NCBI RefSeq assembly: GCF_003390865.1
Contig: NZ_QMEJ01000006.1
Span: 124,001 to 188,000, forward strand
DNA length: 64,000 nucleotides
Origin: Tropicimonas sp. IMCC34011
GTDB lineage: Bacteria; Pseudomonadota; Alphaproteobacteria; Rhodobacterales; Rhodobacteraceae
Direction: 5' to 3'
The position numbers and the translations under genes were made by a program. Below the pieces are notes generated by a model that saw nothing but the letters and a program-made list of their open reading frames with translations, was not told the DNA's origin and did no database searches. Shown piece by piece: positions 1 to 64,000 of the stretch. Numbering within the stretch: the stretch's first letter is position 1; every line of letters begins with the position of its first letter.

Positions 1-2
1 CT

Positions 3-119
3 CTTGTAGCGCTACGACCCGCACCTGATGTGCCAGTGATTGATATTTCCCTCGCCGCTATCCAGAGCTGCCTCTCGAGGAAGGCGCTGTTTTGCATGGT
101 GCTCCGCCAGACGACAGGA
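3..119 (+). pseudogene. IS5-family transposase fragment (N-terminal part)
   Basis: The plus strand encodes ISLAAIQSCLSRKALF followed by CMVLRQTTG. This closely resembles the N-terminal region of IS5-type DDE transposases, where a segment like AIQTCLTMKVLFGMALRQTTG is typical. The match stops at about base 119 and the reading frame then runs into unrelated sequence that overlaps the 3' end of the MFS gene. The fragment also runs off the left edge of the window. A later part of the same kind of transposase, in the same orientation, starts at 1849, so the two pieces may once have been one gene. Family assignment is from memory of conserved motifs. Confidence 0.6.
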
Positions 120-138
120 CCCCGTTGCTTTTCCAAGG

Positions 139-1275
139 CTAAGCATGCGCGCTCTCGGTCGGGCTTCCTGATCGAAAGGCGCCGGCAAGGAGCGCGACGG
201 CGGCGAAGCATACCACTGCTGAACCCGCCCCGGGCCCCGCCATGACGAACCCGAAGATCGGTGCGCCGGCGGTCTGGCCGATGGCGATGGTCAGGAACCC
301 GATCATGAGCCCGGTTGCGGGACGGTTCGGCAACGCGTTGATGCCCCAGACGAGGTAGACCCCCGTCAGCATCACGTACGATGCGCCGAAGAGAGTCCCT
401 CCGATCAGGGCGAGCGTGGGTGTTGCAATGCCCGATCCGACTGCGAGAATACCCGCGGCCATCAGCCCCAGGAAAGCCCAGTGAACGGGGTCGAGACCCA
501 ACCGGCGAATGAGCGTTCCGGCCAATGCCCCGGCGATGCCGCCCACGCCGATGCAGGTCCAGAGGATCCCGGTTCCGGTCGGCCCCCATCCCAGTTGCTG
601 CGACACGAGCTGGCCGCCGAAGGACCAGACCGCAGTGCTCGCCGCTCCCATGAGGAACGAGGCGGAGATCAGGCGCAGTACAGGGCCATTCATCGGAGGC
701 AGACCGCCAGCGTTTTGACCGCCACGGGACGCCGGAAGGGAAACAGCGGCCGCGACCGCGAACACCAGTGCCACGGCGGCGAACACTCCGAATGCCAGCC
801 GCCACTGCTCGGCAATTGCCAGGGCGATCGGTCCCGACAGGGCCACCCCCGCGCTCGTCCCCGCGTTGATGACGGTGTTGGTAAGATCCTGGCGGCTTTT
901 CTGAACCGCGGCGGCCACGGCGGCGGCCATTGGTGGAGAGGCGAGGCCCGTGCTCGATCCCGCCACCACGACGGCGATGGCAAGAACGAGTGGCGATGGG
1001 GCGAGGGCGATCCCCGCCATGCCGATTGCGGCGACGATGGCCGCCCCGACGGCGACCGCGCGCGCGCCGATCCGTTCGGTCAGCACCGCAGACGCGATAA
1101 TGGCGATGCAGTAGCCGGCAAACGCGCCGCCGGAGATGATGCCGCTGAGCGAGGGGCCGAGGCTCAGATCGCCGTCGATCTGCGGCAGGAACAGTCCGAA
1201 GGCGAAACGGGCGAAGCCGTAGCAGACCGCGATCAGGCCAAAGCCTGTCGCGGCGAGGCGAAGAGCGGGGCTCAT
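139..1275 (-). CDS. MFS transporter, YbfB/YjiJ-like
   Basis: A 378-residue integral membrane protein with about 12 hydrophobic segments, the usual size for a major facilitator transporter. The N-terminal half carries a helix 2-3 loop resembling the MFS signature (LTERIGARAVAVGAA, about residues 66-80). The overall pattern, beginning LAATGFGLIAVCYGFARFAFG, is typical of YbfB/YjiJ-type putative sugar or drug exporters of the inner membrane. The ATG at 1275 overlaps the TGA of the upstream tetR gene (ATGA), so the two form a translationally coupled operon. The TetR partner suggests induction by the exported compound. Substrate is unknown. Confidence 0.85.
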   Translation of the reverse strand: MSPALRLAATGFGLIAVCYGFARFAFGLFLPQIDGDLSLGPSLSGIISGGAFAGYCIAIIASAVLTERIGARAVAVGAAIVAAIGMAGIALAPSPLVLAIAVVVAGSSTGLASPPMAAAVAAAVQKSRQDLTNTVINAGTSAGVALSGPIALAIAEQWRLAFGVFAAVALVFAVAAAVSLPASRGGQNAGGLPPMNGPVLRLISASFLMGAASTAVWSFGGQLVSQQLGWGPTGTGILWTCIGVGGIAGALAGTLIRRLGLDPVHWAFLGLMAAGILAVGSGIATPTLALIGGTLFGASYVMLTGVYLVWGINALPNRPATGLMIGFLTIAIGQTAGAPIFGFVMAGPGAGSAVVCFAAVALLAGAFRSGSPTESAHA

Positions 1276-1796
1276 GGTCGAGCTCTCTCGATCAGGATGG
1301 CCGCCGCCGCGCGCGCGGCGGACACGGCATCCGCACCCCTGTAGACCGCTGCGTGGGTCGCGCCCTCCAGGAGAACCAGCACCTGCTCCGTCAGGACAGA
1401 ATTTTCGCGTCCGAGGTCTGCGACGACAACCTCCGCGATCCGCCTGTGGAACGATGCCTTGTGTGCTGCGACAGCCTCTGCAATCTCGGGCGTGTCGCCC
1501 CCGGTTTCCGCGCGTGATCGAAGGAACAGGCACCCTCGCGTTCCCTCGACCCGCACCCAGTCTTCGAGCGCCGCGAACAGAGCGTCGACGCTCTGTACCT
1601 CCAACCGAGCCATGAAGCGTTGGTCCCGCTCCGTCAGCACCCGTGCCATGAGTTGCGCCTTGCTGCCGGCATGCTTGTAGAGTGTTCGGCTCGACATCCC
1701 CGCGGCAGCGGTCAGCCGATCCATTCCGGTGGCCACGTAGCCGTGCCGGTCGAAGAGCCGCTCAGCTGCGGCGGTGAGCTTGCTGGTCGTGTCCAT
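1272..1796 (-). CDS. TetR/AcrR family transcriptional regulator
   Basis: A 174-residue protein with an N-terminal TetR helix-turn-helix (about residues 8-45: AAERLFDRHGYVATGMDRLT followed by AAGMSSRTLYKHAGSK) and an alpha-helical ligand-binding C-terminal domain. It probably represses itself and the MFS gene that overlaps its stop codon. The ATG at 1796 is preferred because it puts the HTH at the usual distance from the N terminus; upstream in-frame extension would run into the operator-like palindrome at 1827-1850. The inducer is not predictable. Confidence 0.88.
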   Translation of the reverse strand: MDTTSKLTAAAERLFDRHGYVATGMDRLTAAAGMSSRTLYKHAGSKAQLMARVLTERDQRFMARLEVQSVDALFAALEDWVRVEGTRGCLFLRSRAETGGDTPEIAEAVAAHKASFHRRIAEVVVADLGRENSVLTEQVLVLLEGATHAAVYRGADAVSAARAAAAILIERARP

Positions 1797-1826
1797 GGAG
1801 AACCTCCCTTGGTATCCATGAGCTGA

Positions 1827-1850
1827 AATGTAAAATGATCGTTTTACATT
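1827..1850. promoter_or_regulatory. Palindromic TetR-type operator
   Basis: A 24-bp inverted repeat with 12-bp half-sites (aatgtaaaatga against tcgttttacatt, one mismatch). It lies 31 bases upstream of the tetR start and is AT-rich against a GC-rich background. Position and form fit autoregulation by the adjacent TetR protein; binding itself is inferred. Confidence 0.65.
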
Positions 1851-2060
1851 GCAAGCCGTCATCTCGAGCAATGTCGGCGACGCGCCGATGCTGCCGGAGC
1901 TCCTGAAGCAGATCGACCCTGAGCAGGACATCGCGACGCTCACTGCCGACGGTGCCTGCGACACGCGCGCCTGCCACGACGCCGCCGGCCGTGGCGTGGC
2001 GCCAGGTTGCCGAGGTCCAGATCCGTGCGGCGGTGATGAACCGCTTCACCGCCCTGGGCA
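1849..2060 (+). pseudogene. IS5-family transposase fragment (C-terminal parts, internal deletion)
   Basis: The plus strand reads AVISSNVGDAPMLPELL, then QIDPEQDIATLTADGA and CDTRACHDA. This matches the part of IS5-type transposases just after the second catalytic region. About 15 codons later, in another frame, it reads RQVAEVQIRAAVMNRFTALG, which is the extreme C terminus of the same proteins. The segment between (the E-containing region) is missing. The gene is therefore a remnant with a large internal deletion and no function. Orientation is the same as the fragment at 3-119. Confidence 0.7.
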
Positions 2061-2249
2061 GGGCCAGAAGCGGTCGGTCAGGAGAACAGAGGACGCACGG
2101 CGAAGCTACGATGGCCGACCGCCACTGCTCCGGTCATCAGGGGCGAGCGCGGGCCCGGAGGTTCGCACTTGCGCTCGTCCGTTTGCGGTTCGACGCCGGG
2201 CCTGTTATCTCCGGCAGAAATGCTGAAAAGAAACGCAAAAATGAACGCT

Positions 2250-2270
2250 TGGCATGTTCTGAACATGCCA
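2250..2270. promoter_or_regulatory. Perfect 21-bp palindrome upstream of proX
   Basis: Two 10-bp arms (tggcatgttc and gaacatgcca) flank a single central base. The site lies 58 bases upstream of the proX start. An operator for a dimeric regulator is more likely than a terminator because the loop would be too short and no T-run follows. The regulator is not identifiable here. Confidence 0.5.
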
Positions 2271-2328
2271 TCTTTCATGGCGTGCGCTGTCCTTTCGCAT
2301 TCAAATGAACGTCTCAAAGGAGAACCTC

Positions 2329-3321
2329 ATGCGTACTATGAAGCTCGCATCCACTGCGCTCGTTGCCACCCTGGTACTGCCGCTCGCCACCCAGGCGCAG
2401 GCTCAGGACGAAGCAGGCCAGTGCGGCGAAGTTTCGATCGCCCAGATGGGTTGGGCCGCTGCCGAGGTGACCACGAACATCGCCAAGTTCCTGCTTGAGC
2501 ACGGTTATGGCTGCGATGTCACCTTGGTGCAGTCCGACACCATCCCCGCGATCACTTCGGTCGCTGAGAACGGCGAGCCGGACGTTGTGACCAACCTTTG
2601 GCTCAACTCGGGCGGCGAAGCCTATCTCAAGCTCGAAGAGGGCGGCACCATCAAGCGCCTGACCTCGGTACTTGAGCCGGGCGGTGTCGAGGGCTGGTGG
2701 ATCCCCACCTCTCTTGCCGAAGAGCACCCCGAGCTGACGACCATCGACGGTATCCTCGCGAACCCCGAGCTGGTCGGCAGCCGCTTCAACAACTGCCCCG
2801 ATGGCTGGGGTTGCCGCGTTGTGTCGGATAACCTCTCGCGCGCGCTGGATCTCGAAGGTCATGGCATCGAGGTCTTCAACCACGGCTCTGGCGAGACGCT
2901 CGCGACGTCGATGGGCGCTGCCGTGACCGGCGGTGAGCCCTGGTTCGGCTACTACTGGGGTCCGACTGTCCCGCTCGGCAAGTACGACATGACCAAGGTG
3001 GACCTGGGCGGCTATGACGAGGAGGCCTTCGCTCCGCTGCAGAACGCCGACGCCCCCGACCCGCAGGTTTCGGACTTTCCCGCAGCGCCGATCCTGACTT
3101 CCGTCACCACCGAGTTCGCCGAAGAGAACCCTGAGTTGACCGAGTTCTTCACCAAAATGACCTTCGCGACCGACCAGATGTCGGGCCTGCTGGCATGGAA
3201 GGACGAGAACAACGCCTCGAACGAGGAAGTCGCCGTCTACTTCCTGTCGACCGCGTCTGACACCTGGACCAACTGGGTCAGCGACGAGGCGCGCGAAAAC
3301 CTCTCGGCACTCGTCCAGTAA
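2329..3321 (+). CDS. proX: Glycine betaine/proline-type ABC transporter substrate-binding protein
   Basis: A 330-residue secreted protein with a Sec signal peptide (ALVATLVLPLATQAQAQ, about residues 10-26) and the type II periplasmic-binding fold of OpuAC/ProX proteins. It should bind a quaternary ammonium compound such as glycine betaine in the periplasm and deliver it to the ProW/ProV complex. Trp/Tyr-rich stretches (EPWFGYYWGPTVPLG and GVEGWWIPTS) are consistent with an aromatic cation-pi site. The start at 2329 is chosen because AAAGGAG lies six bases upstream; the in-frame ATG at 2305 lacks this. It is followed by a terminator-like hairpin before proW, so it is probably made in excess of the membrane parts. 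Exact ligand is uncertain. Confidence 0.85.
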   Translation: MRTMKLASTALVATLVLPLATQAQAQDEAGQCGEVSIAQMGWAAAEVTTNIAKFLLEHGYGCDVTLVQSDTIPAITSVAENGEPDVVTNLWLNSGGEAYLKLEEGGTIKRLTSVLEPGGVEGWWIPTSLAEEHPELTTIDGILANPELVGSRFNNCPDGWGCRVVSDNLSRALDLEGHGIEVFNHGSGETLATSMGAAVTGGEPWFGYYWGPTVPLGKYDMTKVDLGGYDEEAFAPLQNADAPDPQVSDFPAAPILTSVTTEFAEENPELTEFFTKMTFATDQMSGLLAWKDENNASNEEVAVYFLSTASDTWTNWVSDEARENLSALVQ

Positions 3322-3354
3322 TCGAGTGCTCAGCCCTTCGGGGCGCAGATTCTC

Positions 3355-3392
3355 AACGGGGCCGGGTAATCGGCCCCGTTTTTGGTTTTTTC
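3355..3392 (+). terminator. Intrinsic terminator between proX and proW
   Basis: A perfect 10-bp stem (aacggggccg with cggccccgtt) and a 6-base loop are followed by a T-rich tail (tttttggtttttt with the stem end). It sits inside the transporter operon and probably reduces read-through so that the binding protein exceeds permease and ATPase. Confidence 0.8.
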
Positions 3393-3429
3393 CACAAGAA
3401 GGAGGGCCTGCAACGGCCCCGATGCTCAT

Positions 3430-4464
3430 ATGGCAACCTATGATGGCTTCTTCGACACCCTTGGCCTGAGGGATTGGTGCGGCACGCAGGACTCCGGCGC
3501 ACCGATGTCAATGGCCGACCTGCTGGCCAAATCAAGCGGCGCCGATGCCGACACCTCGTTGCGGGATTTTCCATTTCCTTCGCTCGATGCTCTGCACGAG
3601 GCCTGCTCGGCCATTCCGCAGTCACGCGATCTGACGCTTGGGCTGGAAACCGGCTTTCTCGGCATTCGCGATGCGCTGCGCGTGGTCGTCGATCCGCTGA
3701 CGCAACCGCTGAGCTGGGCGCTTGAGAACATGCTCTGGGTGATGACGGAAACGCCCTGGTGGGCCATGATTCCGATACTTCTCGTGATCACCTGGATGGT
3801 GGGCCGGTCATGGAAGGTCGTGGGCTTCGTGGCGCTGGTGCTCGCGGGCCTCGCCTTTGTCGACCACTACGAGGTCGCGATGCAGACCCTCGCGATCATT
3901 TTCGTCTGCGCCTTCATATGCGTCTTGCTCGGAGTGCCCATAGGGATCGCCATGTCACGCAGTGATCGCCTGCAGGGCGTGCTGACGCCGGTGCTGGATA
4001 TGCTGCAGACCCTGCCGCCATTCGTTTACCTGATCCCGCTGATCTTCCTGTTCTCGGTGACGGAGCCCAAGCTCTACGGCATCGCAGTCATCCTGTACGC
4101 GATCGTCCCGGTTGTGCGCTTGACCAACCTCGGTATCCGGCTGGTCAACCCGGACGTGATCGAAGCGGCCGACGCCTTCGGCATGACCAAAAGCCAGAAG
4201 CTCTTTGGCGTTCAGATCCCGCTGGCACTGCCCAACATCATGGCCGGCGTGAACCAGACGATCATGATGAGTCTCGCCATGGTGGTCATCGCTTCGATGG
4301 TCTCGGCCCCGGGCCTTGGCATCCTGGTGCTGCGCGGCATCCGCAATCTCGAGCTGGGTGTCGGTCTGATCGCCGGTCTCGGCATCGTGGTTCTGGCCAT
4401 TGCGCTCGACCGCGTGACCAAAGCCTCGCTTGCACGCATCGATGCCAGCCAGACCAGCCGCTAA
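3430..4464 (+). CDS. proW: Glycine betaine/proline-type ABC transporter permease
   Basis: A 344-residue inner-membrane permease. The first 95 or so residues are hydrophilic, as in ProW-type permeases, followed by about six membrane segments. The EAA-like loop is visible as VIEAADAFGMTKSQKLFGVQ with IPLALPNIMAG (about residues 238-268). It forms the membrane channel with the ProV ATPase. The ATG at 3430 is preferred; a TTG at 3382 would fall inside the terminator tail. proV follows 10 bases after the stop, so proW and proV are cotranscribed. Confidence 0.85.
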   Translation: MATYDGFFDTLGLRDWCGTQDSGAPMSMADLLAKSSGADADTSLRDFPFPSLDALHEACSAIPQSRDLTLGLETGFLGIRDALRVVVDPLTQPLSWALENMLWVMTETPWWAMIPILLVITWMVGRSWKVVGFVALVLAGLAFVDHYEVAMQTLAIIFVCAFICVLLGVPIGIAMSRSDRLQGVLTPVLDMLQTLPPFVYLIPLIFLFSVTEPKLYGIAVILYAIVPVVRLTNLGIRLVNPDVIEAADAFGMTKSQKLFGVQIPLALPNIMAGVNQTIMMSLAMVVIASMVSAPGLGILVLRGIRNLELGVGLIAGLGIVVLAIALDRVTKASLARIDASQTSR

Positions 4465-4474
4465 GGAGACGGAC

Positions 4475-5518
4475 ATGACCAAGAAGAACGTGAAAGTCTC
4501 GATCAGGCACCTTTACAAGATCTTCGGTGCGGACCCCGAGGGGGCCCTCGCCAAGGTCCGCGAAGGGATGACGAAGGCCGAGCTGCTGGACCAGACGAGC
4601 CATGTGCTGGGCCTGCAGGACATCAACGTCGACATGAAAGAAGGCGAGATCACCGTCATCATGGGCCTTTCGGGCTCGGGCAAGTCGACGCTGATCCGGC
4701 ACCTCAACCGGCTGATCGAACCCACGGCCGGCGAGGTGCTCGTCAACGGCGAGGACATCCTGTCGTGGAACGATGCGCAGATGCGCACCCTGCGCCGCGA
4801 ATCCATGTCGATGGTGTTCCAGAACTTCGCTCTGTTGCCGCACCGTACGGTCCTAGAAAACGCAGGCATGGCGCTGGCCACACGCGGCAAGGCGCGCCGC
4901 GACTACGAGGACCAGGCCAACAAGTGGCTCGACCGGGTCGGACTGGTCGGGCAGGGCGAACAGTATCCCCACCAGCTCTCGGGCGGCATGCAGCAGCGCG
5001 TCGGTATTGCGCGGGCCCTGGCGTCAAACTCGGACATCATGTTGATGGACGAGGCGTTTTCCGCTTTGGATCCGCTGATCCGCACGGACATGCAAAACCT
5101 ACTGCTCGAGCTGCAGGACGAACTGCAGAAGACGATCATCTTCATCACCCACGATCTTGATGAAGCACTGAAGCTTGCCGATCATCTGGTGATCCTGAAA
5201 GACGGCGCAGTGGTGCAGCAGGGCCAGCCGCAGGAAATCTTGCTGAATCCTGCAGACCCGTACATCGAAGAGTTCGTCGCCGATATTAATCGCGCTCGCG
5301 TTCTGCGCGTCCGTTCGGTGATGACGGATCGAGAGCCGGACGGTCTGGTCGACGGGGAGGTCGCTCCAAGCGATAACCTGGAGAGCATCATCGCGCTGGC
5401 CGAGGGCAACATGGACCGTGCCTTCAGGGTGAAGAGCAATGGCGAAACATCAGGTTATATCGACATGAAATCCGTCGTGGAGGCCCTGGTGCCGCGGCGC
5501 GTTGATGCGCAAGATTGA
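4475..5518 (+). CDS. proV: Glycine betaine/proline-type ABC transporter ATP-binding protein
   Basis: A 347-residue ATPase that energises betaine/proline uptake. It has Walker A GLSGSGKS (residues 64-71), signature LSGGMQQ (168-174) and Walker B IMLMDEAFSALD (about 188-199). An N-terminal extension of about 45 residues precedes the ABC core, as in ProV/OpuAA proteins. The last 70 residues (from VRSVMTDREPDG) look like one reduced CBS-type domain rather than a full pair; in relatives this region senses ionic strength. The ATG at 4475 has AAGGAG seven bases upstream that overlaps the proW stop. Confidence 0.88.
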   Translation: MTKKNVKVSIRHLYKIFGADPEGALAKVREGMTKAELLDQTSHVLGLQDINVDMKEGEITVIMGLSGSGKSTLIRHLNRLIEPTAGEVLVNGEDILSWNDAQMRTLRRESMSMVFQNFALLPHRTVLENAGMALATRGKARRDYEDQANKWLDRVGLVGQGEQYPHQLSGGMQQRVGIARALASNSDIMLMDEAFSALDPLIRTDMQNLLLELQDELQKTIIFITHDLDEALKLADHLVILKDGAVVQQGQPQEILLNPADPYIEEFVADINRARVLRVRSVMTDREPDGLVDGEVAPSDNLESIIALAEGNMDRAFRVKSNGETSGYIDMKSVVEALVPRRVDAQD

Positions 5519-5577
5519 GCCCTGATATAGAGCCCTCCACGCAGAATTTGCAAAGTAGCGGCAGCGCTGCGGCTCTG

Positions 5578-5612
5578 GCTAACATCGGCATCTGTTGGAT
5601 GCCGATGTTAGC
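5578..5612. terminator. Perfect 15-bp hairpin between convergent operons
   Basis: The arms gctaacatcggcatc and gatgccgatgttagc enclose a 5-base loop. The hairpin lies between the 3' ends of proV (plus) and the ribose-type permease (minus), so a bidirectional terminator is likely. No strong T-run is present on either side, only a pyrimidine-rich tail on the plus strand. Confidence 0.6.
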
Positions 5613-5645
5613 TTCTCGTCTCTATTTCCGATCACGGCGCCGCTC

Positions 5646-6581
5646 TCAGCGCCGATTTCCCATGGCAGAGATCCCGACCGCCGCGAGGATGATCAGACCC
5701 ATCGTGAGGTCGCGGAAGAACGGATCGATGTTGAGGATGTTGAAGCCATTGTTGACCAGGGCCAGCAGGAACACCCCGGCAAGCGATCGCCACACCGCGC
5801 CCTGGCCGCCGTAGATGCTCGTGCCGCCGAGGATCACCGCGGCGATCGCCTCAAGCTCCATGCCCTGCCCGACGGAGGCCTGTCCGAGTGCGACGCGGGA
5901 GGTCGTGATGATCGACGCAAGGCCGGCGGCGAACCCGGTGATCGCGAAGGCCGCGATCTTGACGCGGTTGGTGCGGATGCCGGAAAGGATCGCGGCCTGT
6001 TCGTTCCCGCCGACCGAATAGACGCGGCGCCCAAAGGTCGTGCTGGTCAGAAGGAACGTCAGCAGCAGCGCGAAGATGGCCATGATCCAGATGGCGTTGA
6101 AGACGCCCAGGAACTGTCCCCGACCGAGCCATGTGAACTCGTCCAGCCGGGCCGAGATCAGGCGGCCGTCCGACACGGCGACCGCTATGCCCCGGAAAAT
6201 GAGGGCTGTCGCGATGGTGGCGAGGAAGGAATGCACCCGCAGTTGCGTGATCGCCAGCCCGTTGGCGACGCCGAAGGCGAGGCCTACGAAGGGCGCGAGC
6301 GCGAGGCCAAGGTAGGGATCGACGTTGACCGCCAGCCAGGCGGCCGCGACCGAGCCCATGGCGAAGGTCGCGCCGACGGACAGGTCGAACCCGCCCACAA
6401 CGATGACCAGCGTCATGGCAGAGGCGATGATTGCCAGCGGAGCGTTCTGGTTGAGAATGTTGAGAAGGTTGCGTGCGGTCAGGAAACTGTCCGACATCAG
6501 CGACAGCACGACGATCAGCAGCCCGATCAGGATGAGCACGGCATAGGATTGAAGGAATTTCTGTGTCTGTGCGCGTGTCAT
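5646..6581 (-). CDS. Ribose/RbsC-type ABC transporter permease
   Basis: A 311-residue polytopic inner-membrane protein of the branched-chain/ribose permease family. It has about eight to nine hydrophobic segments and the family region NLLNILNQNAPLAIIASAM near the N terminus, followed by VVGGFDLSVGATFAMG (about 61-76). It would form the channel with the double-domain ATPase whose stop codon it overlaps (ATGA). It is the last gene of the hydantoinase operon. Only one permease gene is seen, which fits the homodimeric arrangement of sugar-type importers. The ligand is probably not a sugar but a substrate of HyuAB; this is inferred from context. Confidence 0.87.
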   Translation of the reverse strand: MTRAQTQKFLQSYAVLILIGLLIVVLSLMSDSFLTARNLLNILNQNAPLAIIASAMTLVIVVGGFDLSVGATFAMGSVAAAWLAVNVDPYLGLALAPFVGLAFGVANGLAITQLRVHSFLATIATALIFRGIAVAVSDGRLISARLDEFTWLGRGQFLGVFNAIWIMAIFALLLTFLLTSTTFGRRVYSVGGNEQAAILSGIRTNRVKIAAFAITGFAAGLASIITTSRVALGQASVGQGMELEAIAAVILGGTSIYGGQGAVWRSLAGVFLLALVNNGFNILNIDPFFRDLTMGLIILAAVGISAMGNRR

Positions 6582-8086
6582 GCCGCGGAGTCCTTGGTTG
6601 TCTGGTGTTTGAAGAGCGCGGCCAGCACCTCGGCCTCGCCGACCTCGTCGGGGTCGATCTCATCCACAAGCCGCCCGCTGTCGACGAGGTAGACCCGCGT
6701 CGCGAGCCCCAGCACCTCCTCGATTTCGCTCGATATCACCAGGACCGCCACGCCTTCGGAGGCGAGCCGCGCGATCTCCTGGTGGATCGCTTCACGCGCG
6801 CCGACATCGACGCCACGGCTCGGCTCATCGAGGATCACGACCCGCGGATTGCCTGCGAGCCATTTGCCGATCAGGACCTTCTGCTGGTTGCCCCCGGAAT
6901 AGTTCGAGATATCGCCGTCAACCGCAGCGGGGCGCACCCCGAACCGTTCGATGACACGTCGGGCGAGGCTCCGTTCCTCGCCCCGCCGGACCACGCCCGA
7001 GCGGGCGATGTTGGCGAGATGTGGCAGGGATACGTTGGCAGCGACGGTCTGTGACATGACCAGGCCCTGGCCGCGACGGTCCTCGGGGACCATGACGATG
7101 CCGGCCTCGGTCGCGTCGCGGATCGTGCGCACCGCCAGCGGGGCGCCGTCCAACTCGACCGTGCCGGTGGCGTGATCCGCGCCGACGATGGCGCGGGCAA
7201 TCTCCGTCCGACCGGCCCCGACGAGGCCCGCTAAACCCACGACTTCCCCGGCGCGCAGATTGAGCCTGTCGACCCGCGCGCCCCTTGAAGAGGTGAGGTC
7301 ACGCACGGACAGCACGACCTTGCCGGGGGTGCGCGCCTTGGGCGGGTAGAGAGTTTCGGACTTCACGCCGCCCAGCATGGCCGAGACAAGCGTTCCCTTG
7401 GTCTCGTCCCTTGTGTCGTGCGTATGCACCATCGTGCCGTTGCGCAGCACGGTGACGCGATCGGTCACGTCGAGAATATCGTTAAGAAAATGCGTCACGT
7501 AGATGACCGACCGGCCCTCGTCGCGCAGCGCGCGCATGATGCGGTGCAGCTGGTCGACCTCCGTCTTGGAGAGCGAGGCCGTGGGTTCGTCCATGACGAT
7601 CACCCGCGCCTCCCGGGCCAACGCGCGCAGGATCTCGATCTTCTGCTGCTCGGCGATGGTGAGGTCCGAGGTCACGGCATCGGGGTCGAGTTGCAGGCCG
7701 CATTCGGCCATCAGGCGTTCGAGGCGCTTGCCCTCGGTTCCGCGCAGCACGCCGCGACGGTTCTCCTCGATGCCGAGGTAGACGTTCTGGGCCACGGTCA
7801 GGCCGGGCACCAGCTGAAGCTCCTGGTGCATGATGGCGACGCCGTTTTGCAGTGCGGTCGGCGTATCCCAACGTGCCTGCTTGCGGTCGTCGATGAAGAT
7901 CTCGCCCTCGCTCGCGCCGTAGTAGCCGCCAAGTACCTTGCCGAGCGTCGACTTACCGGCACCGTTCTCACCGATCAGGCCGTGCACCTCCCCGGGGCGG
8001 ATATCGAGGTCCACCCCGGAGAGCACCGTCACGTCGCCGAAGCGGACGCCGACGCCTCGGACCGATATGACTGGCGCGTCGGTCAT
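6578..8086 (-). CDS. Sugar-type ABC transporter ATP-binding protein (two ABC domains)
   Basis: A 502-residue ATPase of the RbsA/MglA type with two fused nucleotide-binding domains. Domain 1 has Walker A GENGAGKST and Walker B VIVMDEPTAS. Domain 2 has the degenerate Walker A GLVGAGRTE, signature NYSGGNQQK and Walker B VVILDEPSRGVDVGA. Domain 1 signature is reduced (LTIAEQQKIE), which is normal for this family. The start at 8086 is chosen because it overlaps the hyuB stop (ATGA) and gives the family's standard length; a longer Arg-rich extension upstream lies inside hyuB in another frame and is not credible. Confidence 0.9.
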   Translation of the reverse strand: MTDAPVISVRGVGVRFGDVTVLSGVDLDIRPGEVHGLIGENGAGKSTLGKVLGGYYGASEGEIFIDDRKQARWDTPTALQNGVAIMHQELQLVPGLTVAQNVYLGIEENRRGVLRGTEGKRLERLMAECGLQLDPDAVTSDLTIAEQQKIEILRALAREARVIVMDEPTASLSKTEVDQLHRIMRALRDEGRSVIYVTHFLNDILDVTDRVTVLRNGTMVHTHDTRDETKGTLVSAMLGGVKSETLYPPKARTPGKVVLSVRDLTSSRGARVDRLNLRAGEVVGLAGLVGAGRTEIARAIVGADHATGTVELDGAPLAVRTIRDATEAGIVMVPEDRRGQGLVMSQTVAANVSLPHLANIARSGVVRRGEERSLARRVIERFGVRPAAVDGDISNYSGGNQQKVLIGKWLAGNPRVVILDEPSRGVDVGAREAIHQEIARLASEGVAVLVISSEIEEVLGLATRVYLVDSGRLVDEIDPDEVGEAEVLAALFKHQTTKDSAA

Positions 8087-9783
8087 CGTGCGACCGAGGC
8101 CGCCTCGTCGACGGTTCCGTCGTCGCGAATGACCACGCCGTACTCCCGATGCGCCGCCTCGCGACTGACGAGGCCCTGGCGGACGTCCCGCACGACCGCT
8201 TCGAAGTGCCGTTGCGCCGGGTCGCCGTTGCCGCCGCCGCCGCCGGTCTGACATTCGATCACGGTGTTGGTGGGCAGGGCGCGGGCGCGCATTTTAAGCC
8301 CGTGCTCCACTTCACCGTCGGGGAAGGTGATGGTGATTTCCGGCCCCTTGCCCTCCTTGCCGCCGTTCAAACCCCAGGCCGGGGTCTTCGAACGTTCGAA
8401 CCAAAGCGCCCCGTGATTATCATCGAGCATCCGGTAACGCCGCTTGACGCCGAGGCCGCCACGGTTCCTGCCCGGCCCGGCGCTGTCGGCGCGAAGCGAG
8501 AACTCTTCCAGGCGCACGGGGAACTTCGTCTCCATCACCTCGGCTGGGATATTGCGGAAGCCGCCGTTGACGAGGTTGATGAGCGCACTCTCCCCGTCGC
8601 TGTCGGCCCGGCCGCCCCAGCCACCGGCCGTCGGCTCTATCGAGATCCACTGGCCCCGCTTGGGATCGACGGAGAAGAAGCCCACGACCATCGAGTCGCC
8701 GTAATGGGCGGCTGTCGAGCGCTCCGGCATCGCTTCGCTCAGGCACGAGATGAAGAGATCCGCCAGAAGGCCAAGTCCGGTGAAGTACCACTCGCAGGCG
8801 GCCGGTTCGCGGGCGTTGAACATGCATTCGTCCGGCAGGATCACATTCATCGTCTCGAAGGAGCCGCCAGTGATCGCCCGCTCGGGAGAGATCATCGTCT
8901 TGTATGCGAGGCGCAGGAGCGACTCCGTCTGGCTCGCCCCGCAATTGACGGATCCCGCGACCGGACCGGACGTGCCGGTCAGATCGACGATCAGCTCCTC
9001 GCCTTTCACGGTCAGAGTCAGGGCGACCTTCACCGGCTCGTCGTCGACACCGTCGTTGTCGAGGAAACCTTCGCGGCTCCAGGTGCCGTCCTTGATCGCC
9101 GCAATTGCCTCGCGGTCGAGGAGACGGGCCTGTTCGAAGATGTTCTGGCAGGCGGCGCGATAGGTGTCAGTGCCGATCTTGGACAGAAGCTGGCCGAGCC
9201 GGCGTTCGCCCGTACGGATCGCCGCGATCTGCGCGCCCAGGTCGCCGATTGTGGCGCCCTCCAGACGGGTGTTGAGCTTCAGGTGGTCATACCATTCGCG
9301 GATGCGCTTGCCCTGGCTCACGATCCGGGTCGGCCCGAGACGCAAGCCTTCCTGGTAGATGTTGGTCGAGGACATGGTCGAGCCGGGATCCATCGCCCCG
9401 ATGTCGTTCCAGTGCGCCCGCGCCGCGCCGAAGCCGACGAGTTCTCCTTCGTGGAAGATGGGGCCGATGGCGGTGACGTCATGCAGGTGCGTGCCCTGCA
9501 TGTAGCTGTCGTTCATGATGAAGATGTCACCCTCGTGGATGTCATCCCCGTAGTAGTCCTTCACCTGGCGGACACAGACGTCGATCGCACCGATGAAGAG
9601 GGGCACGCCGGTGGACTGGCCCAGCATGTTGCCGTGCTCGTCCATGAGCGCCACGGCGCTGTCCTTGCCTTCATAGATGATCGCCGAATGGGCCGAGCGC
9701 CAGAGCGAGGCATTCATGTCCTGCGCACAGGAAATGACGAAATTGCGGACGACTTCTGTTGTGATCGGGTCTGCGGAGCTCAT
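8083..9783 (-). CDS. hyuB: Hydantoinase/oxoprolinase family protein, B subunit
   Basis: A 566-residue cytoplasmic HyuB/HydB subunit. The start MSSADPITTEVVRNFVISCA is typical of the family, and conserved patches include LGQSTGVPLFIGA and NDSYMQGTHLHDV (about residues 70-125). With HyuA it should hydrolyse a cyclic amide (hydantoin, 5-oxoproline or related lactam) using ATP. The start at 9783 overlaps the hyuA stop (ATGA) and its own stop overlaps the ATPase start, so the chain hyuA-hyuB-ATPase-permease is translationally coupled. The substrate cannot be read from the sequence. Confidence 0.9.
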   Translation of the reverse strand: MSSADPITTEVVRNFVISCAQDMNASLWRSAHSAIIYEGKDSAVALMDEHGNMLGQSTGVPLFIGAIDVCVRQVKDYYGDDIHEGDIFIMNDSYMQGTHLHDVTAIGPIFHEGELVGFGAARAHWNDIGAMDPGSTMSSTNIYQEGLRLGPTRIVSQGKRIREWYDHLKLNTRLEGATIGDLGAQIAAIRTGERRLGQLLSKIGTDTYRAACQNIFEQARLLDREAIAAIKDGTWSREGFLDNDGVDDEPVKVALTLTVKGEELIVDLTGTSGPVAGSVNCGASQTESLLRLAYKTMISPERAITGGSFETMNVILPDECMFNAREPAACEWYFTGLGLLADLFISCLSEAMPERSTAAHYGDSMVVGFFSVDPKRGQWISIEPTAGGWGGRADSDGESALINLVNGGFRNIPAEVMETKFPVRLEEFSLRADSAGPGRNRGGLGVKRRYRMLDDNHGALWFERSKTPAWGLNGGKEGKGPEITITFPDGEVEHGLKMRARALPTNTVIECQTGGGGGNGDPAQRHFEAVVRDVRQGLVSREAAHREYGVVIRDDGTVDEAASVAR

Positions 9784-11807
9784 GCCTGGCCCTCCTTCAC
9801 AAGGCTCATGTGGCCGCCTTCGATCAACTGTGCTGTCCACCCCGGGGGCAGGAGCGTGGTCGAAGTGACCTCTTCGATGATTGCGGGGCCGCTGATGCGG
9901 TCTCCTTCGCCGATGCTGTTGCGGTCGATGATCGCGGTCGGTCGGGCGGAGCCGGCGAACCAGACATCCCGTTCGCGTGCCGGGCGCGCCGTTTCGCGTT
10001 CCGGCGGCGCATTCTCGGGCCGTTCAAGCTGACCGAGCGCCGCGAGACGGATGTTGGCCATCTCGACCCGGTTTTCGGGGCTGTTGTGGCCATATTGCCG
10101 TTCATAGGCGGCGTCGAAATCGGCGCGGATCTTGTCCATGTCCATGGGGCCGTCATCCAGCTGGATGGTCAGCACGTATTCCTGTCCGTGATAGCGGAAG
10201 TCGATCGCCCGCTCGTAGCTGATGCGCCCCGTCTCGATGCCTTCCGCGACCAGGAAATCGCGGCCCTTGTCCTGAAGCCGCGCAAAGGCGGTTTCGAGAT
10301 CTCCAGCGTCGACCAGGTCCAGGAAGTTGTAGTGGGTTTCCTTGAAGTCGTGGCGGACATCCGTCTGGAGCATGCCCCAGGCCGAAAAGGCGCCGGGATG
10401 GACTGGAATGATGACCTCGGAGATCTCGAGCTCTTCTGCCAACGCCGCCGCCTGGGCGGGACCTGCCCCACCGAAGGCGACGAGGGAGAATTCGCGCGGG
10501 TCGATGCCGCGCTGGATGGTTATGGTGCGGATCGCGTCGGCCATCTTGGCGTTGACGATGTCAATCACGCCATGCGCCATCTGCTCGGCATCCATGCCGA
10601 AGTCCTGGCCCAGCTTCGCGAGCGCCGCCGCCGCCGCATCCCGGTCGAGCGCCATATCCCCGCCCGAGAAGTTAGCGCCGTCGAGCCGGCCGAGAACCAG
10701 GTTGGCGTCCGACACCGTGGGCTCCGTGCCGCCCCGGCCGTAGCAGACGGGGCCTGGGGTGGAGCCCGCCGATTGCGGGCCAACGCGCGCCGCGCCCGCT
10801 TCCTTCCAGGCGACCGAGCCGCCGCCCGCGCCGATGACGTGGATATCGACCACCGACATCTGGATCGGCAGGCCTTCCAGCATGGCTTCGTTGGAGGCAG
10901 ACGGCAGGCCGTCGATAACCAGCGAGGCATCGAAAGACGTGCCGCCCATGTCCACGCAGATCAGGTTGTTGCGCCCGGTCAGCGCCGAAAGGGCCTTGCC
11001 CCCGATGGCGCCGCCGACGGGCCCTGACAGCAGCGTCTGCAGCGGCGTTTCCGAAGCCGTGGCCGCGGTCATCACGCCGCCGTTGGATTCCATCACGTGC
11101 AGCGTGCCGTCGTCCGGCAGCTTGTCGTTCATCTCGTCAAGCAGCGTGCGGATGTACTTGCGCACGACCGGCGCGAGGTATGCGTCGGTGACGGTTGTGG
11201 ACGTCCGTTCGAATTCGCGCCACTCGGGCGAAACCTGGTGCGACAGGACAATCTGCACGTCGGGCAGCCGCTCTTGCAGGTAGTCCCGCACGGCAAGCTC
11301 ATGCGCGGCATTATTGAAGGAAAACAGCAGCGAGACTGCGATGGCCTCGTATTTCTCGGCCTTGTAGGCGTCGACCACCGCATCGAGGTCGGAGGTGCAC
11401 AGCGGCTCAAGCTCTTCGCCGGAGGCGGCGATGCGGCCGCCGACCGTGTACGTGTGTTCCAGCGACACGAGCGGCTCGGGCTTGTTCCAGCGAATGGAAA
11501 AGATCTCTCCCCTGTCGTTGCCCTGGATCGTGTAGATGTCGCGGAAATTCTCGTTGGTCACCAGCGCCACCTTGGACCCGCGGCGGGTCAGCAGGGCGTT
11601 GAGGCCGACGGTCGTGCCATGCACGAAGAAGGCCAACCCGTCGCCGTCATCGAGCACCGTATCGATGCCCTGAAGGACGGCCAGCGCGGGGTTGTCGGGG
11701 GTCGATAGAACCTTGGTGGCGCCGCAGCGCCCGGTTTCGACGTCCTGGTAGACTATGTCGGTGAATGTGCCGCCGATGTCGGCGGATACGCGGTAGTTTT
11801 TGTTCAC
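9780..11807 (-). CDS. hyuA: Hydantoinase/oxoprolinase family protein, A subunit
   Basis: A 675-residue HyuA subunit. The N terminus VSADIGGTFTDIVYQD is the phosphate-1 loop of the ASKHA-type hydantoinase A fold, and the second ATP-binding patch is seen as ICVDMGGTSFDASLVIDG (about 287-304). VIGAGGGSVAW follows. It binds ATP and works with HyuB on a cyclic amide. The start is a GTG at 11807, which places GGTFTD at the expected distance from the N terminus; no ATG is available just upstream. The binding-protein gene ends 63 bases upstream, so the import and hydrolysis genes are one operon. Confidence 0.9.
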   Translation of the reverse strand: MNKNYRVSADIGGTFTDIVYQDVETGRCGATKVLSTPDNPALAVLQGIDTVLDDGDGLAFFVHGTTVGLNALLTRRGSKVALVTNENFRDIYTIQGNDRGEIFSIRWNKPEPLVSLEHTYTVGGRIAASGEELEPLCTSDLDAVVDAYKAEKYEAIAVSLLFSFNNAAHELAVRDYLQERLPDVQIVLSHQVSPEWREFERTSTTVTDAYLAPVVRKYIRTLLDEMNDKLPDDGTLHVMESNGGVMTAATASETPLQTLLSGPVGGAIGGKALSALTGRNNLICVDMGGTSFDASLVIDGLPSASNEAMLEGLPIQMSVVDIHVIGAGGGSVAWKEAGAARVGPQSAGSTPGPVCYGRGGTEPTVSDANLVLGRLDGANFSGGDMALDRDAAAAALAKLGQDFGMDAEQMAHGVIDIVNAKMADAIRTITIQRGIDPREFSLVAFGGAGPAQAAALAEELEISEVIIPVHPGAFSAWGMLQTDVRHDFKETHYNFLDLVDAGDLETAFARLQDKGRDFLVAEGIETGRISYERAIDFRYHGQEYVLTIQLDDGPMDMDKIRADFDAAYERQYGHNSPENRVEMANIRLAALGQLERPENAPPERETARPARERDVWFAGSARPTAIIDRNSIGEGDRISGPAIIEEVTSTTLLPPGWTAQLIEGGHMSLVKEGQA

Positions 11808-11870
11808 TGTGGCGGCCCTTTCGACTGACAGGTCAGCGCGGCACGAATGTCGCGCTGTCCGGTTTCGTGC

Positions 11871-12857
11871 TTACTGTTCCCACTCGCCGGCAAAGTCCGG
11901 ATTGGCTTCAAGGACCTCGGCATCGATCATCGCTTCGATGGGGCCGGACTCATCCATGTTGATCATCCCGTTGACCGGCTTGCCTTCGATCGCGTTTGCA
12001 ATCTGCTCCATCGCGAGGGCACCCATGGTCTTGGGGAAATAGGCCAACGTCGCGTTCCAGCGTCCTTCGCGGATTGCGTCGATGGCGATGGCCGCTGCCC
12101 CGCCGCCCGAGAGGTAGACGTCGGAGATATCAATCCCGGCGGCTTCGAGAGCGATTTCAACGCCGACGAGATGCTGATCCGCATTGGACAGCACAACGTC
12201 CACATCCGGGTTCGCCTGCAGGATGTCGGTCATCGCCTGCAAGCTGGGATCAGGCGCGTACCAACCTTCGCCGACCGCGACGACGTCGATGTTCTCTTCT
12301 TCACCAAGGACCTGTTGGAACGTTTCGAGGCGCAGGTTGTCGAAGGGGAAAATCTTTGCGCCGATGATGATGACGACGTTGCAGGGGTCCTTGTCAGCGC
12401 AATGCTCGACCACGTCCTCGGCCTGCGAAGTGGCACCCGGCACGGGCAGGGAGGCGGCGGTCACCGTGATGCCGTCGACCTGCGGCTCCAGCGTGTTGAG
12501 GTCCGGGCCGATGGGGAAAAGGACTGCACCGACAGGGATGCCTTCGGCGACAACCTGTTCGAAGGCACCCGCGACCCCAACAGAGTCGTTGGGCGCGACG
12601 ATCATCCCGACATACTTGCCAGAGGCAAGGGCGTCTTCGATCTGGCCGTATTGGACTGTCGCGTCGAACTGACCATCGATCATTTCGGCCTCGTATCCAC
12701 GAGCGGCCGCCACCTCCTGCACGCCCTCGAAGGTCGCCAGGTTGAAACCATTCTGAGAGGTCGAGGCGAAATAGGCGATCGTGCCCTCGGCACAAGCGGA
12801 GCCCGCGAGTGCGGCAGTGGCTGCGCCGGCGAGAAGAGTCGTCCTCAAGAACGTCAT
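11871..12857 (-). CDS. Sugar-type ABC transporter substrate-binding protein
   Basis: A 328-residue secreted protein with a Sec signal peptide ending near GSACAEG (about residue 24) and a periplasmic-binding fold of the ribose/Peripla_BP_4 type (TIAYFASTSQNGFNLATFEG, then VGMIVAPNDS). It is the first gene of the operon and captures the ligand for the permease and ATPase downstream. Two internal Cys (about residues 155-161, CADKDPC) could form a disulfide. Linkage with hyuA/hyuB suggests a hydantoin- or lactam-like ligand rather than a sugar; this is inference. Confidence 0.88.
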   Translation of the reverse strand: MTFLRTTLLAGAATAALAGSACAEGTIAYFASTSQNGFNLATFEGVQEVAAARGYEAEMIDGQFDATVQYGQIEDALASGKYVGMIVAPNDSVGVAGAFEQVVAEGIPVGAVLFPIGPDLNTLEPQVDGITVTAASLPVPGATSQAEDVVEHCADKDPCNVVIIIGAKIFPFDNLRLETFQQVLGEEENIDVVAVGEGWYAPDPSLQAMTDILQANPDVDVVLSNADQHLVGVEIALEAAGIDISDVYLSGGGAAAIAIDAIREGRWNATLAYFPKTMGALAMEQIANAIEGKPVNGMINMDESGPIEAMIDAEVLEANPDFAGEWEQ

Positions 12858-12910
12858 TGTGGGTCTCCCTGATCTTTTTTTGGCTATTCGGTTCGACTCC
12901 GACGTTGCAG

Positions 12911-12955
12911 ATTATGCAAACTTAATGCAACATAAAATTATGCAAACTTAATGCA
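12911..12955. promoter_or_regulatory. Two direct 19-bp operator repeats for the adjacent GntR protein
   Basis: The identical 19-mer attatgcaaacttaatgca occurs at 12911-12929 and 12937-12955, 26 bases apart. Each copy contains TGCA-N7-TGCA, a small dyad. They occupy the promoter space between the divergent binding-protein operon and the gntR operon, and the second copy ends ten bases before the gntR start. This is the expected place for a GntR-family repressor to control both directions. Confidence 0.7.
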
Positions 12956-12964
12956 GGATGCGAG

Positions 12965-13714
12965 ATGGCTCAGCCAACGGCAAAAAAAGCAGCGCAGGAA
13001 CAGGCGCCCGCCAAAAAGAAGCGGGGGGCATTGCTCGTGCACGAGAGGCTGCGCGACGACATCCAGTGGCTCCGCATCGAGCCAGGTTCCGCCCTCGACG
13101 AGGTTGCTCTGGCGCAGCAGTTCGAGGTGTCGCGCACCCCGATTCGGGAGGCCTTGCTGCTTTTGTCGAACGAAGGGTTCGTCCAGTTTCTACAAAACCG
13201 GACGACCATCGTTGCGCCGCTTTCCCTGCACAACATGGCAGCCTTCACCGACACGCTAATCCTGCTGGCACGCGGGATAGTTCGGGCGGCCACACTGCAG
13301 CGGCAGGCGGACAGAAGCACCTTCGACGCTTATGTCGCCAACTATTCGGCCGCCTTGGAAAAGGGCGAGGACGAGGCCGCGTTCCACGTGCAGCTGGACT
13401 TCTTCCGCACGGTTGCATCCCTGGCGCGGAACCGCTTCCTCGCGAAGTATTTCCTGGAAGCCCAAGACGCCTCCGTCCGCACGAAGCTCCTCTATTTTTT
13501 CCCGCATCTCTCCAGCGAAGACCGGTCTGAGGCGATCCGCCGTCTCCGGTCAATCGCGGACGCCGTGCTGGCGGGTGAGCCGGACGCAAGCGATGCCGCG
13601 ACCCGCGACGCAATCCTGTTCGAAGTCGAGGTGATCCAGCGTGGCCTCGGTCCGCGCTTCGGGCACGAGATGACGCTTGGTCCGGACACCGTGCGAGAAG
13701 GGGACAGCGGATGA
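12965..13714 (+). CDS. GntR family regulator with FCD-like C-terminal domain
   Basis: A 249-residue regulator. A Lys/Ala-rich N-terminal tail (about 20 residues) precedes the winged helix (about 21-90: VHERLRDDIQWLRIEPGSAL, then LAQQFEVSRTPIREALLLLS). An all-helical FCD-like effector domain follows. It probably senses the imported substrate or product and represses the divergent transporter/hydantoinase operon through the twin repeats just upstream. Its TGA overlaps the ATG of the M24 peptidase gene (ATGA). The effector is unknown. Confidence 0.88.
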   Translation: MAQPTAKKAAQEQAPAKKKRGALLVHERLRDDIQWLRIEPGSALDEVALAQQFEVSRTPIREALLLLSNEGFVQFLQNRTTIVAPLSLHNMAAFTDTLILLARGIVRAATLQRQADRSTFDAYVANYSAALEKGEDEAAFHVQLDFFRTVASLARNRFLAKYFLEAQDASVRTKLLYFFPHLSSEDRSEAIRRLRSIADAVLAGEPDASDAATRDAILFEVEVIQRGLGPRFGHEMTLGPDTVREGDSG

Positions 13715-14814
13715 CGCACCTTTCGGCTCGTACGATGCGCGCCAGGTCGATCATCGCCGATGCCGGTCTCGGAGCGCTGGCCTTCGTGCCCGGACCGAAT
13801 TTCGCCTACCTGACCGGCGTTCATCTGCACCTCATGGAACGGACGACGCTTTTCGTGCTGACGCGGGAGGGCCGCAGACTTGCCGTCATGCCCTCGCTCG
13901 AACGCCAGAAATGGGCCGCCGCCATGCCGGAGGCCGAGACCTTTTACTGGAACGATGCGGAGGGCCCCTCGAACGCGATCGCGGCGCTTGCCAAGGCAGT
14001 CGGCATGGACGTGCCACTGGGGGTCGAGGGACTGAGAATGCGCGCAGCCGAGTATTTCGCCCTGCGGCGCCACTGGGACGCGGAAGCGATCCTCGATGCC
14101 GATCCCGCCCTGACGGACCTTCGGCTCCTCAAGGACGCCGCCGAGATTTCGGAGCTGCGCCGCGCCATTCGGATCAGCGAAACTGCCTTGGCCGAAGTCC
14201 ATGACGGCGGCATCGGTGGCCGCAGCGAGGTCGATATCGCCGTCCGCCTCAAATCGGTAATGCTGGACCATGGCGCCACCGGCTTCGCATTTGACCCCAT
14301 TGTCCTTTCCGGAGGCGAAGCGGCTAACCCCCACGGGACCCCGAGCGATCGCGTCGTGCGGCCCGGCGAAGTCCTTCTGATCGATTTCGGGGCGAGCTTC
14401 GGAGACATGCATGCCGATATCACCCGCACCGTTTTCTGCGAGCATGCGTCGGACGAGCATGCCCGGATCTACGAAGCCGTTCTGGCAGCAAATGCTGCCG
14501 GCAAGGCGGCCGCACGGCCCGGGAACACGATAGGCGACGTGGATGCCGCGGCGAGCGATGCTCTGTCCGCCGCGGGCCATTCCGAGCTGATCCTTCACAA
14601 GACGGGCCACGGCCTTGGCCGGGAGGTCCACGAAGCGCCGCAGGTCGCGCGGATGAACGGCGCCCCGCAGAAGCCAGGCATGGTCTTCACGGTCGAACCT
14701 GGCCTTTACCGCGAAGGCGAGATCGGCATCCGGATCGAGGACGACATCCTCATCACCGATGACGGCTACGACTGCCTGACATCCTATCCTAGGGAGCTTC
14801 TGACCTTTGCTTGA
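13711..14814 (+). CDS. M24 family metallopeptidase (Xaa-Pro aminopeptidase-like)
   Basis: A 367-residue cytoplasmic protein with a creatinase-like N-terminal domain (about 1-140) and a pita-bread M24 domain (about 145-365). All five metal ligands of true M24 peptidases are visible: D225 and D236 (LLIDFGASFGDMHADITRT), H300 (HKTGHGLGREVHEAP), E329 (FTVEPGLY) and E343 (IRIEDD). This favours a dinuclear aminopeptidase over creatinase, which lacks the metals. In this locus it may cleave an N-substituted or dipeptide-like product of HyuAB; that role is inferred. Start overlaps the gntR stop. Confidence 0.87.
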   Translation: MTHLSARTMRARSIIADAGLGALAFVPGPNFAYLTGVHLHLMERTTLFVLTREGRRLAVMPSLERQKWAAAMPEAETFYWNDAEGPSNAIAALAKAVGMDVPLGVEGLRMRAAEYFALRRHWDAEAILDADPALTDLRLLKDAAEISELRRAIRISETALAEVHDGGIGGRSEVDIAVRLKSVMLDHGATGFAFDPIVLSGGEAANPHGTPSDRVVRPGEVLLIDFGASFGDMHADITRTVFCEHASDEHARIYEAVLAANAAGKAAARPGNTIGDVDAAASDALSAAGHSELILHKTGHGLGREVHEAPQVARMNGAPQKPGMVFTVEPGLYREGEIGIRIEDDILITDDGYDCLTSYPRELLTFA

Positions 14815-15334
14815 TGCCGCCGACCCCCTGAACCAGTTCACAGATGTCGTCGCCGCGGAAGGCTGGACCAGCCTCTTTCCAGCCCTGGAAGAGTTCTCTC
14901 AGGCCAAGATCGGGCACATCCTCTTTTCCTGCTCGGTTTTCCAGAAAGCTTCCGGCACCACTTGGGTCGCCGCGCGGGTCTATTCCAACGACGAGGAAAA
15001 CTACCCGACCTCCGGCTTGAAAGAGATCCTACCGACACGCTGGACCGAACTGGTCATCGCCGAGCGCAAGACCTTCGTTGCCAATTCGGTCGCGGAATTC
15101 GCTGACGTCCTGGCCGACCACGCAAAGATTGAAAGTTTGGGCCTTGGGTCGGTCGTGAATCTTCCGATATTCTACCGTGGCGAGTTCGTGGGCACAGTTA
15201 ATTTGCTCCACAAGCCCGGCTACTACACCGAGAGCCGGGAAGCCAAGATTCCTACACTGGTTCTGCCGAGCCTGTTGGCATTCCAGGCTTCGAAAGAAGC
15301 CAAAGAGGTTGATTGGGTCGACATAAGCAAGTGA
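14807..15334 (+). CDS. GAF-domain protein
   Basis: A 175-residue soluble protein whose central part (about residues 20-150) reads as a GAF fold (IGHILFSCSVF, then LGLGSVVNLPIFYRGEFVGT and VNLLHKPGYY). It starts with TTG at 14807, overlapping the end of the M24 gene by eight bases, so it belongs to the gntR-M24 operon. GAF domains bind small ligands; a sensor or enzyme-like role in the hydantoin-related pathway is possible but not shown. No signal peptide or membrane segment is seen. Confidence 0.75.
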   Translation: MLDAADPLNQFTDVVAAEGWTSLFPALEEFSQAKIGHILFSCSVFQKASGTTWVAARVYSNDEENYPTSGLKEILPTRWTELVIAERKTFVANSVAEFADVLADHAKIESLGLGSVVNLPIFYRGEFVGTVNLLHKPGYYTESREAKIPTLVLPSLLAFQASKEAKEVDWVDISK

Positions 15335-15623
15335 GCGATGCTGCGCTTTATGTGAGCTTCGGTCTGCTACGGCCTGAATGTCCGCTCTTGCCCGAATGAC
15401 GCGCAACCGTCGCATCCGCGGCGAACTTCCGGAATCTCTGACTGCCCGACCATCGCGAACGGCCCTTCGCGGACCTTCGTGCCGGGCGCGGCGGATGACC
15501 GGTTCCGACCTATAGCGGGCAAACAGACACCGGTGTCGCACGCCACAGCTGCGCAGCACCTCTGCCGCGCATTTAGTCCCCGTCAGCCGTCCCTCATGCG
15601 AGAGAGATGCGTCACACTTGCCT
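15335..15623. other. Intergenic stretch with repeat-like sequence, no gene seen
   Basis: No convincing coding frame. It contains motifs (gaatgtccgctc, cgaatgacgc, cgaacggcccttcg) that resemble short dispersed repeats seen again in the gaps near 20.2, 39.1, 47 and 48.4 kb. Confidence 0.4.
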
Positions 15624-16010
15624 ATGTCGGCAGCCATGAAACCATGTCAAACGGCACTGATGACCGTGCGGGTTCCGACAGTCTTCGCTCTCCTGCTGGG
15701 CCTGTGCCTTGCATGTTCGAGCATTGTTTCGGCGGCCATGATGGCGCCGGATGGCGCCAGCCATGCGCGTGTGGTTCACGAAATTACCTATGGCGCGCCG
15801 ATCGGCGAGCTGTGCAGTGAAAGCCACCACGGGCACGAACATCACTGTCCCCTCTGTCATGGGCTACCCAATTTACCGCGCGCAGCCTTCGCCCTGCTGG
15901 AACGCGCCTTCCTTCCCCAGGATAACTGGCTGGCGGGAGAGGCGCTGCAACGGGCGGCGCAGGGGCGCAATGTGGGCCATTCCACGCGGGCGCCGCCGCA
16001 GCTGGCATGA
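15624..16010 (+). CDS. Small exported His/Cys-rich protein, DUF2946-like
   Basis: A 128-residue protein with a hydrophobic N-terminal segment (VPTVFALLLGLCLACSSIVS, about residues 17-36) that looks like a signal peptide or anchor. A metal-ligand-rich segment ESHHGHEHHCPLCHGLP follows. Such small proteins often precede metal- or heme-related membrane proteins, and here the PepSY protein follows 80 bases downstream. A periplasmic metal-binding role is plausible but unproven. The start is uncertain: ATG at 15624 or 15636 are the best candidates, with a purine-rich GAGAGAG some 17 bases upstream. Confidence 0.65.
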   Translation: MSAAMKPCQTALMTVRVPTVFALLLGLCLACSSIVSAAMMAPDGASHARVVHEITYGAPIGELCSESHHGHEHHCPLCHGLPNLPRAAFALLERAFLPQDNWLAGEALQRAAQGRNVGHSTRAPPQLA

Positions 16011-16090
16011 AAACCTGACATTCCATTCCCTGCACAAGGCTGTGCGGGGCGCCTTTTCATGCCCGTCATGCCGGACATGCCTCTCATGAC

Positions 16091-17524
16091 ATGGGCGGCG
16101 GGCAAAGTAGACATGACCCAGTGACTGAAACTTCTTCCCGTGCGGCGGAGGCCGCACTTTATCGCGCTGTCTGGCGCTGGCATTTCATCGCAGGGCTGGT
16201 GGTCCTGCCATTTGTCCTGATCCTTGCCGTGACCGGTGGGATCTATCTCTTCAAGGATGAGATCAACAACACCGCGCACCACGCAGTTCGTTTCGTCGAG
16301 CCGAGTGAAACGACACTCCAGCCGTCTCAGATCGTCGCGGCAGCACTCGTTGCGCATCCGGGCTCTGCCAAGGCCTACACGCCGGCCCCCGCGCTGGACC
16401 GCAGTGCCGAAGTCGACATCCTCGGCGCGGACGGGCTGCGCAACACGATCTACGTGGACCCCCATGACGGCACAGTGCTCGGCACGCTTTGGGATAGTGG
16501 TGCGGCCGGCAGCCCGGCGATGTACGTGGTGCGCAAGCTTCATTCGCTGGAATACGTCGGCTGGCTGGGCAACCGCCTGATCGAGGCCGCTGCTGGCTGG
16601 ATGATCCTGCTTGTCGGGACCGGCATCTACCTTTGGCTGCCGCGCGGTCGCAAGAACGTGGGCACGACGCGGATCAAGGCCGCCCGTGCGAAGGGACGGC
16701 GGGGCCGGCCCTGGTGGCGCGATCTGCACGCGGTGACGGGCATCTACACCGGCGTCTTCATCGTCTTCCTAGCGCTGACCGGCCTGCCTTGGTCGGGCAT
16801 CTGGGGCGCCAAGTTTTATGACACCGCCTATGACCTGGGGCTGGGGATGCCCGACGGCTACTGGTCCGGCGTGCCGCTTTCCACCGTGCCGACGGAGGAT
16901 GTCGTGGACCGCGCACCGTGGATCATGGAACGCCAGCCGGTCCCGGAATCGGACGGCACCCACGCGGGCCATCACGGCGACATGGGCGCAGGGCCTTCCG
17001 GGGTGCCGGATCTCCTCGATACCGCCGTGGCCGAGGCCGAGGCGCGCGGCATCGTGCCCGGCTACGCGATTTCCATGCCGGGCGGGCCGACCGGGGTTTT
17101 CACGGCCTCTGTCTATCCTGACGACATAACCTACGAACGGGTGATCCACATCGATCAATACAGCGGCGCTGTGCTCTATGATGCCGGGCTCGAAGACCTC
17201 GGCACCCTGGGTCGTTGGGCCGAATGGGGGATCAGCGTCCACATGGGGCAGGAATGGGGGCTGGTGAACCAGATCGTTCTGCTCCTGGCGTGCGCGGCGA
17301 TGGTCATGCTCTGCATCTCGGCTGCCCTGATGTGGTGGAAGCGCCGTCCGCAAGGCGCTTTGGGCGTACCGCCTGTTCCCGTAGACTGGCGCATTCCCCG
17401 CACCTTGCTGGTGATGGCCGTGGCGGCGGGGATCTTCTTCCCGCTGGTCGGCCTGTCGATGCTGATCCTCGCCGCCGTCGAGATCGCCCTTTACCTCGGC
17501 CGCAGGCGCCTTGTCGCAAGCTGA
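16091..17524 (+). CDS. PepSY-associated transmembrane protein
   Basis: A 477-residue inner-membrane protein. One membrane helix lies near residues 33-55 (FIAGLVVLPFVLILAVTGGI), followed by a periplasmic PepSY-like domain, two helices around 165-240 (WMILLVGTGIYLWLPRGRK and TGVFIVFLALTGLPWSG), a second periplasmic part, and two or more C-terminal helices. The WRDLHAVTGIYTG motif is typical of PepSY_TM (PiuB-like) proteins, which are linked to iron-siderophore reduction or metal handling. A His-rich stretch, SDGTHAGHHGDMG, lies in the second periplasmic loop. It probably acts with the small His-rich protein upstream. A GTG at 16121 is an alternative start. Confidence 0.82.
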   Translation: MGGGQSRHDPVTETSSRAAEAALYRAVWRWHFIAGLVVLPFVLILAVTGGIYLFKDEINNTAHHAVRFVEPSETTLQPSQIVAAALVAHPGSAKAYTPAPALDRSAEVDILGADGLRNTIYVDPHDGTVLGTLWDSGAAGSPAMYVVRKLHSLEYVGWLGNRLIEAAAGWMILLVGTGIYLWLPRGRKNVGTTRIKAARAKGRRGRPWWRDLHAVTGIYTGVFIVFLALTGLPWSGIWGAKFYDTAYDLGLGMPDGYWSGVPLSTVPTEDVVDRAPWIMERQPVPESDGTHAGHHGDMGAGPSGVPDLLDTAVAEAEARGIVPGYAISMPGGPTGVFTASVYPDDITYERVIHIDQYSGAVLYDAGLEDLGTLGRWAEWGISVHMGQEWGLVNQIVLLLACAAMVMLCISAALMWWKRRPQGALGVPPVPVDWRIPRTLLVMAVAAGIFFPLVGLSMLILAAVEIALYLGRRRLVAS

Positions 17525-17546
17525 TCCAGCGGTCGAATGATCCATG

Positions 17547-17574
17547 TGGCAGAGCGGTGTGGGCCGCTCTGCCA
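17547..17574 (+). terminator. Hairpin after the PepSY gene
   Basis: A perfect 11-bp stem (tggcagagcgg with ccgctctgcca) and 6-base loop lie 23 bases after the PepSY stop. There is no T-run directly after it, so termination may be factor-dependent or partial. Confidence 0.5.
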
Positions 17575-17708
17575 TCGCACTGTGCGGGCCTTAAAAGAAA
17601 AATGAAAAAATTGTCGACCTTATGCATCCAAATGGCCTCCGACGAAAGTCATGGGGGGTAGCGAGGCCGCGGAATACCCCGCGCCGGAGCCCGATGAGGA
17701 GATTGAAG

Positions 17709-18512
17709 ATGATGAAGACTGCAACCGCGACCCTCGGCCTGCTGGCCCTGACCGCAACCGTTGCCCAGGCGGACGACCACGGTCTTAAGGCCGTTGCCCT
17801 GAGCGGCGACAAGATGCTGCACATGATCGATGCGGGCACGGCCACCGTGGGCGACAGCATGGAAGTCACCGGCGTCGAGCGCCTGCTGGGCATCGACTTG
17901 CGTCCCTCCAACGGTCAACTGATCGGCGTGACCGACACCTTCGACATTGTCGAGATCGACCCGATGACCGGCGCGGCCACCGTGATTTCCACGATGGATA
18001 CCGAGCTTCCGGTGATGGACGGCGCCCCGGTGATCGTGGACTTCAACCCGATGGCGGACAAGCTGCGCTTCATGTCGGGCACTACCAACCACCGCGTCGA
18101 TATCGAAAGCGGCGCCGTGACCGTGGACGGTTCGCTGGCCTTCGAAGAACAGGACATGCACGCCGGCGAAGCGCCTGCGATTGTCGCTGCCGCCTATATC
18201 AACAGCTACGGCAAGCCCGAGGCGACTGCGATGTACGACATCGACAGCACCATCGTCGCGCTGATCCAGCAGACCTCGCCGAACGACGGCACGCTGGCCG
18301 CCGTGGGCAAGCTGGGTATCGACGGCTCCGACACCTATGCCTTCGACATCGCGACCGATGCGGAAGGCACCAACACCGCTTGGCTGGTTGCCGCCGGTCA
18401 GCTGCACACCGTGTCGCTGGAAGATGGCGCGATCACCGAAAGCTGGGACATCGAAGGGGCGGGCGACAACGTGATCCGCGACATCACCTTCATGACCACA
18501 GACAAGATGTAA
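17709..18512 (+). CDS. DUF4394-domain exported protein
   Basis: A 267-residue protein with a Sec signal peptide (TLGLLALTATVAQAD, about residues 8-22). The mature part matches the DUF4394 pattern of repeated beta-propeller-like segments: LLGIDLRPSNGQLIGVT, ATVISTMDTELP, and VDFNPMADKLRFMSGTTNHR. Function is not established for the family. The ATG at 17709 is chosen for the GAGGAG upstream. It precedes an ECF sigma/anti-sigma pair, an arrangement in which DUF4394 proteins are often a sigma target or envelope partner; that link is an inference. Confidence 0.8.
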   Translation: MMKTATATLGLLALTATVAQADDHGLKAVALSGDKMLHMIDAGTATVGDSMEVTGVERLLGIDLRPSNGQLIGVTDTFDIVEIDPMTGAATVISTMDTELPVMDGAPVIVDFNPMADKLRFMSGTTNHRVDIESGAVTVDGSLAFEEQDMHAGEAPAIVAAAYINSYGKPEATAMYDIDSTIVALIQQTSPNDGTLAAVGKLGIDGSDTYAFDIATDAEGTNTAWLVAAGQLHTVSLEDGAITESWDIEGAGDNVIRDITFMTTDKM

Positions 18513-18530
18513 ACGACTGTGCCTCATCAC

Positions 18531-18556
18531 CCGCCGTCCCGATCAAGGGACGGCGG
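18531..18556 (+). terminator. GC-rich hairpin after the DUF4394 gene
   Basis: A perfect 10-bp stem (ccgccgtccc with gggacggcgg) and 6-base loop begin 19 bases after the stop codon. It lacks a T-run, so it may be a weak terminator before the sigma factor gene. Confidence 0.5.
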
Positions 18557-18663
18557 CCCCTGATCCGGCCATCCGGTTTGACAGCGCCTGCCCCTTATCT
18601 CTAGCGCTTTGCCCGGTGAGCGTGCAAAGCAGCGCCTGCTGCAGGGGAGAGACGATCATCGAA

Positions 18664-19191
18664 ATGGACTACGCTGCGCTGATCGTCGCCTGTGCGTCCG
18701 GGGATCGCACGGCATTGAAGACATTGGTCGATGCCGAGGGTGGCCGCATGCAGGGGGTTGCTCGTCGCATGTTGCGGCGCGCCGACCTGGCCGAGGACGC
18801 GGTGCAGGATGCGTTCGTCCTGGTGTGGCGTCGTGCCGGCCAGTTCGACCCCGACCGCGGCAGCGCCAGAGGATGGCTCTACACGATCCTGCGCAATCGT
18901 TGCCTGACCATGTTGCGTCGCGAAGAGCGCGAAGTGAGCACCGACGCCGCCGACGTCGACACGACGCCATTGCCCCAAGTTCTCGCTAGCGCCTACGGCG
19001 GGCTGGACGAGACCACCGGCCTGCGCCAGTGCCTCGATCGTCTGGACCCGCCGACTCGGGATGCGATCCTGGCGTCCTATGTGATGGGTCACAGCCACGG
19101 CGAGATTGCCGGTCGCCTCGACAGCCCATTGGGGACCGTGAAGGCGCGCGTGCGGCGCGGACTGATCAAGCTGAGGGAGTGTCTGTCATGA
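18664..19191 (+). CDS. ECF-type RNA polymerase sigma factor
   Basis: A 175-residue ECF sigma factor. Region 2 spans about 10-75 (DLAEDAVQDAFVLVWRRAGQ, and RGSARGWLYTILRNRCLTML). Region 4 spans about 115-172 (LDPPTRDAILASYVMGHSHG, then EIAGRLDSPLGTVKARVRRG). It directs RNA polymerase to stress or envelope-linked promoters and is probably held inactive by the RskA-like protein whose start overlaps its stop (ATGA). The ATG at 18664 gives the standard ECF N terminus; an in-frame GTG at 18616 adds 16 residues without homology-like features. Confidence 0.88.
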   Translation: MDYAALIVACASGDRTALKTLVDAEGGRMQGVARRMLRRADLAEDAVQDAFVLVWRRAGQFDPDRGSARGWLYTILRNRCLTMLRREEREVSTDAADVDTTPLPQVLASAYGGLDETTGLRQCLDRLDPPTRDAILASYVMGHSHGEIAGRLDSPLGTVKARVRRGLIKLRECLS

Positions 19192-19940
19192 CGGAGCGTT
19201 CTCTGGAGACCCTGATTGACGAGGTCGTGCTCGGGCTTGCCTCGGACAGCGATCGCGCACGACTTGACCGCATGGCCGCTGAAGATCCCGAACTCGCCGC
19301 CCGGCTGGAGCACGTACGCCAGAGGTTCGCCCCCCTGGATGACACAGCGGCACCAATACCCTTGCCCGACGGTTTCTGGAGCCGTCTCTTCGATCGCCTC
19401 GATACACCTGACAGCACAGGCGCGAGCCGAGCGACCGCATCTGACGGAGCCATGTCGGGCGGAGAAGGATCGTCAGGTGTCGTGGACTTTGGTGAGGCGC
19501 GGGCGCGGCTGACACGCTGGCGCCGGGCGACCTATGGCGCTGTCGCGGCCACCGTGCTCATGGCCTTTGTTGCGGGCTGGTCCCTGATTACGCCTGCGAA
19601 CCCCGTGGTTGTGACACTGCTCCTGAACCCCAGCGGCGATGCCGTCGCGCTGGTCGAAAGCGCGCCGGACAATACGACCCGGATCACGCTTCTGGAGAAG
19701 CCCGACGTGCCCGGCGGACAGGTCATGCAGGTTTGGACGAAACCCGACGATGCCGGCCCACCGGTGTCCCTTGGTCTGCTGTCCGACGGGACCTCGGGCA
19801 CGTTGGCAACCCAAGGCCTCACGGCACCGGAAGCGCAGCAACTCTACGAGATCACGCTGGAACCCGCCGGGGGCTCGCCCACCAATCTTCCAACAGGTCC
19901 GATCCTGGGTGTTGGCAGGGCAAACGGTCCGGTCACCTAG
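19188..19940 (+). CDS. RskA-type anti-sigma factor
   Basis: A 250-residue protein. The cytoplasmic N-terminal part (about 1-100) holds the anti-sigma region (LIDEVVLGLASDSDRARLDR, AAEDPELAARLEHV). A single membrane helix lies near residues 120-142 (AVAATVLMAFVAGWSLITPA), followed by a periplasmic RskA domain (QVMQVWTKPDDAGPPVSLGL, YEITLEPAGGSP). It should sequester the adjacent sigma factor at the inner membrane until an envelope signal triggers release. Overlap with the sigma gene ensures matched synthesis. Confidence 0.86.
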   Translation: MTERSLETLIDEVVLGLASDSDRARLDRMAAEDPELAARLEHVRQRFAPLDDTAAPIPLPDGFWSRLFDRLDTPDSTGASRATASDGAMSGGEGSSGVVDFGEARARLTRWRRATYGAVAATVLMAFVAGWSLITPANPVVVTLLLNPSGDAVALVESAPDNTTRITLLEKPDVPGGQVMQVWTKPDDAGPPVSLGLLSDGTSGTLATQGLTAPEAQQLYEITLEPAGGSPTNLPTGPILGVGRANGPVT

Positions 19941-20353
19941 GTGAGTGGCAAGGTGCTGGCAGAGAGCATAAAGCTGACTTCAGCTGTCTCAATAGCTACT
20001 GCTTTGCTCATGGAAACTGAGAGCGCGCCGCGCATGGCGCCGCTTGCGCGGTCTGGCCCACGTTCCGAACATCCACTGACTGCGCACCACTGACGTCCGT
20101 CAGGGACGCAGCGAACGGCCCAGGGCCGACCCTCACGCCAAGCGCTGGCCACGTCTGGGGCGGCCCTTTTCGGACCTTGGACGGGACACGATCAGCGCTG
20201 CGATGAAGCTTCCCCGAAGCGGTCTTCCATGACCTGCTGCATATGCTGGGAGGCCAAGGTCCGCTCTGCGGGGCAAAGCTGCTTTTCGCGACAATTGTTC
20301 TAAGGTCCGCATTCGGGGCAGAGCAAGACTGCGCACCGCTCATCGTGAACGCC
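19941..20353. other. Intergenic stretch without a gene; repeat-like motifs
   Basis: No coding frame with recognisable content. It includes the small inverted repeat actgacgtccgtcag (20088-20103 region) and, at about 20250-20335, two copies of a motif of the form aaggtccgc(n)2-4ggggca. These resemble the dispersed repeats found in other gaps of this window. Confidence 0.45.
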
Positions 20354-20803
20354 TTACTCAAGCCGAGCCGCGCCAAGCGCGAAGGCGCTCGCCGTGAGAC
20401 CGAGCGCGATGCGGAGGGCATGGAGGGTCAGCCATGTCCGCAACGTCGCCGACACGGCTTCTGGCGGGATCTCTCCGTTGGCGAGTGCCGCGTTCGCTGG
20501 CAAGTGGTAGAGCCCTGTGACGAGCGCCAGTCCGAGCATTGCGGCGGTGGCGATCGCCCATGCACCCTGCGCCCCCCGTTCCCGCCGCGCCAGCCAGAGC
20601 GACCCGACAAGTCCCAGCAACGCGGGTCCCGCCACGACCGGTATGGTCCGCGCGATAAATCCGCTGTTCGCGGCGAACCACGCGAGGAAGTCGTCCGGCT
20701 GCAAACTGGTCCAGTAGCCGCCGAAGGCGATGGCGATGCAAAGCATCGTGCCTGTGAACGAGGCCGATCCGAGGACGGCCAGATAGGCGAAAACTGCTCT
20801 CAT
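20354..20803 (-). CDS. DUF1772-like four-helix membrane protein
   Basis: A 149-residue membrane protein with about four hydrophobic helices (AYLAVLGSASFTGTMLCIAI, AGPALLGLVGSLWLARRE, and two more). The pattern, with a short WFAANS loop and a C-terminal WLTLHALRIALGLTASAF helix, resembles DUF1772/anthrone-oxygenase-like proteins. It overlaps the upstream membrane gene (ATGA) and is probably under the divergent MarR regulator. The function is unknown. Confidence 0.75.
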   Translation of the reverse strand: MRAVFAYLAVLGSASFTGTMLCIAIAFGGYWTSLQPDDFLAWFAANSGFIARTIPVVAGPALLGLVGSLWLARRERGAQGAWAIATAAMLGLALVTGLYHLPANAALANGEIPPEAVSATLRTWLTLHALRIALGLTASAFALGAARLE

Positions 20804-21267
20804 GCCGTGGTCTTTCCGGCCCGGACACGTCGCGCCCGCATCGCCATTCCGGCCTTCATGTTCAGCGAAAGCAGGGCGATGTTCACTGCGCCGGCGGCCA
20901 GCTCGACGATCTGCACGGTAGCAAAAGTCGCGTCAAAAAGTCCGGCTCGTGCCCGCAGCCCCAGGAACACCGCCGAGGGGACGAGGATGAGAAGGCCGTT
21001 GGCCGCCGTGATGATGGTGCGTCTGCGCTTGGCGCGGATGACGGGCGCCTTGGACCGCCCGGCGAGGCGCGTGCCGGTGGCACCTGCGGCCATCATGGCG
21101 ACCACGAGCACCGGTAGCGCATAGAGGATCGCCGTCCGAACGGCCACGACGCCAGGGGTGGCAAGGACGAATTCCGCAGTCAGCGCCGACACCCAAAAGG
21201 TTGCGATGGTGAGAAGAGCCACGGCGCCGGAAATGCCGTGCAGTGCGACGAGAGAGGTACGGGACAT
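20800..21267 (-). CDS. Small four-helix membrane protein, function unknown
   Basis: A 155-residue protein with hydrophobic segments at about 8-28, 40-62, 82-102 and 112-134, connected by a basic loop (AGRSKAPVIRAKRRR). The ATG at 21267 has GGAGG five bases upstream. It is the first gene of a two-gene minus-strand operon with the DUF1772-like gene and is divergent from the MarR gene, which suggests a repressor-controlled membrane unit. I do not recognise a family with confidence. Confidence 0.72.
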   Translation of the reverse strand: MSRTSLVALHGISGAVALLTIATFWVSALTAEFVLATPGVVAVRTAILYALPVLVVAMMAAGATGTRLAGRSKAPVIRAKRRRTIITAANGLLILVPSAVFLGLRARAGLFDATFATVQIVELAAGAVNIALLSLNMKAGMAMRARRVRAGKTTA

Positions 21268-21283
21268 GCTGGCCTCCATTTGA

Positions 21284-21330
21284 ATAGCATACTATGTTAT
21301 GAGTTAGATATGGACAGCATGCTATGCAAG
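21284..21330. promoter_or_regulatory. Two MarR-type operator-like dyads
   Basis: Two related imperfect dyads, atagcatactatgttat (21284-21300) and acagcatgctatgcaag (21314-21330), share the AGCATNCTATG core and are 30 bases apart. They lie between the divergent membrane operon and marR, in AT-rich sequence, as expected for MarR autoregulation. Confidence 0.55.
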
Positions 21331-21345
21331 ATCTATTCGTCCGCC

Positions 21346-21795
21346 ATGGCCACCGACACTTTCGATCGCGCCCGTTCCGCGGGCTATCTCGCCAACCATA
21401 TGGCTCGGCTCTTTGCGCAGCGCCTGCATGAACGTATCCGTCCGCTGGGTCTCGCGCCTGCGCAGTTCATGACGTTGCTCGTGCTGTGGGAGGAGGACGG
21501 TCTGACGCAGCGCGACTTGTTCGAACGTCTCGATGTCGAGCAGGCGACCATGGCCAACACTCTCGCGAGGATGGAGCGGGACGGGCTTATCGAACGCCGC
21601 GCCCACGCGACGGACGCAAGGGCCAGGACAATTCACCTTACGGCGCAGGCTCGCGACCTACGCGGCCCGGCGCAGGCCGCTGCTCGAGACGTCAATGCGA
21701 TGGCCCTCGGTCATTTGAACAACGACGACCTCGATCTTTTCGTGTCCACCATGCGCAGTGCGATCGAGGGGCTGAAGGCGGGAGACGCCGGGTAG
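21346..21795 (+). CDS. MarR family transcriptional regulator
   Basis: A 149-residue winged-helix protein beginning MATDTFDRARSAGYLANHMA. The wHTH occupies about 45-105 (LTQRDLFERLDVEQATMANT, LARMERDGLIERRAHATDAR). It probably represses the divergent two-gene membrane operon and itself. The ATG at 21310 would add 12 residues, but the second operator-like dyad (21314-21330) would then lie in the coding region, so 21346 is preferred; neither start has a good ribosome site. Confidence 0.85.
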   Translation: MATDTFDRARSAGYLANHMARLFAQRLHERIRPLGLAPAQFMTLLVLWEEDGLTQRDLFERLDVEQATMANTLARMERDGLIERRAHATDARARTIHLTAQARDLRGPAQAAARDVNAMALGHLNNDDLDLFVSTMRSAIEGLKAGDAG

Positions 21796-21991
21796 CCCAC
21801 GAGCTCAAGGACAGGCGCGAGGCGCCGCGACAGCCTCAAGCGCCTCGACCCCGAAAGGGTCTGTACCCTGGTCGCCGACCGGAAAAGCGGGCATCTTGAG
21901 ACGGCTTGAGAGGCCGTAAGCTTGGCCGGCCAGGATATGCCGCCCATGAATGGTGGCCGAAGTGGGTTGCCCTGCGGAGCGATTTGGCAGG

Positions 21992-22900
21992 TCACCCTTG
22001 GGCGTTGGCGAAGGCTCCCGGTGGCCTCCCTGTATGACGGGCGAATGCCACGCTGAATGCACTCGCTGACCCGTAGCCGACTTCGCGTGCGATCTCGGCG
22101 ATCGGGGCCGTCTTCCTTGTCAACATGTCCCTCGCCAAGGCCATGCGCCAATTGGTGACATACTCCATGGGGGCCGCGCCGAGTTCGCGATGAAACCTCT
22201 CGTAGAACGTCGATCGCGACATCGCGGCGGATTTTGCCAATGCGGCGACCGAATGCGGTCGTCCGGGATCCGTATGGATCTCACGCAATGCGATCGAAAG
22301 CTGGGGATCGGCCAGTCCACGCAGCATTCCGGGCGATGCGATGGTGTCGCCGGTCGAGCGAAGCGCCTCGATCAGCAGCAGCTCCAGCAGGCGCCCAAGG
22401 ACCATGTCGCGAGCCACCCGGCCGCTGCGCGTCTCCTCATCGATCATCTGCACCAGCTGCATCAGCCGGGGCTGGCCCTGGACATGCACGATATCAGGCA
22501 GCAGCGACACGAGCAGCGACCGATCGCGCGAGGCAAAGGAACAGTGGCCGACCAGCATGATCACGTCTGTGGGGGCTTCGGGATCACCCTGCCGTATGAC
22601 GCCGGGGCTGATCTCCTGCCACCGGGGCGTTGCCTGCGGCTCGGGCGGCACGAGGCCCGTCATCACGAAATCGAAGATCTCGGGCACCAGCACGAAATCA
22701 CCAGCCTCCAGCCGGATCGGATCACGTGCCGATGGCGTCAGCAGGCACCCGCCCGAAACGATGGCGCAGTAGAAGGGGGTGCCCATTTCCGTGCGTTCCA
22801 CCCTCCAGCCTCCGCCCCCCGTCACCCGCTTGGAGATCGACGGGACGGGTTTCAGCAGGCTGACGACATCTGTGAGTGGATCGCTCATCGTTTCGGACAT
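21992..22900 (-). CDS. AraC family regulator with cupin-type N-terminal domain
   Basis: A 302-residue regulator. The N-terminal half (about 10-190) is a cupin_6-like sensing domain (GTPFYCAIVSGGCLLTPSAR, RLEAGDFVLVPEIFDF). The C-terminal about 100 residues hold two AraC helix-turn-helix units (SVAALAKSAAMSRSTFYERF, IAEIAREVGYGSASAFSVAF). It is divergent from the alpha/beta hydrolase at 23035 with about 135 bases between, so it likely activates that gene. An ATG at 22888 is an alternative start. Confidence 0.87.
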   Translation of the reverse strand: MSETMSDPLTDVVSLLKPVPSISKRVTGGGGWRVERTEMGTPFYCAIVSGGCLLTPSARDPIRLEAGDFVLVPEIFDFVMTGLVPPEPQATPRWQEISPGVIRQGDPEAPTDVIMLVGHCSFASRDRSLLVSLLPDIVHVQGQPRLMQLVQMIDEETRSGRVARDMVLGRLLELLLIEALRSTGDTIASPGMLRGLADPQLSIALREIHTDPGRPHSVAALAKSAAMSRSTFYERFHRELGAAPMEYVTNWRMALARDMLTRKTAPIAEIAREVGYGSASAFSVAFARHTGRPPGAFANAQG

Positions 22901-23034
22901 ACGCTAATTATTACTGGATAAACAATTATAGAAAATCCAGACCAAGCCGTCCATCTTCTCGTCAATCGGAGTTCAGACGCCGTGATCCCGAACCGGGGCG
23001 GCGCCCTCCCTTTTTGACGAGGAGTTTGTGTCCC

Positions 23035-23973
23035 ATGAACAATCTGATCGATCTTTCCCGCCATATTCCCGCGCCCGATGCGACGCCGACCGTGGCCTAT
23101 ACCCCCGTCACCCTTCCGATGGAGGGGCGCCAACCGCTTGAACTGCGCATCACGGCGCCGGGGAGGGGCGCGGACATCCCGATCGTCCTGCTGTCGCACG
23201 GGCACGGTCCGTCGAACTACATCGCATCGAAGGATGGATACGCCCATCTTGCGCAGTTTTGGGCCGAGCGCGGTTTTGCGGTGATCCAGCCCACCCATGC
23301 CAGCTCCCATGTTGCCGGCTTGCCCTCGGACGCCGAGGGGGCGCCTTTCTTCTGGCGCGAGCGGGTGGCCGAGATGAAGACCATCCTCGACCGCCTGGAC
23401 GAGATCATGCAGCAGGCACCGGCACTCTCGGGGCGGCTGGATCCGGCTCGGGTCGCGGCCGTAGGCCATTCGCTTGGCGGCCACACGGTCAGCCTGTTGC
23501 TGGGCACCAGCGTGAAGGGAGAGGACTTCCGCGATCCGCGCATCTCTGCGGGTATCCTGTTGACCGCGCCCGGCCGTGGCGGGAGCGAACTGACTCCAGA
23601 GAGCGCAGAGCGTTTGCCCTTCTTCGAGGTTGATTTTTCGACCCTCACAACGCGTACCCTCGTGGTCTGCGGCGATGCCGATCAGCCGCATTTCACCACC
23701 CGCGGGCCCGACTGGTTCGCCGATTCCTTCCACGATGGTCCCGGCGCCAAGGCGCTCTTGACGATGCATGGTGTCGGCCACGGGCTGGGCGGCATTGCCT
23801 CGCTCGACGCGAAGGAAACCGAGGCCGAGATGCCCGACGTCCTCGAAGCCACCAAGCGCATGACGCTCGCCTGGCTGCGCGACGCGCTCGGTCTTGAAGA
23901 GGGGGCATGGCGGACAGCCAGCGACGTGCTGGATGGCCCTGCCTCTGCTTTGGGGCGTGTTACTACTGCGTAG
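23035..23973 (+). CDS. Alpha/beta hydrolase (chlorophyllase/dienelactone hydrolase-like)
   Basis: A 312-residue cytoplasmic hydrolase. The oxyanion region is IPIVLLSHGHGPSNY (about 46-60), the nucleophile elbow is AAVGHSLGGHTV (about 140-151, Ser in GHSLG), an acid candidate is VVCGDADQPHF (about 203-213), and a His candidate is in MHGVGHGLGG. The ATG at 23035 has GAGGAG upstream. The AraC regulator next door probably controls it. Natural substrate unknown; an ester or lactone is likely. Confidence 0.85.
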   Translation: MNNLIDLSRHIPAPDATPTVAYTPVTLPMEGRQPLELRITAPGRGADIPIVLLSHGHGPSNYIASKDGYAHLAQFWAERGFAVIQPTHASSHVAGLPSDAEGAPFFWRERVAEMKTILDRLDEIMQQAPALSGRLDPARVAAVGHSLGGHTVSLLLGTSVKGEDFRDPRISAGILLTAPGRGGSELTPESAERLPFFEVDFSTLTTRTLVVCGDADQPHFTTRGPDWFADSFHDGPGAKALLTMHGVGHGLGGIASLDAKETEAEMPDVLEATKRMTLAWLRDALGLEEGAWRTASDVLDGPASALGRVTTA

Positions 23974-24297
23974 TACGCGAAGCCTGCTCAGGATTGAGTG
24001 CTGGTTAAGGGCCTGAAAGTCGCGGAAGGGATGGCCCCGGTCATCCTTTGCGCCAGGCACGAAAGGCAGGTCGACGCCGGAGGGGGCAACCTGGCTGACG
24101 AAATCAAAGTCAGCTCTGAGCCCTCGTCAGCGACGGGAGGCCCCGCAGAACCTCGGGAGCCTCCACCGCGTCGTCGCACGTCTGCTGTGAGACGAACCAG
24201 ACAAAACGCAGCGCATCTCAATCCACTCCTGCGCTCCGGATCGATCGGTGAGGCGGCGCGCCAATGGAACTGGCGCGTCGCTCATCACCTTGCGCGA
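23974..24297. other. Intergenic stretch, no gene seen
   Basis: Lies between the 3' ends of the hydrolase and the SDR gene. It includes an imperfect inverted repeat just before the SDR stop (ggtgaggcggcgcgcca near 24247 with tggcgcgtcgctcatcacc) that could end SDR transcription. Nothing coding is recognisable. Confidence 0.4.
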
Positions 24298-25053
24298 TCA
24301 AATCGTCTGGCCGCCCGACACCTCGATGCGCTGTGCGGTCACCCAGCGGTTATCGTCGCGCAGAAGGCTGGCGATCATCGGTCCGATGTCATCCGGCAGC
24401 CCGACCCGGCCGAGCGCCGTCATCCCCGCGAACTGAGCGTTCACCTCGGCGCTGTCGCGGACCAGCCCGCCACCGAAATCCGTTTCGATGGCGCCTGGCG
24501 CGACCGTGTTCACCGCAATGCCCCGCGCACCGAACTCCCGCGCCATGTAAACCGTGAGCATCTCGACCGCCGCCTTTGCCGCCGAATAGGCCGCGAAGCC
24601 GGGGAAGGAGACCCGCGTCAGGCCGGACGAGACGTTCACGATCCGCCCGCCGTCGGCCAGCAGCGGCAGAAGCGCCTGGGCGAGAAAGAAGACGCCTTTC
24701 ACATGGACCGCGAACAGGCCATCGAACTGTGCTTCGGTGGTCTCCTCGATCAGGGCGAACTCGCCATGCCCGGCATTGTTGACGAGGTGATCGAAGCTGT
24801 CGCGGCCCCAGGTGCTGAGCAGCTCCGCGCGCAAACTCTCGGCGAAGGCTGGAAAGCTTGCGGTGTCGGCAACGTCGAGGGGCAGCGCCACGGCCCGGCG
24901 CCCCATCTCCAGGATGAGGGTCACGATCTCCTCTGCTTGCCCGGCGTTCGATCGATAGGTGACGATGACGTCGCCGCCTCTTTCGGCGATGGCGAGAGCG
25001 GTGGTGCGACCGAGGCCGCGATTGGCGCCGGTGACGAGAGCGATATTGCTCAT
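24298..25053 (-). CDS. Short-chain dehydrogenase/reductase (SDR)
   Basis: A 251-residue classical SDR that should reduce or oxidise a carbonyl/hydroxyl substrate with NAD(P). Cofactor motif is TGANRGLG (residues 8-15), NNAG is at about 92-95, the catalytic Ser is in VSSGLTR, and the YSAAK motif gives Tyr and Lys (about 155-159). It is divergent from an AraC regulator across a short gap that has an inverted repeat (25064-25092), so regulator and enzyme form one module. Confidence 0.88.
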   Translation of the reverse strand: MSNIALVTGANRGLGRTTALAIAERGGDVIVTYRSNAGQAEEIVTLILEMGRRAVALPLDVADTASFPAFAESLRAELLSTWGRDSFDHLVNNAGHGEFALIEETTEAQFDGLFAVHVKGVFFLAQALLPLLADGGRIVNVSSGLTRVSFPGFAAYSAAKAAVEMLTVYMAREFGARGIAVNTVAPGAIETDFGGGLVRDSAEVNAQFAGMTALGRVGLPDDIGPMIASLLRDDNRWVTAQRIEVSGGQTI

Positions 25054-25063
25054 GAGACTGTCC

Positions 25064-25092
25064 TTTCAGGGTGTCATGGTGTCACTCTGAAA
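25064..25092. promoter_or_regulatory. Inverted repeat between SDR and AraC genes
   Basis: Arms tttcagggtg and cactctgaaa match at nine of ten positions with a 9-base spacer. The site begins 11 bases upstream of the SDR start, consistent with an operator overlapping its promoter or leader. Confidence 0.5.
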
Positions 25093-25193
25093 TAGAAGAG
25101 CGCCGACGCTCGTGGTTGCCTGAACCTCGCTGCCTCTTGCCTGTTCCCATTTCACCCTTCCCCGAGGGTCCAGTCTCAGCCATATTTTACGAC

Positions 25194-26096
25194 ATGACAA
25201 TTGCCCAAAGCAGTTCCCCCTTTGCTCAGTTGCTCACCCATTGCCGCCGGTTCGCTGACGCCAGTTCCGGGACCGACGGGTCGGCGCCGACCCCGGCCCG
25301 GGGCCTGTCCGTGGTGCGCGCCCTGCACCCGGGAGATCTGATGGTTGCCGTCCAGAAGCCGGTGATCGCAATGCTGCTGCAGGGGAGGAAGCGCGTGACC
25401 ACGCTGGGAGCGAGCTTCGAATACGCGCCGGGGGAGGCGATGGTCGTCGCGGCGGATATTCCGACGGTCAGCCGGATTACCCGCGCCAGTATCGCGGCAC
25501 CCTACTATGCGCTGGTGCTCGAACTCGATCCGGCGATCCTACGTGCGTTGCGCCCGGCCGTCTCCGTGCGGCCCGGTGACGCGCCGCCCGTGAGGGTGGA
25601 GCCGATCGACACAGGGGTCATCGATGCCTCCCTTCGCCTTGCGCGGCTGCTGGATCGGCCCGAGGCCCTGTCAGTGCTTGCCGACGGCCTGCTGCGTGAG
25701 CTGCATTACTGGCTTCTCATGGGGGTTCATGGCCCGGCCATCGCTGCGCTCGGTGTGCCGGACAGCCATGCAGGGCGGATTGCGCGCGCGGTCGATATCC
25801 TGCGGCGGGAGTACGCCCGTCCGATCAGGGTCGAGGAACTCGCGGAGGCCGCCGCAATGAGTGAACCCGCGTTTCACAAGCACTTTCGCGCCATCACGAC
25901 TCTGTCGCCGCTCCAGTTCCAGAAACAGCTCCGCCTGATCGAAGCGCGGCGGCTCATGCTGGCCGAGGGCGCGAAAATCGCACAGGCAGCCCACACAGTC
26001 GGCTACGCCAGCGTGACCCAGTTCACCCGGGAGTACGGCCGCCTTTTCGACGCGCCTCCTGGCAAGGACATACGCGCCGCAAGTGCCATCGCCTGA
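25194..26096 (+). CDS. AraC family regulator (AraC_N type)
   Basis: A 300-residue regulator. The N-terminal AraC_N domain is seen as VQKPVIAMLLQGRKRVTTLG and YAPGEAMVVAADIPTVSRI (about 50-100). The C-terminal two HTH units are IRVEELAEAAAMSEPAFHKH and AQAAHTVGYASVTQFTREYG (about 215-290). AraC_N regulators commonly control an adjacent oxidoreductase, here the divergent SDR. The ATG at 25194 is preferred; upstream in-frame sequence is Pro/Arg-rich and unlike the family. Confidence 0.86.
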   Translation: MTIAQSSSPFAQLLTHCRRFADASSGTDGSAPTPARGLSVVRALHPGDLMVAVQKPVIAMLLQGRKRVTTLGASFEYAPGEAMVVAADIPTVSRITRASIAAPYYALVLELDPAILRALRPAVSVRPGDAPPVRVEPIDTGVIDASLRLARLLDRPEALSVLADGLLRELHYWLLMGVHGPAIAALGVPDSHAGRIARAVDILRREYARPIRVEELAEAAAMSEPAFHKHFRAITTLSPLQFQKQLRLIEARRLMLAEGAKIAQAAHTVGYASVTQFTREYGRLFDAPPGKDIRAASAIA

Positions 26097-26548
26097 AACG
26101 GAATCGGCTCGAAGCGGACCTGCGGCAGTGCAACGAGCCGAACACTCGGCAGACGCCAGCGGTCGTCGCTCCCGCCCTTTGTGTCTCTCAGGCGGGTTTC
26201 GGCCTCGGTTCCCGGCTGAATGTCCGCTTCCACCATGCAACTGGGTGCCTTCGCGACCGCAGCAAACTTCCGCTTCCCGCCCTTCCTGCCTCTTTCCGTT
26301 GCTAGAGCGGCGTAGATCGGGCGCCCGTAGCCGGCAGCTTTGACCGCGCTGGTGCCCGTCAGGCCGTCGCGGATGATGCATCTGCGGCTAATGTCAGCTG
26401 CTGCACTCGGCGCCGCAGCATCGAAGGCATCTTGAGCGCTGCAGAGGACGGAACTTGCAAGGTTCACTTCCTGCGCAAAGCGGCCGACGGCCGGGCCCAG
26501 ATGAGCTTCAAAGCTAGAGTTGGTTCGCCATGTTTTCGCAGCGATAGA
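26097..26548. other. Intergenic stretch with no gene seen
   Basis: About 450 bases between araC and the DUF6880 relic without a credible reading frame. It includes short motifs (ctgaatgtccgcttcc, aacttccgcttcccgccc) like the dispersed repeats of other gaps, so it is probably decayed or repeat-derived sequence. Confidence 0.4.
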
Positions 26549-27111
26549 TCATTCCGCGCGAACCCACTGCCAGAAGGCCAGGTGCCGCGCGGCGCGGCCG
26601 TAGGGTCCCGATCGGGCTCGAACGAGGGCGAAGTCGATCATCGAGCGCCACATCAGGACGGCGGCATGCGGATGGCCTGTCGCCAAGGTCTCGGCGAGCG
26701 GGGTGAAAATTCCATAGGCGTCGCCGTCGATTTCGTCGCTGCGGGTGTTGGTGAGCTCGGCTGCGAGCGGCAGGCCGGGCGCCTTCAGGCAATAGACCAG
26801 AGGCTGTTCGATCGGCTCGTGTGCAAGTACGAGCCGGCGCGCGACCTATTCGGCCTCGATGTCCTCGAAGTCCGGCAAGAGCCTGAGATGGCATCGCAGG
26901 GCGGTGGGGCAGAGGTGCCGCTTGAAGCGCTGCTCGGATCGTCCGGTGCGATGCGGGCTTCAAGCGGCTGGGTAAGCTCCGCCAATGATGGCGGACAGGG
27001 CACCCGGCGCTGGCGGGCGGCATCGCACTTGACTGTTTCGAGCAGCAGATCCGCGAGCGTGTTCGTGCCGAGCTCCACGAGGTTCGCCTAGTCAAAAGCC
27101 TTACGTGCCAT
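26549..27111 (-). pseudogene. DUF6880-like gene, decayed
   Basis: The minus strand starts MARKAFD, then an in-frame TAG (27088-27090), then ANLVELGTNTLADLLLE. Further on it reads LLPDFEDIEAE, a second TAG (26846-26848), VARRLVLAHEP, EIDGDAYGIFTPLAETLATG and RSMIDFALVRARSGPYGRAA. These segments resemble DUF6880 proteins, which are normally over 400 residues. Only about 187 codons remain, with a frame change near 26940, so the gene has two stops, one frameshift and a large internal deletion. The family name is from memory. Confidence 0.6.
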
Positions 27112-27219
27112 CGCAGCTGCTCGTTTGATCGGGGCGGGCGGGATCACGCACTGCAAAAGACCTGACCTAACGCGGTCTAAATATGGAAAGAGCGCCCGGT
27201 GGGCGCCCTACATGTAGAT

Positions 27220-27254
27220 CACGGGAAAAACTTGGTCTTCCACGGGAAAAACTT
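27220..27254. repeat. 14-bp direct repeat upstream of nothing obvious
   Basis: The 14-mer cacgggaaaaactt occurs at 27220-27233 and 27241-27254, 21 bases apart, downstream of the NDUFS4-like gene. No function is evident. Confidence 0.6.
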
Positions 27255-27271
27255 CAGTGTGTCTTACACCC

Positions 27272-27580
27272 TCAGTGCGTCCAGGCGCCGCGGCGGTCGG
27301 TGGCGAAGTTTTCGCCGTAGCCGCGGGCGCGGACGTTGGTGCGGCGCTTCTTGGGGTCGACCACGGCAAAATCGATGCCTTTCTCGCGGGCATACTCCAT
27401 CGCCGCTTCCTTGGTGTCGAAGTGCAGACGAACCTGGCTCTGCGTGTCGGAGGACGACGTCCAGCCCATCAGCGGGTCGATGTCGCGCTCCTCGCTGCCG
27501 AAATCGAGGACCCAGCCCCTGGCGCGGGCGGTGCCCGATTGGGTGGCGGTGCGGGAAGGCTGGTAGATCCGGGCGCGCAT
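27272..27580 (-). CDS. NDUFS4-like complex I accessory subunit (ETC complex I region)
   Basis: A 102-residue soluble protein matching the mitochondrial NDUFS4-type accessory subunit found in alphaproteobacteria: [20 protein letters not shown] at the N terminus, then [36 protein letters not shown], and C-terminal [15 protein letters not shown]. It associates with the peripheral arm of NADH:quinone oxidoreductase. The ATG at 27580 gives the conserved N terminus. It stands alone, divergent from uvrB. Confidence 0.88.
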
Positions 27581-27748
27581 GGGACTGTATCCTTGGGCTG
27601 ACTCGCTTTCCTTCTCTGCCAATCTCGAAAGGCTTTTGCAACGCAGTCGCGCGCCGCACCCCGCGTCGCGTGCACTCTTCGTCGCCCGCTCTTCCCTTGA
27701 ACCGGACGCGTGCGGGTGCACATGTCAGGCACCGGCCCGGAGTGACAG

Positions 27749-29953
27749 ATGCATAACAATTCCCCCGAACAGATGCCCGTTCTGACCCATGCCGCCCCGG
27801 CCGATGTCCGGGCGCGCGAGAAACTCGAGGGCGGCAAGCGCTTCACGATGCACACCGAGTTCGCCGCGGCGGGGGATCAGCCCGCGGCGATCAAGGAACT
27901 GGCGGGCGGCGTGACGGGCGGCGAGCGGGATCAGGTCCTCCTCGGTGCGACCGGGACCGGCAAGACCTTCACGATGGCCAAGGTGATCGAGGAGACCCAG
28001 CGTCCCGCCATCATCATGGCGCACAACAAGACACTGGCGGCGCAGCTCTACGGCGAATTCAAGCAGTTCTTCCCGGACAACGCGGTCGAGTACTTCGTGT
28101 CGTACTACGATTACTACCAGCCGGAGGCCTACGTCCCGCGCTCGGACACGTATATCGAGAAGGAATCGCAGATCAACGAGCAGATCGACCGGATGCGCCA
28201 CTCGGCGACCCGTGCGCTTCTGGAGCGTGATGACGTGATCATCGTCTCCTCGGTGTCCTGCATCTACGGTATCGGGTCGGTGGAGACCTACGGGGCGATG
28301 ACGCTCGATCTCTACACGGGCCGCGAATACGATCAGCGCAAGATCATGGCGGACCTGATCGCGCAGCAGTACCGGCGCAACGACCAGGCCTTCCAGCGCG
28401 GCTCCTTCAGGGTTCGCGGGGACGTGGTCGAGATCTGGCCGGCGCACCTCGAGGACAGCGCGTGGCGGCTCTCCTTCTTCGGGGAGGAGCTGGAGGCGAT
28501 CACCGAGTTCGACCCCCTGACCGGCGCCAAGACCGACACTTTCGAGCGGGTCCGCATCTACGCCAACAGCCACTACGTCACCCCCCGCCCGACGCTCAGG
28601 CAGGCGGCGATCTCGATCAAGAAGGAGCTGCGGATGCGGCTCGACCAGCTCGTGGCCGAGGGCAAGCTGCTCGAGGCGCAGCGGCTGGAGCAGCGCACGA
28701 ACTTCGATCTGGAGATGCTGGAGGCGACGGGCTCGTGCAACGGCATCGAGAACTACTCCAGGTACCTGACGGGCCGCGCCCCCGGCGAGCCGCCTCCGAC
28801 GCTGTTCGAGTTCATTCCGGACAACGCCATCGTCTTCTGCGACGAGAGCCATGTCTCGGTGCCCCAGATCGGCGCGATGTACAAAGGCGACTACCGGCGC
28901 AAGTTCACCCTCGCCGAGCATGGTTTCCGGCTGCCCTCCTGCATGGACAACCGCCCGCTCAAGTTCGAGGAATGGGATGCGATGCGCCCGCAATCGGTCT
29001 TCGTCTCGGCGACCCCGGCAGCCTGGGAGCTCGAGCAGTCGGGCGGGGTCTTCGCCGAGCAGGTCATTCGCCCGACCGGCCTTCTGGACCCGCCCGTCGA
29101 GGTGCGCCCGGTCGAGATGCAGGTGGACGATCTGCTCGACGAGATCCGCCGGGTCTCCCAGGCCGGCTACAGGACGCTGGCGACGGTCCTGACCAAGCGC
29201 ATGGCGGAGGATCTGACGGAGTATCTCCACGAGCAGGGCATCCGCGTGCGGTACATGCACAGCGATATCGACACGATCGAGCGGATCGAGATCCTGCGGG
29301 ACCTGCGTCTCGGCGCCTTTGACGTTCTCGTCGGGATCAACCTGCTCCGCGAGGGTCTCGACATCCCCGAATGCGGTCTCGTCGCCATCCTCGACGCGGA
29401 CAAGGAAGGGTTCCTCCGCTCGGAGACGTCCCTCATCCAGACCATCGGGCGGGCGGCGCGGAACGCGGACGGGCGCGTCATCATGTATGCCGACCGGATC
29501 ACGGGCTCCATGGAACGGGCGATGCGGGAGACCGACCGCCGCCGCGAGAAGCAGGTCGCCTACAACGAGGAACATGGCATTACGCCCGCCACGATCCGCA
29601 AGAACGTCGAGGACGTGCTGTCCGGCCTCTATCAGGGCGACACTGACATGAACCGGGTGACCGCCAAGGTGGACAAGCCGCTGGTCGGGGCGAACCTGCA
29701 GGCCCATCTCGATGGCCTGAGGGAGAAGATGCGCAAGGCGGCCGAAAATCTCGAGTTCGAGGAGGCCGCCCGCCTCCGCGACGAGGTCAAGCGGCTGGAA
29801 ACGGTGGATCTCGTCGTGGGCGAGGATCCCCTCGCGCGCCAGACCGCCGTGGAAGAGGCGATGGAAGAGGCCCGCAAGGCGTCGGGTCGGTCCACCGCCG
29901 GCCGCGCCGGCTCCCGCGGTGGCAACAAGCGCTCGAAGCGCCGCGGAAGCTGA
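27749..29953 (+). CDS. uvrB: Excinuclease ABC subunit B
   Basis: A 734-residue UvrB of nucleotide excision repair, which loads on damaged DNA with UvrA and recruits UvrC. Walker A is [12 protein letters not shown] (about 64-75), the beta-hairpin is [20 protein letters not shown] (about 111-130), the DESH box is [13 protein letters not shown], helicase motif VI is [15 protein letters not shown], and the C-terminal UVR domain is [19 protein letters not shown]. An N-terminal extension of about 25 residues and a basic C-terminal tail ([17 protein letters not shown]) flank the core. Position downstream of nothing in the same strand suggests its own promoter. Confidence 0.97.
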
Positions 29954-30152
29954 CGGGGCGAGGGGAGGGGGGAGCGAGCGGTCCTCGGCGCGCCCCGCGG
30001 GGTTTAAAAAAACCGCTCTCTCGCGCGAAGCCGCGCGGCACCTGCCGGTGGCGAACCTTGCCCGTAGCGCGTATCGTCTGCGTGCGAGGCGTCTGTCTCG
30101 TTTTCCTGCGTGCTCGCCCCGGGACGGCTCGCGCATACGCTTTGGGGGCGCC

Positions 30153-31070
30153 ATGACCATTACACATCTCGTGACCCATTCGGGCAGCTTCCACGCCGAC
30201 GAGCTTCTGTCCTCGGTCATCCTGACGCGGCTGTTTCCGGAGGCGGAGCTCGTTCGAACGCGGGACCCTGCATGGATCGCGCCGGGGGAGGGGCGGATCG
30301 TCTACGACGTCGGCCGGGCGTTCGACGCAGAGGCCCGGATCTTCGATCACCACCAGCGCCCCGCCCCCTTGCGTGAGGACGGGCGGCCCTACAGCTCCTT
30401 CGGCCTGATCTGGGCCAGCTACGGGCGGGACTACCTGAGCGCCCTTGGCGTCCCCGAAGGCGATATCGAGGTCATCCACGCGGGCTTCGACGACAGCTTC
30501 GTCGTTCCCATCGACCTGATGGACAACGGCGCGATGGAGCCCTCGGCTGCGGGTCCCCTGGCCGGGCTGACGCTGCCCGTCCTCCTGGAATCCCTGAAGC
30601 CGGTCTTCGACGACCGCAGCGAAAGCGCCGACGACCGCGCTTTCCTCGCAGCGCTTCCCGTGGCGCGGGCCTTCGTCGAGGCGGCCATCGAGGGGCGCGC
30701 GGCGAAACGGCGCGCCGAGGGCATCGTCAGGGCGGCGATCGAGGCGGCGGGGGAGTCCCGCGTGCTGGAGCTGCCGATGGGAATGCCGTTCCGCTCCGCC
30801 ATCGAAACTGCCGGCGCGGACCACCTGCTCTTTGTCGTCCATCCCCGGGGCGACGACTGGGTGCTGACCACGATCCGCAAGAGCGGCGATACCTTCGAAT
30901 CCCGCGCGGACCTGCCGGAAGCATGGGCCGGCCTGACCGATGCGGCGCTCGAGGAGGCCTCCGGCGTCGAGGGCGCGAAGTTCTGCCACAACGCGCGCTT
31001 CATCGCGGTTGCCGCCACGCATGGCGCGGTGCGACGGCTCGCCGACCTTGCGGTCGCCGCGGCAAGCTGA
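30153..31070 (+). CDS. MYG1/UPF0160 family protein
   Basis: A 305-residue protein with the family N terminus THSGSFHADELLSSVILTRL and the metal-ligand-like IFDHHQ motif (about 67-72). The IDLMDNG motif is also typical. MYG1 proteins are DHH-like predicted phosphoesterases or exonucleases; a bacterial role is not established. The ATG at 30153 has a G-rich ribosome site. It follows uvrB by about 200 bases; the gap contains no gene. Confidence 0.88.
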   Translation: MTITHLVTHSGSFHADELLSSVILTRLFPEAELVRTRDPAWIAPGEGRIVYDVGRAFDAEARIFDHHQRPAPLREDGRPYSSFGLIWASYGRDYLSALGVPEGDIEVIHAGFDDSFVVPIDLMDNGAMEPSAAGPLAGLTLPVLLESLKPVFDDRSESADDRAFLAALPVARAFVEAAIEGRAAKRRAEGIVRAAIEAAGESRVLELPMGMPFRSAIETAGADHLLFVVHPRGDDWVLTTIRKSGDTFESRADLPEAWAGLTDAALEEASGVEGAKFCHNARFIAVAATHGAVRRLADLAVAAAS

Positions 31071-31148
31071 GCTCGCCACTGCCGCCCTCGCATCTTGCGC
31101 CGCATCTTCCGTTGCGGCGCTCGCCATGGAAGAGCCCCGCAGCCCATC

Positions 31149-31167
31149 TTATCTGACCCTCAGATAA
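31149..31167. promoter_or_regulatory. 8-bp-arm inverted repeat upstream of the dehydrogenase
   Basis: Arms ttatctga and tcagataa flank ccc. The dyad sits 113 bases upstream of the dehydrogenase start and 79 after the MYG1 stop. A short operator is more likely than a terminator because no T-run follows on the plus strand. Confidence 0.45.
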
Positions 31168-31280
31168 AGGAGGGCGGGATGCGTCGCGTTCTCCCCCCGA
31201 ACGGTGCCCGGCCTTCGAAGCGGCCCGGCACGCACTGGACATTCGCCCCGGACCGGGCGCGACACATTGCGAGGACCACC

Positions 31281-32261
31281 ATGAAAGCTGCTGTACACGA
31301 CACATTCGGCGAGCCCGCCGACGTTCTGAAAACGCGCGACGTCGAGACACCGGAGCCGGGGCAGGGCGAGGTCCGCATCCGGACGATCCTGTCCCCGATC
31401 CACAACCACGATCTTTGGACGATCCGCGGCAATTACGGCTACAAGCCGCCGCTGCCCGGCGCGATCGGCGGCTCCGAAGCTGCCGGTGTGGTCGATGCGG
31501 TGGGCGATGGCGTAGACGAGGGGCTCCTCGGCCGGCGCGTAAGTGTTGCCGGCGTCCATGGATCCTGGGCGGAGTTCTTCATAGCGCCGGCCGGAGGGCT
31601 CCTGCCTCTGCCGGACGCGATCTCGGACGAACTCGGCGCGCAGCTCATCGCGATGCCGTTCTCCGCCATCTCGCTTCTGGAGACGCTGAAGGCCGGGAAG
31701 GGCGACTGGATCATCCAGACCGCCGCGAACGGGGCCGTCGGTCGGATCATGGCGGTTCTGGCCAAGGCGCGCGGGATCAACCTTCTCAATCTCGTGCGCC
31801 GCACCGAAGCGGCCGATGAGTTGCGGGAGGCGGGGCTCACGAACGTCATCTCCACGTCGGACGAGGACTGGACGGACAAGGCCCGCGCCGTGATCGGCGA
31901 CGGTGCCGCCCTCTCGGCGATCGACAGCGTCGGAGGCGACATCTCGGCGCACCTCGTCGACCTTCTCTCGCAGGACGGCGAACTGGTCGTCTTCGGGACG
32001 GCGACCGGCGCTCCCATGCCGCTCTCCTCCGGCGCCCTCATCATGAAGCATATCACGGTGAAGGGCTTCTGGGGCGCGCGCGTCAGCAAGGAAATGGACG
32101 ATGCGCGCCGCAGAGCTCTGACCGGGGAGCTGGTTGAACTGGCAGTGAAGGGCGAGCTCAAGCTGGAAACCGGCGGCACGTTCGGCCTGGACGATCTCGG
32201 CGTTGCCCTCGATGCCGCGCTGACGCCGGGCCGCGCCGGAAAGGTGATGCTCCGCCCGTGA
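31281..32261 (+). CDS. Zinc-binding dehydrogenase / quinone oxidoreductase-like protein
   Basis: A 326-residue MDR-superfamily oxidoreductase. The GroES-like N-terminal half includes IHNHDLWTIRGNYGYKPPLP and GAIGGSEAAGVVDAVGDGVD (about 41-80). The Rossmann half has WIIQTAANGAVGRIMAVLAK (about 147-166) in place of the usual GGVG loop. Zinc-ligand cysteines are absent, so an NADPH-quinone reductase or enoyl-reductase-like activity is likely. GAGGA before the ATG at 31281 sets the start. Convergent with copA. Confidence 0.83.
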   Translation: MKAAVHDTFGEPADVLKTRDVETPEPGQGEVRIRTILSPIHNHDLWTIRGNYGYKPPLPGAIGGSEAAGVVDAVGDGVDEGLLGRRVSVAGVHGSWAEFFIAPAGGLLPLPDAISDELGAQLIAMPFSAISLLETLKAGKGDWIIQTAANGAVGRIMAVLAKARGINLLNLVRRTEAADELREAGLTNVISTSDEDWTDKARAVIGDGAALSAIDSVGGDISAHLVDLLSQDGELVVFGTATGAPMPLSSGALIMKHITVKGFWGARVSKEMDDARRRALTGELVELAVKGELKLETGGTFGLDDLGVALDAALTPGRAGKVMLRP

Positions 32262-32325
32262 CGTCACAGCCCGGCCCGCGCCCGGATGTGGGGCGGGCCG
32301 GCGACTGCCGAGCCGTTTCTGCCCC

Positions 32326-34833
<2,508 letters not shown>

Positions 34834-34860
34834 GGCTCGTCTCCCAAATCATGGCGAGGC

Positions 34861-34893
34861 CGACATAGGGGTTCCAGCGACTGGAGGGTCAAG
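34861..34893 (-). promoter_or_regulatory. MerR/CueR-type promoter and operator of copA
   Basis: On the minus strand a -35 box TTGACC (34887-34892) and a -10 box TATGTC (34862-34867) are 19 bases apart, the overlong spacer typical of MerR-family targets. The spacer carries the dyad ccag-tcg-ctgg inside CCTCCAGTCGCTGGAACCCC-like sequence, close to CueR operators. The start of copA is about 30 bases downstream. Confidence 0.78.
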
Positions 34894-34922
34894 GCCAATC
34901 AGGATCGGAAAAGGGGCACATG

Positions 34923-34957
34923 AAAAAAGGCGGCGCGCCCGCCGGCCCGCCGCCTTT
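34923..34957 (-). terminator. Intrinsic terminator of the aldehyde dehydrogenase gene
   Basis: On the minus strand the stem aaaggcggc/gccgccttt with a 14-base loop is followed by six T residues. It lies 74 bases after the stop of the ALDH gene and before the copA promoter. Confidence 0.8.
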
Positions 34958-35030
34958 CTTTGTTGTTCCGCAAGATATCCCGGGGGAGGGGCGGAGGCAG
35001 CGCCCTCGCCCGGCCCGTCGCAGCGGCGCG

Positions 35031-36452
35031 TCAGTAGCCGACGATGGACTTCACCTCGAGATACTCCTCCAGGCCGAACACGCCGTATTCGCGGCCGTTG
35101 CCGGACTGCTTGTAGCCGCCGAAGGGGGCATGGCCGTCCCAGGCGGGGTAATTGAGGTGCACCTGGCCCGCGCGGATCTGGGCGGCGACGCGGCGGGCGC
35201 GCTCCTGATCGCCTGACTGGACATGCGCGCCGAGGCCGTAGCGGGTGTCGTTGGCGATGGCGATCGCCTCTTCCTCGCTGTCATAGGCAAGGATCGAGAG
35301 TACAGGCCCGAAGATCTCCTCGCGCGCGATCCGCATCGACATGTCGACGTTCGAGAAGACCGTCGGGGCCACGAAGTACCCGTTGTTCAGTCCCTCGGGC
35401 CGCTCGGTGCCGCCGCAGACGAGCTTGGCGCCCTCATCGATCCCCGCCTGGATCAGGTCGAGAACCTTGCCGTATTGCGCCTTGTTGGCGATGGGGCCGA
35501 GATCGGTGTCCGAAGCCGTCGGATCGCCGACCTTCAGGCCCGTTGCGGTGCGCTTCGCGATCTCCTCCACCTCGCCCAGCCGGGCGCGCGGCACGATCAT
35601 CCGCGTCGGCGCGCTGCATGACTGGCCGCAATTGCGGTAGCCCGTGACCACGCCCTTCGAGACCGCGGTCTCGAAGTCGGCATCATCGAGGAGAATGTTC
35701 GGGGACTTGCCGCCCAGCTCCTGCACGACGCGCTTCACCGTCGGGGCCGCCGCCTGGGCGACGAGCACGCCGGCGCGGGTCGAGCCGGTGATGGAGACCA
35801 TGTCGACCTCGGGATGTTCGGAGAGCGCCGCGCCCACGACCTCCCCCCGGCCTGTCACCATGTTGAAGACACCCTCCGGCACGCCCGCATCGTGCACGAC
35901 CTGCGCGAACAGCGCGGCGCTGAGCGGGGACAGCTCGCTCGGCTTCAGCACCATGGTGCAGCCGGCGGCGAGCGCCGGGGCGACCTTGGCGGTGATCTGG
36001 TAGAGCGGCCAGTTCCACGGGGTAATCAGCGCGCAGACCCCGATGGCCTGCCGGGCGATGGCCGTGGTGCCCTGCATCTTCAGGAACTCGTAGCTTTTCA
36101 GCACCTCGGCCTGCACCTTCACGTGCGCCAGGCCGTTCGGCCCCTGCGAGGCTTCGGCAAAGGGACGAGCGGCGCCCATCTCGGCGATGATCGCGTCCAC
36201 GAACTGGTCCATCCGCTCCTCGATGAGACCCGCGATGCGCTCGATCAGGGCGATGCGTTCCTCGACCGGGGTGCGGGAGAACTCCGGAAACGCGCGGCGG
36301 GCCGCGGCGACAGCGGCGTCGACGTCCTCGGCGCGTCCGGAGGCGACCTCGGCCACCGGCGCTTCGGTGGCGGGGTTGATCGCCGTCAGTCGTTCGGACC
36401 CCTGAAAAGCTTGCCAGGCTCCGTCGATGTAAAAGTCCTGTCCTGAGCTCAT
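35031..36452 (-). CDS. Aldehyde dehydrogenase family protein
   Basis: A 473-residue NAD(P)-dependent aldehyde dehydrogenase. Proton-relay Asn is in ITPWNWPLYQI (about 140-150), the catalytic Glu is in VQELGGKSPNI (about 243-253), and the catalytic Cys in NCGQSCSAPTRM (about 273-284). The EIFGPVLSIL motif is present near residue 375. It stands alone between copA and sodC; substrate not predictable. Own terminator downstream. Confidence 0.9.
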   Translation of the reverse strand: MSSGQDFYIDGAWQAFQGSERLTAINPATEAPVAEVASGRAEDVDAAVAAARRAFPEFSRTPVEERIALIERIAGLIEERMDQFVDAIIAEMGAARPFAEASQGPNGLAHVKVQAEVLKSYEFLKMQGTTAIARQAIGVCALITPWNWPLYQITAKVAPALAAGCTMVLKPSELSPLSAALFAQVVHDAGVPEGVFNMVTGRGEVVGAALSEHPEVDMVSITGSTRAGVLVAQAAAPTVKRVVQELGGKSPNILLDDADFETAVSKGVVTGYRNCGQSCSAPTRMIVPRARLGEVEEIAKRTATGLKVGDPTASDTDLGPIANKAQYGKVLDLIQAGIDEGAKLVCGGTERPEGLNNGYFVAPTVFSNVDMSMRIAREEIFGPVLSILAYDSEEEAIAIANDTRYGLGAHVQSGDQERARRVAAQIRAGQVHLNYPAWDGHAPFGGYKQSGNGREYGVFGLEEYLEVKSIVGY

Positions 36453-36668
36453 CTTCGTGATCCTTCCATCAGTTCGTCCGTCCGGCAGGGGGCGTCGTCG
36501 TCTCCCCCCGCCTCATCGCGGGCGGGGGGCAGCCGGGAGGCGTCCGTATTCCCCATGTGGTCCAGCCGTAGTCCAGCTTCGGCCGGAGAACAACGTTGGG
36601 GCACCCCGCAGCCTCCTTCCCCGCATCGGAGGCGGCCGGCGGGGGGGAAGACCGCGTTCGGCGCGCAG

Positions 36669-36752
36669 GACATACTCGTCGGCCTTGCGAGCCCTCGCCA
36701 AGTCGCCGGGGCCGCAGATGACCGAGGGAATGCCGGACCCTGACTGTTCCAC
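36669..36752 (-). pseudogene. Possible ArgE/M20 peptidase C-terminal relic
   Basis: The minus strand encodes VEQSGSGIPSVICGPGDLAR followed by ARKADEYV. This resembles the C-terminal SVICGPGDIAQAHKPDEYV-like motif of acetylornithine deacetylases (M20 family). Flanking sequence of the 440-base gap is not coding in any recognisable way, so it is read as a small fragment of a lost gene. The match is short and the call tentative. Confidence 0.4.
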
Positions 36753-36801
36753 GTGCAACCGCCCGCGGCCTGACAGGCGGGTGCAACACCCCGCGCCCGC
36801 A

Positions 36802-36844
36802 AGAAAATGGCCGGCCCGGATACGGCGCGTCCGGACCGGCCATT
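36802..36844 (-). terminator. Intrinsic terminator of sodC
   Basis: A 15-bp stem with one G-T pair (36806-36820 against 36830-36844, arm aatggccggcccgga on the plus strand) and a 9-base loop. On the minus strand it is followed by TTTTCTT. It begins 49 bases after the sodC stop. Confidence 0.82.
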
Positions 36845-36892
36845 GCCGAGGCAGCGTCCGCGACCGGCAGTCAGCGGCACATCTGTCCTCGT

Positions 36893-37447
36893 TCATTCGG
36901 GGGGCATGTCTTCCACGGTCGCCGTTTCGATCACGCCGCAGGCGATGCGGTCGCCGGCGTCGCCGCTCGGCTGGCTCACATAATCGTCGGGGCCGGAGTG
37001 GACGATGAAGGCGGCACCGTCGTCATCCATGAGGTGCTCCATGACATCGAGCCGCTCGTTGAAGTACTCGACGTTCACGATGCCATCCGACTGGACCGTG
37101 ACATTGGGCATATCGCCCGGATGCGGACCGCCCGCGGAGCGCACTCCGTGCTCGGCATCCCCCGCGATATGCCCGCCGGCCGAACCGAAGTCCTCCGCGG
37201 AGCAATCCCCGGTTTCGTGGAAGTGCACGCCGTGGACACCTTCCGGAATGGACGTCAGGGCGATGGTGACGTGGGCGGTGCCCGACTCGGTCTCCTGAAC
37301 GTAGACGGAGCCGATATTCTCCCCGTCCGGGTTACTCACTTCGGCGGCGGCGATGGCGCGTTCGGTCATCTCGTCGCCGCTGTCCTGCGCGAGGGTGGGA
37401 CCGGTGGCCAGAAGGGCAATGCCGGCGGCTGTCGCGAGGGTACGCAT
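36893..37447 (-). CDS. sodC: Superoxide dismutase [Cu-Zn]
   Basis: A 184-residue periplasmic Cu,Zn superoxide dismutase with a signal peptide ending about ATGPTLAQ (residue 21). Copper/zinc ligands are visible: H75 and H77 (GVHGVHFHETGDC), H93 (GGHIAGD), H109 (GGPHPGDMPN) and H150 (FIVHSGPDDY). C82 and C170 can form the conserved disulfide. It detoxifies periplasmic superoxide; proximity to copA suggests shared copper handling but they are not cotranscribed. Confidence 0.95.
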   Translation of the reverse strand: MRTLATAAGIALLATGPTLAQDSGDEMTERAIAAAEVSNPDGENIGSVYVQETESGTAHVTIALTSIPEGVHGVHFHETGDCSAEDFGSAGGHIAGDAEHGVRSAGGPHPGDMPNVTVQSDGIVNVEYFNERLDVMEHLMDDDGAAFIVHSGPDDYVSQPSGDAGDRIACGVIETATVEDMPPE

Positions 37448-37566
37448 GGGAAGTCCTCCTTGGTTTGTCGCTAGGTCAACAAGGCCGGGAGCGGGGCGTT
37501 CCCGCGCGATCGATCACGCTTCGCCCTTGCGGCGCCCGCCCCGTTTGGGGGAAAAGCGGCAGGAGC

Positions 37567-37643
37567 GGTCCCATAGCTCAACTGGATAGAGCAGCCGACT
37601 TCTAATCGGCAGGTTCGGGGTTCGAGTCCTCGTGGGACCGCCA
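37567..37643 (+). tRNA. tRNA-Arg (anticodon TCT)
   Basis: A 77-base cloverleaf: acceptor ggtccca pairs with tgggacc, discriminator G, and genome-encoded CCA. The anticodon stem gccga/tcggc encloses loop cttctaa, giving TCT, which reads AGA. The T arm contains gttcgagtcc. The accessory region with transposition relics begins just downstream, so it is a plausible insertion hotspot. Confidence 0.95.
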
Positions 37644-37795
37644 GGCAGCATTCAGAAATGCCAATGCACCATAAGCTTGCACGATTTGGCGATTTTCAAG
37701 CACACCCCCTGTCAAGAGGCTTGGGGTGCCGTGTCGAAGGTTTCTTCTAGCGCACTGGGATAGAACGGTATTTCAGAATAGCGCGTGGCTAGTGG

Positions 37796-39038
37796 TCACT
37801 TTCCTTCCTGAGGTTTCAGGAGCGCCACAACCGGCTCAACAGCGTTTCGAAGATAGACCGGTCCGGCGTCCAAGCCGTTCGGTCGGAACGGCTGGACCCT
37901 CTCGCTCTGCAGAACGGCCCGAATCGTGTTCAAATGCGCACCGGTTTCGGCCGACAGCATCGATGGTGTCGCATAGTTGGCCTCAAACGTAGCGATGTCG
38001 TCGCGGCTCATGCGCCATTACCGACGCTTGGTCGTAGGATTCAAAAACCAACATCGCAGGCGTGTAACCACCTTCGATCAGAGCCAGGAACTGACCTTTC
38101 CCCCGAATGCCCGCCGACCGGGCGAAGGCCGCTGCTGTCATCTCTCCCTGGTTGATCGACGGCTTGCGCTGCGGGGTGGACTGCGCTTTGTACTCAGCAA
38201 CCTCGGTGATTTCCACCACAAGCCCGTGGTAGCCGAACACATCAGGACGCTGACCAAGGCGCAAAGCCCGTGGCCTTGGCGCACCGATCGTCCGGGGCCT
38301 CGCGCTGTTTGCGCAGCAAGGCTGCACCGATGAACTCACAGAGCGTGATCGCCGGAAAAACCGGCTGTGAGGCCAGCCATGTGTCGTCCGCAACGATACC
38401 CTGCGATAGACGCCTATCAAGCCAAAGGTCATAGTCGATAGGATCAATGCGCACGCAGTCGAATGATCCTGCTCGCAGGTCTGGCAGGATTTTTCGCCAC
38501 TCTCGCTCCAATATCATCCCGTTCGACGGGGCGCGAGCTGGATCACAAGGGAACCAGCGGATGGAGGTGCTGGTGACAGATATCAACACCTCTGCAAAGC
38601 CAATCGCCCCGCAAGGCAACGTGCCGCAATGGATGAGGTTGATCAGCTGCATGCTCAAGCATGCAGTGTGGACAGCCCCGAATGATCGGATTTCGTAGGG
38701 CCCGCGAGACGAAGACTTCCTCCCGAAACCGCATCCGGACGTCTCCGATGCGTTCACCTGTCCAGAAGAGCAGCTCGGCGAGTTGCATGGCCGACAGCCT
38801 CTTCGTCCTGCTCCAGGATACGTCGAAAGGTGGTGCCGAGGTCGAGGGCGAAGTTGAGAGTGTCGGTTCCGTTCTGGGTTGCCGTGCGCGAAAACAGCGA
38901 CGGGAGCGCTTCGCGGTCAACGGGCTCCACTGAAAGTGCGAGTTTCCGCAGCAAGTACTCCTCCTGTGTGCTCAAACGCCCAACGTGTTTTGATACGCGG
39001 TTCGATAGCGGTTTCGGGATTGGAAGCGAAGTCGTCAT
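37796..39038 (-). pseudogene. TniQ-family transposition protein, frameshifted relic
   Basis: Five consecutive minus-strand segments in shifting frames together read as one TniQ-like protein of about 415 residues. In order: MTTSLPIPKPLSNRVSKHVG and FALDLGTTFRRIL (39038-38754), FREEVFVSRALRNPIIRGCP with CPHC zinc-ligand motif (to about 38600), YDLWLDRRLSQGIVADDTWL (about 38420), GIRGKGQFLALIEGG (about 38100), and TPSMLSAETGAHLNTIRAVL (about 37950). At least four frameshifts separate them, so it is inactive. TniQ proteins are target-selection partners in Tn5053/Tn7-like transposons. No TniA or TniB is seen in the window. Confidence 0.65.
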
Positions 39039-39400
39039 CCGCCGCAAACGCGGATGAAACATGCGCAAAGTCGGGGCCCAATAGGGATACTACCGACATG
39101 AAAAGGGGGGGAGAGTGTTCGCTGCGTCATGCACAAAGGTCCCTGAAGGGCGGGGAGCGGACATTCGCCGCGCTTCGTTCGAATGACTGCTAAGAGCATC
39201 AAGCTGGCACTTCGTTGTGGCGGTATGAACGCAACCGTCGCGCTTCTCGAACGAGGTATCTATTCATAGGCAGGAGCGCGCTACTTTGCGCCCAGTCAAA
39301 CCTGCGATTAGGTGCGCGCGGAGCTTGGCGGAGTTGGAGCCTTGATCCGCTGCATTGGTTAGGATGATACTGAGCTACTGTAGCAGTGAGCGCGTTACCC
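39039..39400. other. Intergenic stretch with repeat-like sequence
   Basis: No gene seen. It contains gagcggacattcgccgcgcttcgttcg-type sequence (39160 region) similar to other gaps of the window, and AT-richer DNA before the next gene. Confidence 0.4.
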
Positions 39401-41033
39401 ATGGAAGAACCGGATTTTATAGTCGATTACGATGCCAAAGCACCGCCACCTTTGGACCCGCATATTGCCAATGTCTGGCTTCGCGCCACTTCAAACCATT
39501 TCGTGGATGGATACGAATTGGAGGTTTCAGCCTCTTTCGGAGAGGAAATGATTCCACTTGAAGGTGACGATTTTTCCCTGTCGGTGTCATTCTCCATCAA
39601 GAAAGCTTCGATTGGCCTGCAATTCATAAACTGCCAGCCTGACTCTATTTTCGAAAGATCGAGCTACACTTATGCCAGAGAGGAAATCGACCGAACACGG
39701 CGAGGGTTTGGTATCGGTTCGTAATTAGAAGCGGCCGCATCGACGAGTGTGCCTATTCCAGACGTCCATGGCGCGGCCAAGATTGAGGCAAGCTATGGTG
39801 GCGACTCTTCTACTACCGAAACTCGAAGGCGAACGCGTCGATGGAAGCAAATGGGACCCCAGACCATTGTGGTGGAGGATGCGGGGCGCATTCTGGAAGG
39901 TCAGCTAGTCGATAGAGAGAAAGGATGGTTCGTTCAGCCAAACCCGTCCTGTGATGCTTCAGCGGTAGTCGCCACACTCACGACCCGCGCCGAATGGATC
40001 CAATTCGGTCGGGTCGACGATGTCGAACCAAGCGGCGGTATTGGAAAGCGAGCCGCCCGGTTTTTGAAAGGTAAGAAGTCACGCGACAAGGACCTGTTCT
40101 GCCTTTTGCTCCGGACCCTCGCAGCACGGGGGCTGCAGAACGCTTTGAGTCGGGATGCGACGCTTGCGGTCTATCCCCACGTATTGCGCAAGCCCGTTGC
40201 CCTCGATGGGCTAAGTGGTGCTCGCCCTATGGCGGTCCCCGCAGGGACTCCCCTTCGCTCAATTGGCGTAGATTCAGCAGTAATCGACAATTTCCTTAAT
40301 TCAGACAGCCAGGGGCGCCTTGCTGTGTTGAAGCAGGTGGGCGCCCTCAGAAGAGCTACAGAGGATCCTTAGCGAGAACGGTGGTCAAAGTCCGCGCTCG
40401 GAACGCCTCTTCATCGCTGGCACCGCCCCGCCATCAGCTCTTGCATCGCTCGAATTCACCATGTCCCGTGAGGCTGTTCCCACGTCGGATTGGGACGCTG
40501 AGAACAAGAATCGAAGCCGCACAGACTTGGTGGCACTGGGGCTGATCGAGGTCCGTGACGGTAAAGTTCACTCGCTTGTATCTGACAACGCATCTGCTGA
40601 AGACACACTTCGGCACGCAGCCATGAAAGCTCCTACCTTGCAATCCACGCGGGAAATTCTACTCGAAGACCCGCACAGGACAGGTGTCGAAATCGGCGAG
40701 GAGATCGGCATGCGTTTCAGTCGTAACTACAACAGTGAAGCTTCGAAGCTTCGGGTGGGGAACGCCTTGCGTAGGTGGGCAGTATGGCTTGAGCCTCACC
40801 TTGTTGATCCGACAAACGCCAAGGGCCCGGCCCGGTTGCGTATTTCCGCGAAGTCCGAACGCCCGGGTGTCAGCGCTCCAAGCTTCGCGACGCCTGAGAA
40901 TATCCGGAAGGCACAGGCGGCACTGGATCAAGGGACCCGTGCCGAAGACATCGCAAAGACGATGGGCGTGTCACGCGCAACGATCTACGGATGGTCCAAG
41001 CAAGGGCTCGTCTCAATCCCTAAAGCCAGATGA
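39401..41033 (+). pseudogene. Large unrecognised gene broken by one stop and one frameshift
   Basis: Three plus-strand segments read as one protein of about 540 residues. Segment 1 (ATG 39401 to TAA 39722-39724) encodes a beta-rich region (ELEVSASFGEEMIPLEGDDF, SLSVSFSIKKASIGL). The same frame stays open after the TAA through 40372 (IVVEDAGRILEGQLVDREKG, KDLFCLLLRTLAARGLQNAL). Near 40350 coding shifts by one base; the new frame is open back to there (ELQRILSENGGQSPRSERLF) and runs to 41033 with a C-terminal HTH (TRAEDIAKTMGVSRATIYGW). I do not recognise the family. It is probably cargo of the element that left the TniQ relic. Confidence 0.55.
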
Positions 41034-41129
41034 CGGCTGGACGAGCGGCGGCTCTGCGCAGGAAGCGGTCCGTGGTAAACCGGCCCAGCCAGCGCCAAGG
41101 TCGTGCGGTCGTGACCTGCCACGGGACTT

Positions 41130-42071
41130 TCATCCGGTCGCGACCGGAGCCCGGTTATTGTTTACGCCGTTCGGCGCAGGGTTAGCAATCGCCCGACGCG
41201 CGGAGCTTTCATCTCGCGCAGCGGGGCGGGCGATTGCGGTGGTCAGGGCTCGCGCGTAGTCAGCCGGGGTCTGGTAGTCCAAAGCCGAATGCGGGCGCTC
41301 GGTGTTGTAGTCGGCAGCCCAGGCCGCAACAACGGCACGGGCGTGAGCCAGGTTCCGGAACATGGTCTCATTGAGCAGTTCATCCCGCATCCGACCGTTG
41401 AAGCTCTCTACGAAACCGTTCTGCATGGGCTTTCCCGGCGCGATGTAGTGCCTTTCGATCCGGTGCTCGGAGCACCATCGCAGGACCGCGTTATTGGTCA
41501 GTTCAGTCCCGTTGTCGCTGACAATCATGCCGGGTTTGCCGCGTCGCTCGATCAAGGCCGACAGTTCACGGGCGACACGACGCCCTGATATCGAGGTGTC
41601 GGGGATCGCCGCGAGACATTCACGGGTGACATCGTCGACCACGTTGAGCACCCGGAAGCGCTGGCCGTTGGCGAGCTGGTCATGAACGAAATCCAGCGAC
41701 CAGCGCGCATTGGGCCGCGCCTCGACCAAGATCGGGGCTCGCGTCCCGACAGCCTTGCGCCGGGCCTTCCGCTTACGCTCCGTCAGCCCCTCCTCGCGGT
41801 AGAGCCGATAGATCCGGTTGATGCCGGAAGGCTCGCCCTCACGGCGCAGCAGCACGAAGAGCCGCCGGTAGCCGAACCGCCGGCGTTCGTTGGCCAGCTC
41901 CCGCAGCCGCCCGCGCAGCACCGTGTCCGGCGCACGCTGCGCCTGGTAACGGACCATCTTGCGATCCGCTCCGACGATCCGACAGGCCCGCCGCTCCGAC
42001 AGACCGCAGGCTGTCCGAAGGTATGCGACCGCTCCGCGTTTCACGGCGGGCCCTACCATTTTTTGCCACAA
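41130..42071 (-). CDS. IS3-family transposase OrfB (DDE integrase part)
   Basis: A 313-codon reading frame with the rve integrase core. The DD35E triad is D127 (RWSLDFVHD), D186 (MIVSDNGTELT) and E222 (FVESFNGRMRDE). The HTH_21-like segment EEGLTERKRKARRKAVG precedes it. In this family OrfB is made as an OrfAB fusion by ribosomal frameshifting on an A-rich run, here 42059-42064. It has no good start of its own; the TTG at 42071 is the formal limit. The stop is 18 bases inside the IS end. Confidence 0.85.
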   Translation of the reverse strand: MWQKMVGPAVKRGAVAYLRTACGLSERRACRIVGADRKMVRYQAQRAPDTVLRGRLRELANERRRFGYRRLFVLLRREGEPSGINRIYRLYREEGLTERKRKARRKAVGTRAPILVEARPNARWSLDFVHDQLANGQRFRVLNVVDDVTRECLAAIPDTSISGRRVARELSALIERRGKPGMIVSDNGTELTNNAVLRWCSEHRIERHYIAPGKPMQNGFVESFNGRMRDELLNETMFRNLAHARAVVAAWAADYNTERPHSALDYQTPADYARALTTAIARPAARDESSARRAIANPAPNGVNNNRAPVATG

Positions 42072-42318
42072 GATCCTTCATCGCAGCCAGATCCAGCATC
42101 TGCTCGGCCAGCAGCTTCTTTAGCTTCGCGTTCTCATCCTGGAGTGTCTTCAGCCGCTTGGCCTCCGACACCGTCATACCGCCGAACTTGGCCTTCCAGT
42201 TGTAGAAGATGCCTTCCGACATGCCGTGCTTGCGGCACAGATCGCCGCACTTCGCGCCTGCCTCGTGCTCGCCAAGGATGCCGATGATCTGCTCGTCCGT
42301 GAATCTCGTTCGCTTCAT
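41839..42318 (-). CDS. IS3-family transposase OrfA (extended)
   Basis: OrfA begins MKRTRFTDEQIIGILGEHEA with the HTH (CGDLCRKHGMSEGIFYNWKA) and a leucine zipper (LKTLQDENAKLKKLLAEQM). After the A-run its frame continues for about 70 unrelated codons to 159 residues, whereas OrfA of this group is normally about 90. The run has six A; with seven, OrfA would end at TAG just after it and OrfB would lie in the -1 frame. This suggests loss of one A. Confidence 0.75.
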   Translation of the reverse strand: MKRTRFTDEQIIGILGEHEAGAKCGDLCRKHGMSEGIFYNWKAKFGGMTVSEAKRLKTLQDENAKLKKLLAEQMLDLAAMKDLVAKNGRARRETRSGRIPSDSLRSVGAAGLSDRRSGSQDGPLPGAACAGHGAARAAAGAGQRTPAVRLPAALRAAAP

Positions 42319-42544
42319 TGTCCGTCCTCAAGTTGGGGCGGACTCTAATCGGCGGTGGAGGAAAAATCCCGTGGCAGGTCAGGTTGGAGCGGACACTACC
42401 TCAAACTGGGGGACGATACGGGGCTCAGGTCACTGGTCGGTTCAACAAGCCGACTGTTCGCCCATTCTCTGTTTGCAGCCTTGGTAGATGGCTCCCCGAT
42501 CGTGAGCGCATCATCCGGGATCGCCTCGATGCGGTGTCCGGTCT

Positions 42545-44104
42545 CTAGGCAGCGTTTTGACGGACCCCCTCCGTCTCCCCGTGCCCAAGACCGTTCCTGA
42601 ACTCCGCGACAACCTGGCTCAGCAGGTCGGTGGCGTCGGTCAGGGCCGTCGTCGCGGCGGATGTCTCCTCGAACATGGCGGCATTCTCCTGCGTCAGCCG
42701 GTCGAGATCTCCCATGGTCGATTTCAGATCGGCGATGTCCCCGGACTGCGTGCCCACGCTCGCGGCGATGCCCTCCATCGCGTCGGAGGCCCTGCGCACC
42801 GCCTCGAGCACGTCGCGCAGCACCGCTCCGGCATTGTCCATCAAGTCCACGCCGGCCTTCACGTGCCGGGCGCTGTCGCTGATCAAGCCGCTGATCTCCT
42901 GCGCCGCATCGGAGGAGCGACCGGCGAGCGCGCGCACCTCCGTCGCGACCACGGCGAAGCCCTGGCCGGCCTCGCCGGCCCGCGCGGCCTCCACCCCGGC
43001 ATTGAGTGCCAAGAGATTGGTCTGCAACGCTACGTCCTCGATCAGGCCGATGACCGACAGGATGCGGTCCGTGCTGCTCTTGATGTTCAGCATGGCATCC
43101 AGCGCGCCGTCGACGACCGCCATGCCGCTTTCCGCATCGTCCCGCGTGCTGGCTGTCGTCGTCGCCACCTGCCGGGCATTGTCCGAGGCGATGGCCATGA
43201 GCTGACTAATCTGGTCGATTCGCGTCGTTACGCTACTCAGGGCGTGCGCCTGGTCCTCGGTCCGCTGCGCGAGCTTCTCGGTGGCGGCGGCGATGCTGCC
43301 CGTATCCGTGCGGATCGAGGCCGTGTTGTCCTGGACATTGGCCATGGCGATGGACAGGGAACGGACCGCGCTGTTGAACTCTGTCCGCAGCGGCTCGAAC
43401 TGCTCTGGAAACGGGGTGTCCAGTCGCGCCGTCAGATCGCCCCGCGCCAGTCGGGTCAGGGCCGCGATGACCTGTTCCACGATGGCGATCTGCTCCTTGT
43501 CCTTCCGGCCCAGGTTCGTCTGCAGGTCGTGGGAGCGCGACAGCGCCTCAGACAGCCGGTCCGTCTCCGCCTCAATCTGCTGCCGTTGGCGAAGCTGCGT
43601 CATCAGCAGGTAGTAGAGCCCGGCGGTTTCGGCGACCCAGACGGTTCCATGAAGCGTCAGCCGGCTCAGGTCGACGAGCAGGCCGCTGCTCGGATAGATC
43701 AGGGTCGGCAGAAGTAGGGTCAGCATAACGTGGTGGACGATCACGATGCCCGACGCGGCGAGGAGCGGCCGCGGGTCCTGCAGGATGACCAGCACGGCCA
43801 GCACGGCGAAGTAGATGAGATGGGTATCCAGCTGCCAGGCATGACCGGCGAGTGCGGCAGTCAGAAGGGGTAGCTGCCCCATAACGCCAAGCGCCACGGC
43901 GATGCGCCCCGTGGCCCCGCCTTGGCGTTGCAGGCCGATGGTCAGGGCCGCGATGAGGAGGGACATCGCGAGGAACGGCCAAGGCGACAGACCCGCCAGC
44001 CAAGCCCCGATCGCCGGAACCGGCGTCATCAGCATGTTGAGATAGCCGATCAGGCACAGACCCTTCGCCCGGTCCTCCTCCAGCGACGATATGCTGTCCG
44101 TCAT
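42545..44104 (-). CDS. Methyl-accepting chemotaxis protein with six-helix membrane sensor
   Basis: A 519-residue chemoreceptor. The N-terminal about 185 residues form six membrane helices with no large periplasmic domain (VPAIGAWLAGLSPWPFLAMS, HLIYFAVLAVLVILQDPRPL, IVIVHHVMLTLLLPTLIYPS). A HAMP-like segment follows (VIAALTRLARGDLTARLDTP). The signalling hairpin is IEDVALQTNLLALNAGVEAA with RAGEAGQGFAVVATEVRALA. The ATG at 44104 comes one base after the stop of the small secreted protein (TAG G ATG), with GGAG upstream, so the two are translationally coupled. The stimulus is unknown. Confidence 0.87.
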   Translation of the reverse strand: MTDSISSLEEDRAKGLCLIGYLNMLMTPVPAIGAWLAGLSPWPFLAMSLLIAALTIGLQRQGGATGRIAVALGVMGQLPLLTAALAGHAWQLDTHLIYFAVLAVLVILQDPRPLLAASGIVIVHHVMLTLLLPTLIYPSSGLLVDLSRLTLHGTVWVAETAGLYYLLMTQLRQRQQIEAETDRLSEALSRSHDLQTNLGRKDKEQIAIVEQVIAALTRLARGDLTARLDTPFPEQFEPLRTEFNSAVRSLSIAMANVQDNTASIRTDTGSIAAATEKLAQRTEDQAHALSSVTTRIDQISQLMAIASDNARQVATTTASTRDDAESGMAVVDGALDAMLNIKSSTDRILSVIGLIEDVALQTNLLALNAGVEAARAGEAGQGFAVVATEVRALAGRSSDAAQEISGLISDSARHVKAGVDLMDNAGAVLRDVLEAVRRASDAMEGIAASVGTQSGDIADLKSTMGDLDRLTQENAAMFEETSAATTALTDATDLLSQVVAEFRNGLGHGETEGVRQNAA

Positions 44105-44105
44105 C

Positions 44106-44402
44106 CTACGCTCCACAAATTCGCGCCGCGATCGCGCCGTCGACGACCAGCCAAGCGCCCTCGGTCTTCAGCCGTTCAGCAAACGTCTCCGGGTGTGTCT
44201 CGGCCACGGCGAGCAGCGCCATCGGCGCTTGGGTCGGGCCGATGGGGCGACCGCCCGCGCGCCGGAGAATGTCGGTCAGCCCGTGGGACGGCCCGACGAC
44301 CAGGAGCGTTCGCGCCCCCTCGACCGGGCGACCGGCGGCCGCCAGGACAGGCGCCGCAAGCAGCGGCCCAAGAATAAGGAGTGTCAGAGAAAAGAAGCGC
44401 AT
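44106..44402 (-). CDS. Small secreted protein coupled to the chemoreceptor
   Basis: A 98-residue protein with a clear signal peptide (SLTLLILGPLLAAPVLAAA, about residues 5-23). The mature part of about 75 residues (ARTLLVVGPSHGLTDILRRA, GAWLVVDGAIAARICGA) has one Cys near the C terminus. I do not recognise a family. Its stop is one base from the chemoreceptor ATG, so both proteins are made from one message. A periplasmic ligand-presenting or accessory role for the receptor is an inference. Confidence 0.72.
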   Translation of the reverse strand: MRFFSLTLLILGPLLAAPVLAAAGRPVEGARTLLVVGPSHGLTDILRRAGGRPIGPTQAPMALLAVAETHPETFAERLKTEGAWLVVDGAIAARICGA

Positions 44403-44894
44403 TTGGGCCGACCGGTTGGTGTAATCGGGCGGAGGAATAAGCGCGGAACCTTACCTTCGGATTAAATGCCGGCCGTGCGCGATGGTCCGGCCAAAAAAAA
44501 TGTCCCGGGGTGGCAAATTCGGGTGCGCCCGACCTCCCGGATCCCTTCAACGGGTCACGTCCGATCGAAGGCCGCATTGGGCAGCGTCAATGGGGATCTG
44601 CCGAGGACAAAGGCAGAACGATCCCCCGTCCTGCCGGGGGGCAACATCATCCGCGCAGATGCATCGAACGGCAGCTTGGAGGTGAACCGAATCCGGAAAG
44701 ACCAGTCGGTCGCTCAGCCGTCCGACCGCGACGAGCTCCCCTCAGCCCTCGATGCTTCGCTCCGCTCGGGATGTCACAGACGCCGTTCGCGCCACATCTG
44801 CCTTGTAGCGCGGACCATTCGCGCTGAGAACCGCCACAGCCCTCTGCGAGTGAACGCCTTGACCATCGCTACACCTGCACGGACCTAACTCGTC
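44403..44894. other. Promoter and intergenic region, no gene seen
   Basis: About 490 bases between the divergent receptor operon and the exporter. The first 60 bases are AT-richer and probably hold the receptor operon promoter. Several short frames exist but none has recognisable content. Confidence 0.45.
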
Positions 44895-46061
44895 GTGCTG
44901 ACCGCGCTCGGCGCGATGCATCTTCTTAACGATCTGATGCAGTCGCTCATCCCCGCGGCCTATCCGATCCTGAAGGAGACATACGGGCTCGATTTCGTGC
45001 AGATCGGCCTCATCACGCTGACCTTCCAGATCGCGGGGTCCCTGCTGCAGCCGGTGATGGGACTGGTGACGGATCGCTATCCCGCGCCCTACTCTCCGGT
45101 CGCCGGCATGACCTTCACCCTGTCCGGGCTGGTCTGCCTTGCCTTCGCCGGAAGTTATGCCGCGATCCTCGTCGCGGTGGCGCTGATCGGCATCGGCTCC
45201 TCCATCTTCCACCCCGAGGCGACGCGTATGGCGCGCTATGCCGCCGGTGACCGGCAGGGGCTGGCGCAGGGCATATTCCAGGTCGGTGGACAGGCGCGCG
45301 GCGCGCTCGGGCCCGTCCTCGTTGCGCTGGTCATCGTGCCCTGGGGCCAGCCGAGCCTCGCCTGGTTCGCGGCGCTCGCCCTCCTCGCGATGACGCTCCT
45401 GACCTGGATCGGCAGCCAGCAGCACCGGATCCGGGCGGAGTTTACCGACCGCTCCGCCCGCCGCCGGGCCGAGACGCCATCGGTCCAGCACGGGACAGCG
45501 ACCATGGCGGTGGGGCTGATCGTCCTCACCTTCCTGATGTTCACCAAGAACACCTACGGCGAGAGCTTCCGCTCCTTCTACACCTTCTACCTCATCGAAA
45601 GGTTCGGCCTGTCGATCCCGGCCTCGCAGATGATGCTGTTCGTCTTCCTGATGGCCGCGGCCGTGGGCGTGCTGATCGGCGGCGTCGTCGGCGACGCGAT
45701 CGGGCGGCGGCGGATCATCTGGATCTCGGTGCTCAGACCGCTGCCACTCACGCTGATCCTGCCCTATGCCGACCTGTTCTGGACCGGGGTGCTGACGGTC
45801 GCGATCAATCTCATCATGGCGAGCGCCTTCGCCTCGAGCCTGATCTACTACATGGACCTGCTGCCGAACCGCATCGGCCTCATCGGGGGGCTGTTCTACG
45901 GCCTGAACTTCGGCCTCGGCGGGATTGCGGCCGCATTGCTCGGCGTCATGGCGGAAAGCTACCGGGTCGAGGCCGTCTACCGCCTATGTTCCTTCTTGCC
46001 GCTGGCCGGCCTGGCCGTCTGGTTCCTGCCGCCGATCGAGGAGGCCATGAGGGCCTTGTGA
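44895..46061 (+). CDS. fsr: MFS transporter, fosmidomycin-resistance (Fsr) type
   Basis: A 388-residue 12-helix exporter. The first helix reads LTALGAMHLLNDLMQSLIPA, close to the start of Fsr proteins (HLLNDLMQSLLPA-like), followed by YGLDFVQIGLITLTFQIAGS. It starts with a GTG at 44895, directly after an in-frame stop at 44886-44888, so the cytoplasmic N terminus is about ten residues shorter than usual. Export of fosmidomycin-like or other drugs is the family role; the real substrate is unknown. Confidence 0.83.
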   Translation: MLTALGAMHLLNDLMQSLIPAAYPILKETYGLDFVQIGLITLTFQIAGSLLQPVMGLVTDRYPAPYSPVAGMTFTLSGLVCLAFAGSYAAILVAVALIGIGSSIFHPEATRMARYAAGDRQGLAQGIFQVGGQARGALGPVLVALVIVPWGQPSLAWFAALALLAMTLLTWIGSQQHRIRAEFTDRSARRRAETPSVQHGTATMAVGLIVLTFLMFTKNTYGESFRSFYTFYLIERFGLSIPASQMMLFVFLMAAAVGVLIGGVVGDAIGRRRIIWISVLRPLPLTLILPYADLFWTGVLTVAINLIMASAFASSLIYYMDLLPNRIGLIGGLFYGLNFGLGGIAAALLGVMAESYRVEAVYRLCSFLPLAGLAVWFLPPIEEAMRAL

Positions 46062-46313
46062 GAGCGAACGACATCTCCGGCGGCTCGCATCCGTCGCAGG
46101 CTTAGAAGTTCAGTGTGAACCACGGGAGACGGACAAGCTGGCCCCGGAAACATCGGTCATGCTTTACTGCTGTGAGCGTCAGCTACGAGCCCAGAGTGTT
46201 TAATGCTGCAATTCGAACGAACGCCTACACTCGCTCCAATACTGGCCTAAAAGTAGTCAACTGGCCAGCAACTGCTGGGCGTGTCATTCCCCAATGAGCA
46301 AAAGGAGAACTCA

Positions 46314-46757
46314 GTGATTGAACGCCTCGATTATACTTCTATCAACGGCCCAGCTATAGCCAGTATGGCGAAGGCAAAGAACGATATGCCGTCGATTGAT
46401 AAGAAGTTGCGGGCGGTAGTCGAACTGCGCGTGTCACAGATCAACGGATGCGCATACTGCGTTGATCTTCACACAACAGAAGCAAGACGGGCGGGGGAAA
46501 CAACCCAGCGATTAGACTGCCTTACCGTATGGCGCGAGGTGACGTTTTTTAATAGCGCCGAGAAAGCCGCGCTTGAATGGGCCGAGGCAATTACCACGGC
46601 TTTAACGAATGGTGCTCCAGCGCATCTGTACAATGCTCTTGCTGAACATTTCTCAGACGAGGAGGTTGTCGACCTTACTCTCATTATCGCCCAGATGAAT
46701 GCTTGGAACCGCCTCGCGATCAGTTTTGGTCACGGTCCTGATGTGCGGACAGAATAG
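46314..46757 (+). CDS. Carboxymuconolactone decarboxylase (AhpD-like) family protein
   Basis: A 147-residue alpha-helical protein with the AhpD-type redox motif INGCAYCVDLHTTEARR (C46, C49, H53). Such proteins act as peroxide or alkyl-hydroperoxide-related reductants. The start is GTG at 46314 with AAAGGAG six bases upstream, giving M-IERLDYTS; the ATG at 46281 lacks a ribosome site. Base composition is AT-richer than the core genes, which suggests horizontal acquisition. Confidence 0.87.
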   Translation: MIERLDYTSINGPAIASMAKAKNDMPSIDKKLRAVVELRVSQINGCAYCVDLHTTEARRAGETTQRLDCLTVWREVTFFNSAEKAALEWAEAITTALTNGAPAHLYNALAEHFSDEEVVDLTLIIAQMNAWNRLAISFGHGPDVRTE

Positions 46758-47066
46758 GGCCTCTCACCACCTCAAGCCGACCTCGACCCAGCCGCAACGA
46801 AAGCTCACTTGGTCCGCATATCGGTCATCCAGGCGATAGAAATGCTGCGCGACGCTCGAACGACCGCTACGGGGACGCCGCACTGCGGCGAATGATGACC
46901 CGGCGAACGTCAGCAATGGGCTGGGAGCGCCCCCACGCGATGGGCAACCAAGCTCTCGATCCCGCGGCGCAGCGAAGGTCGGCTACGGACCCAAAATTTC
47001 GAATGCTGCGCTCTCTGCGAATGTCCGGCATTCCGAAATGGAAGAGCAATCGACCCCACAAGCAGG
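46758..47066. repeat. Intergenic repeat-derived region
   Basis: No gene seen. The end of this stretch (cccgcggcgcagcgaaggtc, 46962-46981 region) is shared with the end of the repeat at 49275-49460, and other short motifs (cgaatgtccggcattccg) recur in other gaps. Confidence 0.45.
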
Positions 47067-47516
47067 TCAGAGCGGCCTCCGGACATCATTTTCCCTCAAC
47101 CATAACCAGCCCTTGAAGCCAGCCACAACCAAAATAGTGCAGATTAACGGCACAATCCAACCTGTGACGATCTGAATGCTGCTGATTTCTATCACCCCAA
47201 CGCGTTTCAAGGCGATGCTAGCGGAACTTACACTAATGACGAGAAAGGCGGCGAACAAACCCACCGCCAAGGGTGTCCACCCCGATTTCTCAGCCCGGAT
47301 GCGAAAAGCAACAACGAATAGGGCCAGTGAAATAGCGGCACACCATGCGGCGAGGGTTAGGTCTGGTGTCGTTTGAGAGAGCGCAATCAGAGCTGTCAGA
47401 GCGGCATTGAAGCCCATGAGCAGAACGGGGAGGCCAGCCATTTTGATAGCTTCCTTGGCACTCTCCTCATCAACAGATGATGTCCAATATCCAAAGATCT
47501 TCGTACTTCGTGCCAT
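47067..47516 (-). CDS. Four-helix membrane protein, function unknown
   Basis: A 149-residue protein with hydrophobic segments at about 27-47 (GLPVLLMGFNAALTALIALS), 52-72 (LTLAAWCAAISLALFVVAFR), 79-100 (LAVGLFAAFLVISVSSASIA) and 112-138 (VTGWIVPLICTILVVAGFKG). The N-terminal about 25 residues are hydrophilic. The start at 47516 gives MARSTKIFGYW; an upstream start at 47564 adds 16 residues. No family is recognised. It stands alone among repeat-rich gaps. Confidence 0.68.
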   Translation of the reverse strand: MARSTKIFGYWTSSVDEESAKEAIKMAGLPVLLMGFNAALTALIALSQTTPDLTLAAWCAAISLALFVVAFRIRAEKSGWTPLAVGLFAAFLVISVSSASIALKRVGVIEISSIQIVTGWIVPLICTILVVAGFKGWLWLRENDVRRPL

Positions 47517-47891
47517 CTTTCCAGCCTTTAGGAGAATTTCAGAGCTGCGACCATTTGCTACCACCGGCTTTATGGTTGCTAGGATTTCTATACACGCTGG
47601 TACTCATCAATCTCAAGAACTCGAACCGTATGAAAGCTGACATTGGCGCAAGTGTCGCGAAATCACACATGCGTCCCGCATAGCCGACCTTGGCTGTCCA
47701 AGAATGCGGCGCGAAGCGCGAACGGCTGCTTCAGTGAAGATGTGCCGCGGCAAGGTCACCCAGCCCCATGGTCGGTTCTGGGCCGTTCGCTGCCGAGCAG
47801 CCCCATTCTCCTAGGCGTCCGCCAGGCCGCGTCGCCGCAGGTCTGCTCCGAGCCCATTGCAGTCGTTTAGTCCTGGGCGTATCCCGCTAAG
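47517..47891. other. Intergenic region with repeat-like sequence
   Basis: About 375 bases with no credible gene. At 47660-47860 motifs such as gaatgcggcgcgaagcgcg and gccgcaggtctgctccgagc resemble parts of the dispersed repeats at 48361-48545 and 49275-49460. Confidence 0.4.
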
Positions 47892-48347
47892 ATGAACACA
47901 TGGCGCCCTGCATCCGGAATTCGCTTTAAGGCTTTGGGTCTGCACTGGCGAGACAATCGGCTGCTCGCTTCCGAAGTATATGAGGACTCAGGGCGGCTAA
48001 AGGGTGTGCGTCCGCTTGGCGGTACGGTGGAGTTTGGCGAAACAGCACAGACCGCTGTCATCCGAGAGTTTCAGGAAGAACTTGAGATAACGGTGAAAAT
48101 CGCTGGAAGCCCGACCTTCATTGAAAACATCTACGTACACGAGGGGAGCCTCGGGCATGAGGTGCTGGCAATCTTCGACGTGACGTTTCCGCCTGAGGCT
48201 TTCGCAGGACAGACCCGTATCGCATTTCGAGAGGATAGCGGTGTGGAGTGTTTCGCCGAATGGTTTGCTCTAGGAGAGCTGGACGGTCCCGGCCAGCCTC
48301 AACTCTATCCGACAGGCTTGAAAGCATACCTGCAAAGCAAGCGCTAA
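47892..48347 (+). CDS. Nudix hydrolase
   Basis: A 151-residue Nudix-fold pyrophosphohydrolase. The Nudix box runs GGTVEFGETAQTAVIREFQE then ELEI (about 43-66), with G44, E50, R58, E59, E62 and E63 in place; the usual Gly before the last position is Glu. It should cleave a nucleoside diphosphate linked to another moiety. The ATG at 47892 is the first in frame. Isolated gene in an AT-richer accessory stretch. Confidence 0.88.
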   Translation: MNTWRPASGIRFKALGLHWRDNRLLASEVYEDSGRLKGVRPLGGTVEFGETAQTAVIREFQEELEITVKIAGSPTFIENIYVHEGSLGHEVLAIFDVTFPPEAFAGQTRIAFREDSGVECFAEWFALGELDGPGQPQLYPTGLKAYLQSKR

Positions 48348-48360
48348 GCGGCAGATTTGT

Positions 48361-48545
48361 GCGCGGAGCCGACCTCGAGCCGCAGGTCAATCTCGCGGGT
48401 GCAGCGAAAGTCCGGTTTGGTGAAGCCGCGCTGAAGCTTGACCGGACACAATGAAGGTTCGCAATGGGCCGGAAGCGACGACCTGGCTAGCCGACGAGGC
48501 GGTGGGGCTCGCGGCACCGCCGCAGGTCGGCTTGGGGCCCATACC
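48361..48545. repeat. Dispersed intergenic repeat, copy A
   Basis: Shares several blocks in the same order with 49275-49460: aaagtccggtttggtgaag then ccgcgctg, aaggttcgcaatgggccg then gaagcgacg, and a ggggctcgcggcaccgc tail. Overall identity is moderate. No coding capacity. Confidence 0.6.
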
Positions 48546-48655
48546 TACCGCTAAATGAACGTGCAGCGAATGACGGCTATCCTTTCATGCAGGTATGAAT
48601 TAATCTTTTTCAGCGTTAAAGTACTCTGGCAAACGGAACGAAATCGTGGACCGGT

Positions 48656-49222
48656 ATGATGCTCGAGGGATTTTTTACCCGTTTTGTAACGGCACTAGGT
48701 TTCGCCTTAGCCGCAACAGGTTGCCGGGCCGAGAGTTTTGATATCATTTGCTCCAATTTGCCCGCGCTTAATTCTCAGTTTGTGTTTCTTCTGGCAAAAC
48801 ACTTAGATTTTGAACCAAACGTTGTAATCAATCCTGCACCGCAAGACGCCATTACTCATGACGATGTGAGAACGGTTCGTGTTGTCATTTCTGGTCAACC
48901 TTACGACGCCGTCGTAGCTTGCGCCACTGAGCACAATTTTGAGCGTGATCAAATATCTCAGAAAATTCGAGAGTTGAGAAATCAGTTGGGCAAAGCAGGG
49001 CAACCCGTTTTCCCGGGCGGGCCAAGAGGGAAAGTTCTAAATGTTGGCGAGGCTGTTACACTGAAGGACCAAACCTTCTTCATTAGCGTGTCAGACGATG
49101 ACAGCTTGAGGGATGCAGCTGCCGCAGTTGCGCAATCTCACAGTGTAGATAGTCAAGCGTGCTGGTTCGATGAGGCATGCTTAGCTGCGGTCGAGACGTA
49201 CTGGTCGATGAACACCAATTGA
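48656..49222 (+). CDS. Secreted protein of unknown function
   Basis: A 188-residue protein with an N-terminal signal (FVTALGFALAATGCRAES). Cys 23 could be a lipobox cysteine, though the -3 residue is Ala rather than Leu. The mature part contains SNLPALNSQFVFLLAKHLDF and CATEHNFERDQISQKIREL, with a C-terminal CWFDEACLAAVETYW holding two Cys. No family is recognised. The gene is AT-rich, unlike most of the window, and flanked on both sides by copies of a dispersed repeat, which suggests acquisition from outside. Confidence 0.68.
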   Translation: MMLEGFFTRFVTALGFALAATGCRAESFDIICSNLPALNSQFVFLLAKHLDFEPNVVINPAPQDAITHDDVRTVRVVISGQPYDAVVACATEHNFERDQISQKIRELRNQLGKAGQPVFPGGPRGKVLNVGEAVTLKDQTFFISVSDDDSLRDAAAAVAQSHSVDSQACWFDEACLAAVETYWSMNTN

Positions 49223-49274
49223 AGTCGTCACTATCGCCTACACTCATTTTAAAAAGCAGTAATTGGGTAGGACC

Positions 49275-49460
49275 TATCGAATGGCAACTTCGTCCCGCAC
49301 TGCGGACCTCGGGGCTCTGGACGATGCTGCACGGTGCCATGAAGGTCCGGTATGGGGAAGCCGCGCTGCGGCAACGGTTATCCTGGCCAAGGTTCGCAGA
49401 GGGCCGGAAGCGACGCCGCCCTAGGGGCGTCCAGGGGCCTCGCACCGCGGCGCAGTGAAG
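49275..49460. repeat. Dispersed intergenic repeat, copy B
   Basis: Second copy of the element at 48361-48545 with aaggtccggtatggggaag, ccgcgctg, aaggttcgcagagggccg, gaagcgacg and a cctcgcaccgcggcgcag tail. The pair flanks the secreted-protein gene in the same orientation. Confidence 0.6.
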
Positions 49461-49570
49461 GTCGGCGCATTGATATAAAAGTAATATTTTGCAGATACGC
49501 TGGGCCCGAATCATCCAGCTGTGCAAACTTATGGTACATTGGCACTTACCCCTTACAAATAAGGCTAATA

Positions 49571-49850
49571 ATGGGCTGTGTCCCAGAGTTTGGCTTGTCG
49601 GACCTGCCAGCGACGCAGGCGTTCTTCGGCGACGTGTTCGGGGGGGACGTTCACGGAGTACGGCGTCCACGACGAGGAAGCCGGTCCGCCGCTCGTAACC
49701 CTGAAGACGGACGATCTCGAAGGGGCGCTCGGGAAGGTCAGCGAGGCAGGGTCGGAGATCACACAAGGTATCTTCGAGTTCCCCGGCGGGCGGCGCTTTC
49801 ACTTCACCGCCTCGGGCGGCGTGAAGCTCGCCGCCTGGACGGAAGACTGA
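49571..49850 (+). pseudogene. VOC/glyoxalase-family relic with G-run frameshift
   Basis: Frame 1 reads MGCVPEFGLSDLPATQAFFG then DVFGG (49571-49645). A one-base shift at a run of seven G (49640-49646) leads into TFTEYGVHDEEAGPPLVTLK, DDLEGALGKVSEAGSEITQG, IFEFPGGRRFHFTASGGVKL (to 49850). Together this resembles a VOC-family protein, but about 25 residues of the centre are missing compared with usual members. Removing one G would restore one 92-codon frame, so a sequencing error or recent mutation cannot be excluded. Confidence 0.6.
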
Positions 49851-50093
49851 TCGCATGACCGGGCTGAGAACGTCGGAGGTAAGCGATCGATGAGACGATC
49901 CGGTTCCTTATCGAGCACATCGCCCCCGACGCTCGCGTCACCTCAAGTTCCGCAAGCGTGGAGACGTGGAGGCGAAGAATACGAGAGGTTCCTTGGACAG
50001 GCGTTCGGACTGTAACCGCACCGCGTTCCGGCGAGGACGTTCCGCCGGCTATAGCCGAAGAGACAAGGCATTCACTTTAACGGAAGGGGCCAC

Positions 50094-51389
50094 TCAAGCG
50101 GGACGCTCGCCGACAAGGAAGACCTGCACGTCCGCCACGTTCGTTCCGGTGGGCCGCTGCGGGATCAGGTCGCCCGAGGCCTCGAGGGCGTGGTAGCTGT
50201 CGCTCGTGTCGAGAAACGTCTCCGCGTCCAGCCCCGCCGCGAGGAGCCTGTCCAGCGTCCCGTCATCCACGCAGGCGCCAGCGGCGTCGGTCGGGCCGTC
50301 GCGTCCGTCCGTGCCGCCGCTGAGGAAGGCCCAGGGTCCGGCGACGCCGCGCCGCTTCGCCTCGAGTGCAACGCGGAGGGCGAGTTCCTGGTTGCGCCCG
50401 CCGAGACCGCGGCCGCGTAGTCTGACCGTCGTCTCGCCGCCGAAGATCAGCACGGGCGCGGCGGGAGAGGCCAGGTGCGCGCCCACGATGAACGCCGCCG
50501 CGTCCTCCACCGGCCCGATCAGCTCCTCCGACACGATCTCGGCCGGCCCGTCCGCTGCCTCCCGCATGGCAGAAAGGCTCATCCGGTTGCTGCCGATGAG
50601 CTGGGCCTCGCCCGCCGACGCCGGTGCAGGGCGAGTCCCGGAGCTGAGGACGTCCTTCACGGACGAGGGCACGGACGCCCAGATGCCGAGGTCCTCCAGC
50701 GTCTCGATGGCCTCGGCCGCTGTTCCGATGGGGGCGACGGTCGGACCGCTGGCCACCACGCGGAGATCGTCTCCGATGACGTCCGAGAGGATCAGGCTCC
50801 GGGTGGAGGCGGGCGCCGCCAGGGCCGCAAGCCCGCCGCCCTTGAGGCGGGAGAGGCACTGACGCACGAGATTGGTCTGCCGAATGTCCGCGCCGGATCC
50901 CAGAAGGAGGCGGTTCACCTCCGCCTTCTCGGGCAGTCCGATCCCTTCCACCGGCGCGGGGAGAAGCGCGGAGCCGCCGCCGCTGATCAGGCACAGAAGG
51001 ACGTCGTCCCGTCCGGCGCCCGCCGCGATCCGTTCGACTTCGAGCGCCGCCGTCAGCCCCGCCTCATTGGGAACGGGATGGCCCGCAAGGAAGACCTGAA
51101 CGCCAGCGATCTCGGTGTCGTTCTCGTAATTCGTGACGATCAGGCGCTCGCCCCGCGCTCCGGCCGGCAGCTTGTCCAGCGCTGCGCGCATCATCGGTCC
51201 CGCGGCCTTGCCGACGGCGATCACGTGGCAGGCGCCGCCCGCAGGCAGCTCGACCGGGCTTGCATCCAGCGCCGCGCTGACCGCGAGATCCGGCCGGGCA
51301 GCATCGATGGCGCTATCGTAGAGAGACATGGCCAGGTCGCGCAGGGCGGCACGGTCAGCACGGTCAGCACGGTCGGCAGGGTCGGTCAT
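50094..51389 (-). CDS. Glycerate 2-kinase / MOFRL family protein
   Basis: A 431-residue kinase of the GckA/TtuD family that phosphorylates glycerate to 2-phosphoglycerate. The N-terminal DUF4147 domain includes HVIAVGKAAGPMMRAALDKL and LCLISGGGSALLPAP (about 125-140). The C-terminal MOFRL domain includes LIFGGETTVRLRGRGLGGRN and FLSGGTDGRDGPTDAAGACV. The start at 51389 places MTDPADRADRADRAALRD at the N terminus, encoded by 9-bp tandem repeats. Upstream is a divergent-looking TetR gene on the same strand. Confidence 0.9.
   Translation of the reverse strand: MTDPADRADRADRAALRDLAMSLYDSAIDAARPDLAVSAALDASPVELPAGGACHVIAVGKAAGPMMRAALDKLPAGARGERLIVTNYENDTEIAGVQVFLAGHPVPNEAGLTAALEVERIAAGAGRDDVLLCLISGGGSALLPAPVEGIGLPEKAEVNRLLLGSGADIRQTNLVRQCLSRLKGGGLAALAAPASTRSLILSDVIGDDLRVVASGPTVAPIGTAAEAIETLEDLGIWASVPSSVKDVLSSGTRPAPASAGEAQLIGSNRMSLSAMREAADGPAEIVSEELIGPVEDAAAFIVGAHLASPAAPVLIFGGETTVRLRGRGLGGRNQELALRVALEAKRRGVAGPWAFLSGGTDGRDGPTDAAGACVDDGTLDRLLAAGLDAETFLDTSDSYHALEASGDLIPQRPTGTNVADVQVFLVGERPA
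51350..51385. repeat. 9-bp tandem repeat in the glycerate kinase N terminus
   Basis: Four copies of a 9-bp unit (cacggtcag, cacggtcag, cacggtcgg, cagggtcgg) encode the Ala-Asp-Arg repeats near the start of the kinase. The copies are in frame, so changes in copy number would alter the tail length without breaking the gene. Confidence 0.75.
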
Positions 51390-51537
51390 GTCGGAACTTC
51401 CATGGTAAGCGGCGGTCGGTCCAAGTTGCGCCGTCGTGCGGTGCGGTTGCAAGAACCGAGGGACGGTCGCGGGGGACGGCGAGCCGTGGTGCCTCTTGGA
51501 TCGCAGCGGCTTTCGCCGATGCGCAAGGGCGCGAATG

Positions 51538-52194
51538 TCAGACGCCCGCGCTGCCCTCGTCTTTGATGCCAGCCAGGAAGATCCGCAGGCCCAGGTCGAA
51601 CCGTGCGCGGAGCTGCGCAAGATCGGGCAGGCGGGACCGGTCGAGCAGCATCTCGACTGCGGACACCTGGACCATGTCCTTCAGGAGCGACGCGGCGGCG
51701 TGGGTATCCATCCGCGGGATCTCGCCGCGTGCGACGGCCCGGTCGAGTTCGGCACGGATCATGCGGCGGACAGCCTCGGGGCCGCGCTCCGAACATATGC
51801 GGGCGAGGAGCGATTCGGATCCCGCATTCGCGATCCCGGCGCGCAGGACCTCGAGCGGCAGGCCGGAGAGCGGGAATTCCGGGCGCGGCTCCAGCATCCT
51901 GCGCAGCCGCTCCTCTAGTGGCAGCTCCGTATCGCCGGGCGACAGGGGGCGCAGGAAGACGTTCCGGAGGCGATCGAGATAGGCCGAGATCAGCTCGTCC
52001 TGGTTGCGGAAGAGATCGTAGAGCGTGCGTTTGGACATGCCGGCACGGGCGGCGACCGCCGTCATCGTCAGCCCATCCATGCCGCTCGTCTCGAAGACCT
52101 CGCCCACGGCGCCGAGCACGATATCGCGCCTGTCCTCGGCCGACAGGACCACCGGTCGCCCACGTTTGCGGCGAATGCTGTCGTCCTCGGTCAA
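51538..52194 (-). CDS. TetR/AcrR family regulator of the RND pump
   Basis: A 218-residue TetR protein. Its HTH covers about 25-70 (AEDRRDIVLGAVGEVFETSG, MTAVAARAGMSKRTLYDLFR). The C-terminal domain is all-helical. TTG at 52194 is the preferred start because GGGGAGGAG lies just upstream; an ATG at 52254 would add 20 residues and touch the palindrome at 52255-52278. It is divergent from the RND operon and probably represses it through that palindrome. Confidence 0.86.
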   Translation of the reverse strand: MTEDDSIRRKRGRPVVLSAEDRRDIVLGAVGEVFETSGMDGLTMTAVAARAGMSKRTLYDLFRNQDELISAYLDRLRNVFLRPLSPGDTELPLEERLRRMLEPRPEFPLSGLPLEVLRAGIANAGSESLLARICSERGPEAVRRMIRAELDRAVARGEIPRMDTHAAASLLKDMVQVSAVEMLLDRSRLPDLAQLRARFDLGLRIFLAGIKDEGSAGV

Positions 52195-52254
52195 TTTTTC
52201 TCCTCCCCTGATGCCACCGTGCAGCAATGCACCGGAACTGCGCGAATGCGGCAT

Positions 52255-52278
52255 TTACAAAACTCGATGGTTTTGTAA
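52255..52278. promoter_or_regulatory. Palindromic operator between tetR and the RND operon
   Basis: Perfect 8-bp arms ttacaaaa and ttttgtaa with an 8-base spacer. It lies 61 bases from the tetR TTG and 61 bases before the adaptor ATG, the centre of the divergent promoter region. Confidence 0.72.
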
Positions 52279-52339
52279 TGAGCCGCTGTCTGGGCGGCAA
52301 GTTCTACTCCGCTCCATTTCGTACAGCAGGAGCTTTTCC

Positions 52340-53692
52340 ATGTCCCGTCCGGCACTGTTCGCGCGATCGGCCCTCGTTCTGTTCCTCGCGGTCACCGCCG
52401 CCGCGGCCCCTGCGCAGGAGGGGCGCCCGCCAGCCGCCGTCACCGTCGAGACCGTGCAGGCCCAGGACGTGGTCCTCACCTCAACGCTGCCGGGCCGCGT
52501 CCGTGCCTCGGCGCAGGCGGAGGTCAGGCCCCAGGTCAGCGGCATCATCATCGAGCGTCTGTTCGAGGAAGGGACGCATGTCGAAGAGGGGGACGTCCTC
52601 TACCGGATCGACCGCGCGACCTATGAGGCGGCGCTCGCCTCTGCCGAGGCCTCCGTGTCGCAGGCGGAGGCTCAGCTCAGGGCCGCCGAGCGCGAGGCGG
52701 AACGGATGCAGACGCTGTCGGAACGTGGAATTTCCAGTCAGTCCAACGAGGACGCGGCGGTCTCCACCCGGGACGGCGCGATCGCTCAGCTCAAGATGGC
52801 GGAGGCGCAGCTCAGCTCCGCGCGCATCGACCTCGACCGCACGGATGTACGGGCCCGGATCACCGGCGAGGTGGGCTTCTCCCTCGCGAGCGTCGGCGAA
52901 CTCGTCACCGGCAGCCAGGCCAACCCCCTGACCACGATCCGCAAACTCGATCCGGTCGACGTGGACGTGACCCAGTCCGCAGCGGATCTCATAGGCTGGC
53001 GGCGCGATGCGGCGCAGGGCGGCACGCCCGGAACCGGCCAGGAGGCCACGCTGACGCTCGCCGACGGCAGCTCCTACGACCAGTCGGGCACCCTGCGCGC
53101 TGCCGAGCCGCATGTGGACGAGCAGACGGGCGTGATCGTCCTGCGCATGTCCTTCGACAATCCGGACGGGCTGCTCCTGCCCGGGATGTACGTTCAGGTC
53201 GAGATGCCCACCAGCACCGCCGAGGACGTGTTTCTCGTCCCGCAGGAAGGCGTCACGCGGGACCGTCGCGGCAACCCGCTCGCGCTCGTCGTGAACGCCG
53301 AGAACACGGTCGAGCAGCGACCCCTGACGATCCTGCAGGATCTCGGTGCGGACTGGGTGGTCACCGATGGACTGTCCTCCGGCGACCGGGTGATCGTCGC
53401 CGGCTCCCAGAACACAGCGCCAGGCGCGACCGTCACGCCGCAGGAGCGCGGCGCCGAGGACAGCACGGCCGGCCCCGGCGACGAGGCGTCGGGAAGCGAA
53501 GCCCCTGCGGACGACGCCGCGGAGGCAACCGCCGAGGGCGACACCGCGGACGAGGAGGCGGCTCCTTCGCAAGGCGCCGAGGCCGCTCCCGCCGACCTTG
53601 ATGCCGCCCCGGCGGAGGCCGGGTCCGAAACCGATACCGGACCCGCTGCAGGCAGCGACGATCCCGAAGCCTCCGGCGACGAAAGCGAATAA
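52340..53692 (+). CDS. RND efflux pump periplasmic adaptor subunit
   Basis: A 450-residue membrane-fusion protein of the AcrA/MexA type. Signal peptide ends about AAAPAQEG (residue 26); it lacks a lipobox Cys. The lipoyl/hairpin parts are GRVRASAQAEVRPQVSGIII and AEAQLRAAEREAERMQTLSE (about 90-125). The beta-barrel and membrane-proximal domains follow. The last about 90 residues (after VIVAGSQNTAPGATVTPQER) are a low-complexity tail rich in Ala, Glu and Asp, an unusual addition. CAGGAG precedes the ATG. The permease follows after one base. Confidence 0.9.
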   Translation: MSRPALFARSALVLFLAVTAAAAPAQEGRPPAAVTVETVQAQDVVLTSTLPGRVRASAQAEVRPQVSGIIIERLFEEGTHVEEGDVLYRIDRATYEAALASAEASVSQAEAQLRAAEREAERMQTLSERGISSQSNEDAAVSTRDGAIAQLKMAEAQLSSARIDLDRTDVRARITGEVGFSLASVGELVTGSQANPLTTIRKLDPVDVDVTQSAADLIGWRRDAAQGGTPGTGQEATLTLADGSSYDQSGTLRAAEPHVDEQTGVIVLRMSFDNPDGLLLPGMYVQVEMPTSTAEDVFLVPQEGVTRDRRGNPLALVVNAENTVEQRPLTILQDLGADWVVTDGLSSGDRVIVAGSQNTAPGATVTPQERGAEDSTAGPGDEASGSEAPADDAAEATAEGDTADEEAAPSQGAEAAPADLDAAPAEAGSETDTGPAAGSDDPEASGDESE

Positions 53693-53693
53693 C

Positions 53694-56600
53694 ATGTCCC
53701 GCTTCTTCATCGACCGTCCCGTTTTCGCCTGGGTGATCTCGATCCTCATCATGGGGATCGGGTTCCTTGCGGTCACGACCCTCCCCATCGCCCAGTATCC
53801 CCAGATCGCGCCCCCGAGCGTCAGCGTCTCGGCGTCCTATCCCGGCGCCTCTGCGCAGACCGTGGCCAACACGGTGACGCAGGTCATCGAACAGCAGATG
53901 ACCGGGCTGGACGGGCTGCGCTACATTTCCTCGAACTCCTCCTCCGCCGGCACGACGAGCGTATCCCTCACCTTCGAGACGGGCACCGACCCGGACATCG
54001 CGCAGGTGCAGGTGCAGAACAAGCTCAGCCAAGCGACGCCGCTTCTGCCGGAACCCGTGCAGCGGCAGGGCGTCCGGGTACAGAAATCCTCCGCCGGTTT
54101 CCTCATGGTCCTGTCGCTCATCTCGGAGGACGGCACGTTCGACCAGGCGGATCTCGGCGATTACCTCTCGACCAATATCGTGGACGAGCTGAGCCGCATC
54201 GAGGGGGTCGGCAGCGTGCAGGTCTTCGGCGGGCAATATGCCATGCGGATCTGGCTCGATCCCGCCAAGCTCGCGGCCTTCGAACTGACGCCGAGCGACG
54301 TCGTCGCGGCGGTCAGCGCCGAAAACTCGCAGATCTCCGCCGGCGCTTTCGGCACCCGCCCCGCCCCCGAAGGGCAGATGCTGAACGCCACGATCACGGC
54401 GCAGTCGCTCCTGAGCACGCCGGAGGATTTCCGGCAGATCGTGCTGCGCTCGGACGTGAACGGCGGCCTCGTGCTTCTCGACGATGTCGCGGAGGTGGCG
54501 ATCGGCTCGGAAAGCTACGCTTTCGAATCCCGCTTCAACGGGCAGCCCTCGGCGGGCATGGCCGTCAGCCTTGCGCCAGGGGCCAATGCCCTCGACGTGT
54601 CCGAGGCCGTCAAGGAGCGGATGGAGGAGTTTGCCGCGTTCTTCCCCGAGGGCATGGACTACGTCATTCCCTTCGACACGACGCCGTTCGTCGAGATCTC
54701 CATCGAGGAGGTGGTTCACACGCTGGTCGAGGCCATCGTCCTCGTCTTCTTCGTGATGCTCCTCTTCCTTCAGAACCTGCGCGCGACCCTCATTCCGACG
54801 CTGGCCGTGCCGGTCGTCATCCTCGGCACGTTCGGCATCCTCGCCGTGGCCGGATACAGCATCAACACGCTGACGATGCTGGCCCTCGTGCTCGCGATCG
54901 GTCTTCTCGTCGACGATGCGATCGTCGTGGTCGAGAATGTCGAGCGGGTCATGGAGGAGGAGGGGCTCTCCCCCCGGGAGGCCACCCGCAAGTCGATGGG
55001 CCAGATCACCGGTGCGCTGATCGGGATCGCGATGGTGCTGTCGGCGGTGTTCGTGCCGATGGCGTTCTTCGGCGGCTCGACCGGCGTCATCTACCAGCAA
55101 TTCGCGATCACCATCGTGTCCGCCATGGTGCTGTCCGTGGTCGTCGCCCTGACCCTGACCCCTGCGCTCTGCGCCACCCTTCTGAAGCCCGGTCACGGCG
55201 CCGCGAAACGCGGGCCCTTCGGCTGGTTCAACAAGGGGTTCAACGGCGTCATGCGCGGATACGGCAGCATGGTGGGCTGGATCACGCGGCATCGCATCAT
55301 CTCGGGCCTGGCCTATGTCGGCATCGCGGTCGCGATGGTCCTGATGTTCCTGCGGACTCCGACGGGGTTCCTGCCCGAGGAGGACCAGGGCGTCCTCTTC
55401 ACCATCGTGCAGCTTCCCACCGGGGCGACGCTGGACCGCACGCTCGACGTCGTCAGCCAGATCGAGGACCACTATCTGCAGAACGAAAGCGAGAACGTGC
55501 AGTCCGTCTTCGGCGTGGCGGGCTTCGGCTTCGGCGGGCAGGGCCAGAACATGGCGCTCGCTTTCGTGCGGCTGAAGGACTGGGAGGAGCGTCCCTCTCC
55601 GGCTCAGAGCGCGCAGGCCGTCGCGGGGCGCGCCTTCGGGGCGTTCAGCCAGATCAACGACGCCATGGTCTTCCCGATCGTGCCGCCGGCAATTCCCGAG
55701 CTCGGCAACGCCTCGGGCTTCGACTTCTACCTTCAGGCGCGCGGAGGGCAGACCCATGACGAGCTTCTACAGGCCCGCAACGCCATGCTCGGCCTCCTTG
55801 CGCAAAGCCCGCTGATCGCCTCCGCGCGGCCGAACGGACTGGAGGATGCCGCCCAGTTCAACCTCGACATCGACTGGCGCAAGGCCGGCGCGATGGGCCT
55901 CTCCGCGAGCGACGTCAGCAATCTGCTCTCCGTCGCCTGGGCGGGGCGCTACGTGAACGATTTCGTCGATGCCGGCCGGATCAAGCGCGTCTACGTGCAG
56001 GGCCGGGCGGACTCGCGGGCGACGCCGTCGGATCTCGACCAGTGGCGGGTGCGCAATTCGTCGGGCGGCCTTGTGCCCTTCGGCAACTTCGCCGAGGGCA
56101 ACTGGCAGCAGGGTCCGCAGGGCGTCTATCGCTACGACGGTTTCCCGGCGATGCAGCTTCAGGGGGATCCCGCGCCCGGCGTGACCTCCGGCGAGGCACT
56201 GGCGGAGATCGAGCGCCTGGCGGAGCAGCTTCCCGGCTTCGAGGTCGCCTTCACCGGCCTGTCGCTGGAGGAGCAGGAATCGGGCAGTCAGGCTCCGCTG
56301 CTCTATGCGCTGTCGCTGGCGGCGGTGTTCCTGTCCCTTGCCGCGCTCTATGAGAGCTGGACCATCCCGTTCGCCGTGATGCTCGCGATGCCCATCGGCG
56401 TTCTGGGCGCGCTCGTCGGCGCATGGCTCGGAGGGTACGAGAACGGCGTCTTCTTCCAGGTCGGCCTCCTGACGGTCATCGGCCTGACCGGCAAGAACGC
56501 GATCCTGATCGTCGAGTTCGCGCGCGAGAGGATGAACGGTGGCGAGACCCTGATGGTCGCGACCCGGGAAGCCTCGGTCCAGAGGTTCCGGCCGATCATC

Positions 56601-56852
56601 ATGACCTCCATGGCCTTCTCGCTCGGCGTGCTGCCGCTGGTGATCAGCACCGGGGCCGGCGCCGGGGGCCGCAACGCCATCGGCGCGGGCGTTCTGGGCG
56701 GCACGCTGTCCTCCACGATCTTCGGCGTGCTTCTCGTGCCGCTCTTCTTCGTGATGGTGATGAGCCTCTTCGGACGCCGGAAGGTGCGGGAGGCCGAGGC
56801 GCGGGCGGAGGCAGCGTCCCTTGAGCCGAGGCTCGCCGCTGCCGCGGAGTGA
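53694..56852 (+). CDS. RND efflux pump inner-membrane transporter (HAE1/AcrB type)
   Basis: A 1052-residue proton-driven multidrug pump, matching the usual 1040-1050 residues. N terminus MSRFFIDRPVFAWVISILIM; proton-relay Asp pair in LAIGLLVDDAIVVVENVERV (about 400-420); GFFNRF-like loop replaced by PFGWFNKGFNGVMRGYGS; C-terminal ends after LLVPLFFVMVMSLFGRRKV. The first base of its ATG follows one base after the adaptor stop, so they are coupled. No outer-membrane TolC-like gene lies next to it, so a channel encoded elsewhere is needed. Confidence 0.94.
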   Translation: MSRFFIDRPVFAWVISILIMGIGFLAVTTLPIAQYPQIAPPSVSVSASYPGASAQTVANTVTQVIEQQMTGLDGLRYISSNSSSAGTTSVSLTFETGTDPDIAQVQVQNKLSQATPLLPEPVQRQGVRVQKSSAGFLMVLSLISEDGTFDQADLGDYLSTNIVDELSRIEGVGSVQVFGGQYAMRIWLDPAKLAAFELTPSDVVAAVSAENSQISAGAFGTRPAPEGQMLNATITAQSLLSTPEDFRQIVLRSDVNGGLVLLDDVAEVAIGSESYAFESRFNGQPSAGMAVSLAPGANALDVSEAVKERMEEFAAFFPEGMDYVIPFDTTPFVEISIEEVVHTLVEAIVLVFFVMLLFLQNLRATLIPTLAVPVVILGTFGILAVAGYSINTLTMLALVLAIGLLVDDAIVVVENVERVMEEEGLSPREATRKSMGQITGALIGIAMVLSAVFVPMAFFGGSTGVIYQQFAITIVSAMVLSVVVALTLTPALCATLLKPGHGAAKRGPFGWFNKGFNGVMRGYGSMVGWITRHRIISGLAYVGIAVAMVLMFLRTPTGFLPEEDQGVLFTIVQLPTGATLDRTLDVVSQIEDHYLQNESENVQSVFGVAGFGFGGQGQNMALAFVRLKDWEERPSPAQSAQAVAGRAFGAFSQINDAMVFPIVPPAIPELGNASGFDFYLQARGGQTHDELLQARNAMLGLLAQSPLIASARPNGLEDAAQFNLDIDWRKAGAMGLSASDVSNLLSVAWAGRYVNDFVDAGRIKRVYVQGRADSRATPSDLDQWRVRNSSGGLVPFGNFAEGNWQQGPQGVYRYDGFPAMQLQGDPAPGVTSGEALAEIERLAEQLPGFEVAFTGLSLEEQESGSQAPLLYALSLAAVFLSLAALYESWTIPFAVMLAMPIGVLGALVGAWLGGYENGVFFQVGLLTVIGLTGKNAILIVEFARERMNGGETLMVATREASVQRFRPIIMTSMAFSLGVLPLVISTGAGAGGRNAIGAGVLGGTLSSTIFGVLLVPLFFVMVMSLFGRRKVREAEARAEAASLEPRLAAAAE

Positions 56853-56874
56853 ACGCCCGAAAGCGCAAGAAAAG

Positions 56875-56908
56875 AGGAGCGCCGCCCGATGGGGCGGCGC
56901 TCCTTTTG
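56875..56908 (+). terminator. Intrinsic terminator of the RND operon
   Basis: A perfect 13-bp stem (aggagcgccgccc with gggcggcgctcct) and 4-base loop followed by TTTTG, 23 bases after the pump stop. Confidence 0.85.
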
Positions 56909-56964
56909 TCTGATATGGTATACTGCGCGGGTCTGACGGAGCGGCGCTCCCGTCCCGGGCGGTG

Positions 56965-58110
56965 TCAGATCGTCGCCTCGAACAGCGCCCGCATGTTGGC
57001 CTCCGTCAGCTCCACCGGATTGCCGCCACAGGACGGATCGCGGAGGGCCATCGCGACGAGATCGTCGATGCGGTCGCCCGTCGCGCCGAGGTCGCGCAGC
57101 TTCCCCGGAATGGCAAAGCGCGCGTTGAAGTCGTCCACAAACTTGCGGAATCCGTCGAAGCCGCCGTCGATCCCGAGATATCCCGCGGCGCGGTCGAAGC
57201 GTTCGGCGATGACCGGGGCGTTCAGCTCCAGCACGGCGGGCATGCAGACGGCATTCGTCGTGCCGTGGTGGGTGCCCCAGATGGCGCCGACGGGATGGCT
57301 CATCGCATGGATCGCGCCGAGGCCCTTCTGGAAGGCCGTGGCCCCCATCGCGGCGGCGGACATCATGTTCGCCCGCGCCTCGATGTCGCCGGGCGTGTCG
57401 TAGGCCCGCGGCAGGTTCTCGATCACGAGCCGCATCCCCTCGAGCGCGATGCCATGGCTCATCGGGTGATAATGCGGGGAGGAGAAAGCCTCCACGCAAT
57501 GGGCGAAGGCGTCGAGGCCGGTCCCGGCGGTGATCGCCTTCGGCATGCCAACGGTCAGCTCGGGGTCCGCGATCACGACGGCCGGCAGGACCTTGGGGTG
57601 GAAGATGATCTTCTTCTCGTGCGTCACCGAATTGGTGATGACGCTGGCGCGGCCCACCTCCGAGCCGGTCCCGGCGGTGGTGGGAACGGCGATGTTCGGC
57701 GCGATGGCGTCCGCGTCGGCGCGGGTCCACCAGTCGCCGATATCCTCGAAATCCCAGACGGGCCGGGTCTGGCCGGCCATGAAGGCGACCATCTTGCCAA
57801 GGTCGAGGCCGGAGCCGCCACCGAAAGCGATGACGCCGTCATGTCCGCCGTCGCGGTAGGCCTTCACGCCTGCCGCGAGGTTCTTCTCGTTCGGGTTCGG
57901 ATCGACGTCCGAGAAGATCGCGCGCCCGAGGCCCGCCGTGTCGAGGATCTCCAAAGCGCGCTCGGTGATCTCGAGCCCTGCAAGCCCCTTGTCGGTGACG
58001 AGAAGCGGGCGGGTGATCCCGGCGGCCGTGCAGGCGCCCGGCAGCTCGGAGATGCGGCCGGCGCCGAAGCGGATCGAGGTGGGGTAGGACCAGTTGGCGG
58101 TAGGACTCAT
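56965..58110 (-). CDS. Iron-containing alcohol dehydrogenase
   Basis: A 381-residue group III (Fe-ADH) dehydrogenase. NAD-binding is seen in VIAFGGGSGLDLGK (about 95-108) and VPTTAGTGSEVGRASV (about 142-157). Metal-ligand region is TGLDAFAHCVEAF and LGAIHAMSHPVGAIWGTHHG (about 270-290). The last gene of the TRAP/GS-like operon; its ATG overlaps the ALDH stop by one base (TGATG). It probably oxidises a hydroxyl group of the imported substrate or its gamma-glutamyl conjugate; this is inferred from context. Confidence 0.9.
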   Translation of the reverse strand: MSPTANWSYPTSIRFGAGRISELPGACTAAGITRPLLVTDKGLAGLEITERALEILDTAGLGRAIFSDVDPNPNEKNLAAGVKAYRDGGHDGVIAFGGGSGLDLGKMVAFMAGQTRPVWDFEDIGDWWTRADADAIAPNIAVPTTAGTGSEVGRASVITNSVTHEKKIIFHPKVLPAVVIADPELTVGMPKAITAGTGLDAFAHCVEAFSSPHYHPMSHGIALEGMRLVIENLPRAYDTPGDIEARANMMSAAAMGATAFQKGLGAIHAMSHPVGAIWGTHHGTTNAVCMPAVLELNAPVIAERFDRAAGYLGIDGGFDGFRKFVDDFNARFAIPGKLRDLGATGDRIDDLVAMALRDPSCGGNPVELTEANMRALFEATI

Positions 58111-59489
58111 CAGGACGACTTCTTCAGGTGGTAGGATTTGGGGCGGGTGAGCGCCTGGATGCCGAGGATGGAGAGCCCCGCGCCGCGGCCGGTATCCTTG
58201 CAGCCGGTCCAGCAGAGGGCGGGGTCGAGATAATCGGCGCGGTTCATGAAGACGGTCCCGGTCTCGATCCGGTCGCCGAGTTCGGCGGCGCGATCGAGGT
58301 CACGGGTCCAGATGCTGGCGGTGAGGCCGAAGCGGCTGTCGTTCATCAGCCGGACCGCTTCATCGTCATCCTTGACCGGCATGATGCCGACGACGGGACC
58401 GAAGCTCTCCTCCCGCATCACGTCCATGTCGTGGGTGACGCCGGTCAGGACCTGCGGCGTGAGATAGGCGCCGCCATCGTCCGCCGGCGAGGTCTCGAGA
58501 TGCGCCGTCGCGCCCTCCGCCACCGCCTTGTCGATCTGCTCCCGCACCGTCCGGGCAAAGCGGACGTTCGCCATCGGGCCGATCGTCGTTTCGGGATCGA
58601 GCGGATCGCCGAGCTTCAGGGCCTTGGCCCAGGTCACCGCCTTCTCGACGAACGCGTCATAGAGGCTTTCGTGGACGTAGATGCGTTCGATCCCGCAGCA
58701 GCACTGGCCGGCATTGAACATCGCGCCGTCCATCAGCCCGTCCACCGCCGCATCCAGATCGGCATCCTTGCGGACATAACCCGGATCCTTGCCGCCGAGC
58801 TCGGTCGAGACGGGCGTGAAGGTCCCCGCAGCCGCCTTCTCCATCGCCTGGCCACCACCGACGGATCCGGTGAAGTTCACGAAGTCCACCGCGCGGGCGG
58901 AGATGAGGGCGCTGGTCGTATCGTGGTCCATGAAGACGTTCTGGAACACGTCCTCCGGGATGCCGGCGGAGTGGAAGGCCCGTGCCATCCGCTCCCCCAC
59001 GAGAAGCGTCTGCGTCGCATGCTTCAGAAGCACGGTGTTGCCGGCGATGAGGGCAGGCGCGACGGTATTGATCGCGGTCATCCAAGGGTAGTTCCAGGGC
59101 GCGACGACAAGGACGACGCCCCAGGGCAGGCGGCGGATGTAGCGGCGGGAGGTGTCGTCGTCCCCCACCTCGATATCCGCAAGGGCCGCCTCGGCGATGT
59201 CGGCCATGTGGCTGCCGCGCTCACGGAAGCCTCCGAACTCGCCGCCGTAGCGCACCGGGCGGCCCATCATCCGCGCCAGCTCCTCGACGATCTCGTCGTT
59301 CATCTCCCCCACGGCCTCGATCCCCGCGCGCACGAGGGCCGCGCGCTCGGCGATGGACCGTGCCGCCCACTCCGTCTGGGCGGTGCGGGCGCGGGCGGCG
59401 GCATCTCGTGCGGCCTCGGGCGAGAGTGTCTCGCGTTCGGCAAGGACCGATCCGTCGATCGGCGAGACGCATGTCAGCTTGGTCGTCAT
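58110..59489 (-). CDS. NAD-dependent aldehyde dehydrogenase
   Basis: A 459-residue ALDH. The Asn motif is VVAPWNYPWMTAINTV (about 131-146), the catalytic Glu is in VSTELGGKDPGYV (about 234-246), and the catalytic Cys is in FNAGQCCCGIERIYVH (about 262-277), with three adjacent Cys. It lies between the GS-like and Fe-ADH genes. It could oxidise the aldehyde made by the Fe-ADH. The usual PuuC/PatD role in gamma-glutamyl pathways is a family-level parallel only. Confidence 0.9.
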   Translation of the reverse strand: MTTKLTCVSPIDGSVLAERETLSPEAARDAAARARTAQTEWAARSIAERAALVRAGIEAVGEMNDEIVEELARMMGRPVRYGGEFGGFRERGSHMADIAEAALADIEVGDDDTSRRYIRRLPWGVVLVVAPWNYPWMTAINTVAPALIAGNTVLLKHATQTLLVGERMARAFHSAGIPEDVFQNVFMDHDTTSALISARAVDFVNFTGSVGGGQAMEKAAAGTFTPVSTELGGKDPGYVRKDADLDAAVDGLMDGAMFNAGQCCCGIERIYVHESLYDAFVEKAVTWAKALKLGDPLDPETTIGPMANVRFARTVREQIDKAVAEGATAHLETSPADDGGAYLTPQVLTGVTHDMDVMREESFGPVVGIMPVKDDDEAVRLMNDSRFGLTASIWTRDLDRAAELGDRIETGTVFMNRADYLDPALCWTGCKDTGRGAGLSILGIQALTRPKSYHLKKSS

Positions 59490-59492
59490 TGG

Positions 59493-60857
59493 TCAGGCTC
59501 CCTCGAACCCGCGCGCGAGCTCCCAGTCGGTCACGGCGCGGTCGTATTCTTCTTGTTCCCATGTTCCGCAGCGGACGTAGTGGTCGACCACGGCATCGCC
59601 GAAGGCTTCGCGCAACATGGTCGAGTTCCGCAAGGTCTCGATCGCATCGCGCAGGGTGCGCGGGATCTCCTCCACGTCGTCCTCCGCGTATGCGTCCCCC
59701 TCGTAGGGGCGGGAGAGCGTCAGCTTTTCCTCGATGCCGCGGATGCCGGCCGCGATCAGCGCGGCCTGCGCGAGATAGGGGTTCATGTCGGACCCGCCGG
59801 TGCGGCACTCGATCCTGATCCCCTTGGTTCCCTCGCCGCAGAGGCGGAAGGCGGCGGTGCGGTTGTCCACCGACCACACGGCCTTGGTGGGCGCGAAGGT
59901 GCCGGGGGCGAAGCGCTTGTAGCTGTTGACGTAGGGCGCGAGGAAGAAGGTGTAGTCCCGCGCGTAGGCCAGAAGCCCCGCCACGAACATGCGCATCAGC
60001 TCCGACATGCCGTGTGGGTCCGCGTCGTCGTAGAACGCCGCCTCGCCGTCTTTCCAGAGCGACAGGTGGACGTGGCTGGAGGAGCCGACCTTGTCCGGCG
60101 CCCATTTCGGCAGGAAACTCGCGGAGCAGCCGTTCTGCCACGCGATCTCCTTCGTCGCCTGCTTGGCGATGGTGTGATGGTCCGCGCAATCGAGCGCGGA
60201 GGCGTAGCGGATGTTGAGCTCCTGCTGGCCGGTCTCCGCCTCGCCCTTGGTGTTCTCAACCGGGATGCCGGCGGCCACGAGGTGGTTTCGAAGGGGCCGC
60301 ATCACGGCCTCCTCCTTGGTCGTCTGGAAGAGGTTGTAGTCCTCGTTGAAGCCGTTGAAGGGGACGAGGTTGCGATACCCGTCCTTCTGGAGCGTGCGGT
60401 AATCGCCCTCGAACAGGAAGAACTCCAGCTCCGTCGCCATCGCGGCATCGAGGCCCATTTCGGCGAGCCGCGCGACCTGCGCTTTCAGCATCTCCCGCGG
60501 GGCATGGGGGACGGGGGCGTGATCGTGGTGATCGAGCACGTCACCGAGGACCAGCGCGGTTCCCTCCAGCCAGGGCACGAGACGGAGCGTCGAGAGGTCC
60601 GGCTTCAGCACGTAGTCGCCGTATCCCGTCCGCCAACTCGTCGAGGCGTAGCCTTCCGGCGTGGACATGACGAGGTCGGTGGCGAGGAGGTAATTGCAGC
60701 AATGCGTCTCCTCGTGGGCGTGCTCGATGAAGTTCGAGACGTGGAACCGCTTGCCCATCAGGCGCCCCTGCATGTCCACCATGGCGGCGAGGACGGTGTC
60801 GATCTCCCCGGCCTCGGCCTTTTTCTTCAGGGCGTCGAACGTCAGGTTTCCGGGCAT
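59493..60857 (-). CDS. Glutamine-synthetase family gamma-glutamyl-amine ligase-like
   Basis: A 454-residue GS-fold protein, shorter and more divergent than GlnA. It retains the N-terminal MVDMQGRLMGKRF, the LELEFFLFEGDYR-like metal region (MATELEFFLFEGDY, about 139-152), the KWAPDKVGSSSHVHLSLWKD segment (about 250-270) and the NRTAAFRLCGEG Arg region (about 340). There is no adenylylation Tyr motif. This is the PuuA/IpuC type that joins glutamate to an amine. Only three bases separate it from the ALDH gene. Confidence 0.85.
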   Translation of the reverse strand: MPGNLTFDALKKKAEAGEIDTVLAAMVDMQGRLMGKRFHVSNFIEHAHEETHCCNYLLATDLVMSTPEGYASTSWRTGYGDYVLKPDLSTLRLVPWLEGTALVLGDVLDHHDHAPVPHAPREMLKAQVARLAEMGLDAAMATELEFFLFEGDYRTLQKDGYRNLVPFNGFNEDYNLFQTTKEEAVMRPLRNHLVAAGIPVENTKGEAETGQQELNIRYASALDCADHHTIAKQATKEIAWQNGCSASFLPKWAPDKVGSSSHVHLSLWKDGEAAFYDDADPHGMSELMRMFVAGLLAYARDYTFFLAPYVNSYKRFAPGTFAPTKAVWSVDNRTAAFRLCGEGTKGIRIECRTGGSDMNPYLAQAALIAAGIRGIEEKLTLSRPYEGDAYAEDDVEEIPRTLRDAIETLRNSTMLREAFGDAVVDHYVRCGTWEQEEYDRAVTDWELARGFEGA

Positions 60858-60934
60858 CTGGATCGATCCTTGGAGTGCGTGCGCGGGGGAAGGGGCGGCC
60901 CGGTTCTACCCAGGCCGCCCCCTCATGGTCTGGC

Positions 60935-61975
60935 TCAGCCGTTGGTGTAGGGGGGGCCGGCCTGGTTGATGATGTCGTTGTACTCGCGGAAGATGGAGAC
61001 GACCTTCTGGTGCACCTCGCCCTCCTGGGCGATCTCGTCCCAGAACTCCTTGGCCGCGTTCTCGACCTCGGCCCATTCCTCGGCCGGAACGGTGCGCAGC
61101 TCGAGCTTCTCGCCGGTCGCCCTCAGCCGCGCCTCGCCGCCCCAATACCACTGGTTGCGGTAGGTGTGGCCGGCCTCGATCGCGGCCATGACCAGCTCTT
61201 TGAGATGATCGGGCAGCTCCGACCAGCGCTCCTGGTTGACGAAGAAGGAGCCGATCCAAGCGCCCGAGATGTTGTTGGTCAGGAAGTAGTCGGTCACGTC
61301 CGCCCAGCCGACGGTGTAATCCTCGGTGATGCCGGACCACGCCATGCCGTCGAGCTCGCCCGTCTGCACGGCGACCTCGGCGTCCTCGTAGGGGATGTTC
61401 ACCGGTACCACGCCGAAGCGGGACAGGAAGCGTCCGGCCGTCGGGAAGGTGTAGAGCTTCAGCCCGTCCAGATCGGAGACCGACGTGATTTCCCGCGTCG
61501 TGTTGAAGTTACAGGGATCCTGTCCGGCGGCGGAGAGCCACTTCACGCCGACCTTCGAATACTCCTCGTCCCAGATCTCCTTCAGACCGTACTGGTTGAA
61601 GAGCACCGGCACGTCGAGGATGTGCTTGGTCGCGAACGGGAAGTAGCCGCCGAAGACCCGGAGCGGGGTCGGCGAGGCCATGCTGTCGTCATCGGAATGC
61701 ACGGCATCGATCGTCCCGCGCTGAAGCGCCTGGAAGAGTTCGCCCGTGGGCACGATCTGGTCGGCATAGAACAGCTCGATCTCCATCTCGCCGTTCGAGG
61801 CGGCATTGATGTAGTCGATGATGGGCTTCGTGACCTGTTCGCCGAGGGCGGCGCCGGCATAGGTCTGGAAGCGCCAGCGGATCGGCTCCTGCGCCCGCGC
61901 GATGGAGGGCGCGGCGAGGGTCGCGGGGCCGGCAACGGCCGCGGTCTGGAGGAACTTGCGTCTCGTGGTCGTCAT
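60935..61975 (-). CDS. dctP: TRAP transporter substrate-binding protein (DctP)
   Basis: A 346-residue periplasmic DctP protein. The signal is twin-arginine-like (TTTRRKFLQTAAVAGPATLA, cleavage near IARAQ). The DctP fold is visible in FQTYAGAALGEQVTKPIIDY, VPTGELFQALQRGTIDAVHS, and GLKLYTFPTAGRFLSRFGVV. It binds the operon's substrate for the DctQ/DctM membrane part. It is followed by the GS-like gene. Tat export would allow folding before secretion. Confidence 0.9.
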   Translation of the reverse strand: MTTTRRKFLQTAAVAGPATLAAPSIARAQEPIRWRFQTYAGAALGEQVTKPIIDYINAASNGEMEIELFYADQIVPTGELFQALQRGTIDAVHSDDDSMASPTPLRVFGGYFPFATKHILDVPVLFNQYGLKEIWDEEYSKVGVKWLSAAGQDPCNFNTTREITSVSDLDGLKLYTFPTAGRFLSRFGVVPVNIPYEDAEVAVQTGELDGMAWSGITEDYTVGWADVTDYFLTNNISGAWIGSFFVNQERWSELPDHLKELVMAAIEAGHTYRNQWYWGGEARLRATGEKLELRTVPAEEWAEVENAAKEFWDEIAQEGEVHQKVVSIFREYNDIINQAGPPYTNG

Positions 61976-62032
61976 CTGAAGTATCTCCTTGGTGGGGGGA
62001 AACGGCCGGTTTTCCCGGCTCTGTCTGGTCGC

Positions 62033-63361
62033 TCAGAGACCGTACACCTTGCTCGGCAGCCACAGAGCGATTTCTGGGAAGATCATCACCAGCGCGAGCG
62101 CGAGGATCATGACGAAGACGAAGGGCACGATGGAGCGGTAGATGTCCCGCAGGCCGATCTCCGGAGGGGCCATCGCGCGCATCAGGAAGAGATTGTAGCC
62201 AAAGGGCGGCGTCATGTAGGCGATCTGGCAGGTGATCGTGTAGAGCACGCCGTACCACACCAGATCGAAGCCGAGTTCGCCCACGAGCGGCACGTAGAGC
62301 GGCGCCACGATGACCAGCATCGCCGTGTCGTCGAGGAACGTGCCCATGACGAGAAAGCTGAGCTGCATCAGGATGAGGATCATCCACGGGTTCAGGCCGA
62401 GCTGCTCGGTGAACAGGGATTCGATGGCCCGCACCGCGCCCAGCCCGTCGAACACGGCGCCGAAGGCGAGGGCGGCGGTGATGATCCACATGAACATGCA
62501 GGTGATGCCGAGGGTCTGCCGGATCGTCGTCTCGAAGACGGTCCACGTCATCCGGCGCTTGAGAACCGCGGCAACGAAGGCGGCGATTGCGCCGATGGCG
62601 GAACTCTCGACGAGGCTGGTCCAGCCGTTGACGAACGGCACCATCATCACCGCGAAGATCGCGACGGGCAGGAGCCCGGCCCAGAGGAGGCGGATCTTCT
62701 CCTCCCGCGTGATCTCCGCCAGCTCCGCCTCGGTCAGCGTGGGTCCGAGCTCCGGCGTGATGCGGCAGCGGATCCAGATGTAGAGGATGAAGAGCCCCGC
62801 CATCATCAGTCCCGGAAGGGCGCCCGCGAGCCAGAGCTGACCCACCGGCTGCCGCGCGATCATCGCGTAGAGGACGAGGACGACGGATGGCGGCACGAGG
62901 ATACCCAGGGAGGAGCCTGCCTGGATCACCCCCGTGACCATCAGCTTGTCGTAGTTGCGTTTCAGGAGTTCCGGCAGGGCGATGGTCGCCCCGATGGCCA
63001 TGCCGGCCACCGACAGCCCGTTCATCGCGGAGATCAGCACCATGAGGCCGATCGTGCCCATCGCGAGGCCGCCGGGCGTCCCGCCGGTCCAGACGTGGAA
63101 CATGCGGTAGAGATCGTCGGCGATCTTCGACTCGGACAGCACGTAGCCCATGAAGATGAACATCGGCAGCGTCAGAAGCGGATACCACCGCATCACCTTG
63201 ATGATGGCGGAGAAGCCGAGGTCGTAGCCGCCCCGGTCGCCCCAGAGGAGTACCGCAGCGATGACGGCGACGAAGCCGATGGCGCCGAAGACGCGCTGCC
63301 CGGTGAAGAGCATCAGCATCATCGTGGAGAACATGAGGGCGGCGATCAGCTCATAGGGCAT
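62033..63361 (-). CDS. dctM: TRAP transporter large permease (DctM)
   Basis: A 442-residue, about 12-helix sodium-coupled permease of the DctM family. Conserved areas include LLTLPMFIFMGYVLSESKIA, NGLSVAGMAIGATIALPELL, ILVPPSVVLVLYAMIARQPV, and MGTFLDDTAMLVIVAPLYVP. Its start overlaps the last 11 bases of dctQ. With DctQ and DctP it imports an organic acid or other small solute; TRAP systems can carry amines or hydroxyectoine too. Confidence 0.92.
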   Translation of the reverse strand: MPYELIAALMFSTMMLMLFTGQRVFGAIGFVAVIAAVLLWGDRGGYDLGFSAIIKVMRWYPLLTLPMFIFMGYVLSESKIADDLYRMFHVWTGGTPGGLAMGTIGLMVLISAMNGLSVAGMAIGATIALPELLKRNYDKLMVTGVIQAGSSLGILVPPSVVLVLYAMIARQPVGQLWLAGALPGLMMAGLFILYIWIRCRITPELGPTLTEAELAEITREEKIRLLWAGLLPVAIFAVMMVPFVNGWTSLVESSAIGAIAAFVAAVLKRRMTWTVFETTIRQTLGITCMFMWIITAALAFGAVFDGLGAVRAIESLFTEQLGLNPWMILILMQLSFLVMGTFLDDTAMLVIVAPLYVPLVGELGFDLVWYGVLYTITCQIAYMTPPFGYNLFLMRAMAPPEIGLRDIYRSIVPFVFVMILALALVMIFPEIALWLPSKVYGL

Positions 63362-63893
63362 CGCCCGGCTCCTCGTCCTGGTGTCTGAGGGGGCGTCCGG
63401 TGCGCAGGAACAACACGTCCTTGGCAAGCTCGCTCAACGCCTGAAGCAGCAAAAGCGCGATGCCGACGCAGATCGTGACCTTGATCGGCCACAGATAGGG
63501 GCGCCAAGCCGAGGGGCTGCGTTCGCCGCCGTACTGGAAGGAATAGCGGGTACTGTCGATCCCGCCCCAGAGCATGATCCCGAGATAGACGATCAGGACG
63601 AGGACGGTCACGGCATCCGTCCAGGCCTTCCTGCGCGGCGAGAGCGATCCGTAGATCAGGTCCATGCGCACATGGGTGCCCATCTGCATCGCGTAGGGGC
63701 CGCCGAGGACGAAGTAGGCGATCATGATGAATTGCGCCATCTCCAGCGTCCAGAGCGACGGCATGAAGAAGACCTTGGACACGGTGGACCACATCAGCAC
63801 GCCCATCAGGGCGAAGATGCCGAACATCACCAGCCGGCCGAGGCCGTAATTCATGCGGTCGACGGCCGCGACGAAGAGACGGAGGAGGTTCAT
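63351..63893 (-). CDS. dctQ: TRAP transporter small permease (DctQ)
   Basis: A 180-residue four-helix protein of the DctQ family (VMFGIFALMGVLMWSTVSKV, MIAYFVLGGPYAMQMGTHVR, VRMDLIYGSLSPRRKAW). It is the scaffold subunit for DctM. The ATG overlaps the stop of the gene at the window edge (ATGA). Confidence 0.9.
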   Translation of the reverse strand: MNLLRLFVAAVDRMNYGLGRLVMFGIFALMGVLMWSTVSKVFFMPSLWTLEMAQFIMIAYFVLGGPYAMQMGTHVRMDLIYGSLSPRRKAWTDAVTVLVLIVYLGIMLWGGIDSTRYSFQYGGERSPSAWRPYLWPIKVTICVGIALLLLQALSELAKDVLFLRTGRPLRHQDEEPGDAL

Positions 63894-64000
63894 GCGCGGA
63901 CCTCTCCCGCACCGGTCCGGGCGAGCGGCTCCTTGAGCGTCTCCGTCAGATGCCGCGCCATCCGCTCCGCCGCCGCATCGTCCGCGATGAGGTCGTTCCG
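63890..64000 (-). CDS. C-terminal end of an upstream gene, partial
   Basis: The last 36 codons of a minus-strand gene that continues beyond the window: NDLIADDAAAERMARHLTET then LKEPLARTGAGEVRA and TGA, overlapping the dctQ ATG (ATGA). The DDAAAERMARHL segment recalls the C terminus of FCD-type GntR regulators, which often head TRAP operons, but the evidence is too short to be sure. Confidence 0.5.
   Translation of the reverse strand, partial: RNDLIADDAAAERMARHLTETLKEPLARTGAGEVRA

Follow-up and report, generated by a model that had tools for sequence, protein, structure and literature searches.

A very likely ethanolamine gamma-glutamylation operon with a TRAP importer in Tropicimonas sp. 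IMCC34011

A 64,000-nucleotide stretch of DNA from Tropicimonas sp. IMCC34011 (contig NZ_QMEJ01000006.1, positions 124,001 to 188,000; hereafter the window) carries, near its end, genes for a TRAP importer, a ligase of the glutamine synthetase (GS) fold and two dehydrogenases. The question raised by this locus is which compound is imported, and whether the route by which it would be consumed is a new one. A first-pass annotation had proposed an amino-alcohol as the substrate and had suggested that the pathway might be a new variant. Ethanolamine derived from phosphatidylethanolamine is a source of carbon and nitrogen in the sea, and the importer gene etoX is reported to occur, and to be expressed, throughout the oceans (PMC10132767). 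Here, we describe the genes of this locus, their order, the conservation of that order and the kinship of two of the products with an ethanolamine-binding protein and its adjoining ligase. With high confidence, we identify the operon as one that roseobacters are known to have for the catabolism of ethanolamine by a gamma-glutamylation route. To this published pathway, the locus contributes a further genome and a tally of how far the layout is conserved.

Genes and organization of the operon

Six genes with open frames occupy positions 56965-63893 of the window, all on the minus strand and all with Pfam scores far above the cut-offs. The transporter consists of DctQ, the TRAP small permease (63351..63893; Pfam DctQ, 79.5 bits), DctM, the large permease (62033..63361; Pfam DctM, 226.2 bits; start set at an internal ATG, the listed ORF beginning at 63427), and DctP, the solute-binding protein (60935..61975; Pfam DctP, 90 bits), named EtoV, EtoW and EtoX, respectively, in the published operon. 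These are followed by the GS-fold ligase (59493..60857; Gln-synt_C, 330.3-331.1 bits), likely an ethanolamine gamma-glutamylase (ETAGA); an aldehyde dehydrogenase (ALDH; 58110..59489; Aldedh, 406.5 bits; ELGGK and GQxC motifs), likely the gamma-glutamyl-aminoacetaldehyde dehydrogenase (GAADDH); and an iron alcohol dehydrogenase (Fe-ADH; 56965..58110; Fe-ADH, 159.7 bits, and ADH_Fe_C, 137.2 bits; DAFAH, HPxGA and HHG motifs), likely the gamma-glutamylethanolamide dehydrogenase (GETADH). From dctQ to the ADH gene, the intergenic gaps are -11, 57, 77, 3 and -1 bases, a spacing as in an operon. These six tightly packed frames lie where the first-pass annotation had placed them, and their identities stand as it gave them.

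The extent that it assigned to the operon was right for these six genes and incomplete on one side, where two more genes were found across and beyond the edge of the window. The first is an amidohydrolase gene of the FGase family (PF05013, 137.2 bits), likely encoding a gamma-glutamylglycine amidohydrolase (GGAH) of 263 amino acids, which lies upstream of dctQ in the same direction on the minus strand and overlaps it by 4 bases; it runs from 63890 to 64681 in window numbering (L005:1890-2681), with its last 111 bases (63890..64000) inside the window and the rest beyond. The second, in divergent orientation, is an ORF at about 64680-65651 that encodes a regulator of the RpiR type (HTH_6 and SIS domains). 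On the 3' side of the ADH gene, two convergent frames, by eye an RND efflux pair, lie outside the operon.

The broad families of the dehydrogenases and of the amidohydrolase are clear from Pfam. The ALDH reached no NCBIfam equivalog cut-off among 25 of 45 models listed, and the best NCBIfam model for the Fe-ADH scored 346.8 bits versus a cut-off of 500. PDB searches with the Fe-ADH and with the amidohydrolase gave no pointer to a substrate: the former matched an NAD-dependent methanol dehydrogenase best (E 6.1e-65), and the sole match of the latter was 2odf, Atu2144, whose function is unstated (E 6e-58). As a candidate for HutG, the N-formylglutamate deformylase, the amidohydrolase was rejected at 19.2 bits versus a cut-off of 278.75, only the broad FGase family being above its cut-off.

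The binding protein and its probable ligand

Searched against all PDB chains, the window DctP matched Csal_0678 of Chromohalobacter salexigens best (4uab and 4xf5; E 4.2e-147), with the next TRAP chain following only at E 1.4e-18; by these values it is close kin of Csal_0678, set apart from other TRAP proteins, and is classed with EtoX. C. salexigens is a gammaproteobacterium, and the source study for Csal_0678 and its neighbour Csal_0679 is reportedly that of Vetting et al. 2015. Csal_0678 has been described as a TRAP protein without the carboxylate-binding Arg, with ethanolamine as its ligand (PMC4646407), and its Glu220 grips both the amine and the hydroxyl of ethanolamine (PMC12410723).

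Two positions of the window DctP agree with such an ethanolamine site. The first is the platform Glu: Glu218 corresponds to Glu220 of Csal_0678 (offset +2, the alignment being gap-free after residue 33). The second is the place of the carboxylate-binding Arg, which is occupied by Tyr175. Both residues are identical in 81 of 81 DctP sequences, i.e. that of the window and those of 80 related loci. Another TRAP binding protein of the genome (L005:8134-9162) has no Glu at 218 and carries an Arg either at the place of Tyr175 or immediately next to it, its alignment with the window DctP having a one-residue gap there. A weak structure prediction of DctP from 12 sequences (mean pLDDT 50.2) was used for the titles of PDB entries and for the residue offset to 4uab. 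Specificity for a non-amine acid, which the first-pass annotation had set against its own proposal, is not what the sequence suggests, as the protein falls in a lineage with an ethanolamine-binding member and the acid-binding Arg is missing. Among the candidates that the annotation named, ethanolamine appears to be the likely substrate from the kinship with Csal_0678, and DctP and the operon very probably import it.

With the chemistry unchanged, the operon could serve mainly for another small amino-alcohol in nature, such as alaninol, serinol or aminopropanol. Csal_0678 was deposited twice separately (4uab and 4xf5), and the ligand of 4xf5, which we take to be 2-amino-1-propanol, counts for this possibility. 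Structures with serinol and L-alaninol likewise exist for an ethanolamine receptor whose fold is different (PMC12410723). Against this, EtoX of the relative Phaeobacter sp. MED193 binds ethanolamine with a Kd of 7.9 uM, no binding having been seen for phosphorylethanolamine, phosphocholine and two glycerol phosphates, and the MED193 operon is induced by phosphorylethanolamine (PMC10132767). The invariant Glu218 also speaks for ethanolamine, although a Glu alone cannot tell ethanolamine from other amino-alcohols. Moreover, ethanolamine is plentiful, being an abundant phospholipid head group. On balance, another main substrate seems to us distinctly improbable. A broader view, which we consider unlikely, is that the importer and the ligase serve a wider range of amino-alcohols in the general scavenging of marine alphaproteobacteria, with the amidohydrolase representing a candidate gamma-glutamyl-amino-acid hydrolase specificity within the formylglutamate amidohydrolase family.

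The ligase and the proposed route for ethanolamine

The closest solved structure to the window ligase is 5dm3, Csal_0679 (PDB search, E 2.8e-204), which adjoins Csal_0678 by locus number; the nearest solved relatives of DctP and of the ligase (4uab, 4xf5 and 5dm3) are thus encoded by neighbouring genes. The two best matches of the ligase are named 'L-glutamine synthetase' and 'Glutamine synthetase' in the PDB, and Csal0679 is listed as a putative glutamine synthetase in PMC5299690. These names of the top matches, along with the retained catalytic domain and metal-ligand-type residues, would suit a plain glutamine synthetase, the remaining genes then serving an unrelated imported acid. Nevertheless, the ligase lies far under the curated equivalog cut-off of GlnA type I (250.9 versus 429.15 bits) and the curated cut-off of type III glutamine synthetase (248.5 versus 469.6 bits), and the former deficit disfavours the plain glutamine synthetase activity that the first-pass annotation had seen as the other threat to its proposal. 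The genome also has a better candidate for that role at G000:C4, whose product is its best Gln-synt_C match (446.1 bits versus 331.1 for the window ligase).

When the ligase is aligned with the genome's three other GS-fold proteins, its Phe321 falls where the canonical-looking C4 enzyme has a flap Glu. Of 73 ligases (that of the window and those of the 72 loci whose gene is full-length), all 73 have Phe at this position, and all 73 retain five Glu residues of the metal-ligand type. For the flap Glu and the metal-ligand Glu, we assume the functions usual in glutamine synthetase. With the metal-ligand Glu kept and Phe standing where the flap Glu would be, the ligase is, as far as its residues tell, catalytically equipped and most likely not for ammonia. 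The missing acid-binding Arg of DctP further argues against an unrelated acid, and a plain glutamine synthetase is hardly credible here. A structure prediction of the ligase from 14 sequences, also weak (mean pLDDT 65.7), was used for the titles of matching PDB entries.

The Puu pathway for putrescine likewise uses a GS-fold ligase that caps with glutamate and an aldehyde dehydrogenase, but differs from the window in its transporter and hydrolase and in having an amine oxidase for the alcohol dehydrogenase. A putrescine or isopropylamine (Puu/Ipu) type of pathway is very doubtful indeed, since the ligase, while matching the gamma-glutamylputrescine synthetase (PuuA) model over nearly its full length, scores 220.7 bits versus a cut-off of 650, none of the seven operon genes has a Pfam amine oxidase match, the kinship of DctP indicates ethanolamine, and a better Puu-type candidate exists at G000:C5, where one of two other GS-fold genes stands beside an FAD oxidoreductase-like frame (by eye).

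In the proposed gamma-glutamylation route, ethanolamine would be taken up by the TRAP importer EtoVWX and joined, with ATP, to the gamma-carboxyl of glutamate by the GS-fold ligase. The Fe-ADH and then the ALDH would oxidize the alcohol end to yield gamma-glutamylglycine, and the upstream amidohydrolase would split this into glutamate, which would be recycled, and glycine, which could enter the glycine cleavage system. Capping with glutamate would prevent the formation of a free amino-aldehyde. The divergent RpiR-type protein probably regulates the operon. For the substrate, every enzymatic step and the regulation, this scheme draws on published work on relatives; the order of oxidation, the liberation of both glycine and glutamate and the RpiR-type regulation are predictions based on the chemistry and on the published model. 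The sequence of events that the first-pass annotation had put forward – import of an amino-alcohol, capping with glutamate and oxidation of the alcohol and then of the aldehyde – agrees with the kinship of DctP and the ligase and with the published operon, and seems well founded. An ethanolamine ammonia-lyase is an unlikely alternative in this genome, as one family search for EutB gave no match in it, the same search being positive in one of 14 control genomes (Escherichia coli). The glycine decarboxylase family was found, so that any glycine formed can be used. Both observations are compatible with the route, without amounting to proof.

Published counterparts and spread of the layout

The ethanolamine gamma-glutamylation operon of Phaeobacter sp. 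MED193 (MED193_10021 to 10056) was published in 2023 (PMC10132767). In locus-tag order, it comprises RpiR, gamma-glutamylglycine amidohydrolase, EtoV, EtoW, EtoX, ethanolamine gamma-glutamylase, gamma-glutamylacetylaldehydeamide dehydrogenase and gamma-glutamylethanolamide dehydrogenase. On phosphorylethanolamine, five of the eight operon proteins were up, namely the amidohydrolase, EtoX, the ligase and both dehydrogenases (PMC10132767, Table 2). The UniProt accessions given for MED193 proteins in that table are A3XG05, A3XG06, A3XG07, A3XFZ8 and A3XG12. The pathway figure is headed 'Predicted', with EtoX binding as the measured step, and the paper itself cites precedents in Chromohalobacter salexigens and in Agrobacterium (Vetting et al. 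2015). When compared by gene kinds and locus-tag order from the published descriptions, the window operon matches that of MED193 in all eight gene kinds, in their order and in the proposed route, with no difference seen.

The chemistry is also shared with the GlnA4 route of Streptomyces coelicolor, which is presented as proceeding through gamma-glutamylethanolamide and two oxidations to a proposed hydrolysis by a member of the formylglutamate amidohydrolase family (PMC6529630). There are two differences. The GlnA4 route has a short-chain dehydrogenase where the window has an Fe-ADH, and its description speaks of a putative transporter rather than of a TRAP as in the window (PMC6529630). For C. 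salexigens, the same paper regards the route as predicted in silico. Owing to the MED193 operon and the GlnA4 proposal, the window operon is an instance of a published pathway, and an ordinary one; the suggestion of a new variant falls, the gene kinds, their order and the TRAP type of transporter all having been published for MED193 (PMC10132767).

The spread of the layout was followed by a contig scan with the window DctP. The order RpiR (divergent)-FGase-DctQ-DctM-DctP-GS-ALDH-ADH was found in 58 of 80 loci (>35% identity over more than half of the query), these 80 being the best of 343 and thus a sample that leans to close relatives; because it recurs in this way, the layout is not due to chance. 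At the same thresholds, DctQ is present in 77 and DctM in 78 of the 80. A looser search of the 22 remaining loci showed that contig ends truncate 11 (L023, L024, L030, L036, L037, L038, L055, L058, L068, L075 and L085) and that 11 depart otherwise. In four of the latter (L016, L043, L047 and L054), the ligase and dehydrogenases are absent near the transporter, and L016 and L043 are also without RpiR or FGase. L041 and L046 have no ALDH, L027 has only an ALDH fragment and L073 is without the ADH. Neither FGase nor RpiR was found in L025, L061 and L062. L025 and L043 have little DNA upstream (1.5 and 1.2 kb, respectively).

In the family, 149 genomes were covered, the present 3.8 Mb genome among them; 87 have a DctP match with an E value of at most 1e-80, and three of these matches are fragments. 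The top locus listed is that of Palleronia abyssalis, with a DctP that shares 94% identity with the window DctP. Plasmids carry 17 matches, of which nine were read. The set is complete in three of the nine (L090, Paracoccus denitrificans; L091, Ruegeria; L097, Shinella), and L094 has the transporter, ligase, ALDH and ADH with neither FGase nor RpiR. In the other five (L092, L093, L095, L096 and L098), the transporter stands alone within 6-7 kb, and in L093 EutBC is nearby instead.

Plasmid relatives of the TRAP binding protein

Four plasmid loci (L092, L093, L094 and L096) carry more distant relatives of DctP, the TRAP binding protein of the operon, with 54–57% identity to the window protein. 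In these loci the DctP relative is adjoined by an FGGY-type or glycerol kinase and by two FAD or pyridine-nucleotide oxidoreductases; this neighbourhood is a second context for this kind of transporter. A DeoR/GlpR regulator is also present at L092–L094, EutBC lies near the relative on the Chelatococcus plasmid (L093), and the Paracoccus albus plasmid (L094) combines the relative with the ligase–ALDH–ADH set.

Ligase genes in roseobacters and elsewhere in the genome

Two roseobacter loci (L041:7517-10030 and L046:11081-13710) retain the ligase and the iron ADH but are missing the aldehyde dehydrogenase between them, and in a third (L027:12566-12811) it is reduced to a C-terminal fragment. In the Tropicimonas genome itself, two additional GS-fold ligase genes lie near each other on contig C5 (G000:C5:357846-360985). 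This pair differs from the canonical-looking GS-fold gene on contig C4 and marks a candidate polyamine (Puu-type) locus.

Genes around the operon

By eye, the DNA just past the window (L005:3718-14000) encodes a large protein resembling a glycosidase, one protein similar to GntR regulators and one similar to DHDPS, along with two more TRAP systems, the last incomplete at the locus end. Inside the window, the later part of the ORF at 50094-51620 (-) resembles, also by eye, a MOFRL-type glycerate 2-kinase.
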